Both the position numbers and the translations under genes were made by a program. Shown here piece after piece: positions 1-64,000 of a DNA stretch of 64,000 bases (the first letter of the stretch is position 1; every line of letters starts with the position of its first letter). Source of the stretch: Ectocarpus siliculosus (taxonomy: Eukaryota; Sar; Phaeophyceae; Ectocarpales; Ectocarpaceae); contig FN649750.1 of NCBI GenBank assembly GCA_000310025.1, forward strand, positions 3,330,495 to 3,394,494, in the 5' to 3' direction. The notes under the pieces were generated by a model. It did not search any database. It was not told the DNA's origin and was given only the letters and a program-made list of their open reading frames with translations.

Positions 1-1248
1 TCAACACGAAGGTTTGGTGGCCATCATGCGTATCGGACAGTTATGTATTTGGGAGGGGGTAAAAGGAAGATGCTGGGAAGAGTTGGGTGTTCGTGTATTT
101 GTTTCGGTGTTAAACAGATCACACATGTACTACACATGTTTGCAGTTGGTGCTACCCTAGGTAGTCTAATGTGCTCTTTTCCAAAACGACGTGAGAGAGG
201 GAACGTTCAATTCCAGTGCATGTGCTACACTCGAGTACTCGAAAGAGAAAAGAAAAAAAGCCGTCGCCTTCTTCCTATGAGCATCAAATGACAACACTTC
301 GAACACCTGCCGTAGGTAGCCTTTGTAAGTTAACATTAATCTTTCAACTCACGTACTGCTTGTGGCACTCATGAGAATGGAATACAAAACGTGTACATGT
401 ACAGTCAGTCTATGCTACAACATGTATGAGAAATACGATAATCAAAGCCAGCAGTAGTCCAGTAGCAAGTACCCATCCTTTCTTCGGTATATGTACGGCA
501 GACTTTATGCTTGCACATGACTAGAGAGGGATCCAGTAGCAACGCTCAGACAGCAGCGACGAGCAGCTCTGCAGAACAAGCCCCTGGCAGAGCCTGATGC
601 ATCGTAACCATGTACTTCTAGTCTATATGCCATGACTCGTACGTGCCATGTACCATGTTGTACTCCACGTACAGATCACCTTAGACGATGTGCACATACA
701 GCACTGAGGACCACCCCTCATACGAGACAAATGATCAAGAGGGGTGGTACGTTAAATCTATGCATTAACGAAGATCTGAAATAGAGAGTCACGATGCAGA
801 ATTTGCATGGAATGGAACATTTGAACGTTTGAACGTTTGAACCCGCGTTACTGTACACACACAGCAGCAGCTTCAGAGGCACTCGCACCTTCGCCTGCTG
901 ATCCATATTCGAGGACGAACCAGCAGGCCAGCTGGCAAAAAATCCAGACCACACGGTACAGGGGTGGGGGAAGACTACTTAGAACGGAGGGGGTGCGTGT
1001 GTGCTGCACGCCTGACAGCTGAACACAAAGGTGTAGTGACGGAGTGACGGAGTAGCGGAGCGGAGCAGGGAGCAGGCACTCCCAGGCGATCCCGAACCTG
1101 GGATTTGCAAGTGGCGTGCAGGTTTGGGTGTTTTTTTTTTTTGAGAACCACCTGCCCGCACCCTCACGCCTCACATCGCAACAACAGCAGCAACCTCGCA
1201 CAACGCACGGCCTCTCGGGCACGTTCGTTCTGCGGCCTAGTTTCTCCT
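1..1248. other. Region upstream of the dynactin gene, no gene recognised
   Basis: I see no coding exon with protein-like composition or recognisable motif. A short triplicated motif based on GAACGTTT lies at about 819-843. The last 150 bases before 1249 presumably hold the promoter and 5' leader of the dynactin gene, but I see no TATA-like element I would defend. Confidence 0.4.
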
Positions 1249-4200
1249 ATGGCCACATTCGCGTCCCGGGTGGCGCTCGGTTCGCGTGTGACTGTCACCG
1301 GGAAAAAAGGCGTGGTAAGAGGGCCAACGTGCAGTAAAATACTCCTCCGGAGTCTAGACTTGTGCATACTCTTCCAAATACTGGACGTATGCATATGTTC
1401 TCATGCATGCTGTGGGCCGGCGCTCGGCGCACCTCCTTGTTGCCCTTTACATAGGTCATCTCTCTACTGGTTTGCGTTATTTTTCTGGATTGCCCTCTTA
1501 GTACTCTTGTCCTCCGTCTGGCAGGTCAAGTTTATCGGGCCAACCGATTTCGCGGCCGGAGAGTGGATAGGAGTTGAGCTCGATCTCCAAGAGGGCAAGA
1601 ACGATGGCCTCGTCAACGGCGTTCAATACTTCGACTGCCGCGAGGGACACGGACTGTTCGTTAAGAAGGCGCAGGTATTCCGCAACTCCGTCACACCAGT
1701 TGAAAACTCTCTCTGCTGCTGCAGGCAACACCAGGCACACAAGGTAGCACTCTGTATTTCACATGTACCAAATTGCACAGCAGCAGTAGCATTTGGTAGC
1801 AGCCGTGGTGAGGTAAGAGCGCGAAACTTAAGGGGGGGCAGAAGAGCAATATTGATGTTGACGAATTTTGAAAACAAACGCAAGAGGTCCAGAAATTGTA
1901 TGACAGACACACAAAGACCAGTCGGGAGGCATCGCGAAAAACAGCAATCGTTGATTCTCGCACAGGGCGGCAGTAGAGGCTGCTCAAAACATACATTTCA
2001 CGCGTCTACCTCCACAGGCCTCCTTTGAAGTCAAGATAAAAATTCACACTGTTCTAAATTGAAGTCAAGAGAGCCAAAACGGAAGGCGTTCAAATAAGGT
2101 CAGTTTTGAGGGTTAGGTTAGGCATTCTTTTGTCAGCAGTAGAGGACATCATGAAGAGGCGTCGTGCGTGCTGACACGTTCAGGTTTGCCACTGGAGCTG
2201 AAATGTCGAAGGTCGCAGCAGCCTTTGAAAACAGTCCGAAATCTGCGCGCCGGAACTAAGCAGCATCCAACATTTGTCACAGCCATGCTCGCCGCCACCG
2301 ACCCCAATCTCCTGAACTACGGGTTTACAGCAGTAGCTGATGCCACTAGCTACTGCTGACGTGGTTCAGGGGTTGACGGTCCGTGGTGGTGAGCATGGCT
2401 GTGACAAATGTTGGATGCCGCTTGGTTCCGGCGCAGATTTCGACCTTCGACATTTCCGCTCCAGTAGCAAACCTGAACGTGCCAGCACGCACGACGCCTC
2501 TTCATGGTGTCCTCTACTGCTGACAAAAGAATGCCTAACCTAACCCTGGCGGGAAGGTTGTTTTCTTTCTTTGTATAGGATTAAAGTACGGGAAAAGAGC
2601 CAGCGTCAAAACCGCTGTTCTCCCCCCCCTCAAGTACACGTACACGTTGTATTGTTGACTCATCGCCTCGTGCAGCGTTCTAAACTTCTTCCGCGCACAG
2701 GTGCATACCTATATTTTCCTTACTTTGTTTTTCTCTGACTGGAATTTATCGCAGGTGAGACTTGACAGATCCGCCACAGCCGCCACAGCCGCTAGCGCAA
2801 AGCCAGGCGCAATGTCCCCATCTTCTCCGACAATGCCTACAACGGGGACAGGAAGAGCTGCATCCCGCCTCCAAGCGATCCGTGAAAAAAATAAGGCGAG
2901 TTTCACGAATGTTGGTGTTGAGCTGAAATACCTGCTAATGGATGGTAAAGCAGAAAGATAAAAAATTAGAGCAAGCGATATAGCACACGTACGTCTCCGC
3001 CGAGCACGAACACTGTATTTTTTCTGGTAGAATACGTAGTAGTATACCGAAAGGAGGCTTGGGAGTATTCGTGTGGTACTACAGCAGTAGTTCGGAACAT
3101 TACGTGGTGGCATCTCAGGATAAACCAAGATCAGGTCCGAATATCAACGCTGGTGCTAGTCAAGACTGCAGAGAAAGCAGACAGCGGAAAGGTTTAGCAG
3201 TGCTCAGGATAAACTTTTGTTGGGAGATTTTTACTGCTGTTCACGATTGCTTTTATCTTTTAACGACCCCCATGAAGTACGACGATACGCGTGTTAAGCA
3301 CTACGGACACCCGCTGCTTTGATGTCCAGGCCTTGAAAGAAACTCTAGCTGCTGGGAAGACGTCTCCGCAGGCTCAACGGCCTACCTTTAGCAGCCCGAG
3401 GGGTTCGCGTTCTCCAGGGGGGTTTTCGGTGAAAGACGGGTTGGACGTTCCTGGGAGCCCTGCGTCTCTCGTTTCAATTGGGAGCATTGGGAGTGAAGCC
3501 AGGTACAAGAAACACATGCGTGATCAACACAATGCGTTTACTTATTCAATGGGTCCTGCGTTGGGACTTGCTAGGCCTTTGGAGGAGCTTCTTGAGTAGT
3601 TTTTCCTGTCTCGTAGGTTTTGCTACGCTAGCGCTGCCCACTAAACGTCGCTGTCCACTCTTCACCCGTGTGCTTGTCGTCCCCACAGGAGGGGAGCACA
3701 GACTATTTCGAGTAGCGGACATGACGTACAGGCACCAAGCCCAACTACACCTTCGCTCGGGAGTTCACGCGCGATCAGAGCCACCGGAATCAAAAGTTTT
3801 CGGAGACAGACCGATGTTGAGCGCGCGACCCCTGGACTCGAGGAGAAGCAGGGTTCCACTGAATCTTTAGCCTCTTCCCCTATGCCTCCTCCTCCTTCGC
3901 GGGCGATAGAGCAAGCAAGTGCTAACGTGGAGATGGACGCGCTTCGATTAAAGGCCGCACAAGCAACCAGGTAACCACAGTAAGTCAGTCGGAAATAATG
4001 CAGCATATTTGTAGCACCCTTTCGTCTTCCTTGATCCACTGAGCGGAGGATGTGACCATACAACTGGCGGTTGTTCCTCTTTTCCTCTACAGCGAAGCGG
4101 AAGAAGCGCAAGCACGTCTTGCCGAAGCTACGGAGAAGCTAGATGCACGCGAGGCGTCCTGCCGGGAGCTGGAAGGAAAGCTGTCGTTGTTTCAAAGGAA

Positions 4201-7200
4201 GTCGGAAAATGCTTTGGGCGAAGAACGACTAAAGGTGAACCTTGTGTCGGAAGTCGTCATCCACGCAGTTCTTCTGATCTATGCTTTCAGATCATACTGC
4301 GCAGAACATGTGCATACGCATACTTCTTCTAGTTTTTTTTTCATCCCTTAATACCTTCACTGTTTTGCTGTACTTGTCGCGAATGGTTTCGTTCCGAAGG
4401 CATCGACACTAGCCAAAGAGAAGGCGGCCGCTGCGGCAGCAGGGAGACGGGAGGCCGACATGGAAGTCCAGGTATGGCCATCGGCACGATTTCTTGCACA
4501 CCTACAGAGCCTGGATGCCATGTGTGATCAACCGCGCTAAAACGCAGCTGAGGTAGCCGAATATACTTCAGGTACCTCGGTGCTGGGTGCAGCATTGGTG
4601 CCGGGTAGTCTGCGTTGGCACGCCAGTTGACCGATTTGTTCTCGGGGCTTACATACGGAATACCAGGTATTATTCCGTCAAGAACAGTCATGTTGGGTCT
4701 ATTGCGATGTTCCATGGAACAGATTTGGTCTTTACTGGGCACTTCCCATGTACCGGCCGACGGATCGCAGGTGTCGGAGTTGACCGATACCTGTGAAGCT
4801 CTCACCCTGGACAAGGAACAACTCTCTCTCGAAAAGGAAGACTTGCAGGTGGGTTATTGGCGACGTTTTAAGTCCCTTGTGTTGCGTCCGAAAGCGTGTG
4901 CCTGATTTTTCGTCTGGCCTTGTCGTTGATTGCGGTCTGCATGTGGTTATGCAAGTAACATGCGGTTGGGCATTGTATTGTCCTCGATGATTGCCAACAC
5001 CGCGATGATTTCGTTCGTGGATGTCTTGCAAGTGCAGGAGAAACTGGACGAGCTGCAGATGGAGCTCGACTCGACGAAACTCGACCTTGAGCACGCACAG
5101 CTGAACGCGAAAGAGAACGAAGCTGCGGCTCGAGCACTAAGGTGTGCATGTGTTACCTGACCTCACTCACCTAGTGTCAGGCTGCCGTTTGTCTGTGGGC
5201 TCCTGGCGAAATCATGATCTTAGTTTGTGCAATGGCCCGTCTGATCGGTGGAGTGCTTAGTTGCGTGAATGCAATTGTTCACGTGCAAACCCGGCTCTGT
5301 AATTTTACGCAGCGCTGCTGGAGGTGCCCGCGATGGCAGCGTGGATGTCAAAATGCTGGCAGAACAAAACGTCCAACTCAAAGAGGCACTGAAGCGGCTG
5401 CACACCCATAGCATCGCTGAGAAGACCGACGTAAGTGGTCACACAAGGGTAGGCCAACATGGAACTCATTCGCAGTGGAAAGTTGCACATATGTCGCTCC
5501 CCTTTAAACTCATGTACAGGTATGCACACTTGCATTGCAGTAAACGTCTACTGCCTTGGTCGCTGAAACAACAGGATGAAAATCGCTTGGCCGTTTTGCG
5601 AATGACATGACTCATTACGTCTCCGCTCCGTCACCCCTTTAGCTTACGAAGGCTATTCGATCGCTTGAAAAAGAGGCGACGTCGACTGCTGGCCTGAAAG
5701 ACGAGGTGGAGAAATTGCGCTCCTGGAAAGACAGCAAGGCGGCTGAGATGGAGGACCTGCTGGAAAAGGTCAGCTTGGCAGGGGCAGACAAAGCTGTTTT
5801 TACTTTTCACGCTCTCGGAAGCGGTGCGGTCAAGGTCGAGGAGGCTACCGAACATGACGGATGCATTCGCGCGCCTGCTCATGGGCGTCCTCGACTTGTG
5901 CGGCTCAAGGGCAGTCACGGGTGGGCTAACAATTCCGGTTGTTGATCGTCTCTCCCCTGTCGATTCCTCAGCTCGACGAAAGTAAAGCTTATGAGGAGAT
6001 GGTGGAGGCGCTCACCACGAAGAACCTAGAGATTGGCGAAAGATGCGGCGAATTGGAGGCAACAATTGCCGATCTGGAATCGTCTGTGGAAATGTCAGAG
6101 GAACTCGAAACGCAGCAAGCTGAGGATATCCGGGAGTTACAGGTATACAAACCTACATCGGCGCACGGCGTACTTCTAGATAGACTAATTTCTACGTTTG
6201 AGCGCACAAGAAAACAATGTGAAACATACCGTGCTACGGCTGGATTTTCCATCTGTACGATATGTATGCTGATAGTACAGCACTCTATCCTGCAACCAGT
6301 TTGCAAATGCTTCCCGAACGCCGTCGCTGTCGGCCCGCAGAGTGAACTAACTGGACGTGAGGTGAGCCTGCACAACCAGAAGCTGGCTCTCGAATCCGTC
6401 ATGAAGGAGCTTCAAGACACCAAACAAACCATCGATCGCTTCAGGTGCGCGTTGTATTTCTCTTGGAGTACATATATAGCATGAACGCGATGTCTGCTGG
6501 CTATCGGCCCATCTTAACCCTCGAGAGTAGTGCACTTGCCACTACGAGCGAGCAGCGAGCAGCGAGCAGCGCATTTGTTGCATGAGCTAAGCTAGCCGTG
6601 TGTGTAATTTTCATCACCAGGGAGTACGCGGATCGGCTTAAAGCTTCCAGGGATGAGCTAGCGGCCGCTTCGAAATCAGAGATCGGAACTGCGGCTTTGG
6701 CAACGGCGGAGAAGCGAGCCTTGTTGACACAGAAAGCTTCCATCGAGAAAATGGCGACGCAGGCCAGGAGGTGGGTGTCGACAAGCAGCATGCGCGCGAA
6801 AGAAATGACAAGTGCCCAACTATTTGGCACTCTCGTCTCCACATGAGCGTTGAAGGCTCCACCCTCTGATGTATGCGACTCGAACAAGCATGCCGCCGGG
6901 CAGGGAAAGGTTGTCTAGAGCAGTTGCGTTGAAGCCTGTGCCGTTGGAGTCGCACCGTCGCACCACTCGATTGGAGCTTACGTCCTCGTTCTATGTGCTC
7001 ATTGGGCCGTGGGCATCGCAGGGCAAAAATGTCTGGAAAGCTGCTTCAGGTCAACTTGCTGGATGCCCAAGCTCGTTCTTCCCGAATATCCATGCTTCTG
7101 CCTGGATCGCTCGGGGCCGCGGAGACAGAGCTCAGGTGCAGTTGCAAGGCATTGCTGGCTACGCGTGCGTCCTCTCGGCGAACTATGCATAGGGCAGCGA

Positions 7201-10200
7201 ATGCCACCTGAATCCGAAGTCCGACAGGATACATGAAACACGAGGATTTGACTGACTGTTTCCTAGTTTGTGTCACGGCCAGACTTCCACTTTGTGTGTT
7301 TGAGTTACAGAGCGGACGCATGCACGTTTCGCGCTGGTCCATCAGACTTTGGTGAGCGAAACCGCCAGAGCATCATTCTCTTGGTCGAAAGATACTTAAC
7401 TTTCCTCGAGCTTTTACTGAAGTACCTTTACTATTGTCACAATGCTGGCGCTTCAACGCATAGGTGCATCGATGCGGACCTGAGTGTTTGCAGACTGGCC
7501 AGAAAGGCTGGCATTGCCCTGGAGCTGCTGGAGCTACCAGCCATCGAGTTTGTGGATGTGTTTGCCGCCGTGGTGAGGCTGCGCTCCAAGTGTTTTCTTC
7601 GAAAAAATAGGGTTTTCGAGCTTGGACGCCTTTTCAGTAGCCGCTGGTTTTTATAATTTTCTGGAATACTAGGCTATTTAGCGGATGGTGGTGGCGAAGC
7701 TATAAAAAAGTTGTTTTCTTTGTTCGAATCTTGATTTTCTCCACACCACCCTGAGCATACTTCCTCGACAATCTACATTACGATTACATCCTTGTTATTC
7801 GGCCTGTCGATGCAGCCTGGAGCAGCGCAGCACGACGAAGAGGGCGGCGCGCTGGAGGACACAACGTTGGATCGTGCAACCGCAATGGAGGATTGCTCCC
7901 GCTTGGCTCTCGAGGCTGAACAATCATCGCCCATTGCCCGGGCCATAGGCGAGGCCCTTGCGGTTCTCAGTGCTACCGTGTCGGTTCCAAGTAGCAAAGC
8001 ATCTCCCGCAGAAGTCGCAGCTGTGAGCTCGGAGGTCGCTTCTGCAGTGGGCGAAGCGGAGGAGCTTGTGGATGGCCTGTTGAGGGTAATTCAGGTATGT
8101 TTGGAGGTCAATGAAGTTTGACCACTGAACCGTGGGAGCATGAGACTGCTCGCGCTTTTCACAGTTTAGCACGAGTCCGCGCCTGGGCGCAAGGGACGCG
8201 CCGGGGCTTCAACAGCCTTTGTCCCATGTGCAACTGTCAAGTACCATCGGTTGGGCTCTTCCGCCTGGAGTCTGGCGAGCATGTAGTAACCAATGGTATG
8301 AATTCCTCGTGCTGATAATACTGTCGCCTCTTTACTCAACGTTCACACCAAATCGCGGCAGGACGAAGGCGGGTTGCGCCCTGCGGGGTCTGCGACCACT
8401 GTCTCTGCGCTGGCAGCAACAACCACCAGCATTGGCATTCGCCGTGCTGCTGCTGTGCCGTCAGGTGGTTACAGAGCCAGCGCTGATGACAATACCCACA
8501 AGAGCGATGGCGAACGGGGTGGCAGTGTATGCGCGGCAGTGGCTGCCCTGCAGGATTGCCTAGTAAGCGCCAGGCGTGCCGTCCTGGCAGTGACGAGCGC
8601 AGCTCTGCGGGTGAGCACGCTTGTTCCTATGATGCGCAACAAAGAACGCTTGTTGACTTACGTCTGGGTACATCGCAAGCGGCGCATGTCTTGGCGTGGT
8701 CCAGTAGAATGTGTGGCTGTAACCCCACTCAGTAGGAGCCGTTGGAGGAGAACTGTTTGTGGTATAGCGAAGATCACGGTGAAGGCATGGTATATATGTT
8801 GCATCCTCTGTACAACCAAGGAGAAACGCACTGTATGTTTGCGTGTTAATTTCATCTCTCGTCTAATCATTGGTCGCAGTGTAGAAGGCTTGCCTGTTGT
8901 GCTAAGGAGTTCCCTAACGGGGTCACACATGAAGCTTCCTCTGCGGTGCTTGCCTTGCTTTCGCAACAGAGGGCGCAGTAGATCTTTCCCTTAGAAGTTG
9001 TGATCATGTTAGCTTCGCTGACACTCGAAGTCACCCTTCCCTCTATCCGTCAAAACTGTGCATCTTTTTATTCGAGTTGATGATCGAAGAGACCCGTCCC
9101 GCCATCAAAATGCTGTCACCTTTGCAATCACGCCCTTTGAGAGTGATGCGCGCATGCCTAGTAACCATCTGTCCACGTTAGCCTTAGCAAGTTATATTCT
9201 CACATATACGGCACTGAAGATGATCGTTTTTTGGTGTGTCGACCGGTTCTGCTCTTCGCACCGACAAGTTGTAGATCGTAGCTCCTCAATAGATAGGGCA
9301 AGATCGTGCGGCAGATGCTACGGGCGACGGCAATAGATGGAGCGATGGAAATTAACTAGTCCCGCTCGGTACGGAAAGGCTTTGCAGACAATGCGCACTG
9401 CGCACCGCATCTCAAATAAACGCCTGTCCTTTGTTTCAAATTCTCTTGTGCTGTGCAGGGCGCAGATGCTCCCCGTGTGTCTAGGGTTCTTGTCAGTCAG
9501 CGCGAGGATGGAGTTTCGATGCTGTGGAAAAGCGTGCGTGGGCTGTGGGGCGATCTGATGGTGAGTGTGGAGTGTAGCCGACCATTTTTCTCAACGACAC
9601 AATCATGTCAAAGATGAGGCGCATCTCGAAAGCTTGGTGTGGCTGCTGTCATGATCGTCCAGCATGTCTCCCTGATGTCTCCCTCTCTGGGGGTCCATTG
9701 TCTACGGTAGGGCTAGCTTCGCGCCCGTTCGTTCGATGCTGTTCGTCTCCGTGGTTCAATGCAATTTGATGGTGATGCTGTTTTTCATTTGCGACGCAGG
9801 CCCTCAGGAGCGTTGCTTACAACGGCTGTGGCAACATGTCCGCGGAGCTGGAGCAGGTAGCTCTTGGTGAGTTCCTAACGATACAAATGACCTTACACGG
9901 CTCGTTGCAGGTTGGACACACAATACAGCCCCAAGGGCGTTATCTTTCGGTGGTGTATCCGTGTGCACCGAGACCGGTTAACAGCCAGTACTGGTGCCTC
10001 TCGCTGAATTTCACGCCCATTGGTTGATGCAATACGTGTGCCTTCTCACAGGAGCCAAAGAGGTGTTGGAGAAGGTGTCTACCCATGCCGTGGACCACCG
10101 TAAAGGCGCCCCTGACCCTACTGCGTCGGAATTGGCCAAGCAGGTAACGGTGATTCGCTTTTCTATTTAACGGGAAGAGATCGCGTTGCCCTCGCACACT

Positions 10201-13200
10201 CTGGGTTATGGTCTGACTCGAGGTTGTGCTGTTGATAATGATTTTCATCTTGCAAGGTCACTTCGTTGCGGCCAGCTGCAAAGGACCTGCTCCGTTCGCC
10301 CACCACCGACGCGGGTGTCCAAGACGGAACGCACATGCCGCCGTTTCCCAGAGCAACGTGGCGCGCGGTGGCGCCATGGTTAGCCCAAGACACGAGTCGC
10401 AGCTCCGGCGAAGCCGACGACGTCGCGAGTAGCATGCCAGCGCCCTGTGTGTCCAGAGCAGAAGGGATACGAATGATGCTGGAAGAAGCAATCGAACTGA
10501 AGCCGGAACTAGAGGCTGCCAGGGCACAGACCGCTGACATGGTGAGAACACCTAAGTACTCGAGTGCTTTGATAAAAAGGAGGCTGACGTTCCCGAAACT
10601 GGTGCTTTTTGAACGCACTCCCGTGACCCTCTGCATCGCTATTGCAATGGATGGTAACAAGATGCAACACGACGCGCATACGCATGCTTTCATCCTGCCT
10701 GTGGACAAGCTGCAAGCTGCATTTTGACGAGACACTCGCGGCGAGATATGCGTTTCCGGACTCACTCCAAGCCAAACTTTAAGGTATTGTTAGAGTCGTG
10801 TTTGCACCGCTGTTCTCACCAATGCTCTCCTTGCGTTACCTCTTATCACAGACTGTCGAGCTGGCGGCGAAGAGCAAGGAATTGATCGTCGCGACATCCA
10901 AGAGAGAACAGCTGGAAGTCCTGTTGGAGAAAACTGAAGGGTCACAGATCACATCGGCAGATCTTCAGAAGCAGGTACTCACGTTCGAACCGGTGTCAGT
11001 TGATGCAGACCTGATGATTGCCTCCTAAACGATACCACCATGTTAAATATTGAGCCTGCATGTGCACGTGAGGGAGTGCCTATTGCAGTATGTGCGGCCT
11101 TGTCAATGTGAAGAAGTTTCCAGCGGGGCACCATATTTGGTGTGGAACATAGTAGTCTCGTTCGAGCATTCAGACATTTGTGCGAAAATATTGGAATTCA
11201 GCGGTTGGGCACACGTCAGCGGAACCCATTTATTTTTTTCGTTCGACAGGTTCTGGTTCTGCAAGAAACAAGCAGAAAGTTCGAGCAGGAGAACAAGTTC
11301 ATTGCCGAGGCGCTGGAAGATCTTCAGGATAGTACCAGTCGGCTGGAGGCAGAAAACCGATCTCTGAAAGTCGGTGCGTCCACGACAGGGCGCGCAAGCT
11401 TGAGCGGCGGGAGCTCGGGAAAGGTGTGAGACTGTTAGCTTGACTGTGTGGGCAGAGTTCCAACTGGTTAGCAACGCTTATCACAACCTCGACCACCTTT
11501 TCAGAATATCGAGCGCCCATACCCTCATACAGACATCTCGGTGGTTGGTCCCCGCACGAACGTTGCGAGCGAGAATCAACAAGAGTCTTTTAGTTCCACC
11601 TGCAGTTTATTCTTCAATGTGCATTTCACACGTCACGTAAAGGACGAACGAATGCATGCTCCCCCATCTCTGGTGTTACGGGTGATCTTCATCTTGATGT
11701 TGATCTTGCTCGCTTGGGTCTCACCCACACCTTTCACTCTGCTCTACTTTTCCCCGATGGACTGAAGCTATCCCAACCAATAGGGACCCGCAGCACGCCG
11801 AGCATATCAAGAGTTCCTGGCAGAGAGGGCCCTACTACGGATGTGCCGGTGAAGGGAGCCTCAGTGATGGGTAAGTAAAGTTAGTTAACCCCACTGCGTA
11901 CTAAGCTGCCCTCTTTGTGTGTTTGCAGTGTTTTTCTCGAACCAAACGGTTCGGTTGTCGGCTTTTTCTGACCGGGGACGTCGCGATGCGTTTCACACGC
12001 TTCCTTTTTTGTCTTGCATGTGGCCCATTTGTCACGCTTGCATACGTTTGATAGCGGTTCTTCCAGGCTCTGCAGTGGCTTCACCAGACACGGAGGAGTC
12101 GCTCACATCGGTCTTGAAATGGTCGCAGGCAGAGGTATCCAGGTACGCATACGTTTGTTTTGATCAGTGAACAAGTTGGTTTTAGTGATGCCGAATGTAC
12201 GGACAACATGTTCTCACCGTACTGTTTAAGCGGTGTTACACTCAATTGCCTAGTTTGCGGTGTTCAGGCTGTGTAGATGTGGGTGTATGCGTGACAACAT
12301 CGCATCGCCCATCACATACCACGTGTGAGAGGTGGGGGCTCCTAGGATAATATGCAGCTTTTAACTCCGATGTTGTATCTTACGTCACAACGTGACATTT
12401 GGTATTTTCATGCAACCTACCGTGTTGAGAGCACTAAAACATTGCTTGTCAATTGTTGGTAAGGCTCGGCGTGATCAAAATCTGGCTGCATTCAAGCAGG
12501 TGGCGTGGAAGGGTCTTTACGTCTGTCCTCGCGGGTCTCAAGCCCCTGCCTCACCTGTCTCCTGCACAAGGGGGATGCCCGCAATCTTCGCCTGCACACG
12601 TGAGAAAGCTATGAATCAAATGGTAGGAAGTGTGCTGGTTGCGCATTTCTTCGTCTGTTCGCCCTACATATCAACTTCCCTGAGTTGAGTCGTGGGGTAA
12701 ATATGCTACAGGGGTTGTAGAAATTGCTTCAATGTGGCGAATGGGCAGCGCTGATTCTCAGGTACTTGTTTGCATCATTTCTACATTTCTACACAGGATG
12801 GGACCATGACCGACCAGAAATCAGCACTATCCAGCCGCGCGGAGGGTTCTATCAGAGAGCTGCTCAACCTCTCCAAGAAACTCGCAGCTGTTCGTGAACC
12901 ACCTCGTGTCGTCGGGGTCAAAGGTGCAGCAAGGGTTGAGGTGCCGTCTGGCGGTGGCGGGGTTGCCCATGTCGCACGTGACGGTATTCCCAAGGCTGAC
13001 AACGGGGAAGGTACGTCCTCGTCGGCGAGTGTAACATGGCAAGAGCAGCAAGCGCTAAACGCTCGGCTGGAAAAGGAGTGGAGAGAAGGCCAGGGGCGGG
13101 CAGCGAAAGCTGTGACATCTCTACTTGGCTTTGGCCCTGGGGGTGAGTGCGCATCGATGATCGCTGTGTAGCGAATCCAATGTGATTCAGGTGTACGTCA

Positions 13201-13544
13201 TGTCGGGAGCATGTCCACGCAAGTACATGGCACCCGATAGCAGTCTTGCTCGCGCGTCAGTACCATGTACCAGCTCCAAAACGTTTGACATGGTTCGCAT
13301 GTGAGCCGATGCATGCTGTTGTCGTGTCCTCGTATCGTTACTACCCGCACGTGCAGGTTCGAGCGCATTTGCAGGAGAGGCTAAGTTGGCGACCAACCAG
13401 GGGGCTGCCGCCGGCGTACGTGTTGCACGGCTACGGTTACCTTCCGGCACACGTTTCGCTTCTAACAAGGCGAAGCAAGCAGTAGTGCCTGTGACGCTTG
13501 GCCGAGTCCGTCTGGCCAGAGTACAGCAAGCGCTGACGGTCTGA
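1249..13544 (+). CDS. DCTN1: Dynactin subunit 1-like (p150Glued) protein, 29 exons
   Basis: Large dynactin shoulder/arm subunit, which links cytoplasmic dynein to microtubules and cargo. Exons read by hand: 1249-1314, 1525-1674, 2755-2895, 3330-3502, 3689-3970, 4093-4234, 4400-4471, 4771-4848, 5038-5141, 5313-5430, 5643-5768, 5972-6142, 6341-6444, 6621-6770, 7022-7135, 7464-7572, 7816-8094, 8362-8610, 9459-9560, 9800-9866, 10052-10143, 10257-10541, 10852-10974, 11250-11425, 11794-11870, 12067-12142, 12430-12622, 12797-13142, 13357-13544. They sum to 1450 codons plus stop with all phases matching; human p150 has about 1280. Residues 12-72 are a CAP-Gly domain with the GKNDG motif (split by intron 1). 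A Ser/Pro-rich basic linker reaches about residue 250, then a long coiled coil. From about 485 (EEMVEALTTKNLEIGERC) the sequence follows the dynactin domain, with a second coiled coil at about 1040-1150. Exons 17-19 and 25-27 are the least certain. Intron 3 appears to use a GC donor. Confidence 0.9.
2109..2547. mobile_element. MITE-like foldback element in dynactin intron 2
   Basis: The left arm starting AGGGTTAGGTTAGGCATTC at 2109 is matched in inverse by GAATGCCTAACCTAACCCT ending at 2547. The complementarity continues inwards through most of both roughly 210-bp arms (for example GCATCCAACATTTGTCACAG against its reverse complement near 2400), with a short centre at about 2330-2345. It has no coding capacity of its own. 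I could not find a convincing target-site duplication. It is probably a non-autonomous DNA transposon; the superfamily is not assignable by eye. Confidence 0.85.
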
Positions 13545-13815
13545 AGTATCCAGGACTTGAAAACTGAACGCCCCGCAGAAAAAGCTGTGTATAATGCGAA
13601 GCGACATTTATTTAGGATCCAAGGAGATGAAGGCAGTTTCCGGCAGCAGCGGCGGCAGTACGGTCTCTCGCATTGTACAGGGGAGACGTGCCGCCTTTCA
13701 TTCCGCAATGACTCCGTCAAGAAAAAAGACGCTCGTTTCAGTCTCTGGGAAGCATCTGGGGGCTACATTATATATGTTCCAAATTTACAGCAAGGAATTT
13801 TACGTGCAACAATCT

Positions 13816-16800
13816 TTATCGCTTCGAGCGTCCTCCCTTGAACTGCTTTTGGATGCGCTCAAACTCCGCGTCATCAAGATCGAGAGGAGACCCCTTCTTA
13901 GTGCGTTTGGTTCCCTTCCGGCCCTCTGTTCGTGAGTTGCCACCCGTTGTCCCACCGCCGTACCGTGCTTCAAGCGAGGAAACCTTTTGATGGGAGCGAA
14001 AACGTACGCCGCACGTGTTGCACGACAATTTTAACTCAACTTGCCCAGATGCGTTTGTTCACCTTCCCCAAGAGACGTAACGCGCGCGACTGCTCGGTAT
14101 GCAACATATCAAAATATGACACCAACAGTCTCCGGAAACAGCCCGTGCCCGATATTTGAATGCAACCTGTCCAGGAATATGTAGGAGTATCGCAGGAGCA
14201 TTTCGTCAGTCCAATGTTATGGCATATTTGCAAAGGACAACAGGGATGCGAACTACCACGGCGTCGTGTCTACTTGTAACATGTCGTTGACCTAGAATGC
14301 AAGCCAGTCTTTGCCGTGTCTCACCAAGTTGTTGAACTCCTTTCCACGGTGAGTCGACAACGATGCAGCCGCCTTGTCCGTATTGCGCCCTTTTATCATT
14401 GTCATCAGCTCCTCGGCCTCCGCAGCCTCCTATTGATTCGTCAAAGAGGAGAGGCGCAAACATGCTGCACATGAGCCAGCCGCAGAGATCATCGCATTCA
14501 TTCTTGTATCGTTCGTGTGGCTGGGTGGTTCAGTTGTTAACCTCACAACTTTCGATGTTTTGGACGTGATTCGGAGCTCGGTGAAGTCACGCAAACTGGA
14601 TTTTTTTCTCACAATATGCCCAACAATGTGGAAAGCAATAACTTCGTGTGTACCACAAAAACCCACTTCATGGTCGACGAGGGAAAGGACGGGTGAATCA
14701 TTTTCTTGCTAAAAATCATGGTTGAGCACCGAAGAAGGAAGATGGAGAAAAAAAAATCCTGTGTGTCCTTCCTCCTGCAAGACCCCGGCTGGTGGGTCCA
14801 GGAGTTGTAACGAAAGGTGTGTAAGACCACGTCCGGAATAAATGGGGAAGACAATTGCTAAATCGGCAAGTGTAGCTACACTAAACACTCAAACAATTTG
14901 CACCTACGCGCGTGTGACACTTTGGTTTTGTGAGTTTTACCCTGTCGATCTTGGCCTGGCGTTTCTTTGTCGATTCCTTAGATCCCACACCCGCTTTTGC
15001 TCCTTTCCGATATGCTGCGAATGCAGAAACCTCTTTGGATTCGATCGCTGCGTCGATCATAGCTCTAAACCTATCCTCATCCGCTGCTGATGCGAGCATT
15101 GTCGAATCCATAACCGCGGCCATCTTCCCCTTGTGTTTCTTGTACGCTCCCAGTACATCCCGCTTCTCCTCGTCGGAGCCCTGCAAAGAAAATTCATGCA
15201 GTACACCGCCGGACGAAGCGGCGTTCAAAAATCACATGTATATGTTCCCACGGGGTGAAAAATTTACGACTTTGCGGGTGAGCGAAAAAGCTCTCGTTAG
15301 TACCAAACTTCGACGCTAGCACCGTCGACGAGGGAAAGGGACGGCTGGACCCTTCTCGCGATAAAACAAAACAAAAACCATTGCGCACCGCAGGAGGAAG
15401 GTGGGGCACGAAAAGAAAAAGAAAAAGGAAACAAAAAAGTCCCGGTGTTTACCCCCTCTTTGTGTGACCCTGGATGGTTGTAGTTGTACGAAAAAATACA
15501 CTGAAAAGTGTAGTCTCTACATACATACAGATTGTAGTACACGTCTCACCACGAAAATGGGGGGACAGTCGCCAGTCGCCAAAAAGTAGGACGAAAACAC
15601 ACACACAACGCACACACACCTACAGCCGAAATGAGTTTGGTCAACACTACCAAGTCTTTGGAGCCCAAGCTCTGCTTTCGAAACCTTTTCATGCAGCAGT
15701 GCGTCACATGGTGGAGACAGACTTGCAGAAGGTAGCAGGCGAGGAAACGTCAAAGAAGAGAGCATTGATCCGCTTGGAGGAAGCGAAAGGCAAGGGAGTT
15801 TTGTCGTGGTTGACAACGCAAGGGTTGTCAGCAGATGAAATAATGATGCCTGATCTATATCGGGAGTCAATCGGTCGTGTACTGGGGAGCCCCGATCGAG
15901 CAGACTGCGACACAGGGAAACTTTGTGGTGCAGGTGCATTGCTACCATGCAAGGACCGCTTGAGCCGAGCGCACTCCCTCGTCTGCACCAAGACCGGCGC
16001 CTCAACCTTCCTCCATGACAGGATGGTTCGAGTAGTCCTCAAGACACTGCGCGAGTGCCATATGCCCATCGCCGTTGAGGATTCTTCCCCTTTTACCACA
16101 GGCACAGGTGGGGGAAAGGGGCTATACAAGATGGATTTGGTAATCCCCCCAGGATTACACGCACGAGAGAAGGAAGACGAACTCTGCACCGAGTCCATTC
16201 TTACAGACGTTAACAATCGTCAACCCATCCGCAGGTCGAAGCATCGACAAGTCGATCCAAAGGCCAGGATCCGCCCTCGAAGATCGAGCTGCAAGTAAGG
16301 CAAATCACTATGCGGGAACTTTCAACCCGTCTAGGTCTACCCTCCTTGCTGCTTTTTCAACGTGTCAAAGGCACCAATCGACTCATCGTTGCTATCGCCA
16401 ACCACTTGGCGCACGAAGCTTTTTGCCGAGGGAATTTTGACGACGAAAGAGCCTTAGTTCGCCTGAAAGCTTTTCATGCTAACAGGATTCGGAGACGGTA
16501 CCTTCGAGCTAGCTCGTTTTTCTGTCGATGCGAACTCGCGATGTTTTCAAACGTCATGGGCTACTGATCGACCGAATTCCGCCACGGCCAATAGGTTGGG
16601 ATCTCTGCGACAACGATAGTAATGGAGGTAATTATTGTAATTATTTTAGGGAATGACGGAGACGAAGGAAAAGGAAAGGGAAGAAAGGAGGACGAGGACG
16701 ACGATGGAGGAGGAAAACATGGAGGAGTGGAAGAGAGCAAAGGGTTTGAGCCAGACGACCTTCCCCAACACAAAAAACGCAGGGCTAGGGAAGAACTGCC

Positions 16801-18670
16801 CAGAGATTTTTGTCAAAATTATGATCAGAATGATGGTAGCGAAAACAAGGAGGATAATGGTGAAAGTACTCCTAAACGAACTAGAGTACAAGGTGATAGC
16901 CTTGGTAGACGCGTCCAGTTTTCTTCTGTTGCTGCCGTTTCTGTCTTTGATCCGAAGGATAGTTGTAGTCTCCCCCATGCTGCCCCCTCACGGGATCCCA
17001 GTTCATGGCAGATAGAAGTGTTTTGTGTTTTCAACCGCGCTAAGACTGACGTCTTTTCATTGGTCAGCCGGTTAGCGCGGTCGATGTTATTAAAAATAAT
17101 AAAAACACACACACATGTACTTCTGTTGTGCGGGTTGTATACATTCCTTGGTACCATGTGGCTGAATCAGCACCGATTTCACTGCGTGTCATGCAGGCCA
17201 GCTATCACGTCGCAACTTCGCCACTAGATACGCTCGGGCGCACATTTCCTCCACCACAGCATGTGACGTGAAACACTGCTCAACTACTGCTGTATTAACT
17301 CACACCACATGGGGAGCTATCGCTCCCGAGAAGCACACACTAAACGCGTACATGGCCTCTGTGCGGTACTGACACGATGTCTATGCATGTGACACTTTGA
17401 ATCGACCCTCGTCCGACGGAAAGCCGCCAATTCGTCTGTGCATTTGAAGTTCGACAACCCGCTGCCCCACAGACCAACACATACATCCCACACACGTTAC
17501 TGTTAGTACATCTCTACAGGTTCGCACCTGGTATTTATTGCCGAATGACTCGATATCGGCGACGGTGATCTTCGGAAATAAGGTGCGCCAGTATTGCGAC
17601 CTTTTATCAAGGCCGACGCGTGGTTCACGAGGAAGGAGAAATTCCGGGGATACGGGAATGGGGATGAGCATTAGCTTGACGCATGGCACGCACACCTGCG
17701 GACTAATAACTGCTGTATTCGTAGGTTTTGTTCCGCTATGAGACTAAAAATGCAGTCTAGCTGCTATTTATTTAATCTTGCAAACACTATGTACCATTTC
17801 GTGATTGGTTTCGACATCGGCGGAAGTGCCAGTTGAATACAATACAAGTACAAACGTACCAAATGTATGTAGTCTAGCCAATATTTCTGGCGTCTAGTAT
17901 ATGCATGGGATCTTGTTTTTCAATGCTTCTGCTATTTTCTTACATAGTACACCACCGCCCACCACCGCTCTGGTGATTTTTGTAAATTCTATACTGACTG
18001 TATGATTCACAAGTGGTGTTCAGTCACCCGGCGTATCCAGAGAGCCCCGACTACTGCCGTAACTCCTAGGTACCATGCTATTAATAACAGGTCTACGAAC
18101 TCGTACAGCCAAGTACAGCAGTAAAACTAGGGACATGTCCGACTATCGCATACTCTGCCATCCCTAGTCACCAATAGATCCTTCGCATTTCCCTCACCAC
18201 AATTCTTCGCCTTCTGCTTTGTCGTCCTGCCCTTCCTCTGCGATATCTCCTGTTTCGTCGTAGAGGCTTCGTCGTTCAGGGTCGGACAAGACGGAATGGA
18301 CCAACGACAGCGCCTGGAAACGGCCTTTCGCGGCGTCATCTCCGGGGCATTTGTCTGGGTGCTGCGCAAGACGGGGAGATACAAAAGCACACCATTTCTG
18401 CCCAAATAATAACCAAGCGACCTCCGGCAAATCAGCAAGAGCACACACCACGTGTTTCTGAGTAACGCAGCAGTACGACGGCCAGGTGGGACTACAACCA
18501 TGGACTGGTACTGCTGTGGCACATAATAAAATTTTGAAATGAGAACTTACACATTTGAGGGCGAGCTTGAAATACGCCTTCTTGATAACCCCTGCGGTCG
18601 CTGTAGGGGGTATGTCCAGGATGTCGTACAGAGATTTTCCTTTGCCGAATTCAGCTGCGACAGTGTCCAT
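13816..18670 (-). CDS. DNAJC9: DNAJC9-like J-domain protein, 6 exons
   Basis: Co-chaperone of HSP70; the family handles histone H3-H4 in the nucleus. Exons, 5' to 3' on the minus strand: 18670-18551, 18361-18198, 17600-17528, 15180-14941, 14429-14325, 13983-13816, giving 289 aa (human 260) with every phase matching. The first two exons encode the J domain (DILDIPPTATAGVIKKAY, then the HPDK motif exactly at the start of exon 2, then VLSDPERRSLYDETGDI). Exon 3 gives QYWRTLFPKITVADIESF and exon 4 LGAYKKHKGKM and DEDRFRAMIDAAIESKEV, both typical of DNAJC9. Exon 5 holds EAAEAEELMTMI, and exon 6 VSSLEARYGG followed by a basic tail. The ATG at 18670 is preferred because the J domain begins soon after it. 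The gene converges on dynactin with 271 bp between stops. Its third intron (15181-17527) hosts a retroelement relic. Confidence 0.9.
14675..14835. repeat. Diverged dispersed repeat, copy 1
   Basis: A block beginning GTCGACGAGGGAAAGG, followed by a purine-rich A-tract segment and then pyrimidine-rich sequence, resembles 15310-15520 in the same order of motifs. Both copies lie in introns of the DNAJC9-like gene. The alignment is by eye and gapped. Confidence 0.4.
15310..15520. repeat. Diverged dispersed repeat, copy 2
   Basis: Shares GTCGACGAGGGAAAGG, a GAAGGTGGGGCACGAAAAG-like purine tract and a trailing CCCTCTTTGTGTG-type segment with 14675-14835. It lies directly upstream of the retroelement relic at about 15.65 kb and may be part of the same old insertion. 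Confidence 0.35.
15650..16560 (+). pseudogene. Decayed retroelement ORF end (reverse-transcriptase-associated C-terminal region)
   Basis: Lies inside an intron of the DNAJC9-like gene, on the opposite strand. The readable part contains AHSLVCTKTGASTFLHD followed by MVRVVLKTLRECHMPIAVED and a KMDLVIPPG segment. This order resembles the Cys/His knuckle plus PD-(D/E)XK-like region found after the reverse transcriptase in some LINE-type and related eukaryotic elements. An extra base near 16212 shifts the frame: the other frame continues with NPSAGRSIDKSIQ, and a further frame carries VKGTNRLIVAIANHLAH up to 16567. No reverse transcriptase core is present, so this is a 5'-truncated, frameshifted relic. 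The family assignment rests on motif order only. Confidence 0.5.
16622..17227 (+). other. Intronic ORF with acidic/basic composition, function unknown
   Basis: An open frame of 201 codons begins at ATG 16622 inside the large DNAJC9 intron on the opposite strand. Its first 90 residues are rich in Glu, Asp, Lys and Arg, followed by GRRVQFSSVAAVSVFDPKDS, which contains an RVxF-like PP1-docking pattern. The last part is hydrophobic and looks non-coding. It may be a fragment of the same old insertion as the relic just upstream. I do not recognise it. Confidence 0.25.
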
Positions 18671-19619
18671 ATCTTTGAGCACGAGCCTGTGCAGTCTGTG
18701 TCAACGGAGAGACAGAGGCACGGGGCGAGCAAGAGCGAAAAAGGGGAGAAGCAGGAAGTGCAACGATGCAACGACCGAGGGGGTGCCGCGCCTGTAAAAC
18801 AATTGAAGTTTCGAGTCTGTCCCCTGCCCCACGGTGCTACATTGCGATTGGTTCAATATTTGAAATGCTGACAGTCTCAGTTCGACATGTCATCATGTCA
18901 TCTGTGCATCTGTTCCCGTCCCGCTTCGCGCTTCGCGCTTCGCGGCTGTCCACGCGATGGCATCCGATGGTGGAGTGGCTTCATCAGACGAACAAAACGC
19001 GGTGTACATGAGGTTAGCCCTGAAGGAGGTTAGTTCTTCGTAACACAAAGTACTTCGACGTGTGAATATGTACACAGCAGTGACCACAGGAATCGACCGC
19101 GTCAAGTGTTTGACTAGGAACGGATAGAAGAAGGTTCGGGTAGAGAAACGGAACGCTTTATAATGTGAAGACAACAACAAGAGCAACTTGCTGTCGGTCG
19201 CCTCAGCTTGATTTACTTAGACCGACACTTGATCAACGTTTTCAGGCTTTTTGAACAGGACGACAATATCCAAACAACAAAAACTACGTAGACCCGCTTT
19301 TTATTTATTGCGGAACTTCAGTAAATCACTACCTGGTAAAGCTGGGTTGCACCGGTGACAAGCGTGTTCAGCAGTAGGCAGTTCCGCTGTTATTCAGCGT
19401 GCCGCTATGCGCAGACTCTTATATGTAGTATACAGTACTGCTTGTAGATGCCTCCCTTAAAAACCAAACAAGAAATATGAAAGTGCACTCCCTGATACAT
19501 ACTGTCTAATGCACCTTGCGTTATCCTCGCTGCTTTCTTCCGTAATATCAGTGTTCAGATTGAGTTGGGGGCTCACTGGTGTGTGTTTTAGCGGATTTGA
19601 GTTTTCAACTTTTCCAAGG
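18671..19619. other. Intergenic, no gene recognised
   Basis: Upstream flank of the DNAJC9-like gene. It contains a short CTTCGCG triplication at about 18921-18943. No protein-like ORF or RNA gene was seen. Confidence 0.4.
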
Positions 19620-20510
19620 TTAGGTTACCGAAGGCACAGGTTCATTTGGTAACGTACGGGTAATACACGGAAAGTCGTACCGGACTTGCCAAAGAATCTG
19701 GCAAGGTTATGTTTGGCTAGGTACGCGACGTTGCACCCGTGCCCATACCCGACTCCGGGTATTTCACCAAGGGCGTACCCGGTAAGGTACAGGGTATTCT
19801 GCTGCAGGCGTACCGAATGTGGTAGTGCCCGAATCCTGCTACACCTCACCGGATTTCGAGACAACAGACTTAGGGGACGATTACTCTCACGCTTCTCCCG
19901 GCACCCTTTACCAAGACGATGTCTTCTCTCTCTTGTTGTGTCGAATGTAGCAGCATCACGTTTGTCTGCGCGAGCACCATACTACTACAGCTCGTTGTTT
20001 ACGGCATTTAATGCACCAGCATATGCACCATGATATTATGTATATTGGCACTCGCGCCTTGCATGAAAGTTCCTTGAAATGCCGCCAGAGAATTCCCGCG
20101 CTGCATGAAATTTGAAAAGTCCAGTAGTAAGTGTCGCTGGCCGACATGTATCAACAAGACTGACATTGCCCGCACGACGCCGGGTACTTGACCAAGGCCG
20201 GACCAGGCACCTGGTGCCCCGTGCATTCTACCACGGGTGTACCGACCTTGCCAAAGAGTGTAATAAGCACGTGATTTCGTATCAAGCGTACCCGAGAAGT
20301 TGGTAGGGTGCGCGACGTTGTACCCGTACCCGACCCAGGGTATAAGAACAAAGCCATACCTGGCACCAGGGTGTTGTACCGCGAGCGCACCGAACGTGAC
20401 AAAGAGGTTGGGAAGGTATGGAATGATACCTGGCTTACCAAAGCGTTTCGAACCGTCCGTGAAATCGTAGCAAGCGTACCAAAGAGGTTGGTATGGTAGT
20501 ACTTTGGACA
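19620..20510. repeat. GTACC-rich diverged direct repeat pair
   Basis: Two blocks, about 19680-19830 and 20230-20440, share motifs in the same order: GCCAAAGA, then GCGCGACGTTG or a close variant, then ACCCGTACCCGAC-like sequence, then a GGGTAT element and a CGTACCGAA-like end. Both are dense in GTAC words. It looks like an old duplicated non-coding element; open frames on both strands are by-products of the composition. Confidence 0.5.
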
Positions 20511-21298
20511 GCTGTTGGATTATGTCAATGGTTGAAACAGAACGCCAGTGGCTGAGATAGAAGTCTGGAAAGGGCAACGCGAACTGACGAGGAACATAGA
20601 GTGAGAGAACCAGAATCATGTCAGCAAAAAGTATCAACAACGTCAATACAAAGTGCATCAGCGACCGACCGTGATTCACGTCACAATCCTCCGCAAGTTA
20701 GCACATGGGAGGAGAGGAAAAAGAGACAGAGAGAGGGGTGGGGGGGGGGTGCACAGAGCCAGAAAAAGAGGGACGTACAGAGGCAGTGAACGAGGCAGCT
20801 TGCCGGGCAGGAATGGCGAGCATATTCTGTCACGACGCGTCACGATGACGTGTTGTTGTTTCTGCTACGGACGTTTTTCAGCTGCTGTTGCACCGCTTCT
20901 GCTCCTACTGCTCTCCTCCCGCACCCTCGCGTGGAGGCAATTGCTTCGTGCACGTCGCTTGAACACGGAGAAGCAGCTTGCAGAGACAGCAACCTTGCTT
21001 GCTGTGCATGGCACTATGCGAGACAGCGATGTGTGAATATGTTTGCTCGCTGCAAGCCTCCTGTCGCATGCGGCAATGACGCGTTGTTTTTTTCTCCTAT
21101 TGTTTTGGTACTACACTCTTCGCATGCTATACGTGCACATCGCTTGACGTGTGTACGTTGCAAGCTCCCAATAGCCCCTCCGGTTATTTTTTTACCACGT
21201 TCGGTGACACCACTTTGGCAAACAAAGCGAGTTCACGTTCGCGTGGATCAACATGTTTTTGGGCTACAAAAAGCGCGGATCTCTACATTTGCTTACAA
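20511..21298. other. No gene recognised
   Basis: Contains a purine-rich stretch at 20710-20780 with a G9 run. An ATG at 20847 opens a frame encoding a Cys- and Leu-rich signal-peptide-like segment (PLLLLLLSSRTLAW), but it ends at 21036 without recognisable domains. An unrecognised 5' exon of the downstream small membrane-protein candidate could lie here. Confidence 0.3.
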
Positions 21299-21562
21299 AT
21301 GGTTTTCTCTGGGTCGTTCCAGCAGCTAGGATTCGTCCAACAACATGCCCCTGCCGTTAGAATGCTGGCTAGCACTGCTGTCGGTGCTGCCGTCTGGACT
21401 CTCCTCGACTCTCCTGTTCACAAACCCCTGCAATATTTCTTCTGGGTTGCGACAGTTGCTTATTTCGGCTGCAGATGCGTTGAACACATCGCACAACGCC
21501 GGTTGGTCAATGTTGTGGCGTTCGGTTGGGGACGAGAAAAGCTAAAACCAGAAGCAATCTGA
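21299..21562 (+). CDS. Small membrane protein, possibly COX20-like
   Basis: An 87-aa frame from ATG 21299; the true 5' exon may lie upstream because a plausible acceptor (CGTTCCAG or CCAGCAG) precedes LGFVQQHAPAVR. Two hydrophobic segments (about residues 22-36 and 47-60) are separated by a short polar loop and followed by CRCVEHIAQRRL and a basic tail. The order of an Ala-Arg start, a hairpin of two membrane helices, then Cys-Arg and a charged tail is like COX20, the inner-membrane chaperone of cytochrome c oxidase subunit 2. The similarity is weak and by eye. It could equally be an unrelated small membrane protein or chance. Confidence 0.35.
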   Translation: MVFSGSFQQLGFVQQHAPAVRMLASTAVGAAVWTLLDSPVHKPLQYFFWVATVAYFGCRCVEHIAQRRLVNVVAFGWGREKLKPEAI

Positions 21563-21844
21563 TTTCGGAACCTTTAACAAAATACATTCTTCGCTCAAGC
21601 TCTCTCTCTCCTAAAGGTATGTATACGAGTATGCGGTCGGAGACTGACCCCGAGGGAGAGTATTCCTCACGTTTCCCTGTGCCGTTCGCCATTACGGGGG
21701 CACTGAGAATTCCACATTGGTGAGCTAACACTATTTTTGACCGATTCGCGGTGTCCAGAGCGTTTTGCTTGACGGGAGGGAGTGAATCGTCTCCACAGGC
21801 TTCCCATTGATGATACCACGCTTTAACCTGTTTTTCTTCATCAG

Positions 21845-25481
<3,637 letters not shown>

Positions 25482-27359
25482 CGCAGGTTTCATCGGGAGA
25501 AGCCAGCTTGAGATAACCTTGAATAGAGTTGAGTTTTTTGGTATCAGGCGCAGGCGGAACTGAAAGCTGGCATTCACATGGGTGGGTTTGGATTGAATAA
25601 TATTCAGAGGTCCACCCAATCTGTATTTTTTGCTACGACGACCAGTTTTACTGTTTTCGCTGTATATCGCTGATTTTGACCAGCGCGCCACGAAACTTCC
25701 TGCATATATCCTATTTCGCAACTTCATACTTTCGTCACTAAAGCACGAATTAGGAAGTGTGTTTTTGTACGATTTGGAATTGACGATTACGGAGGATGTT
25801 GAGGTTGGGTTTAGGTACCTCGTGGCGTTAAGCAGGTCATGCCCAATGCAGCACACGAGTTTTCGCCGAAAACGGGTTAGGGGATGCTGTCCTTGCGATA
25901 GGGCCATGGTACAGGGCACGGGTACGTAACAGTCGATCCTTCGTTTTCGGGCGAAGGGCGAAGGGATATGAGAGTGTATGCGCTGCCAGTGAGCACGTTG
26001 TTCTATCTTAGTATCAGTGGTATCTGTTGAAAGAGGGATCGTGAATTACTCAGGCTGAAAAAGGCGTGGTTACGGGGACTGATTGGTGGGTCGCAGACCC
26101 GAACGAAATAACAACAGTTGCTGGTCCACGTACGTTTTATCATTACAAAGCAGAAGAGTTACTCCGTTGGAATAATATCGTTGGGTCGGTACTTTTCTCT
26201 CTATCTGGCGTTAGCCGGGGTGGGTTGGTTGTGAAAGAAATAGGGCTGGCTCGTTAGACTCGCCTCCTCCGCTCTCCTGTTGTCAAGCAAGGCGGTCAGG
26301 TCAAGGACGACCACAAACTTTCAGCAAACATCAACAACATGATACGACAACTAACTGCGCTAATTTTAATATTTCGAAATGAAAGTGGTACTCAGTATAT
26401 GGTTTCGCCGAGAGGGAAGAAAACGGCAAACCGCTGATGATCTGTTGTTTGCTGCTGATGATGACAATGCTACGAAAAGATCGCAGTTTGTACTGCTGCT
26501 GCCGTGCTGCTGTTCTTGTAGCGGCCCGCTCGGTATTGCCTTCATTCTCGGTGTTTGGTCCTAGGATAATAAGAAGACGCACGGCGCGTAGTTATTTTTG
26601 AGTGTACCGTCATGGAAAACGGTTGTCCCCACTTTTCAGTAAGAAATGGAGAGATGCGTATTGAAAATACCGACGGTAGAGATGGTTGCTGTGCCTTTCG
26701 CCTCCTCTATCCTACCTTTGTGCCGCGCGTGCGCCCGAGTCGTTCTTTTAGAGACATGGAGGCTTGGCGCATTTTCAGTCGGTAGGGGACGCGCTTTCCC
26801 TGAAGTTTATTGTATGCTTCTCCAAAATATAGCCCAGTGCACCTACCACATTGTGTGTTCTATCTTGTGTAGGTCAAATACTCCTATAGGAAACTTGTGA
26901 AATCGGATTATGAGTAAATAACGCATCGGGTTAACCTACAATAAAGTGATACAAGCGCTAATGCATACTGGTACACTCTAATGCCGAAGCAGCAGAGCAC
27001 GTGTGGGCAAAACAAGTGGGGGCAGCAATCACAACCATTGGACCCAATAACGGCCAGCGAGCACAGCAGTACTTACCATCATGGTGTTTACAGCCCAATA
27101 ACACGACAGAGCAAGTGTCCAAAGATAACTAACTCGCCATGAACTGTCATATTGCCCTAGTATCAACACCCACATTTGTACCCGCGGGCAGCTTCCAAAA
27201 CCTCCCCAAGACAGGCAAGTATGTGCGCGAGACACATAGACGCTCCCTCCCTGTGAAGGGAAAAAAACCAGGGTTGTTGACGGAGCAGAGCGGTTATCCA
27301 ATGAATAAATTCGCTCCGCGCTCCGTGACATGAGCAAAAATACCGCTCCGCTCCGTGAG
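25482..27359. other. Intergenic, no gene recognised
   Basis: Several open frames of 60-170 codons occur on both strands (for example 25416-25919 minus), but none shows a recognisable motif, consistent splice sites or biased composition. The last 60 bases have CGCTCCG-type direct repeats just before the gag fragment. Confidence 0.35.
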
Positions 27360-27790
27360 AAATTCTTCCCGCTTCGCTGAGTTCGAGGCTAGGCTGGGGG
27401 AACTGCTGCCCTGTCTCTCGTGGAGATTCTATCTTGATCTGCCCAGGCATCGTACGGCGCGATGACCCAGAGACTTTCCGCTGCTGGCAAGCGGGCGGTT
27501 GGCGGACAGCAAGGTTGTGCTGGAGAGGTTGGTGAGATCCAAGGTCGGCTTATGGATTTGGTCTTGGGCAATTGGCCAAAATCGCCCCGAGTATGGACGT
27601 ACCTTTTAGAGAGTTTCGTCCTTTCGTTTCTATACGCAATACCTCGAGTAGGAGCGGAGCATGGGTCTCTGCAACAGTGCAGTTGCGTCTTCGTCTGCCG
27701 AGCTCGTTACGTGTTTCCGGTGCAAAACGTCAGGCCACGCCCCGCAGAACTGTCCACTGTAGCGGTTCCCAGCCAAAGCCTCCAGCCAGC
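27360..27790 (+). pseudogene. LTR-retrotransposon gag fragment, internally deleted
   Basis: Starts with the family's gag N-terminus ([15 protein letters not shown] at 27462), which also occurs at 31.1, 41.4 (minus) and 42.6 kb. Near 27690 the middle of gag is missing: the sequence jumps to an intact CCHC zinc knuckle, [15 protein letters not shown], at about 27712-27756, in another frame. It is cut by the LINE fragment that follows. Clearly non-functional, but it carries the best-preserved zinc knuckle of the family in this window. Confidence 0.75.
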
Positions 27791-29600
27791 ACACGTCCAC
27801 ACAGGTCGACGCTCGACATGCTGTTCGCGATCCAGCGGCTCCATGAGCTCGCGAGGAAGAAGAAAACTGCGGTCTTCGCGTGCTTCGTCGACCTCACCAA
27901 GGCATACGATTCGGTGGACCGAGACCTACTGTGGGACGTGCTCCGACGCTTCGGCGTTGCCCCCGAAGATGCTGGTGGTCATTCGCCACTTTCACAAGGG
28001 CATGAGGGCGCCCGTCCGAACGGACGACGGGCAGTACTCCGAATGGTTCGACGTGGGTCAAAGCCTCCGATAGGGATGCAACCTGAGCCCCGCTGCTGCT
28101 TAACTTGTTCTTTGCCGCGATGTTCATGGTCGCCGTGGCCGAGTTCGACAAGGACCCCAAGGTGACGGCGGATATGGTCAAGATCGGGACACAAGCGGAG
28201 TACATGGGCAAGAAGGGCAGGTCGACGGGGAGGAACACGACGGTGGTGACGGACGCGGAGGCCCTGTGGGTCATGCTCTACGCTTACGACGCGCCCATCG
28301 TATCGCGCTCGCCAGAGAGTCTCGAGAAGATGATATCGGTCATCGTGCGCGTGGCCGGCCTGTTCGGACTAATGGTATTGGAGCCAAAGACGGAGATCAT
28401 GTGCATGCTGCCGAAAGGGATCGAGGGACGCCCGTTCACGGTCAGCGCCGCTCGCCAGACGTACAAGAAAACATATCGGTTTGTGTACCTCGGAAGTACC
28501 ATCTGCGCGGACGGGGAGGCCGACCGGGAGATCACGAGCCGCAGCTGCCGAGCGTGGAAGTGCTTTCGCCGGAACAGTGCTTCGATGTACGACAGGCGAC
28601 GGGCCGACCGCCAGCTCAAGATCCGGCTACTTCAGGCTGCAGTGGTGCAGACTCTCCTGTACGGGTGCGCCTCGTGGAGCCTAACAGCGGAGCACTACAC
28701 GAAGCTCAACGGGACTCACCGCCAGTTCCTGACACGGTGCATCGGCTGGAGCAAGCAGAAACGCTCAGACCGCCCCCTGTCCTATGCCCAGGCCCTCATC
28801 CAGGCCGGCTGCGAGGAAACCATTGAGGTTACCGTGCGCAAACGGAGACTGTGTTTCGCGGGAAGTGTTATGCGCATGGAGGACAATCGCCTCCCGAAGC
28901 GCATGCTGCTAGGAGCGATGGCGGGGGGCGGGGGATACCGGGGCGGGCAGGAGAGCGACTGGGTGTCTCGTCTAGGAGAAGATCTCGTGGCGTTCAACAT
29001 GGGAGACAAAAGAAAGTGGGGAAATGGAAAGAGAGCGCCAAGGACCCGGAGGCGTGGCACAACAAGGTCGAGGACGGGGCGGCATGATTTATGAGGAAAT
29101 GGCACAGACAGGAGGCGGAAGCGTCCGCGAAGCGCCAGCTCGCGAGGGACGCAGAAGCAGAGAGTAAGCAGAGAGTACGGCCATCTCGGGACCGAAGAGA
29201 AAGAGAGTCGAGGAAGCGGCGGTAGGGAGGAAGAAACAGCGACCGGGCACTGCTGTAGAAGCGAGTAGGGCGGCCTATGTACCTGGCTGATGTTGTTGCG
29301 CCCTGTTCCGCTCCCTGCTGTATGCTTTACCCCTGTATGTTCTTTGTATTGCCTTCGGCCTCTGGGCTGTGCTTCTTTTTCATGTCCTCCTTTTATTTTG
29401 ATCGTTTTCCTAGCGCTCTTTTCTTGACCGGTCGGTGCGGCAACTTTTCTTTTCTTTCAACCATTTTGTTTCTTTTTCCCAGTGGTTTGTGGCCTATTTG
29501 TGTTTCGCTTCCCCGTGGCGTCGTATGTGCCGGGTTTTAGCGACCACGGGCTCCCCATTTTGGTGGACTTTAGAGCTAATGTGAGAAACAACAACAACAA
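27790..29600 (+). pseudogene. 5'-truncated LINE-type retrotransposon (reverse transcriptase, dead)
   Basis: The RT palm begins with [20 protein letters not shown] and [20 protein letters not shown] (27818-27960). After a frame change near 27970 the ORF 28105-29094 contains EALWVMLYAYDAPIVSRSP, where a YADD box is expected, so the first catalytic aspartate is replaced by tyrosine. It then continues with the LINE-typical FVYLGSTICADGEADREI, LLYGCASWSLTAEHY and a downstream His/Cys-poor tail. At about 29584 an ACAACAACAACAAC tract may be the 3' tail repeat. The element has no ORF1 or endonuclease and lies against the gag fragment at its 5' side, consistent with a truncated insertion. Confidence 0.8.
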
Positions 29601-29619
29601 CTGGGCATAGGGGGCATTT

Positions 29620-30530
29620 TTGCGGCGCCGGCGACGACCGTGGATTCTATCCAGCAGCAGCAGCAGCAGCAACCGCAGTAACCGCACCGCACCCAGGGGC
29701 ACGCGCAGCAGTATCAACGCCCTCACGGTCAACGGCCTGCGCAACAGCCTTCTTCGCGAGGGGTGTGGTTCCGGTGGGGCATCTTGTAACTATTTCCACC
29801 AACGCCATAACGGTGGTAGGGCGAGGCTTGTCGGTGTGCCTCGTGCTGCCAACATGACCGCCATAGACGTCGTTGCGGTTCTGGATTCTGGCGAGGCTCA
29901 TCACCATGTCAGCAGGTATCGCAAAGGCCGCAAGCTACTTTTCCCGATGTGCAGGTCGTGTGGGGCATTCAAAACCCGGGGAAGGTGAAAGCAACGGACG
30001 GCCGCATGCTCGAGGTGATACAGAAAACCTGCCCCGCGTGTATTGCTTGCTTTGCACACCAGCTGGGGGCTGGTGTTGGTAGACCCGTCCTCGTTTGCGG
30101 TCGTGCCTGGGAAAGATGAGGTGGTTATTCTCGGCAACCCGACGCTGAAGTCGTCGGGTATCGAGGTGTACGAGAGCTTGGGGACCTGTGCGCGTTCACG
30201 CGTTTGCGTCGCGGGTGTTGAGACCGCGGCGTACAAACAATGCCGCCGGGCTACGTTTGCCGTTGATGCTCTGCAGCAGCGCGAAGGCGGGGAGCAAGCC
30301 GACCCGGATCCAGCGGTCGAGAGTTTGGCGCGAGGCCCAGACATGGACATGAGCCCTGAGGAGGAGGCATCGGCGCGGTGTGAATCGTTGGATGGCGTTG
30401 TCGCTACCGCGGCTGCAGCTGGCTTGGAGCAACCGCACGTGGGACGTCTACGAGGTATCATCAGCGAGCGGCGGAATGCGTTCCGCCGTTTGGCCACCCT
30501 TGCGCGGACGTCTAGCCTCTACGGGTAACC
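29620..30530 (+). pseudogene. Retropepsin-region fragment of a Ty3/gypsy-like pol
   Basis: Contains VVAVLDSGEAHHHVS at about 29861-29905, an aspartic-protease-like D-S-G motif with the context seen in retroelement proteases. In the open frame 30043-30528 follows GKDEVVILGNPTLKSSGIEV, which resembles the distal protease segment. A polyglutamine/serine-coding CAG repeat lies at 29653-29672. Frames change between the two parts and the reverse transcriptase is missing. The trailing 100 residues are acidic and unrecognised. It could belong to a different gypsy family from the gag copies. Confidence 0.5.
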
Positions 30531-30654
30531 CTCAAGGCCGGAGCGCGGGCTGTTAAAGCGCGGCCGTGTGTGCACAACCCGATCAAGACCGCGTGGCTGG
30601 CGGGGTGCATGGCGTCACTGGTCACATTGGGTTTGGTGTTCCTTAGCATGCAGG

Positions 30655-30965
30655 CCGTGTGGGCTGTGGACGCAGCGCACCTGGTTAGCAGTGGTTCATG
30701 GTGGGAGGATGCCTTTGGATATCTGCATGTCTAGGATATGGTAGGTTGGGGTTTCTATCAGCCTGGTTGGGATGTTGGCAGGAGAGAGAGATAGATGGAG
30801 AGAGAGAGAGCCTCGTATGCAATAATCCACTCCGTTTACCATCACCAAGGAGGTGAACCGACCAGCCCCCCGAGGCCACGCGGGGAGGACACTGGTCATA
30901 GGCCCTGCATGACTTCAGGCGTGTCTACACTTATCGATAACTCAGGCTGACCGACCGGGTCAGTC
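30655..30965 (+). repeat. LTR/leader module, copy A
   Basis: Begins GTGGACGCAGCGCACCTGG at about 30666, contains GATATCTGCATGTCTA or similar, a GA-rich microsatellite, TTTACCATCACCAAGGA and GGCGTGTCTACA, and ends ACTCAGGCTGACCGACC. The same order occurs at 36746-37030 and 42206-42485. In copies A and C the family's gag follows directly, so this is the end of the 5' LTR and/or the leader. Confidence 0.75.
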
Positions 30966-31089
30966 AGGGGCAAATATTTCGTGACAACAGCAGGACGAGC
31001 TATTCCTCCGCGTTTTTCCCGCCACACCCAGTGCGAGGCTAGGCTGGGGGAGCTGCTGTACTAATCTCTCGCGAAGCTGCTGTTTCCAC

Positions 31090-31785
31090 CTGCCCGGGCA
31101 TCGTACGGCGCGATGGCCCAGAGACGCTCCAATGCTGGTAAGGGGGCGCTTGGCGGACAGCAAGGTTCTGCTGGAGAGGCCGGTGAGATTCGGTGGGCTG
31201 ACCGATTTGGTCGTGGGTAATGGATCCAACCGCCTGAGTTTGGACGCACGTTTTCGAGAGCTTCGTCCTTGCGTTTCTATACGCAGTACAACGAGTACGA
31301 GCGGAGCATGGGTCTCTGTAACAGTGGCAGTTAGTTCATCAAACGCCCGCTGCTCACTGTGTCTCAACTGTTGCGCCAGCCTATCCGCAAATGCCTGTCG
31401 CGCACCTACTTTGATGGCACCGAACTCGAAGAAACTGACCTGCGTGAGGCTCTCGCCAAACATGCTGATTGCTGGACGGACGTTACCATTGAGCCTTCGA
31501 TTGCGGCCGCTGCGGTGACTCGTATGGTAGTCATGGGGACTGAGGCTGCTGCTGTAGATCGGATCGACGCTGTTCAAAGCCGCCTCGAGCACAACTTCGA
31601 CAACCCGAGTGCTGAACGTGTTTTCCGCGATTCCGCGGGCGCGTTCAAGAAAGGTCCGGCTGCTGTCATCAGCAAAGCAGTTAGTTGTAGCTGTCAAATA
31701 TCTGGGATGCCGCGCCGCAGTTTGGCAAATCCGAGCTGTGGCAGCTGGGTCTGCCGAAAAAGGCTCGGGCTCAGTTGAAGTAACA
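31090..31785 (+). pseudogene. gag fused to the pol 3' end (internally deleted retroelement copy)
   Basis: Gag N-terminus (AQRRSNAGKGALGGQQGSAG at about 31113), then, after a frame change, LSQLLRQ-type capsid sequence with LSRTYFDGTELEETDLRE and VDRIDAVQSRLEH. At about 31680-31700 the gag reading jumps directly to WDAAPQFGKSELWQLGLPKK, the final segment of the pol ORF of the element at 38-41 kb. Protease, RT, RNase H and integrase are absent. It has several frame changes, so no product is expected. Confidence 0.7.
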
Positions 31786-32400
31786 AACGGCATTGCCTTG
31801 TAAGTGATCCGTTTGAGTCGAGCGAGGGTCGTCTTGTTTGCGTATTGATGGCATTTCTTCGCTGACTTCTTTCGCATTTGTGCTTTATTTGTGTTTTTAA
31901 TAGTCGAGTGAAGGCTATGTTGTCGAGTATTGATAGCATTTCTTCGCTGACTGCTTCATGGGTACTCTCTCAGTATGTCGCGCATTGATTTGGTTATGGC
32001 ATGCCTGAATCTTGCATGTAGTAGGTAAACCATTGTCGACCGTGTTGGGGATGTCTTGCCGAGTCCGATGGTTGTCTTTGATTTATTGCATTGCGTGGAG
32101 CTCACCTTTTCAAATCGTGTTGGTGACCCTTTTTCGCGAGCTGCGCACGTTTTGAATTCTGTGACGCCGGCTTGTTTGACGATCATGCCGGTCGTTGCGC
32201 CGTGTATGTTTGTGTTTGGAGATTTTCAACTCAACCCTGGAAGCGCCTTGTAACGGTTTTCAGCGTTGCTTCGAGGTTTGAAGTTTCTTTAACCTTGTTC
32301 CCTGCATGTGGCACATCTTTTCATTGCACGCTGTTTGCGGTGTGTTCGTCGTCGATCCACCGCGTAGGCTTTCTATTTGCGGGCGATCCGCCTTAATTAG
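31786..32400 (+). repeat. Retroelement 3' region/LTR of the 31-kb copy
   Basis: The first part (GAGTCGAGCGAGG, TGATGGCATTTCTTCGCTGAC, CGCGCATTGATTTGGTTATG) matches in inverse 37680-37920, which follows the pol end of the minus-strand element. The last part (TTTTCAGCGTTGC, TGTTTGCGGTGTGTTCGTCG at about 32257-32360) matches 36312-36410. This identifies 3' non-coding and LTR sequence, interrupted at about 32.40 kb by the minus-strand gypsy element. Confidence 0.6.
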
Positions 32401-32429
32401 TCTCGTGTGGAAGAGAGCGAGCTGGTCTC

Positions 32430-35400
32430 GATCCAAACTTTGATCGCCACCCACCCTAGGGTGGTCCAGAACAGAAAGCGGGAGACGGGGCAACCGTTCA
32501 ATATGCACTTCATTCGGCGCCAAACCTGTGGCGGTGTTTACCGAGTTGTTGTATGCAAACTCGACGTGGGGAAGATAAACATCTCAATCGTCCTGACGCT
32601 CATTGACCACAACTGCGAGTATTTGAGCCATGGTGTGGTTAACACGCTTGGCCCCACCGTTAGTTTGGGGGTGGTACGAACTGGTGGTGACTTTCTTGAT
32701 CTTCATCAGCTCGTCAATAGCCATGGACAACTTGGAACAAAATTGCATACCGTTGTCCGAAAGAAGAGTCATCGGACAACCCCACAACGCCATGTAGTTG
32801 TAGCGGTTGACAAAAATGTTAGCCGTTCCCTTAGCGGTAAATTCTGCCTTGGTAGTGGCATACATATCCGCCCGTCGACTGAAACAGTCCGTAAACAAAA
32901 GTATATATGCATTCCCACGGGACGTGACCGGCAATGGCCCAAAAAAAATCGACGCTCACTACAATAGCCGGCCCGTTCGGGAGGGGCCTAGTGAGCGTAG
33001 GCCAGCGATACGTTTGCCGGGAAGTCTTGCGCGCTTGGCAAATCAAACAATGCCGAAGCCACCAACGAGCGGACAAGTCCATCCCAATCCACCGAAAAAT
33101 CGTTCCAACATACGTAAAGCCCGAGCGGTGCCCAGGTGAAAAGACGCGCTGGGGCGTGACATGCTTGTAGGACGCAAGGTCGCAAAAGCATAGGCACGCA
33201 TATGCGCGGAGTCTTCGAAGGGGGGGAGGCGGGTACCCGAACTACCGAGAGGCAGTGGGGCAAAATTTCGCACCAACAATCGCGTACCATCGTCTGGTGT
33301 GCAGGCATGTTTTAGATGCGAGGGCGACAACATCAGAGAATGCCGGCCGTCGCGCACAGGGCAAGCAATCCCAGAATGTATCCGGCAAAACGGCCGGGGA
33401 TCCCAAAGAAAAAAAATGTATAGCCGCCACACACTCACTTTCCGACACTTGTTCTCGGGGCCAATCGGCATGCGAGAATGTATGCACACAGTCGCGGAGG
33501 TGAGCTTCCTCAGCGGCCGTGGGCGGCACCACGGGAGTCACAGGGCTAGTACCCGCGGGCGACAACACTGGCGGCGTGGGCGCCGCGGGCGGTGGCGCCG
33601 GGGTGGCGGCGGCAGGCGAGGGCGGCGGCGGCGGCGGCGGCAACTCAGCCGGCCCCGAAGAAGGCGCCGGGCCAGAAGTAGGGCTACCCACGGCTCTCGT
33701 AGACCGCGCGGCACCGCTCGACCGGGCCGGCGTTCGAGGAGGCCGCGGTGTCCTGGGCACTTCCACGGCCCGTGGTTGTTTCGGAAAATAATTGGGACGG
33801 CTGTGAGCCATGCCCAAGGCCGAATTCGTTCTCGCCCGAGTACGAAAAGAAACCAGAGGGCCACGCGAAAGCGACAGGGCAGCTGAGGAGGTTCAGACGG
33901 TGGGCGAGGGAGCGACGTCTGGCTCCGCAGAAACGGAAGCCGGAGGCGGTCCATCGGGCACAGAACTTACGGGAGCTGCATCGCAAACGACAGCGAAAAC
34001 ACCAGGAGGCGAGAAATTCGACGAGTCAACTACGGAGGAGGGCGACGGAGCCGGCAGGACCATTTGTGGCCCAAAACGGCGGAAGTCCGCAAAGTCATCC
34101 TCCGTCAAAGGCGCGTGTGCCAACGCGTCTCGTTGATCGTCAATGTCCAGCCCACCCAAGCCGACGTTCGGCGTCGAACTAGAGTGATAACTCCGCCCGC
34201 ACGCACGAAGGAGACAAACGCCCGCGGCGTCGTCGACTGCGATACTGGGGTGTCACCATGTCTATCCGCGTCGGTCGCCGGCAAGGGCAACCGCGAAAGA
34301 AAATCCGCATTGGCGTTGGCAGTGCCTTTGCGGTAGACAAGGGTATAATTGAACGAGGAAAGGAACTCGAGCCACCGTTGGACGCGGGCGTTGTGTTCAC
34401 CCACCTTGACGATACTCTTGAAAGCCTTGCGTTCCGAATAAATCAAAAAGTGCGTAGACCAATAATAACCGCATAGGCGTTTGATTGCCCACACGATACT
34501 TCCAGCCTCCAAGTCGAGCACTGTCCAATTGCGCTCGGATTCGAGCGTAGCGCGGCTAACGAACAGAATGGGGCGGACGAAACCATCCGCCTGTTCCTGC
34601 TCAAGGGCCGCATCAAAACCATCCACACAGGCGTCACAGCAAAGCCGGAGAGGGCGGCTGCCATCCGCGACAACGTCCCAATCTGGGAAAGCCAAAACCG
34701 GAGGTTCGGACAGTTTCGCCAAGAGTTCGTTGACAGTATCCGCCATAGCCGGCGTAAAACAAAACTTCGCGTCCTACGCAAAAGGTCTGTCAGTGGTTTC
34801 ACGGCATGGCCAAACCCTTGATGAATTTGCGGTAATACGAAAGCCCACCCAGCAAGGAACGCAGCTTTTTGAAGTTGTTGGGCAGCGGCATTTTTGTGAG
34901 GGCTTCGACCTGATCGGCACGAGGACTAATACCCGCAGGGGAGATGGTGTGGCCGAAACAAACGGCCTCCTTAGCGCCGACGCGACTCTTGAAAGGAGAA
35001 AGCTTGAGGTTGTACTTGCGCAAACGCTCCAAAAATAACCGCATGTTGGCGACATGGTGGATGGGGTCGGCGTCAAACAAAATCACATCGTCTAGGTATG
35101 CAAGCACATGGTCCAGACCTTTAACCACTTCGTTGATGACCATGGTGAACGGCGACGGTGCCACGACGGTGAGCCACTCGAAAAATTGCGTGGACGTACA
35201 AAACGCCGTAAGCTGAACCGTGTCCTCCTCGACGGTGATCTGGTGGAAAGCGGAATTGAGATCGAAAATGGAAAACACCTTGCCCTTGTGCAGGGAATCG
35301 ATGATGTGGTCAACTCGCGGCTGCGGTTGTTGGCCAAGGCTGTACAATTTGTAAAGCTTTTTGTAGTTCACGGTCAAGCGCAGATTGCGTCCTTTTTGGG

Positions 35401-35860
35401 CAGGACAACCAAAGGGCTTGCCCACGGCGATTGCGAGTGCTGAATAAGACCGGCAGCAAGATATTGATCGAGAATTTGAACATACCGTACAAATGAACCA
35501 ACCAAACGACTTGCAAACACTAGGCACAACTCTGAACGGTACGTGGACGATACCTTGTCCACTCGTTTCCATACAACTGAAGTTGACGGTCCGGTGTTCA
35601 GCTCTTTTTTAATCTTGGTATAAACACTACACCCACTCAATTTGAACCGTGCTCGATCCATACAAAACACCCCATGTACATTCATGCAAACTGTGCTGCA
35701 CAAATGTACGGTTCCACCATAGTACAACTGTGTGTAGTGGCTCGCTCGTCTCGCAGTGACACCTGCATCGTTTTTGCCCGTTCGAGTTGCAGTGGGCAGA
35801 CAAAAGTTGCGCGGGTGCACACGGGGGAACGCACAAAAACATACACTCAACTGTTGTCAG
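32430..35860 (-). pseudogene. Ty3/gypsy pol relic 1: RT, RNase H, proline-rich insert, integrase
   Basis: Read on the minus strand, in order. RT: AAGLIQHSQSPWASPLVVLP near 35430, then VFSIFDLNSAFHQITVEEDT and the catalytic AYLDDVILF near 35090. RNase H: RLCCDACVDGFDAAL near 34640 and YRKGTANANADFLSRLPLP near 34300. Then an alanine/proline-rich stretch of roughly 190 residues (33242-33817). Last, an integrase with CLICQARK zinc-finger remnant, LFTDCFSRRADMY (first Asp) and LLSDNGMQF (second Asp). The third acidic residue is missing: YHPQTNGGAKRVN has Lys where Glu is expected. Parts lie in different frames. RT and RNase H motifs are otherwise intact. Confidence 0.85.
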
Positions 35861-35945
35861 GGCACTATCTATCTGTGAGAGCTCAACAATCTAGGGCAGT
35901 GCAGTACACCAGTGGATACAGTCGGTTATAGACATTGAAGGAATG

Positions 35946-36245
35946 TCAAGGCCGCCAGGACTCTGCCCTTTCCCTCAGGGAAGTGGCGAGTTCATGGGCG
36001 TCGGCCAGCATGTAAGTGTCGCCCTCGATCATCTGCTGAAGGATCTGCTCCGAGACCAAATAATTCTCCGCGAGAAAACCAATGCCGCGGACATCGAGAG
36101 GACCGCCGATGTCCTGGACCCATGTGTCCAAGTCCCGAATATTGGCCTTCTCGCCTTTCAGCGGGGCAGTAGTGAAGCATTCGTCTACCGGGAAGCAACG
36201 CACGTGATTGACCATCCTCACGCGGTCACATTGAAGCAACTCCAT
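35946..36245 (-). pseudogene. Fragment upstream of pol relic 1, possibly gag
   Basis: A 99-codon frame on the pol strand (starts MELLQCDRVRMVNHVRCF, contains LDTWVQDIGGPLDVRG). It lies where gag or protease of pol relic 1 would be expected. It has no zinc knuckle or D-S-G motif and is not similar to the gag family elsewhere in the window. The call rests mainly on position. Confidence 0.35.
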
Positions 36246-37030
36246 CAGTCGTCCCTGTGGACGCAGCGCACCTGGGTAGCAGTAGTTTTCAGCGCTGCAC
36301 CGTAAAAATTTTCAGCGTTGCCTCTGGGTTGTTGTTTTTTTCATCATTTTCCTTGCGTGTGGCAACTTTGCCCATTTCGCGTTGTTTGCGGTGTGTTGGT
36401 GGTCATCCATCCATTCCGTAAGTTTCTCTGTACGCGTGTCTACCGGACTTAAGCCAATCTTGTGTGGTCGTCCGACACGTGCGTGGTTGTCGTTTGAAGC
36501 ATCGAGGTCCTTCACTGTTGAATGGGGGCATTCTACGTTTTGCATTGGAGGTTGAACACTTGTGCTGACTGACACTGACGCATTGGTGTGGCATGATTTA
36601 GTCAGGCATGATATCGCCGTGTACGGGTGTTTATCATTCACAAACGTCGCTGTCGTTTTCTTCTTGAGTAGAACCAGGTGCCTACTGCTGTTTGAGTTCA
36701 AGCTGAATAGTGTCTACTCCGGTAGCATTAAGCTTTGGGGGCATTGTGGACGCAGCGCACCTGGGTAGCAGTAGTTCGCGGTGGGAAGCTGCCGTTGGAT
36801 ATGTATGCATGTCAAAGATATGGTAGATTGGGGTTCCTATCTGCCTGGTTGGCATGTTGGCAGGAGAGAGAGGTAGATGGAGAGAGAGAGAGAGACGATA
36901 CTCGTGTTCAATAATAATACACTGTGTTTACCATCACCAAGGAGGTGAATTGACCAGTCCCCCGAGGCCACGGGGGGAGGATACTGGTCCTAGGCCCTGC
37001 CTGACTTCAGGCGTGTCTACATCCCCGATT
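36246..37030 (+). repeat. LTR with leader module, copy B, with a chimeric junction
   Basis: 36312-36430 matches the LTR part at 32257-32370, and 36746-37030 matches modules A and C. Between them lies U3-like sequence. A separate 30-bp piece of the module start (GTGGACGCAGCGCACCTGGG) already occurs at 36260, just before TTTTCAGCG, so the left edge is a junction of two copies. No gag follows copy B; after 37030 the sequence is unrelated. Confidence 0.6.
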
Positions 37031-37340
37031 ATTCTTGTCGAACAAGACATGCTGGGCCTGTGGTGGGTGAAAGCCGCCCTTGTCCGCCAAGCACGGGGCG
37101 AATACCGAAAGATCGCCGCAGTACCGTCACCGAAATTCTCCAGATACCATAGGCCCAGCTCGCGAAGAGCACTCATATTTTTCTTGTGCAAAACAACAGG
37201 AGCCATGTTCGTTCACCTGACATTCATCGTATGGGTAGAGGGAGGGACGAGAGCGGGACATGGGTAAAAGCCATGCGATAGGGAGGGCATCGTGCTCGGG
37301 GGTGAAGGATGAGCCAAGGAATGGGGACGAGGGCATGTGA
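37031..37340. other. No gene recognised
   Basis: Short unique stretch between LTR module B and the GTTTGG-rich repeat. A minus-strand frame (36934-37206) contains LRELGLWYLENFGDGTAAIF, which looks protein-like but is not recognised. Confidence 0.3.
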
Positions 37341-37344
37341 TGGG

Positions 37345-37570
37345 CAAAGGTTTGGTTTGATTGTTTGGTTGTTTGATTTCGCACTGATAAATAAATGAAT
37401 ACCACCCGATGCGTCTTTATGTGTTAGACAAAGCGAGATCATTTGGTTGTTTGGCAGTTTGGTTGTTTGATTGTTTTGCTGTTTGATTGTTTGGTAGTTT
37501 GGTTTCGTACTGATGAATGAGTGTGCCACCTGATGCATGTTTGTGTGTTAGATCGAGACAGAGGCCCTGA
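37345..37570. repeat. TTTGGTTG-type minisatellite with a duplicated unit
   Basis: Repeated words of the form TTTGGTTGTTTGATTG occupy 37345-37385 and 37440-37503. Each block is followed by similar unique sequence (GATAAATAAATGAATACCAC / GATGAATGAGTGTGCCACC, then TGTGTTAGA), so the larger unit of about 110-120 bp is present twice. Confidence 0.65.
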
Positions 37571-37679
37571 AAACTCCGGTTTATGTGGTAGATGAAGGCG
37601 GGTCGCTCTATACTGAGTTCAAGTAGTCATGGGTGTGTTTGGTTTATCAAACAACCAAACATTGAAATGTTCAAACGGG

Positions 37680-37920
37680 CGTATACCTGATACATGCAAG
37701 ATTTAGACATGCCATAACCAAATCAATGCGCGACATGCTGAGAGAGTACACATAAAGAAGTCAGGGAAGAAATGCTACCAATACTCGACAAGATAGCCTT
37801 CGCTCGACTCCAACAAATAAAGCACATATGCGAAAGAAGCCAGCGAAGAAATGCCATCAATACGCAAACAAGACGAGCCTCGCTCGACTCAAATGAATCA
37901 CTTATAAGGCAATGCTATTG
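37680..37920 (-). repeat. Retroelement 3' non-coding module (minus orientation)
   Basis: Inverse match to about 31786-32015: for example CATAACCAAATCAATGCGCG here against CGCGCATTGATTTGGTTATG there. It lies directly 3' of the chromodomain-like end of pol relic 2 on the minus strand, so it is that element's 3' untranslated/LTR sequence. Confidence 0.7.
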
Positions 37921-40900
37921 TTGCTTTAACTGAGCCCGAACCTTTTTCGGCAGACCCAGCTGCCGCAGCTCGGATTTGCCAAACTGCGGCGCGACATCTC
38001 AGATCTTTGACAGCTCTTCCCAGGTGTTCTCCTCCTTGTCGAAACCAACCCACTACACTTCTACATCAAACCTAGGGCCATCTTCCGACTCGGACATACA
38101 TGTCTACGATCGCCTCCATCTCGAACTACCCCTGCGTGAAAGCATGCTGAAAATTGTCCTTCAACTCGGCCGTGATCTCGAGAGCGGCATCGGCGAAGAA
38201 CCGCAAGCGCGCGACGTGGACATCCCGAACTTCACCCGACGCAATATTCTGGGCTCCGTTTCACGTGCGGTCACTCGGCAGCGATAATCCTCCACGGCCC
38301 CGTGCAGGTCATGAAAAGCTTCGGCGTCGACCCACGCCGGCGAACGCGCACCACCAATACGTAATCCCCCACCGCAAAGTCCGGCAGGCTCCCAACACAG
38401 GCAGACGTTCGCTGCCGACTCCGACTTGCCTGCATCCTATCCAGACCTTCCTTGTGCAAGTGACGCTCGGCCTCGACGACATGCTGCACCTTCTGCCGCA
38501 TAGCCTTCTCATCCAGGTCGTCCACCTTCCACTCAGCGCCGGTAGACGACGCCAAAGTCGAAAACGCAGTGCGCGGCAATCTACCAAACTTGACGTGGTA
38601 CGGCGTCGAGCCGTAGCGTTCGCGAACGGCGGTGTTCAAGGCCCACTGAACAGCTCGCACCAGAGCAACCCAATCATGAGTACTCCTCCTCTCCTCCTGA
38701 ATCATGGCCTTAAGCGTACGAACCACCTAGGGCATCATTCGCTCGCACGTACAGTTAGACCAGGGAGAGTTGGCGACGGAACATTTTCGATCGACATCGA
38801 GTGCAGTCTCAAGGGCAGCCATCACTGGGAAGCGGTATCACTCACCCACACCTCCGGAACACCCAAAACCTTGTACCACGTGAGGAGATGCTGCGAAGTC
38901 AGGCGGGCAGTGCCTGCTCCCGTGGGCTCTAGCCGAACCCAGTTTGATATGTCGCCCATCAAGACCAAAATATACTTGAATCCGTCCTCCTTGTCCAAGC
39001 CATCTTCCCCCGGCGGGCCACTCACTCCCACGTAGAGGTAGTCAAAATGAACAACTTCGCAAGGACGCGTGCCGTGGACGGTCTCCCCAAGTGGGAGAGG
39101 CACCTTTTCCTCCGCCTTGGAGTCCAAACAATGCAGGCGCTGCTTGACGAAATCGGTGACGTGCTCTTCCATCCGAAACCAGCAACAGTACTCGGACAAC
39201 CGCTGCAAGGTGGCGACGGCGCCACTTTGCCCAGCTTCTTTCATTTGTGTTCAGGCCAATAGTCGCACTTGCAAATCACCCGCTTGGATCTGGAATCCAA
39301 AGCACGTCACGTCCATTCATGTTCACGCGAAGAAACCCCTCACCATCCAAGGCCGTCGTCCCCACCGTCATCGAAAACGACGTCGCTGGCCCGGCAAGCG
39401 CGCCGAGCGCACTCGACGCCTCTTGTGTGCATCACGTACGACTTGCTTCGACGGCATGGCGGCATCAGGTTCGCTGGCGACGTAAACCGCGGCAGCACGC
39501 CGAGCGCACTCGGCGCCTCTTGTGTGCATCACGTACGACTTGCTTCGACGGCATGGCGGCATCACGTTCGCTGGCGGCGTAAACCGCGGCAGCACGAACA
39601 CTCACCGACGGCACAGAGACCCACCTCGATAGAAGGTCCCCCCAGCAATTACGCTCGCCCGAAATGTGCCGGATGGTGTAATCGTACTGACCTTAGACAG
39701 CTTTCCACTGGTCCAGACGCTGAGCCATTGTTTTCGCTACGGCGAACACGCAAGCCTCCGGGTCGAAAATGTACGCGAGATTACGGTGATCGGTGAAGAT
39801 ATGCACGCCATTCCGAAGCAAATACTTCAACCGCTTGAACGTACTCACAATCGCGTACCCTTCCTTGTCCACCGTGGCTCACCGCTGCTGCGCACCCTTA
39901 AAATCGCATCGGCTCATGAGGCATATCCTCCACCGGGACGTTACGGTCCAACTGCTCTTGGGGCACTTGGGTGAGAAAACTTCCCCAATCCTCATCGGAC
40001 GCATCGGGGAACATCAACACGGCGTAATCTGGGCGGGGGTGAGACAAGGCAACAGCACGAGCAACGAGTCTTGCGCGGCATCCCACGCTGCGATCAGCGC
40101 GGGCGTCCACACATCCGCAGCGATCGCGCGATTCTCGGCCACGCGCTTCGTCCGGCTCTTGGCACCGACCAAGTGCTGCTCCAGAAACACGAGGAGCGGC
40201 CACACAACCTCCGCCATCCGCGGTAGACATGTGCGCAGCCAGTTGACCGCCTGCAGGAACGGAATCAGCTTACCAGTGGTCTCAGGATACCGCATTGTAG
40301 CCAGACCACTTCACCGCTCGGAATCATGCTCGACCTTGCCCTGGGAGTACACCTTCCCGCACCATGTGATGCTGGTCTACAAAAACGTGCACTTGTGGGC
40401 GGCCACGTACAGGCCAGCCCCCTCGAGGTGTTCAAGAATCAGGTCGAGGGTGTCAAAGCAAGTCTTCTTTGTCCATGCTCTAATACACAACATCCCTACC
40501 CAGACGAAGCACTTCACCCCCTCTATGATGCGCGACAAAGTGGCCTGGAAATACGACGTAGCGTTTAAAATACCTTGCGGCACGTAGATGAAGACGCACC
40601 TGCACCGTCAGCGGCATCAGGCGCTTTCGATTTCGCCCATATCTGTTGCTGAGACGGTTTCTTACGGGCCTGTACACCGCCACCACGCGATTGCCCAGGC
40701 TGCCTGTCTGCCAATTCAACCGTGCGCCACTCGACCGCAACATCCCGAGCGATCTCAAAGACTAGCTCTGGGTTATCCTTCCAGATTACTTGCATGTCGA
40801 GCTTGCTTTCCACCTTGACCTTGAACTCGGGCGGAGCCAAACCAGCCACAGCTGCTTTGCTGATGACAGCAGCCGGACCTTTCTTGAACTCGCCCGCGGA

Positions 40901-41447
40901 ATCGCGGAAAACACGTTCAGCGCTCGGTATTCGAAGTAGTGCTTGAGGCGGCTTTGAACAGCGTCGATCCGATCTACAGCAGCAGCCTCAGTCCCCATGG
41001 CTACCATACGAGTCAGAGCAGCGGCCGCAATCGAAGGCTCAATGGTATCGTCCGTCGAGCATTCAGCATGTTTGGCGAGAGTCTCGCGCAGGTCAGTTTC
41101 TTCGAGTTCGGTGCCATCAAAGTAGGTGCGCGACAGGCATTTCCGGATAGACTGGCGCAGCAGTTGAGACACAGTGGCAGCGGGCTTTTGATGAACTGCC
41201 CACTGTTGCAGAGACCCATGCTTCGCCCGTACTCGCTGTGCTGCGTATAGAAACGCAAGGACGAAGCTCTCAAAACAAGTCCAAACTCAGGCGGTTTGGG
41301 CCCATTGCCCACGACCAAATCGGTCAGCCCACCCTGAATCTCACCGACCTCTCCAGCAGAACCTTGCTGTCCGCCAAGCGCCCCCTTGCCAGCATTGGAG
41401 CGTCTCTGGGCCATCGCGCCGTACGATGCCCGGGTAGATGAAAACAA
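37920..41447 (-). pseudogene. Ty3/gypsy element relic 2: gag, RT, RNase H, integrase, chromodomain-like end
   Basis: Read on the minus strand. Gag starts AMAQRRSNAGKGALGGQQG near 41413 and continues through LSRTYFDGTELEETDLRE to PELVFEIARDVAVEWRTVEL. Then RT (MPQGILNATSYFQATLSRII, with the catalytic double-Asp box after VWV destroyed by a frameshift near 40498) and LRYPETTGKLIPFLQAVNWL. RNase H follows (MFPDASDEDWGSFLTQVP), with internal stops in its distal half. The integrase has DYLYVGVSGPP, FKYILVLMGDISNWVRLEP and a VRERYGSTPYHVKFGRLP region, then VGDYVLVVRVRRRGSTPKLF. The end ENTWEELSKI with SELRQLGLPKKVRAQLK looks like a chromodomain tail. The family resembles oomycete and brown-algal gypsy elements. 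Numerous frameshifts; dead. Confidence 0.85.
39402..39595. repeat. 97-bp tandem duplication inside pol relic 2
   Basis: GCCGAGCGCACTC starts at 39402 and again at 39499. The two units, including ACGTACGACTTGCTTCGACG, are almost identical, differing at about four positions. The duplication lies between the RNase H and integrase parts and is not a multiple of three. Confidence 0.9.
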
Positions 41448-41449
41448 CA

Positions 41450-42205
41450 GCTACGCGAGAGATCCCTCTGAAAGTGGTGGTATTTTTGGTGGTGTCAACG
41501 CGGTGTGTCAACGTAGTTCACGGACCGCAGCGTTGGTGATGCTGTGGCTCTGTTCCACTGATGTAGTTGAGCATCTTTCCATTTCATCCCTCGTGTTCAC
41601 ACATTCGGGTTTGCGGATGCCGATGTTGCTTCAGATGCAACTTTGGCGGGCGTCGCATGTTTCTCACCGTTCGTTTAGTTATGTTGACAAGACATCGTGC
41701 GACCTATTTTGCGCGTAGGGCGTGGTGCTTCGCGTGGAAGTTCTGCTTTGAGGTTGCGTTTGCGGGTCTGTTTTGGAGGTGGTATATTCTGTGCGGTTTG
41801 TCCCACGTTGGTAGGGTTAATATTCTCCACGATAGTGGCCACAATGTCTTTCTAGTGGTCTTGGAAATGCTCAGACGTTGGTTTGGCGTGTGATGTGCTG
41901 GGTGACGAGGTTTAGGAGGGACGTGGTGTTTCTCCGTTCCTGCACCAATCTGACGAGTCATCATTCATCGAGGGGTACTAGTTTGTCTTCCCACGTAGTC
42001 GGATTCGTGCGATGGCGTGAAGTTATTTGACTGCAGACGTATGCGGACGTTAAAAATTTTATTTCATACATTTTGGTTTTCTTGTTTGGTTTGGAGTTTT
42101 ATCTAAAGGAGTTAGAATACAGAATTAGCATACTGGAAGTTGCGAAATCATGCCTGATTGGTGCACTGCTGTCGACTCTCAAATCTAATAATTTTTCCAT
42201 CTTTG
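41450..42205. other. No gene recognised; probably old LTR/U3 sequence
   Basis: T-rich, with several GGTGTG words. It lies between the gag start of relic 2 (minus) and LTR/leader module C (plus), so it probably contains LTR parts of one or both elements, but I could not align it with the other LTR blocks by eye. Open frames are short. Confidence 0.35.
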
Positions 42206-42485
42206 TGGACGTAGCGCACCTGGGTAGCACGAGTTCATGGTTGGAAGCCGTCTCTGGATATCTGCATGTCTAAGATATGGTAGAGGGATATAAATACATA
42301 TATATATATATATAGAGAGAGAGAGACTCGTGTTAAATAATACACTTCGTTTACCATCACCAAGGACGTCAATCGACCAGCCCCCCGAGGCAACAGGGGG
42401 AGGATTCTGATCCTACGCCGTGCCTGATTTCAGGCGTGTCGACAGTTACCGATAACTCAGGCTGACCGACCAGGGTCAGTCAGGA
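42206..42485 (+). repeat. LTR/leader module, copy C, with a TA/GA microsatellite
   Basis: Same order of motifs as copies A and B: GTGGACGTAGCGCACCTGGG, GGATATCTGCATGTCTAAGA, TTTACCATCACCAAGGA, GGCGTGTCGACAG and ACTCAGGCTGACCGACC. A (TA)n(GA)n microsatellite occupies about 42299-42327 where copies A and B have only GA repeats. Gag follows at 42630. Confidence 0.8.
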
Positions 42486-42629
42486 TATAAAATGTTTGTG
42501 ACGCCAGCAGTACAACTATTCCTCCGTGTTTTTCTCGCTTCGCTGAGGGCGAGGTTTTCGGCTGGGGGAGCTGATGTCCTGGTCTCCCGCGGAGCTGCTA
42601 TCTTGATCTGCACGGGCGTCGTCAACGCG

Positions 42630-43697
42630 ATGACACAGAGACGTTCCGCTACTGGCAAGGGGGCGCTTGGCGGACAGCAAGGTTCTGCTGGAGAGATTGG
42701 AGAAATTGGGGGTGGGCCTGCCGACCTGGTCTTGGGCAATGGGCCCAAACCGCGCGAGTAAGGATGTACCTTTTCGAGAACTTCGTCCTTGCGTTTCTGC
42801 AATACCGCGAGTACGAATGGAGCATGGGTCTTTGAAACAGTGGGCAATGCATCAAACACCCGCTGCTCATTGTGTCTCTACTGCTGCGCCAGTCTATCCG
42901 GAAATGCTTGTTGCGCACCTACTTCGATGGCACCGAACTTGATGAGGATGACCTACGCAAGACTCTGGCCAAACATGCTGAATGCTGGACAGACGATACC
43001 ATTGAGCCCTCGATTGTGGCCGCCACGGTGTGTCGTAAGGTAGCGATGGGGACTAAGCCGAGTGCAGTCGATCGGATAGAAGCTGTTCAAAGCTGCCTTG
43101 AGCAGTACTTCGAAAACCCGAGTGCTAAACGTTTTTTCAAGACTCTACTGCTGCGTTCAAGAAGGTCCCGGCCGCTGTCCTCAGCAAAGCAGTTGTGGCA
43201 AGTCTGTCTTCGCCCGAGTATGAAGTTAAGGTGAAGGGCAAGTTCGACTGCAAGGTAGCTAGAAGGACACCTGAGCTAGTCTTTGAGATCGTTTGGGATG
43301 TTGCGGCCGACTGGCGCACGGTTGAGTTGGTAGACCGGCAGCGTGGGCAATCGCTTGGTGGCCATATTCAGGCTCAGCAACAGACACGGGCGAAAGCGAA
43401 AGCGCGTGACGGAGGTGGCGGTTCAGGTGCGTCTTCGTCTGCCGAGCTTTTTACGTGTTTCTGGTTCAAAAAGCCAGGCTACGCCCCGCAGAACTGTCCG
43501 TTGCAGCGATTCAACGCAAAATCCTCTACCCAGCATGCTGTGCATGGGGTGCATTCGGTTTGGACAAGAAAAAGAACACCTGGGAAGAGCTGTCCAAGAT
43601 CTGGGATGCCGCGCCGCAGAGTGTCAAATCCGAGCTGCGGTGGCTGGGTCTGGCGAAAAATGTTCGGGCTCAGGTGCCTTGTGATTTATCGGTCTAA
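42630..43697 (+). pseudogene. gag through zinc knuckle fused to chromodomain end (deletion derivative)
   Basis: Gag begins MTQRRSATGKGALGGQQG and continues in shifted frames through LLRTYFDGTELDEDDLRK and PELVFEIVWDVAADWRTVEL to a damaged zinc knuckle, CFWFKKPGYAPQNC: the second Cys has become Phe and the His has become Tyr relative to the 27.7-kb copy. At about 43520-43555 the sequence jumps to KNTWEELSKIWDAAPQSVK and SELRWLGLAKNVRAQ, the chromodomain-like tail of pol. All pol enzymes are missing. The breakpoint in gag differs from that of the 31-kb copy. Confidence 0.75.
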
Positions 43698-43699
43698 AT

Positions 43700-44246
43700 C
43701 AATCTCTGCCACTCACGTGACAGTCCCGTGAATGACCTACAAGATAAACGAAAATGTATGATTCCTACACTAAACTCAAGTAAAGCCCCTTGCCAACATC
43801 TACTGCATAAAGAATGTGAATTTTCGGCCATCTGGTGGCGTTTCTGGCCACTTTTAGTGGTGAAGAATCATTTTGAGGTTGGGTTTTCAGGTTGGGGTTC
43901 TCCCATAACCCAACCTGAGAACCCAACCTCAAACTAACACTGCCTTTCCCTGACACCAAATCCTCGCAGCAGCCATCCAACTCATCAGCAAATCACTTGC
44001 AACTGCTACCGCCCACACTCGACCCCTCGACCACCCCACCTACTCCCTGGAAAGCAGTCACCGGGGCACCTGTTACCTAAAAAAATAACAACCTCAAAAA
44101 TCCAACCTCAAAGTTTAAAAGCTGTCTAAATCAATCTTCACGTCACCCATCTAACACAGCATATCCCACCACCTCTTTCCATACCAACACCCACATTGCA
44201 CTCATACACGTTGAATTTAACTCATCCATGTCTCACCAGGTAAAAC
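43700..44246. other. Left flank of the recombinase gene, with a palindrome
   Basis: No gene. Contains the 43874-43930 palindrome (listed separately) and related CAACCTCAAA words at about 44090-44110. The terminal inverted repeat of a mobile element might be expected here, but I could not match this region to anything at 51-53 kb. Confidence 0.35.
43872..43933. repeat. Imperfect palindrome built from GGTTGGG words
   Basis: The left arm TTGAGGTTGGGTTTTCAGGT is followed within 12 bases by the inverse ACCTGAGAACCCAACCTCAA, with one or two mismatches, forming a hairpin-capable unit of about 60 bp. Its arm word (AACCTGAAAACCC in inverse) is the same 13-bp unit that makes the minisatellite at 46225-46321. 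Confidence 0.8.
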
Positions 44247-45918
44247 ATGGGCAGGAAAAGGGGGAGGCAGCGTGGCAAAAACAAGAAGCAGATGATGAGC
44301 AAGAGAGGGGGGAGACAGCTCTGCAAAAACAAGAAGAACGTCCCGGCGACCCCGAAGCTTCGCGACAACAGCCGCGTGTACTTCACGACTGAGGGGGCGC
44401 AGTACATGGCGTGGACGTCGGTGGCGGCGGTCTGTGTGCTCTTTTCGGCGTCATTGCTGTGGCGATGGACGCCGCAGGAACCCCTTGTGAGGAGATTTTC
44501 GTAGGCGTCAGCGGCGAGCTCACGGACGACATGAAGGAGTACGTCCAGTCCCTCCGCGCCAACATCGTCAGCACGTGCGGCGACCACTTCGCCTTCAAGG
44601 ATGGTGAAGAGCTGGCGAGCTTCGACGACATCGTCCACGACCCGATGTGGGTGATTGTGACGAGGGCGATGTGGGAGCTGGTGACACTTCATCCAACTGG
44701 ATATCTCGACGGAAGGGCGGTGTGGCTGTTGGCGAAGTTCCTCGGGTTGCACGGATTTAGGATAGTCAAGCACGAAGACGGCCACTTGGTCCCATGTGAT
44801 GCCGGGGGCCCCATCTCCTCCCAAGAGTGCCCCATGATGCTGCACGACGGCTACGGGCACTTCAAGGCCCTGATTCCACTTCGAAGAATGCCACTGGTAA
44901 GTCTCGTCTGTTTTTAGTTGTATGTGTGCGCGTACATGATATGATCCGTGACATTTTTGCTTTGAATTAAAAAACATATTTGAAGCTCACACAGCTCACG
45001 TTTGGCCAACGCATTGTTTTATTTTGCCCCCCCCCTCCAGGTCCCCCCGCTCGGTGTTTGCCATCGGGATTGGGTTTTCGTCACTTGGCAACGACGTTGT
45101 AAAAGAAGCCAATTCACTTCGTGAACTCGGCAACCAGGTTACCGTTTTTATTTTTTACCTCGTTTTTTTTTTTGGCGGTAACCATATTGGTGGTCGAGTA
45201 GATCATGTTGTGCGGGGTGGAGAACCCTCACTCCGCGCAACGGGGGATGATCGCACCACGTTGTGTTAATATTGGTCAAGCACCATCGAGGCAGTTACAC
45301 AGTGCTTACAACTGTCTCTGGAAGTAAAAGCACCAGAAAATAAATTGAGTCATACGTAGCTGTCATCCGTACGCAAGGAAGTAAGCACAAGATGCCGAAC
45401 ACCCTTAGAAGGATGCAGCTCACCCTTCATGCGACTCGCCAAATACCTCACGGTGCTTCGCGCTTGGTGATGTGAGAGCCTGGTCCGGTGAGAACCCGGC
45501 GTGCTCCGTCCCGGCTTTGTAGGGATGCGAGGTCAATGGTCTAATGACTACGGCATGCACGACTATGAGTACACCCCCCCCCCCCCTCCAGGAGTTCGAG
45601 ATGGAGGAAGAGTACCATTTGCTCCTCGACGAGGGTTTCGTGGACGGCACCGATGAGGAGGAGGCCGTTCCGGGGACGTCGGATTCGGAGACTTCGGACG
45701 GCACCGACGAGGTCCCTGAATCGGCTGTCGCGGTAGATGTAGCCGGCACGGAGGCGTCTGACGGTGGATCGACGCCAAGCCCCGAATCGTCTGATTCCGG
45801 TGGGGGCGACAGTGACCTGGGGGCACGTGGAGCGTTTGGCGAAAATGCTGAGGTGCGCGTTGTTCGTTAATTCTCCTTGTGTAAAATTCTCTATAAAAAA
45901 TAGTCGTCTAGTGGTCCG

Positions 45919-45963
45919 AACCACCGCATCGTTGTTGACATAACCACCGCATCGTTGTTGACA
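45919..45963. repeat. Two 23-bp direct repeats in an intron
   Basis: ACCACCGCATCGTTGTTGAC occurs twice in tandem with a 23-bp period within the intron 45853-46024 of the recombinase gene. Confidence 0.9.
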
Positions 45964-46224
45964 GACAGCAGCCGTAGCACTGAACATACAAATCCATGGT
46001 CTCATTTCGTTGATTGAAAAATAGGGAGAAGAGGTCAAAGCGGCTACCCGTTTGTCCAGCAAGAGGAGCCACCCATGGGACGACGACGAGTATTGGGATG
46101 ACGACGCCAACTACTACTCGGGTTGCACCATAGTTGGCGAAGACGGGTGGACTCTCGTCGGCAAGGAAGGTCGGCGAATGGGGTTGGAGACAAGCTTGGC
46201 CTTCGACGAAGTGAGTCCCTGATA

Positions 46225-46321
46225 CCCCAACCTGAAACCCCAACCTGAAAACCCAACCTGAAAACCCAACCTGAAATACCAACCTGAAAACCCAACCTGA
46301 AAACCCAACCTGAAAACCCAA
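46225..46321. repeat. 13-bp minisatellite filling an intron
   Basis: Seven consecutive copies of CCCAACCTGAAAA (with small variants and one 14-bp unit), plus a partial eighth, make up most of the 129-nt intron 46211-46339 of the recombinase gene. The reverse complement is the arm word of the palindrome at 43.9 kb. Confidence 0.95.
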
Positions 46322-49300
46322 TGCTTTTCGTGAACACAGGCCTCGGGTTTGTACGACCTCACCAGTCCGAACAAATGCCAGCCTTTGTTCCTAGACCACG
46401 ATGACGAAACCGATGAGAACGAAGCAGCGGAGGTGGACGAGGCTGTGGACGAGGTGGGCGAAGATGAAGCCGCAGAGGAGATGGACGAGGACGAGGAGGC
46501 TGAGGCTGAGGCTGGAGAGGAGGTGCAGCAGACTATCGTCGTACACGAAGGAACCACGATTTCCCCCTGGATGCTGGCTTTCTTTCTGCCGCTTCTGCTC
46601 GCCGTTGGGGCCGCTCTTTTCCTGGTGTTTCAGGCAGCCGTGACCTCTACCACCGTACTCCTTAGCATCGGCGAGGCATTCGCGTCAGTCAGCAACAACG
46701 GCAGCAACTCTGCCAACAACAACAGCAGCAGCTCTCGTCGGCGGCGTGCAGCTCGTCGTGGCAAGACTGGTCGCACGAGGATCGGCAGGATTCTGAAATG
46801 CAGATTTGCAGGAGGGAGACGCTTCCGTCCTGCAAGGACTCGTCGCAACGGAAGAGGTTTCTGGGCACGTGGACACAGGAGGAGTGAAGGCGAGATTCTT
46901 GTGATGGACGATGATTCTGCACGCATCTTCGGATTGGTGCTGGCGTTTCTTCGGGGAGGAGCGAAGTCGGGTGACCAACAACAGGTGTGTGCGTGTACCA
47001 GTTGATTTGTGTTCTTCAGAACGTATTTTCATCACGCGACAAAACGGCAAGTCAAACAAGACATTAACTTCTCCAAATGCTTGCTTGGTCGTTCCATCCC
47101 CGTCGTCCCATCCTTTCTCGCAGACACAGGGGAGGCCGAAAAGGGACAGGCGTCCAGCAGGGGGGGTATTCGCCCCCGGTTGGGCACCCGATCCTGCCCC
47201 AACCGCGCGCAACGACAGCGCGAGAGAGTCCGAGGAGGATGGTGAAGATGGTGAAGACTCCGGGGATGCAGATGATGCCGCGTCTCTGGATGGAGTCAGC
47301 GATGGCGAAGAGTCTGAAGAAGATGAAGAGGACTCCGATGAAGACTCCGGTAAAGGGCCTCGTGGTGCTGGTGGGGGAGCGGGTGGTGTGGCGTCAGCGG
47401 GTGATGAAAACTCCGATTTAGAGGACTCCGGGTATGCTCCCAGCGAGGCCGGCGACACCGATGGAGACACCGACGACGATACCACCAGCGACGAGTGTTC
47501 CTCCACCGGCGGGGAAACTCGCTGCGAGGGGTGCGAAGAAGACTTCTATTGTGAACTGGTGGAGTGCCCCACGTGCAATGCGCAGTATTGTCAGGACTGC
47601 GAGAACGACTTGTCTTCTGACAAAGAGGTGAGCTGAACTCGTGTTAGTATTGAGCGAGTAAGGGCCGAAACCAAACTATATGCGCTCAAAAACTTCAAAG
47701 AAAACCCGACCAAGCTTATTTTTTTCTGTTTTGTTGTTATTTGTTTTTTCACCAAACCACAGCGAACGTGTTCTAGGTGTCAGCGAGCGGACGATGATGG
47801 TGTTGGTGATTTTTCGAGTGGGGGGGTCACTGATGGACCGGATAAGTACACCGACACAGATAGTGGTAGCGTCTCTGGAAACTCCAAGCGACGTCGTCGA
47901 TCTGCGGGGAAGAAACATAATCGCATTCCAAGAACTTCTAGCCCGAGAGAGTCGTTGATGGTGCCTAAAGACGACCAGCAGGCGGAACTTATGTTAAGTC
48001 TATACCGCAAAGCCCGCGAGATGGAACGGAAACTCGCAGGAGAAAACAAGAGAATCAAGGAGGTAAGGAACCTCACCCTCCTCGACCTCACGGAAGCAGC
48101 AAGCTGCTTGGACAAGGGTAATCCCGTAAGCGAAGAGATCTGGCGAAAGTGCGAAAAGGAGAACTACGGCCTGTACGGTATCACCGTGCGTCGAGCCGGG
48201 CCAACCGGTGAGACGATTCCGGGGACCGAGGTTACATCAGACAAGGGTAGACGGGGGGAGCTCGTGGAGGCAAAGATGGATGAAGGATACACCGTGTTCA
48301 CCGTCGAGTGGTCGGAAGGCAAGAGCAACAGACGCAGCGCATATTCTACGGAGGACGTGCTTCGTGATCGCGATGATAACCAGGGCGTGGCGACACTTGA
48401 GGAGGCGAAGGAGAAAATGGGGGTGTTTCTACTTGCAACCTTGTGTATGGTCAACGCCCAGGTTTACCGATTCATTACCAAGAACACCAAGTTGGAGAAT
48501 GTGTCAGTGTCAAGTGAGACACGCCCCCTGGCCCGGGATAAAACAGTTGATATTACAAAAGGCCGGAATCACGCTTGGGAGGAGACGAAGAAAGCTCGTG
48601 CGGTGGACACGCTCATGGATAATGAAGTCACGTTCTTGGACTCCTCTGAGGACAAAGGCTTGCGGGTGGAGATGGAAGAAAAAACGTGCTTCGAAATGAT
48701 GGGATTGATCAATGACGCCAGAGCTCACTTCACGGGTCTCGTGAGAAGCACGGAAGACTTCCAAGACAAGCATCTAGCTTTCGTCAACCACTTTGTGAGG
48801 GGGGCGCAGGCGTCCTTTCGGCTGGGTCGACCCACCAACATGGCGTCGTCCATGATCCATCTTTCGGTGAACGAGCTTCCTCCCGGAGTCCAGGCCAAAA
48901 CATTGAAGGAACAAGACACTCAGTTGTATCAACCCGGTGAGCCGACGTCTTTTAGCCTGGGGATGAGGTGTGTCTTGGCGAGGGCACGGGTGAAGGATTC
49001 AGAAGAGTTTGGTGACGGGGGATCTTCGACCTGCCAGTTTCTGATGAGGTATCCGTTGTACAGGCTTTTGGATCTTTCCCGGGTTGATAATCTTCCTCTG
49101 TGTCCGACAACGGAGCATTCGAGTCATGTTTCACCAACACTTCGCCACAGAGATGCGTACAGTCAAGCGTTTTCTTCGCACAGTAAGCGGAAAGCGGATT
49201 TGGACGTGTTTGACATAATCAAGGGGGGGTATCATTCTGTGTCGCAAGAGAAGCGGTCCGAAAAAGGTGTGATAGAGAATGAAAACGAGAGGATCGCATT

Positions 49301-51094
49301 TGGTGCGAAGTTCAATAAAGGCAGGACTCACTTGGTGGGAAGCGATGAATGTCTGCAAGGGTTTCTTTTACTTGAAGAACTCGTGTCTCGCAATGGGATA
49401 GACTCGTTCATGGAGAAGTTACCCGACAAGGATGATATTGTCAAGATGTGCAATGAAGTGCTTGAGATGAACCCACGCAAGCGCGAGAACGAGGATCATC
49501 TTTGTCCACCGGAGTTCAAACAGAGGATTGAAGCGATCGTCGATGAACTGGTAGAAGGAAACAAGGTAACCAGATCGGATATTTCGTTGCTCAGTTGCTC
49601 TTTAACGGTGTTGGATTCTCTGCTTACCGCTGCCCTTCGAAAGCAAGACATTTTGGGACAGCTTGCTAAAGATTTGTACCGAATGAAGTGTAAGGACGTA
49701 TATGGCAACGACGTTGCTATTACCCGGTGTCTTCTTCCCCGTTACTTCAAAAACAAGAAAGCACTCGAGAATTCTACGTGTGGAGTAGTTGTGAACCATA
49801 CAAAACATGAGAAGTGTGAGGGGGCGTATGCGGTTATGGCAGTCATTGGGAGGAAGGTGATGCGAAGCTTCTTGAGAAGGAGGCGGAAAAGAACTTGGCA
49901 GAGCTCAGAAAGAAAGGGGGGTGTACCGAGAAAGCCTTAGAGAGGGTGGCCGAGTCGTATACTCTTACACCCCATTTGGGTCCCTTTGACGACAAAGGTT
50001 GTGTCTTCACACCCAGTCAAGTGACGGGTATGTACAAATGGTTGGGGCAGCGCACAATGGGCCTTTCGCATTTTGGCACTCACATCATCCGCAGTAATCA
50101 CGCGACGGCGGTGGCGATGTACTGTGTGAGGACAGGGCTGTCGCACGATGACCAGGCGGTCAAGGATTTGTTTGCTTTGGCGAGACACGGTGATAAGCAG
50201 AGGATTCGGTTTTACACGAAAGTCAAAGGTGATACGCCAAATTCGTGTGATTTCCTGACTAATTTAAGTGGTGCCCTTCCCTCACTTCGTCGCCTCGGGG
50301 AGGGGGGGGGAGTCAAGACTTCTGAGAAAAAGGTGGCGTCACTGAGTGATGTTGAAGAAGTAGGTCTTTCGGGTCTCTTTGCCTTCGAGGATGCCGAGTT
50401 CGACAAATCCGGGGCGTTTGCACGTGGGAAAACGGTGATGGGTGACGGGGCATATAGAGAGTTGGATGTGGTCGAGATGGATGATGAAGAGAAGGACTTG
50501 GTTAGGCAGGAGCGAAAGGTTACCAGGAAAGCTAATATTGCGATTGAAGAAAAACGGGAGAAAGAGGCCAAGACGGCCCAGTTTGAAAATAAGGTGGACA
50601 CCGGTGTGAAGTCGGGTGGTCGGAAGAAGGGGGGAGTTCGCGCTGACAGGCTTGAGTATCGCAAGAGTGCGTTTGCCAAAATAAATCAGTTGGTTTTGAA
50701 AGCAAGTAAGCTGAAAAGGTTGGGAAAGGGCAAGAAGCCCAAGCGGATGACGTTGGAGTAGTTTGAAGAATGATCAGAAGACTGTTAGAGTTGCGTTCCA
50801 CGACAACGTCAAGCGGTTTTTACACTCGGCGAATCCTGGGGAGAAGGACTTTTTGGATGGATTTTATTTGAATTTGATCGACGGGAAAAGTAGGCCCGGG
50901 AGTAAAGCAGTTGCTTACGCGAGGGAACATCGGATTGAGTGGAGTTACCACGATTGGTCTACTGGGAATGTTTGTGTTAGCGTACCACAGGAGAAAAAGG
51001 GTGGTACGAAGAGGAAGTTGGTTGAGGAGGGGGAGGGTTAGTAGTAGCGAGGACCGTTCTTTTACGTACGTTCAGGTTTGAAATTTTACGAGTG

Positions 51095-52180
51095 TGTTCC
51101 TTGGCCATATGTGACACAGCACAAAAAAGTAGAGTGCCAAACGTTTTCAATTTCAGCTATAATTCAAGTTTGAAGCCAGTTCTGGGTGATACAGCAGTAC
51201 TGCACGCACACGAATCCTTGTCTCAATGGCGTTCTCGGCCCGCACACAAAGTTCAGGTTTGAAAACTTGGGAACATGTACGCCTGGAACGTGTGCACCCA
51301 TTCCTGTAAAACAACCAACCTTGTCGGTATCCATGGCGCTGAAAATGGCCGGTTTCAAGTCAAGCTTTTTGAGGCCACGGGGCCCCCTTTTGCCATTGCT
51401 TTGCTCGACAAGTCATCAAGGAAGTGCAGGATGACTCCCCAACTTTGTACGAAGGTGTGTCTTGGCCATGGTGACACAGCACAAAAAAGTAGAGTGCCAA
51501 ACGTTTTCAATTTCAGCTTTAATTCAAGTTTCAAACCAGTTCTGGGTGATACAGCAGTACTGCACGTACACGAATCCTTTTCTAAATGGCGTTCTCGGCC
51601 CGCACGCAAAGTTCAGGCTTGAAAACTTGGGAACATGTACGCCTGGCATGTGTGCACCTATTCCTGTAAAACAACCAACCTTGTCGGTATCCATGGCGCT
51701 GAAAATGGCCGGTTTCAACCTTTTTGAGGCCACGGAGCCCCCTTTTGCCATTGCTTTGCTCGACAAGTCATCAAGGAAGTGCAGGATGACTCCCCAACTT
51801 TGTACGAAGGTGTGCCTTGGCCATGGTGATACAGCACAAAAACGAAGAGTGCCAAACGTTTTCAATTTCAGCTTTAATTCAAGTTTGAAACCAGTTCCGG
51901 GTGATACAGCAGTACTGCATGCGCACGAATCCTTGTCTCAATGGCGTTCTCGGCCCGCACGCAAAGTTCAGGCTTGAAAACTTGGGAACATGTACGCCTG
52001 GCATGCGTGCGCCTATTCCTGCAAAACAACCAACCTTGTCGGTATCCATGGCGCTGAAAATGGCCGGTTTCAAGCTTTATGAGGCCACGGAGCCCCCTTT
52101 TGCCATTCCTTTGCTCGTTTAGTGCCGATGGAAATGCCGGATGACTCAAAAACTTTGTAGGAATGTGTGCCTTGGCCATG
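51095..52180. repeat. 355-bp tandem repeat, three units plus partial
   Basis: CTTGGCCAT occurs at 51100, 51461, 51816 and 52171, giving periods of 361, 355 and 355. Units share GATACAGCAGTACTGCA, GGCGTTCTCGGCCCGCAC, TGTCGGTATCCATGGCGCTG and CTTTGCTCGACAAGTCATC. The fourth unit breaks off after about 40 bp. Both strands stay open over long stretches, but no start, motif or composition marks a real protein. The array begins about 55 bp after the last stop of the recombinase locus. Confidence 0.9.
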
Positions 52181-52640
52181 GTGACACATCCCGAAAAAGC
52201 AAAACGTCAAAAATCTTTAATTTAAGCTTAGGGTTATTGTTAACGCAAAGTCGAAATCGTTCTTTTTTAAACGGAACGGTTGAAAGAAAACCCGACTTTT
52301 TTTTGCTTGTTCTTTTCGTGATGTCATCAAAAAAAGCACGTTTCCTTCCCTGAATACACGCTTTGCTCGGCACACAACAGGTTGACATGGTATTGCTCAC
52401 CATAGAGCAGCGATAAAAGCGCAATAAGCAGCACCCGGCACAGAGGACAACACACTTAGAAAGATCCCGTACACCCGGCCTGCTGTTTTCAGTTTTTAGC
52501 AACAACAGGCGCACGGCAGAGTGTCGCAACCTGGGTGTTGCTTGCGATTTCTTCAGTTTGCCAGCTCATTTTTCACGGTTGCGACTCCCATCTTTGACCA
52601 CCACCTACCCAAAGGTAGACGAGCTCAACAATCATAGGGC
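52181..52640. other. No gene recognised
   Basis: Flank of the 355-bp array. The open minus-strand frame (52146-52529) has no recognisable features. The 52240-52350 part is A/T-rich. Confidence 0.35.
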
Positions 52641-52654
52641 GGCAGCCGCGCTGA

Positions 52655-52970
52655 CGGCCAGCATCATATAGATGGCCAATCCGAAAGAATGAGCGTGTTG
52701 GAGGCCCTGTTGCTCTACTGCTGCGTGACGCCGTGGATTGATGTTCATGTGTCCGACCAAAAACAGATCATCTCGCCGCAATTTTTCCAACGGCATTTTG
52801 GTGAGGTGGCACACGTCTCTCACACACCTTATTGAGCAGCACCCAAGCACTCAATACCCACGAAGCAGCACGGCGCCGGGAGATGGTATCATATAGACAG
52901 CCGAACCGAAGGAATCAGCGCTTTGGAGGTCTTGCTGCTGCTGCTGTACTCGTTCTACTGTTTCCGTGTT
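52655..52970. repeat. Diverged tandem duplication
   Basis: 52662-52740 and 52886-52960 align by eye: CATCATATAGATGGCCAATC against TATCATATAGACAGCCGAAC, then CCGAAAGAATGAGCG against CCGAAGGAATCAGCG, then TTGGAGG-C and a GCTGCTG-rich tail. The unit is about 220 bp. In the first copy the frame that is open in the second ends after six codons. Confidence 0.6.
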
Positions 52971-53209
52971 TGCTATGTGTGATCGAAAAAAATTCCCCAG
53001 CACCAACAGCAGCAGTTGAAGACGAGAGCACCACGCAATGTCTAGTTTTGGACCAAGAACGGACTGAACGCCGCTTCTGCCGCTTGTCCATCTCCACAAC
53101 AGACCTGGACGTGAGTCTGGCAGGTCTTTCTAGCGTTCTCAGTGATGTTACAGCGCCTGCGGTGCGCTTGTCCGATGCTTCTGTCAAAAACACGAATTCG
53201 TTTAAGTAG
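52883..53209 (+). CDS. Small single-pass membrane or secreted protein, unknown
   Basis: 108 codons from ATG 52883. A basic start (MVSYRQPNRRNQRFGG) precedes a strong hydrophobic segment (LAAAAVLVLLFPCLLCVI, about residues 17-34), then a Ser/Thr-rich polar domain with two Cys. This fits a signal anchor or uncleaved signal peptide with the bulk outside the cytoplasm. The codon frame begins inside the second copy of a local duplication. No family is recognised. It may be the first exon of a longer gene, since the frame ends without any splice-like context, or it may be chance. Confidence 0.3.
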   Translation: MVSYRQPNRRNQRFGGLAAAAVLVLLFPCLLCVIEKNSPAPTAAVEDESTTQCLVLDQERTERRFCRLSISTTDLDVSLAGLSSVLSDVTAPAVRLSDASVKNTNSFK

Positions 53210-53334
53210 CAAGCCCCAAAAAAACCGGGCTCCTTCTTTTCACGCTTTCGTTCAAAAACGCCTCCATATGTGTTCAAGAAAACACGGTTTCGTTTTTGTT
53301 TTCGTGTTTTATTGGTCGATAAGAAGCACCCTTA

Positions 53335-53440
53335 AAAGTTACTTTGGAACCAGCGCCGGGCGCTACAGCAGTACTCGAGGTGCCCGAAGCCTTTTGGCAT
53401 TGGCAGTCTCGGCCGCCACGCAAAGTTGAAGCCTGGAAAA
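53335..53440. repeat. Diverged isolated copy of part of the 355-bp unit
   Basis: ACCAGCGCCGGGCGCTACAG, CAGTACT, CATTGGCAGTCTCGGCC, CACGCAAAGTTGAAGCCTGG and AAAACTT occur in the same order and spacing as ACCAGTTCCGGGTGATACAG and onward in the 51.9-kb unit. Roughly 100 bp align, at perhaps 70-75 percent identity by eye. Confidence 0.7.
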
Positions 53441-53454
53441 CTTCCGCGGTCAAT

Positions 53455-53900
53455 GCGCGCAGAGGCGGCGGCGGCCATCGGACCACGGTGCTTCATCGCG
53501 ACGGCCGCAACCCCACCGCGCCTCGCGCTTTTAAGTCCCGCGGGCTGAATGTTGCTAATGTGAAAACTGCTGACAAATGTACAGCTCGGCAGTATGTTGT
53601 GGTGCAGCACACAAATCCGGTGCACCAGACACCACACTGTCTGCCGCAGTCGGTTCGCGCAGAGGCGGCGGCGGCCATGGTGCTGATACGGCACTAGTGG
53701 CACGAGAGATGGCTCAGCCGACGCACCCAACGGGCCAAACCATGACCCTGGGGTACGCTCTCCCTCGGCAGCGGCCAGTTGCACACGCCCAGCGCAGCCC
53801 CGCCACAACCCACCCGCGGCTGCGATTTTCTCCCGCGGGACACACGGTAGCCCGGCTGTCGCTATTGTGAAATTGCTGACAAATTGACAGCTCGGTATGG
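53455..53900. repeat. Diverged duplicated block
   Basis: GCAGAGGCGGCGGCGGCCAT occurs at 53459 and 53659. Both copies are followed, at different distances, by CCCGCGG, a segment with GTTGCTAATGTGAAAACTG or TCGCTATTGTGAAATTGCTG, and then GACAAAT-GACAGCTCGG. The second copy carries about 60-80 bp of extra sequence. Confidence 0.6.
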
Positions 53901-54295
53901 ACAGGTGAGTGTTGGGAAAAATAGCGCCCGCTTCCCTTTTCGTATATCACATAGGCTCATTGGTTGATGTGGTCGCTTCGGCGCGCTTAGAGTCCCGGCT
54001 TGTGACAACGACGACGGATTTCAACTATGTAGATGGGAACCTCTGTTTCAAGGTCGGACGCGCGCGCAAAAGAAATACTTGGCTGTGTTGCGGATCAGAT
54101 GCGCGCGGCCGTCATGCAGTTTTTTGTGGTACGTCGTCATCGTCCAAACTGTCTGTATGTGTAAGGCCACGAACCAGCAGTTCGCAGTCCGCAGCGGGAC
54201 TCGGTGGGGGGAGGAGACAGAGGAGATGCACGCACAAAACGAGCAGGAAAGAAATACAAAAAAGGGGACGCGCCAAAAAAGGCTCGCCGGAGACA
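53901..54295. other. No gene recognised
   Basis: An open frame (53909-54538) runs through here into the 149-bp array. Neither its N-terminal half (LVDVVASARLESRLVTTTTD) nor its repeat part is recognised. The 54225-54300 part is A-rich. Confidence 0.3.
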
Positions 54296-54299
54296 AGCA

Positions 54300-54956
54300 A
54301 AAACAACAAAACAAGCACGCCATGCCAGCCAGCCCCAGTCCTCCGCCCAGGGTGGTTCCGGAAACTACATAGAGTGCAAAAACAACTAAACAAGTACGCC
54401 ATGCCAGCCCCAGTCCTCCGCCAAGGGTGTTTCTGGAACTTACACGGAGTGCAAACACAACAAAACAAGCACGCCATGCCAGCCCAGTCCTCCGCACAGG
54501 GTGGTTCCGGAAACTACATAGAGTACAAAAACAACTAAACAAGTACGCCATGCCAGCCCCAGTCCTCCGCCAAGGGTGTTTCTGGAACTTACACGGAGTG
54601 CAAACACAACAAAACAAGCACGCCATGCCAGCCCAGTCCTCCGCACAGGGTGGTTCTGGAAACTACATAGAGTGCAAAAACAACTAAACAAGTACGCCAT
54701 GCCAGCCCCAGTCCTCCGCCAAGGGTGTTTCTGGAACTTACACGGAGTGCAAACACAACAAAACAAGCACGCCATGCCAGCCCAGTCCTCCGCACAGGGT
54801 GGTTCTGGAAACTACATAGAGTGCAAAAACAACTAAACAAGTACGCCATGCTAGCCCCAGTCCTCCGCCAAGGGTGTTTCTGGAACTTACACAGAGTGCA
54901 AACACAACAAAACAAGCACGGCATGCCAGCCTCAGTCCCCTCCGCCAAGGGTGGTA
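54300..54956. repeat. 149-bp tandem array made of two related half-units
   Basis: TTCTGGAACTTACACGGAGT recurs with a 149-bp period (near 54431, 54580, 54729 and, as ACAGAG, 54878). Each unit contains two similar halves of about 75 bp, both carrying ACGCCATGCCAGCC, CAGTCCTCCGC and a CACAACAAAACAAGCA or AACAACTAAACAAGTA spacer. The unit is not a multiple of three, so no single frame repeats, although stop-free stretches begin at the same place in each unit. Confidence 0.95.
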
Positions 54957-55529
54957 AAATCACCGACCGCGCGCAATAGTGTGCGGCATGAAATCACAGC
55001 GGGATCTGAATCGCTCTTTGGAAAGTTGGAGATATCGGTTGAACCTCGAAAACTGGTCAGTTTTATTGATCTCTCTCGGATAAATCACAACACCCGGCTA
55101 GGTGGCGTCACAAGCCATACATCACAGTAAAAAACAAGCTACTGAGGTTAATTCTAGCACAACCCAAACCCAGAGAAGCCACAGAAGACGTCCTACAAAA
55201 CCATTCTTCAAAACGCACCATACATCAGACATGCCCTCTGCCTACCTTCCGTCCTCTACGCTGGCGTAGAAGCAAAGCGCGCTACCAAGATTATCAACCG
55301 AAGATCATCAATACATCATCGTCTCTAACAACAACCTACCGCACGGGAGAAAAATTTCCACCAAGGAGGTAACAAAGGCGCAGAGGAAGCCCACGTGAAA
55401 GCTCCTTCATCGTTCCGCGTCCGATTACCACCGCTGCTGTAGGTGTGGTCAGCGGCAACAGGTGTCGTCTTTCGGGCTGACGTCTCAACTCAACGCCCGC
55501 CAAGAACGCGACGATGAGTCCTCACCCTG
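54957..55529. other. No gene recognised; 3' flank of the following minus-strand gene
   Basis: No motifs or protein-like frames. The part nearest 55530 presumably holds the 3' untranslated region and polyadenylation site of the minus-strand surface-protein gene. Confidence 0.4.
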
Positions 55530-58500
55530 TTAGCCCCTCAGCGAAGACGTCAACACGATTGCCTCGATCACCACCACCAGCACCATGCAAACGTGAGCGG
55601 CCACGAGGACGCTCTCAAACACCTTCTGACTGCTGGCGTCCTCGTCCGCCACGTCCACCTTCAGCAGGAGAGCGACGAACATGCTGACAAACACAACCAC
55701 GTGCCCCATGCGGTTGACCCAGCGGTCCCACTTTGATGAGTACGGGGACAAAACTTCTGAGACAATGACGAACGCAAAGGCGATCATCAGCGTCACCGCA
55801 ATCTGCGCGGCCGTGTCCGGGTAGATGAACACGACCACACCGGCAAGCAGAACCCTCCAACCACACTCGAATACCTCGTAGTAAAAGACGGACGGCCTGT
55901 ACGGCTTCCACAGACCGGACGTAGAAGTGACCCGCGGAGTGTCTTCTCGGTCGGCCTCGTCCTTTTTGAGCAAATGACGATCCCTGAAAACGAGGCCGGC
56001 GTAGAGAGTGGGGATGCCCACCGTGTACAGGACGATCATAAAGCCCGCGTTTATCTTGAAAGCCTGATGCTTTGGTGAATCGCACTCAATACGATAGTCC
56101 GAACGAAGGTAAATGCTCTCGCCCAGCTGCTCACACGCGAATGCTTTGAAGAGGATTGCACTGACGTTTGAATACACAAAAAACGTCAGCAGCAGCACCA
56201 TGGAAACGTGCTTGTTCCAGACGCTCTGGAGGTTCTGGGAGGATCCCTGATGTATCTGAAGAGCGCAGGCGTAGGTGCATGTGAGCAACATCAGCCCGAC
56301 GATGGGACCAATCGTTGAGACGAGGAGTCGGTCATGGAAATCCGTACGAACGACACAACCGACCGAGAGTATCCAGGATAGGTCGAAGTTGAAAATGTCC
56401 AGAGCGGTCAAGAGGTCTTGATACACGCTCGGGTAGGTGACGTTCGCCACAGAAGTAAACTGGGCATAAGGGACGAAGAGGCACATACGCGCACACACGC
56501 ATAAGGGGGCAGAGAATGGTGAACATTCCGGCCAATCACGAATGCCGTGCTCATTCCTCATTCCTCAAACATGGTATGTACTCGGAGTAGTGGCACAGAA
56601 ACCGAACAGTAGACTTGTCCTAGACATGCACAACACCAGGCCCGTGGGGCGTCATAAACTACTACATACATCCGCGGACGCGTGTTTTGTGACACCCGAA
56701 ACCATGCAGTGTGCTTAGGCCGGTGTGTGCAGCTGGTGCCCTCCATCAAATAGAACAACGCGAATATGCGATCTACACGCGTCTTTCACCCATCAAATAG
56801 AAGCACTTGCCGCAAGTAAAGCTTAGCTGCTCCGTGAAGTCTTCGCTGTATACGCTGCAATCTGTGCGAAACAGCGAGAGCCACGAGCACAGGAGTGGAA
56901 CAATGGGAGTGATCTGGTATTTGGAGCGTCAGACGTTTTATCGATTTGGGTCTTCCCTCCTATTTCTGCATAGCAGTGACGTTAGAATTGGGCGACTACG
57001 GGTGATATGGCGAACCAGCAGGTTATTTGACATTGCCGCGAACTTGGACGACCAGCGTTTTGTTTCCATTTCGGCCGCGAGTTTTGAGAAACTTTGAAGC
57101 AAACAAACATTCTCCAAAGTCTCCGCATTTTTTTGGCAACGCCATATAAAGGACAACAAGGCCCGACGAAGAAGGGCGTCCTTGTCCCAGACTAGAGTAA
57201 AATTGCGATAACCCTCTCAACTTGGATAAGCTCGCCTTTGCTACAGCTAGACACGCATAGACGATCTACACAAAAATATTGCTCTAGAAATGACAACAAG
57301 ACGAGGAGCATCATGGCGCACACACATGGTCCATAGTAGCCTTCAAGGCAGTAGTCAAGTGACCCTGTTAACCCTCCACCACAGGCGTCGGAGTGGTAGC
57401 ACGCGAGGACCTCTCTACTGGATACGGAGTGTCGCCAATATCCCTTCTCGATCGTGAGTGATTGCAGGGTGGTGTTGAGTCCACTGCTCGTAGAATGCTC
57501 TATCGCCGTCGTGCACACCGGAGCCACTTGGTCTTTGAAGACGCGTCCATCGTATGATATGTTGCATGCTTCGCAAACGGCCTCCGATGGGTCGACCGTC
57601 TAGCCACGTAACGAAAACACGAAGGAATTGCAAAAAAGTTGCAGTTGTAGTTGTGGCAAGCAAAATCTCACGCGCCCCAACTTGACGTGCTGCCAGCCCG
57701 GAGGGCGGAGGTATGAGTGGAGCAACAACGATGTGGACGCGGGACACAATTTTCGTCCATCGAAGTAGCACACCCGGCTACCCTCAACCCGTCTAGTTTA
57801 GTACTATTAACTATCTGCCGATCGATGTGGCTAAGTTGCTACAACACACATAACACAGCGGCTACTATCGCAGGACACAGCAGCAGTTGTTGCATTGCTG
57901 CAAAAAACACTCAACAATAACCCCAAACTACAATATTCTAACCACTCGATTCAAAGCGATTGCTTACCTCGTTCCAGTCTAGGAACGTGCCGGATGGGCA
58001 GTCGAACCCGTTGCCGCTGAAGGAGATGTTGGCGACACTCGAAATGTAACCGATGTTCGACACGGCTGCCCCTTGTCCATCGTCTGAAGTGTTGTCCAGA
58101 AACGAACAATTGTAGATGGATTGTAGTATGCCTTCAAGTCTCACAGCCCCCCCTGTCCTTGCCGAGTTACCCTCGAACACGCAGTTGCCAATATTGTCCT
58201 GTCCAGAGGCGCTGTGTATGGCTCCACCTGCTGTTGCCGCCTGATTGTCGTTGAATCTACACTGTAAGAACCTTGTGGGAGAAGGGTAGGCACCAGTATC
58301 AGTCACCTCTGTCCCATATCGAGGCAGCCCCTCCAATCTCTGCCGAGTTGAAGCTAAACGTTACGTCGGTGAACGTCGGGCCAACGCTGGTGCCTGCTAG
58401 GAAGACGGCTCCTCCCGCGATTGCAGCAGAGTTTTCAAGAAACCTGACATCCCCTGCACCGAAGGTCAAATTGCATGAACCAAGAATAGATAGACCACCA

Positions 58501-60299
58501 CCGTTTGCCGCGGAAGTGTTGAAGAAGGTAGCGGTGCCGTTTAAGACCAACGTCGAACTTTCGGTGGATCCAAAGGCGTTTACTGCTGCCAACGCCCCCC
58601 CGTTTCCGACCGATGCTACGTTCGACGTGAATTTCGTATCGCCGGCAAAGCTCACGCTACCACTTTCCAACCCTACTGCACCCCCGATGCCCGCACTGTT
58701 GTTGACAAACTGCGTTGTCGCGTTGTCTCCTGTCCAAGAGACGGTCGAACCAGTCGTCAAAAGCGCGCCCGCATTGTTTGCTGCAGTGTTATCGATAAAT
58801 TGTGTCGTCGCATTGTCTCCTGTCCAAGATACGTTCGAAGTAACCGCCCAGAGGGCGCCTCCACTGACGATTGAAGTGTTGTTAATAAGCTTTGTTGTTG
58901 CATTGTCTCCTGTCCAAGAGACAAATGAATCGGTCACCGAAAGCGCACCCCCAGAGACATCTGTTGCACTGTTGTTGACAAACTCTGTCGTCGCCCCGTG
59001 TCCAGTCCAGGAGACTGTCGATTCGGCTATTTCTAGCGCGGCTCCAAGTGAATAGTTGTCGATGAACTGTGTCATTGCTAGATCCCCTGTCCACGATATA
59101 TTCGAGTCGTCCACTCTTACGGCTGCTCCAGTTCTTCGTGAGGTGTTGTTGACAAAGCTCGTCGTTGCTGTGTTTCCCTCCCAGGCGACCGTGGAGCCAC
59201 TTTCAACATAAAGGGCTCCTCCATAGTTTTGTGCACCATTACCAGCGAACTGTGTTGTGGCTGATTTTCCGATCCAATGCACAATCGAACCGCTTACGTA
59301 CATGGCTCCTCCGTACACTCCAGCGTAGCGCGCACTGTTCTCGATAAACTGTTTCGTCGCTTCTTCTCCGGTCCAATAGACATGAGAGTCGAAGATAGAA
59401 AAGGCTCCTCCCGAACCGGAGAAAGCGCTGTTGTTAATGAACTGCGTTGTTGCTGTGCCGCCGTCCCAAGTGACTGTCGAGGCGTTCACATGAAGAGCGC
59501 CTCCATCCCGGTCTGCGGTGTTATCGGCGAACTTCGTCGTTGACTTTTCTCCCGTCCAAGAGACATCCGAGCCGACCGAAAAAAGAGCGCCCCCGGAACC
59601 AGTGTCAGCGCTGTTGTTGATGAACTGCGTCGTTGCTGTTTCGCCAGTCCAAGAGAAGTTTGATCCAGTCGTCACGCAAAGAGTCCCTCCGCTGTTGCCG
59701 GCAATATTATCGAGCCATCCACCACCGCATGATGACACAGAGCTGCCGGTTACATACATCGCGCCACCGTCGATGCCTGCCTGATTGTTGGCATAAACTG
59801 CTTCGCCACCACAAAAGACGGTAGAGCGGTTGGACAAATATATGGCACCGCCGTTGCCGGCAGCGTTGTTCCCAATGAAATTTGTCTGATTGAGTATCAA
59901 GGTGGACCCGCTTGCTGAAATCGCCCCACCATCGATGGCAGCACCAGAGGTAATGTTTACACCACTCGTGCGTAGGGTAGCGTCGATGACGTTGAAGAGC
60001 TGCGTTATTCCATTTCCGTCGATGACTGCATTCGATTCGGTGCCCGTAATAGTAAGAACGGTGCCGTCGACAACGTACAGCGGCTCATCCAAGACTACCC
60101 TGCCACTCCACTCCACCTCAAAAACCCCTCCGGAGCAGTTGTTGACGGCCTCAGCAAGAGCTTGCACTTGCGTCGAATCGTTCACCGCCCAGGTCTGTTG
60201 AACCTCCGTCGAGCAAAGCTGAGCGGCACCACCTCGGGTGTAGCACCAAAAGGACAGGGCGGCAAAAAAAAAGCTGACGATGCCGTAGAAACGAAACAT
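55530..60299 (-). CDS. Large surface protein: beta-helix-like repeats plus multi-pass membrane domain
   Basis: Exons on the minus strand: 60299-57968, 57599-~57324, probably at least one unseen, and 56459-55530. Start ATG 60299 is chosen because a signal peptide follows (MFRFYGIVSFFFAALSFW). Then come about 11-12 units of about 29 residues with the pattern SWTGDNATTQFINNSA...GGAL, and further FxxNxAxxGGA repeats as in polymorphic-outer-membrane/parallel beta-helix proteins. Exon 2 is Cys-rich (AVCEACNISYDG, then LTIEKGYWRHSVSS and DACGGGL). The last exon has YPSVYQDLLTALDIFNFDL and about six to seven hydrophobic helices. I recall this architecture as common in brown algae and other stramenopiles; its function is unknown (possibly adhesion or sensing). 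One base is missing or extra near 58299-58336, where the frame changes. Intron 57600-57967 joins phase 0 to phase 0. Confidence 0.75.
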
Positions 60300-62623
60300 T
60301 ACCCTCCGTTCACTCTTGTTCGGACAAAATGCCCGTTCGTTCGCGCACCCTAAAAGCACGAAAAGCCGCGGGAAGGAAAGGGGGGGGCAAAGCTGGACAT
60401 GTTTCGCAGAGAACCCACGAAAACACTCGGTCATGCAGTATACTGTAGTTTACTCTCGGAGTACTCGTTTGCCGTCTGACACTTGCAGGTAACACCGATG
60501 TTCATGGAAGCCAAATTCTTCGTCGAAACGTCGACAGTTTGAGCAAGATTGCTCGACATCCTAACCCAGACGAAGATTGTGCACCGCTTTTGTGCGAGAA
60601 ATATCTTGCTTGTCGTTACAATGTTTTTCGACGTTCGTCAAATATTCGGGACAACGTGGCGTATATCCTGTGAACGATTTGTACCAGACAACCACGATTG
60701 CGCCATGAAGCTATGTAAGTTTAGCGAACTGGCAGGGCTCCTACCAACCCTTCAACCACTGCGCTGATACTCCAGCCGCAAATATGCGGCAGCAGGTTAT
60801 CGGGCGCGCAAGGAGAAATTTTGGGGTGTAAAAAGGAAACAAACGTTCTTCAGCGTTTCCAACGGTAATGAGCCATGGTATAGTCCCGTTTGATACTGAG
60901 CTGATATCTCCACTACCTGCTCTCGTCCGGTTGGGCATGGGGTAGCTGTGGCCTAACTCAGTCGGCAGGGAGGCGCATTGCGGTGGACAAACGAAAGCAG
61001 GAAGCCCTTCCGGGAGCCCTTCCAGCACAGCTCGCGACTTCCCTTATCTACGTAATGCAGAGGTTTTCGGGCAGCGACAGGCCTTCGTATAGGAGTGCTT
61101 TGACCGCGACAGCGGGTGGATGTTGCATTTGACTCGTGATTTTCGAATTTCGGAGAGGAGCTGTGTTTATTGCTCCTATGGGATTTCACAGTGCTTCTCC
61201 CCGCTGCCATAGAGCAGTCGATCCTACATCGGTGGGTTACTGTGTCATCGGTGTCGGCTGCTTCTATGGAGGTCTAGCGTAACTTTGTGTGGTGTACTGT
61301 CTGGCTGTCGGCGTGCCTCGTTTGCTGTTTGCTCACTGAAGTTAAAAACGGCACCGCACACACACAGCAAGATCAAAGCGTGGAAGGCCAGGGCAATATA
61401 GAAAGTTTACTGGGTCGGCCGGGGTAGTTTGTGTGCACGATACCCACAGCTTACTGCAGGTACTTTCGCATCACGGGTTGTTGTGCTGCTGTGATGATGC
61501 TAAACAAAAACTACCCCCATCCGAATGCCCAATGTCGAACAACTTTCTCGATGGCATTCCGTGGCGCTGGATTCGACTTGACGCAAGTTGTGTATGATAT
61601 TATGGTGGGGTATTTTAGCAGGAGAAGAGTGAAAATCACGTGCGCATAGACGACCCTGGAGGGATATCACGAACAAAACATACATCCCCGGGAGAGTGAA
61701 TTCCTTTGAGTATTTTGGGGCCGGGACTTTTTTCAACAAAATCGATCAACTCATTAATTGTTTTCGAGGGGGGGATAGACTATGTGTAACGGGTTATATG
61801 GGGTGCGCCGGCATCCTCTCTGCTTTGCACCCAGGAGCAAATTATGTCACACAACGGTCATCAAAGTAGCGGCCACCATCGAATTCTGGTATTGCCGTGC
61901 AGCCTGCACACGCGACGAGGTTTGTCTTAAATATTATACTTCTACACTGCGTAGTCTAGATAGACCACCCGTTTACCCCTCGTACAGAGGCACACGAGGA
62001 ATCGGAAACATTGAGCGGCGAGTCAACCCCCAATGCGCGCTATTTTCGTCACGACATTCGATGCATACAGGCAGTCCAGACTACATTACATGTAGTCTAG
62101 AGGTTCGAACAAAAAAGAAACATGTAGACTAGCTCGATATCGTTTAGACCATGCCTTGATTTGTGTGTTTTAGTATTCTTCACCTGTGTCTACATACAAC
62201 TCTGATGCGGCTCTGTGCAATTGGTTGCAACTCTCTTCGCACATGAACACTAGCGTGCAACCCGTCCTCCGCCCGCACCTGCCAAACCGATGCGCTCCAC
62301 CGTAGTCAGAACCCTCACTCCAATCCAAGGCCCGTTCTGCAATGTTAGCTACAGTATGTATGAGACCCTCCAACTAGCTGTCCGACTGGCGGGGGACACG
62401 AGGCTCCAGCTACCTGGCGCGTGGTGGGAAACAAGGAGTCGGTGTGGTGGGCCCCGTAATATGGTAGATATCTCTATGCATACCATAAAGCAAAACTGTC
62501 CGTCTGTATGAACATTGGATGTGGACCGTTTCGGTCGCTTCTTTTTGCGCAGACGTGTAGAGGAAGGGACGGGAACAGTAGGGCACTTGGTTTGGGGCCG
62601 ATCGGGGCCGTGGTCGCCGAGCA
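60300..62623. other. Intergenic, no gene recognised
   Basis: The part up to about 60500 is upstream of the minus-strand surface protein. Open frames of 60-116 codons occur on both strands without motifs or consistent splice sites. I see no RNA gene. Confidence 0.35.
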
Positions 62624-63299
62624 ATGAGCGTGCACAGTTTGCGTCCCCTACCCAAAAAAACCAGAGAAAACACGCAAGACGCAAGCCCGGAAAAGAGTTG
62701 TGCAACGTTGGCGGATCTCGAGTTGATTTTAGAAGAGGGTGTGAATCCGGAAACGACAACTGCTCCGGTGCAGCAGCATTTGAATCACTCAACCACGTTG
62801 AAATTGCTTAGATCGTATGGAGCCGATGTCGCTCAATTTGCATGGGATGGATCAGTAGATGATATCCGAATCTCGAGCATGAAGGCCCAAATTGAACGAT
62901 TGGAAGCTCAGTTGCTGGCATGCGGGCAGTCCCTCGAAATGTGCGAGTCTGAAAAAGGCCTCTATGCGGTTTGAGCTACATCGTCTAGAGGATGATATCG
63001 CTGCTATTTCTCTCAATTTGACACGGGTGCGCGGAGAATCCAGTGAAAAATACCGTACTATCGATGGCTTGAATCGAGTCAACAAGACCGATCTGGAGCG
63101 AACGATAGGGTTGCTGAGAGCTGTTGTAGACGAACGCCGTTTGACTACAAACAGCTTGAGGGCCGAGGTAGCACAACTGAGAGAAGAGATTCGTATACTG
63201 AGAGAAGCTGCACCTTCGGCAAACAATGAGAGGGACAGTCCCGAGCAGGAAGAAACAAAACGTGCCGACAAGCAAAGTCGACGATTGGAAACTGTTTGA
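62624..63299 (+). CDS. Coiled-coil protein, unknown function, with one frameshift
   Basis: ATG 62624 opens a frame (MSVHSLRPLPKKTREN) that contains TLADLELILEEGVNPE and LKLLRSYGADVAQFA, vaguely ankyrin-like, then a coiled coil starting at ISSMKAQIERLEAQLLA. It runs into a stop at 62974. The coiled coil continues without loss of register in the next frame (ASMRFELHRLEDDIAAISLN, TNSLRAEVAQLREEIRIL) to the stop at 63299. Removing one A from the A5 run at 62952-62956 would join them into about 225 residues. No family is recognised. It could be a real gene with a sequence error, a pseudogene, or the end of a longer spliced gene. Confidence 0.5.
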
Positions 63300-64000
63300 A
63301 GACGAAACTAGGGACGCCCGCCCCAAGAACAAACGTCGACATGGGAAATACATTTGATGTGAACCACATGAGGGTACTAGTCTTGTGATCTACCGAGGTG
63401 TTTAAACTACTGCTGAAAATCTTCAAACGCCGGCGCCAACCTTAGGGATCATCGGATAGAGGGGGGGGAGGGGATTTTGGAGAATATTGTTCGCGTCACA
63501 CACACGAAAAATGAAGCGACTCAAATATGCCCAAAATATATGCAGATGTGCGCATGGAAGCCGCTTATTCCCCAGGGGGGACAGCTATCTCTCAATTTTT
63601 GCCTAATATAAGCTGTCTAGTCATGTCACATGCGCGGCTTCTCCGCCACGCCACACAACCGCCCAAAAAACAAACGCGCAAGCGCCAAAACAGACACACC
63701 GCAAACACACACCTGGTGCTCCTGCGCCTGCTGCTGGCGCTCCCGTCGGCTCCTCCTGCCCCAGCTGCTACTGTTACAGCTCTGACGATCTCACACGCCT
63801 GTTCAGTTACGTGAGGGGGGGGGGTCAAATTTTTTTACATTCTGGATACCCTAGGCCGATCGGGGGTGGTGTATCGTAAAAAATACAGATTTGGAAGAGG
63901 GGGGTGGTGCTTCTGCCGCTGAAGGGTGGTACTGCTTCTGCGCCATCGGGGCGACGCGCCCTGCTGTGACACGAGGCGCGAGTGCGAAACGTGGGGTGGG
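63300..64000. other. No gene recognised
   Basis: Contains several G-runs (GGGGGGGAGGGG at about 63463 and GGGGGGGGG at about 63817) and CA-rich, microsatellite-like stretches at 63660-63720. Open frames lack motifs. Confidence 0.35.

Follow-up and report, generated by a model that had tools for sequence, protein, structure and literature searches.

The gene and its two domains

The window, by which we mean the whole stretch of 64,000 nucleotides of the Ectocarpus siliculosus genome that was analysed, carries on its forward strand a copy of a gene that reads as six exons separated by phase-0 GT-AG introns, with a product running from an OTU protease through acidic and hydrophobic stretches and a zinc cluster to a tyrosine recombinase (YR). 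Exon 1 (44247–44896) encodes the OTU-like cysteine protease domain and exon 2 (45592–45852) an acidic linker that is 93–98% identical in the copies C84, C23 and C16. Exon 3 (46025–46210) and exon 4 (46340–46984), the latter with an acidic stretch, a strongly hydrophobic segment and a basic stretch, were delimited by their junctions and by comparison with copies. Exon 5 (47124–47627), placed by its GT-AG junctions, contributes a further acidic stretch and the cysteine cluster CEGC..C..CPTC..YCQDC, exon 6 (47763–50761) supplies CSRC and then the recombinase, and the C-terminal end of that protein, a tail that is not in frame in this copy, follows at 50751–51041 (+ strand). The first five exons all have lengths divisible by three (for this test exon 1 was counted as 44393–44896), the sixth begins in frame, and all donors are GT and all acceptors AG. 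A pattern search for the eight junction sites past the start of exon 2 recovered all eight in C84 and seven of eight in both C23 and C16. C23 and C16 share their exon-1 donor with the window. That of C84 and C27 falls short by two bases, and phase 0 therefore fails at this junction in the latter pair. The claim of the sequence-only reading that the exon phases permit one product thus held for the window, with this exception in C84 and C27; that a single spliced product spans OTU to YR remains an inference, for which there are no expression data.

The window copy is not intact but decayed and interrupted. Measured against other copies, the frame is broken in exon 1, near its start, and again in the recombinase exon, between 49820 and 49940, and the last 96 codons (50751–51041) are out of frame in both the window and C84. 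In C24 a similar tail, compared by eye, closes a single frame of 1087 amino acids. The hydrophobic segment of exon 4 (mean hydropathy 2.5 over 21 residues), which could conceivably serve as a membrane or packing segment, has comparable counterparts in C11 (2.3 and 2.1); those in the C16b ORFs tried are weaker (at most 1.4), and none was seen in C24 (mean hydropathy 0.5). As for the cysteine cluster, the exon 5 ORF of the window gave no PHD match in a Pfam scan; the relative C16b bears a PHD-like stretch between OTU and YR (PF00628, E 4.4e-4, 20.7 bits, below the cut-off of 24).

All the OTU and recombinase motifs first quoted for this locus are present where they were reported. GGGGLCALFGVIA and HDGYGHFKAL lie within 44393–44914, with the catalytic residues being the Cys in GGGLC and the His in GHF; these are kept in 10 and 11, respectively, of 11 aligned rows, five of which are near-identical copies. 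An AF2 model of the domain (pLDDT 74, pTM 0.70) was matched to OTU structures both by Foldseek and by a VIA structural search (Z 10.5, rmsd 3.7, 138 residues), all 50 listed rows of the latter being OTU-family or deubiquitinase entries. The structural match establishes the OTU fold; deubiquitinase activity is putative. At the level of sequence, the best match of the OTU profile among solved structures was weak (the ‘pseudo deubiquitinase’ 6k6l, E 0.011), and Pfam returned no OTU match for the alignment, one row giving Peptidase_C48 at E 0.015.

The recombinase of exon 6 (hereafter YR1) contains THIIRSNHATAV and LARHGDKQRIRFYTKV within 49820–50761, and its motifs comprise the R in LRKQD, the K in NHTK, HIIR, ARHG and FYTKV. 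The window family and C24 possess the full catalytic set R, K, HxxR, H/W and Y, in order. Across 14 loci (the window and C84 being near-identical), the box-I R is kept in all 13 that cover the site and the second R of [HN]xxR in all 14, its first residue being H in four, N in eight, G in one and M in one, such that N replaces H in most divergent members. H-x-K occurs in 10 of 14 (two of these from a separate comparison) and the closing Y in 8 of 14; branch B (C15b, C16b, C36) lacks the hairpin K, and C9, C36 and C16b are without Y at the expected place. This conservation extends down to about 30% identity. The fold evidence is weaker. From a model of limited quality (pLDDT 61, pTM 0.54), Foldseek placed S. 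aureus integrase in the two top PDB rows (E 0.02 and 0.03), followed by Xer, with no row under 0.001, and VIA put XerH at the top of its list at Z 4.7 (all Z under 5), tied with unrelated helical proteins. Only against the model of a phaeovirus protein, described below, was the match strong, which was unexpected. No Pfam Phage_integrase match was obtained for any YR1 protein scanned or for the YR1 alignment, and a sequence search of solved structures yielded nothing useful for YR1 or for the second recombinase family described below. The assignment, which we consider probable, hence rests on the conserved residues, the weak integrase/XerH fold match and profile homology to integrases through that second family.

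A multi-copy family and its ends

The window copy is one member of a multi-copy family in the E. siliculosus genome. The members are apparently mobile, and their main gene combines an OTU protease, a zinc cluster and a YR. Relatives of the two gene ends sit together at other loci more than by chance: of the 16 OTU loci, eight show the coupling of OTU with YR, seven are undecided, and one (C13) is negative as far as looked, no YR being found within the 4 kb examined further down. This coupling, too, persists to about 30% identity. Between the window and its copies dS is 0.018–0.055; C84 and C24 are separated by dN 0.44 and dS 1.79, and several copies are decayed.

The left terminal region (43691–43870, + strand) begins with GGT (43691–43693), two variable bases and AAATC from 43696, after which some 130 bp are conserved even among divergent members. 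Its boundary is common to C84, C23, C16 and C27 and to the diverged C112, C15b, C19, C23b and C24, with a family-wide pattern of GGT, 2–3 bases and AAATC and a sharp edge; 8 of the 10 left ends that reach the boundary carry GGT. The terminal sequence recurs beside unrelated flanks, the adjoining DNA being unrelated in C25, C84, C16 and C27, it is conserved between loci whose proteins are only about 30% alike, and a YR match lies downstream of it at 12 of 16 left-end loci.

The right end is far less secure. GGT is present at one candidate, 51256–51258, the point where the window and C84 stop matching, and an end at 51258 is no more than a possibility, as it rests on a single comparison, because C84 and C23 have a common right flank and C422 has that of the window. 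An alternative, ‘...CAAACCG’ as the right end of C84 and C23, was dropped, given that the right flank of C84 returns in C23 past a 5.9-kb insertion; with their right flank in common, these two copies are therefore not independent there. In the comparison of C15b with C19 no right end was reached: the similarity runs out where the C19 piece ends, and it is not picked up again. The extent of 44247–51041 that had been proposed thus needed correction, as did the intactness of the copy, since the element starts at 43691 and perhaps reaches 51258. An insertion of about 540 bp in intron 1 (45043–45577) is absent from that place in C84, C23, C16 and C27, its sequence being found at different positions in C23 and C27. 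The 355-bp tandem units at 51084–52229 hold the last ~175 bp of the element plus neighbouring DNA, and a further insertion (52230–53331), the first 470 bp of which are a high-copy repeat, is missing from the related copy in C422.

Two checks had been suggested, other genomic copies and a comparison of empty with filled sites. Such copies exist; their left end is defined, their flanks are unrelated and their right end is not firm. No clean empty site was found among the loci compared. The left flank of C23 consists of 266 bp from a high-copy inverted-repeat element (85% identity), six other copies of which read on past the GGT. It was not counted as a paralogous empty site, since the other half of that element was not found at the right side.

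A second recombinase family

A second recombinase family, YR2, itself matches Xer and phage integrases: four of six proteins matched PF00589 (best E 1.2e-4), the best PHROG integrase match was at E 2.5e-4, and XerA was matched by all three proteins scanned (best E 2e-4). The YR1 profile finds YR2 at E 9e-7 to 4.5e-4 in the small ORF set searched, and hhalign gives 82% (E 1e-5) for the pair. A search of phage records with one YR2 protein found no relative.

Unexpectedly, three of the six YR2 loci have a YR1 gene in convergent orientation, namely C24 (adjacent), C36 (about 3 kb away, with extra ORFs between) and C11 (about 18 kb away). No YR1 match was found near the other three in the searches made, YR2 was not found in the window or in the C84, C23 and C16 flanks examined, the YR2 upstream regions have only short or weak stretches in common, and no common outer end was found. 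Stray near-noise matches were also noted, to LRRNT in a C11 ORF (E 0.001), to HNH_2 and to US29.

Interpretation and known relatives

What kind of element would carry such a gene? The best reading, and a likely one, is that the window holds a decayed member of a brown-algal family of Crypton-like YR DNA transposons. The gene architecture, the OTU fold, the conserved YR residues, the coupling over multiple copies and the sharp left end are shown; the single product, a circle, the core, the target and the role of the OTU domain are inferred. According to this reading, the main gene would yield one spliced protein in which a protease resembling OTU deubiquitinases is followed by acidic linkers, a zinc cluster and, at the C-terminus, the YR. 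The recombinase is presumed to bind both the right end and the conserved ~130 bp at the left, and recombination across a very short core, GGT, would excise a circle, without reverse transcription, for insertion at a GGT elsewhere. The complex may be anchored on chromatin by its acidic region and zinc cluster, and the OTU domain might strip ubiquitin off the recombinase, or off chromatin and repair proteins around the break. The sequence-only reading, a recombinase-bearing mobile element with a protease module, was largely right: its OTU fold met a strong structural match, and its YR fold a weak PDB match helped by the conserved residues and the YR2 profile link to integrases.

Other explanations deserve consideration. 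It is possible, though rather unlikely, that the complete unit is larger and holds two recombinases, running from the left end through OTU-YR1, optional cargo and a convergent YR2 to the right end, and that the window, C84 and C16 copies are shortened derivatives of it. The convergent pairs at C24, C36 and C11 and the extra ORFs at C36 speak for it; against it stand the absence of YR2 from the window and from the C84, C23 and C16 flanks examined, the three YR2 loci without a YR1 match found nearby, the short or weak upstream likeness and the want of a common outer end. An origin as a phaeovirus fragment or offshoot, the recombinase being a viral integrase or telomere resolvase retained as a mobile gene, appears unlikely. 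Phaeoviruses use a YR to integrate at CC or GC dinucleotides and have a telomere resolvase as well (PMC13236599), and the YR1 model matches B5LWN9 of Feldmannia species virus (Foldseek E 4.3e-9, prob 1.00, TM 0.43 and rmsd 15, with 21% identity across 361 columns), the next match being Q6XM32 of Feldmannia irregularis virus (E 0.028). However, window-type copies amount to a single OTU-YR gene in ~7.5 kb, and no relatives were found in IMG/VR viral contigs scanned with short peptide patterns.

Segmental duplication of a domesticated host gene family that bears OTU and recombinase-like domains would account for the constraint between C84 and C24, the introns and the right flank common to C84 and C23. 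This reading is nevertheless very improbable in view of the identical left boundary beside unrelated flanks in C25, C84, C16 and C27, of terminal DNA conserved at loci whose proteins are ~30% alike, and of the decay of several copies. Two unrelated neighbouring genes with a chance likeness to recombinases can be all but ruled out: the lack of a Pfam Phage_integrase match for YR1, the weak fold match and the C84 and C27 donors that break phase 0 would suit this view, but the OTU-YR coupling at eight loci, the phase-0 exons of the window and the conserved residues contradict it. A DIRS-like retroelement was rejected because no reverse transcriptase (RT) family occurs in the element ORFs scanned, in line with the initial statement that no RT lies nearby on the same strand.

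A bolder form of the Crypton-like reading, which taken jointly we think rather more likely to fail than to hold, is that the family represents a separate superfamily of eukaryotic YR DNA transposons, defined by its OTU-zinc-recombinase protein, ~130-bp terminal region, GGT core and, in fuller copies, second convergent recombinase, and that it has its recombinase in common with brown-algal giant viruses. Host transposon and virus would then have exchanged integration machinery, or one would have descended from the other. If transposon and phaeovirus do have a recombinase in common, the origin of giant-virus integration becomes directly testable.

Few classes of eukaryotic transposon are as little known as the recombinase-based DNA transposons, and the charting of brown algae is poor. 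In the open-access literature searched (titles, abstract starts and selected passages), no element joining OTU and a tyrosine recombinase was found, and a 2025 survey of Ectocarpus transposable elements lists 94 unknown families, its main text, supplements aside, containing neither the word Crypton nor OTU (PMC12477816). The initial judgement that the element matches no described class held only in part, as Cryptons with a Ulp1-type protease form a close precedent (PMC3212892). Cryptons (CryptonF-2_PS and CryptonS, of oomycetes and diatoms) are likewise YR-bearing DNA elements of stramenopiles that have no RT, and a ubiquitin-like protease (C48/Ulp1) is present in some of them. Their termini bear short direct repeats; like the algal family, they lack inverted repeats and have ends that are hard to see (PMC3212892). 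By contrast, the algal protease is an OTU, seemingly N-terminal in the same spliced protein, a zinc cluster is added, and a second convergent YR lies near some copies. The candidate core GGT has only 3 bp, whereas Cryptons have repeats of 5–6 bp with TATGG (PMC3212892) and the Crypton criterion demands direct repeats of 4–6 bp at both termini. GCR1_C, a domain expected of CryptonF only, gave no Pfam match in the algal family and is equally missing from CryptonS (PMC3212892).

In Ginger1 a transposase is joined to OTU or Ulp1, with PHD in one family, and the same role has been suggested for ubiquitin in transposition (PMC2836005). Unlike the algal family, Ginger1 has a DDE integrase, terminal inverted repeats and its OTU at the C-terminus (PMC2836005); no integrase-core (DDE) family was matched in the ORFs scanned of the element and its relatives, nor any RT/RNase H family in those of the window element or its relatives. 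An OTU-recombinase fusion, if real, would join the Ulp1 of Cryptons and the OTU/Ulp1 of Ginger as an independent case for the idea that, at the breaks they make, transposons edit the ubiquitin or SUMO marks (PMC2836005). The phaeovirus integrase resembles the recombinase of the family in being a YR found in a brown alga; it has a XerH-like fold and a minimal two-base core (PMC13236599), and the best structural match of YR1 is a Feldmannia virus protein. Endogenous phaeoviruses of Ectocarpus differ in being insertions of up to hundreds of kb with viral genes and in their CC or GC core, and the term OTU is absent from the main text of that paper (PMC13236599). The Ectocarpus DIRS1-like element with an ALOG domain is also a brown-algal YR element with a zinc-containing DNA-binding part, but it has Gag, reverse transcriptase/RNase H, a methylase and 159-bp terminal repeats (PMC3537659). 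Helentrons, finally, are mobile elements with an OTU-like protease, yet of the Rep/helicase type (PMC6431247).

A predicted six-exon gene and its decay

The sequence-only reading had proposed that an OTU protease, a zinc cluster and a tyrosine recombinase could be read here as one product. All the motifs it cited are found in the window, and its exon phases held there, the six exons being connected by phase-0 GT-AG junctions (exon 1, 44393-44896; exon 2, 45592-45852; exon 3, 46025-46210; exon 4, 46340-46984; exon 5, 47124-47627; exon 6, from 47763 onward). This model is supported by the copies found on searching the genome (189 Mb, 492 contigs), because exon identity to the window is 93-99% in those on contigs C84, C23 and C16, whereas that of introns 2-5 is 85-94% for both C84 and C23 (C16, 85-99%). 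The window, C23 and C16 agree at the exon-1 donor; C84 and C27, however, are two bases shorter there, which counts against a single product in every copy and slightly lowers our confidence in the best explanation, a decayed copy of a tyrosine recombinase (YR) DNA transposon family encoding one spliced OTU–zinc–recombinase protein.

The window copy is not intact. Its frame is broken once in exon 1 and once in the recombinase exon, and the tail at 50751-51041, which is like the last part of C24's single frame (1087 aa), is out of frame both here and in C84, whose open recombinase frame (1032 aa) diverges from the window beyond the catalytic part through frame changes. Intron 1 also carries a 540-bp insertion (45043-45577), adjoining the 3' splice site and flanked by a repeated C-rich CTCCAG stretch; as its sequence is present at other places in C23 and C27, it looks like a mobile repeat in its own right.

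In an alignment of 11 OTU sequences, five of them near-identical copies, the catalytic Cys is kept in 10 and the His in all 11. With the AF2 model of this domain (pLDDT 74, pTM 0.70), the best Foldseek match had an E of 0.0016 and no row fell below 0.001; the first 50 rows are OTU proteases by title, save those naming DUBA, which we likewise take to be OTU proteases. The VIA structure comparison (Z 10.5, rmsd 3.7, 138 residues) returned only OTU-family or deubiquitinase entries among the 50 rows shown, three titles naming just ubiquitin protease or deubiquitinase, and Gumby being OTULIN.

Two recombinase families

The C-terminal recombinase (YR1) was aligned as 17 fragments from 10 loci, and its motifs were counted by a scripted reading of 14 loci, two hairpin motifs being taken from a separate reading. 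The box-I Arg is present at all 13 loci covering the position and the second Arg of [HN]xxR at 14 of 14, its first residue being His in four (window, C84, C24 and C18), Asn in eight, Gly in C4 and Met in C36. H-x-K is kept at 10 of 14 (absent from C15b, C16b and C36, ambiguous in C18; suffixes mark further loci on a contig). The closing Tyr is found at 8 of 14; it is missing at the expected place in C9, C36 and C16b, lies at a different spacing in C4, and that region was not seen in C15b and C18. For YR1, AF2 gave a model of modest quality (pLDDT 61, pTM 0.54). Against the PDB, the two top Foldseek rows are the Staphylococcus aureus integrase 3nkh (E 0.02 and 0.03), and XerH and XerA occur within the first eleven, mixed with unrelated receptors; XerH likewise heads the VIA list (Z 4.7, rmsd 6.3, 141 residues), tied by unrelated proteins. 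Among viral models (BFVD) the lone standout is Feldmannia species virus B5LWN9 (E 4.3e-9), followed by a Feldmannia irregularis virus protein (E 0.028). B5LWN9 might be either an integrase or a telomere resolvase, the latter being mentioned for phaeoviruses (PMC13236599).

A second recombinase, YR2, is encoded at C24 by a 799-aa ORF facing the YR1 gene and has relatives at five further loci. PF00589 matches four of the six proteins, all below cut-off (C36, E 1.2e-4; C26, C213 and C16, 0.003-0.03, the last two near-identical), with no match for those of C11 and C24. The phrog_1 integrase profile reaches E 2.5e-4 at best (C24, 0.05), and XerA/XerC match all three proteins scanned (best E 2e-4). 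RSQ..R, K and HxCR are kept, as is the Tyr in all five rows extending that far. Since the YR1 profile, searched against ORFs of six loci, recovers YR2 proteins (E 9e-7 to 4.5e-4), and hhalign pairs the two profiles across box I and HxxR (81.8%, E 1.1e-5), YR1 is bridged through the integrase/Xer-like YR2 to known integrases. At C24, C36 and C11 the YR2 and YR1 genes converge; genome match rows show no YR1 near YR2 at the other three loci. Between the convergent genes of C36 lies an ORF (L059:4239-4808) that is nuclease-like by eye only and has no Pfam match.

Extent, age and predicted mobility of the family

The window spans 3330495-3394494 of contig C25, and the host is probably a brown alga: the Pfam EsV-1-7 repeat, whose family is expanded in brown algae, has at least 150 scored matches in this genome (880 candidates), against none in 14 control genomes. 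The recombinase exon gave 29 match rows in the genome, with protein identities to the window of 91-92% for the main rows of C84, C23 and C16, 54% for C24 and ~30% for C11, C15, C25b and others. The OTU exon gave 15, and C15a, added through tblastn and a profile, brings the OTU loci to 16. A recombinase follows on the same strand at eight (window, C84, C23, C16, C24, C11, C15a and C16b); of the remainder, C27 ends in an assembly gap, six were not examined, and C13 showed none in the piece following its OTU or at 1880001-1884000, ~1 kb between these being uncovered. The window differs from C84, C23 and C16 by a dS of only 0.018-0.055, which implies a fairly recent origin of these close copies (dN/dS 0.16-0.87, depending on exon), and C84 versus C24 (dN 0.44, dS 1.79) indicates that the protein is constrained between subfamilies.

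The family is real and unusual; that it is mobile, and that it forms a novel variant among the YR DNA transposons, we consider likely. Ulp1-bearing Cryptons are close to it in design, although membership of the Cryptons is not shown. YR enzymes exchange strands via a phosphotyrosine intermediate, with excision of a circle and integration at short homology (see also PMC3212892). By analogy, the recombinase would exchange strands through such an intermediate, and the element would leave as a circle and integrate at short homology. For Ginger elements it has been suggested that OTU/Ulp1 domains target ubiquitin or SUMO during repair (PMC2836005), and the OTU part may, by the same analogy, act on either in repair; recombinase and protease would then work within one protein, directed by the zinc cluster.

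Element ends and flanking DNA

The left boundary, at 43691, is common to the window, C84, C23, C16 and C27, with no colinear match beyond it in the copy pairs compared. Across 10 left ends that reach it, aligned with C16b, which does not (C11 and C15a were excluded), identity climbs at the boundary, from ~0.45 to 0.7-0.9. Eight of the 10 have GGT there (not C19 and C23b), and after it come two bases, or three for C27, before AA[AG]. On the right, the window and C84 agree through ...AAAGTTCAGGT and then part; as GGT recurs on this side, a core of three bases is suggested, though only by inference from one comparison. The left terminal region occurs at 16 loci, including C11 (weak, E 1e-4) and C15a, some matches spanning just 50-84 bp, and it was through their left ends that members of the divergent branch B were detected. 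A YR1 match lies downstream within ~10 kb at 12 (window, C84, C23, C16, C24, C16b, C15b, C19, C23b, C15c, C11 and C15a), those of C23b (9 kb away) and C15c relying on short protein matches; C112 has none within 8 kb downstream, C27 is gapped, and C24:1286566 and C109 were not covered.

Units of 355 bp holding this tentative right end and adjacent DNA are tandemly repeated in the window (51084-52229) and in C422. Other DNA follows (52230-53331), starting with a high-copy repeat (52228-52700). With 40 out of 192 candidates scored, this repeat has at least 39 further matches that are 92-99% identical, a similarity that points to recent activity. A diverged 355-bp unit lies at 53343-53443, as though an older related end stood there, and a minisatellite of alternating 74/75-bp units, every second one ~95% alike, occupies 54297-54955. 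Beside the element's right flank in C23, a 5.9-kb insertion relative to C84 is seen at G000:C23:3479297-3485223. Directly left of the window element is a large inverted repeat (40668-43373; arms of 104, 139 and 251 bp, 84-87% complementary), and an ORF at 43129-43731 appears zinc-knuckle-like by eye.
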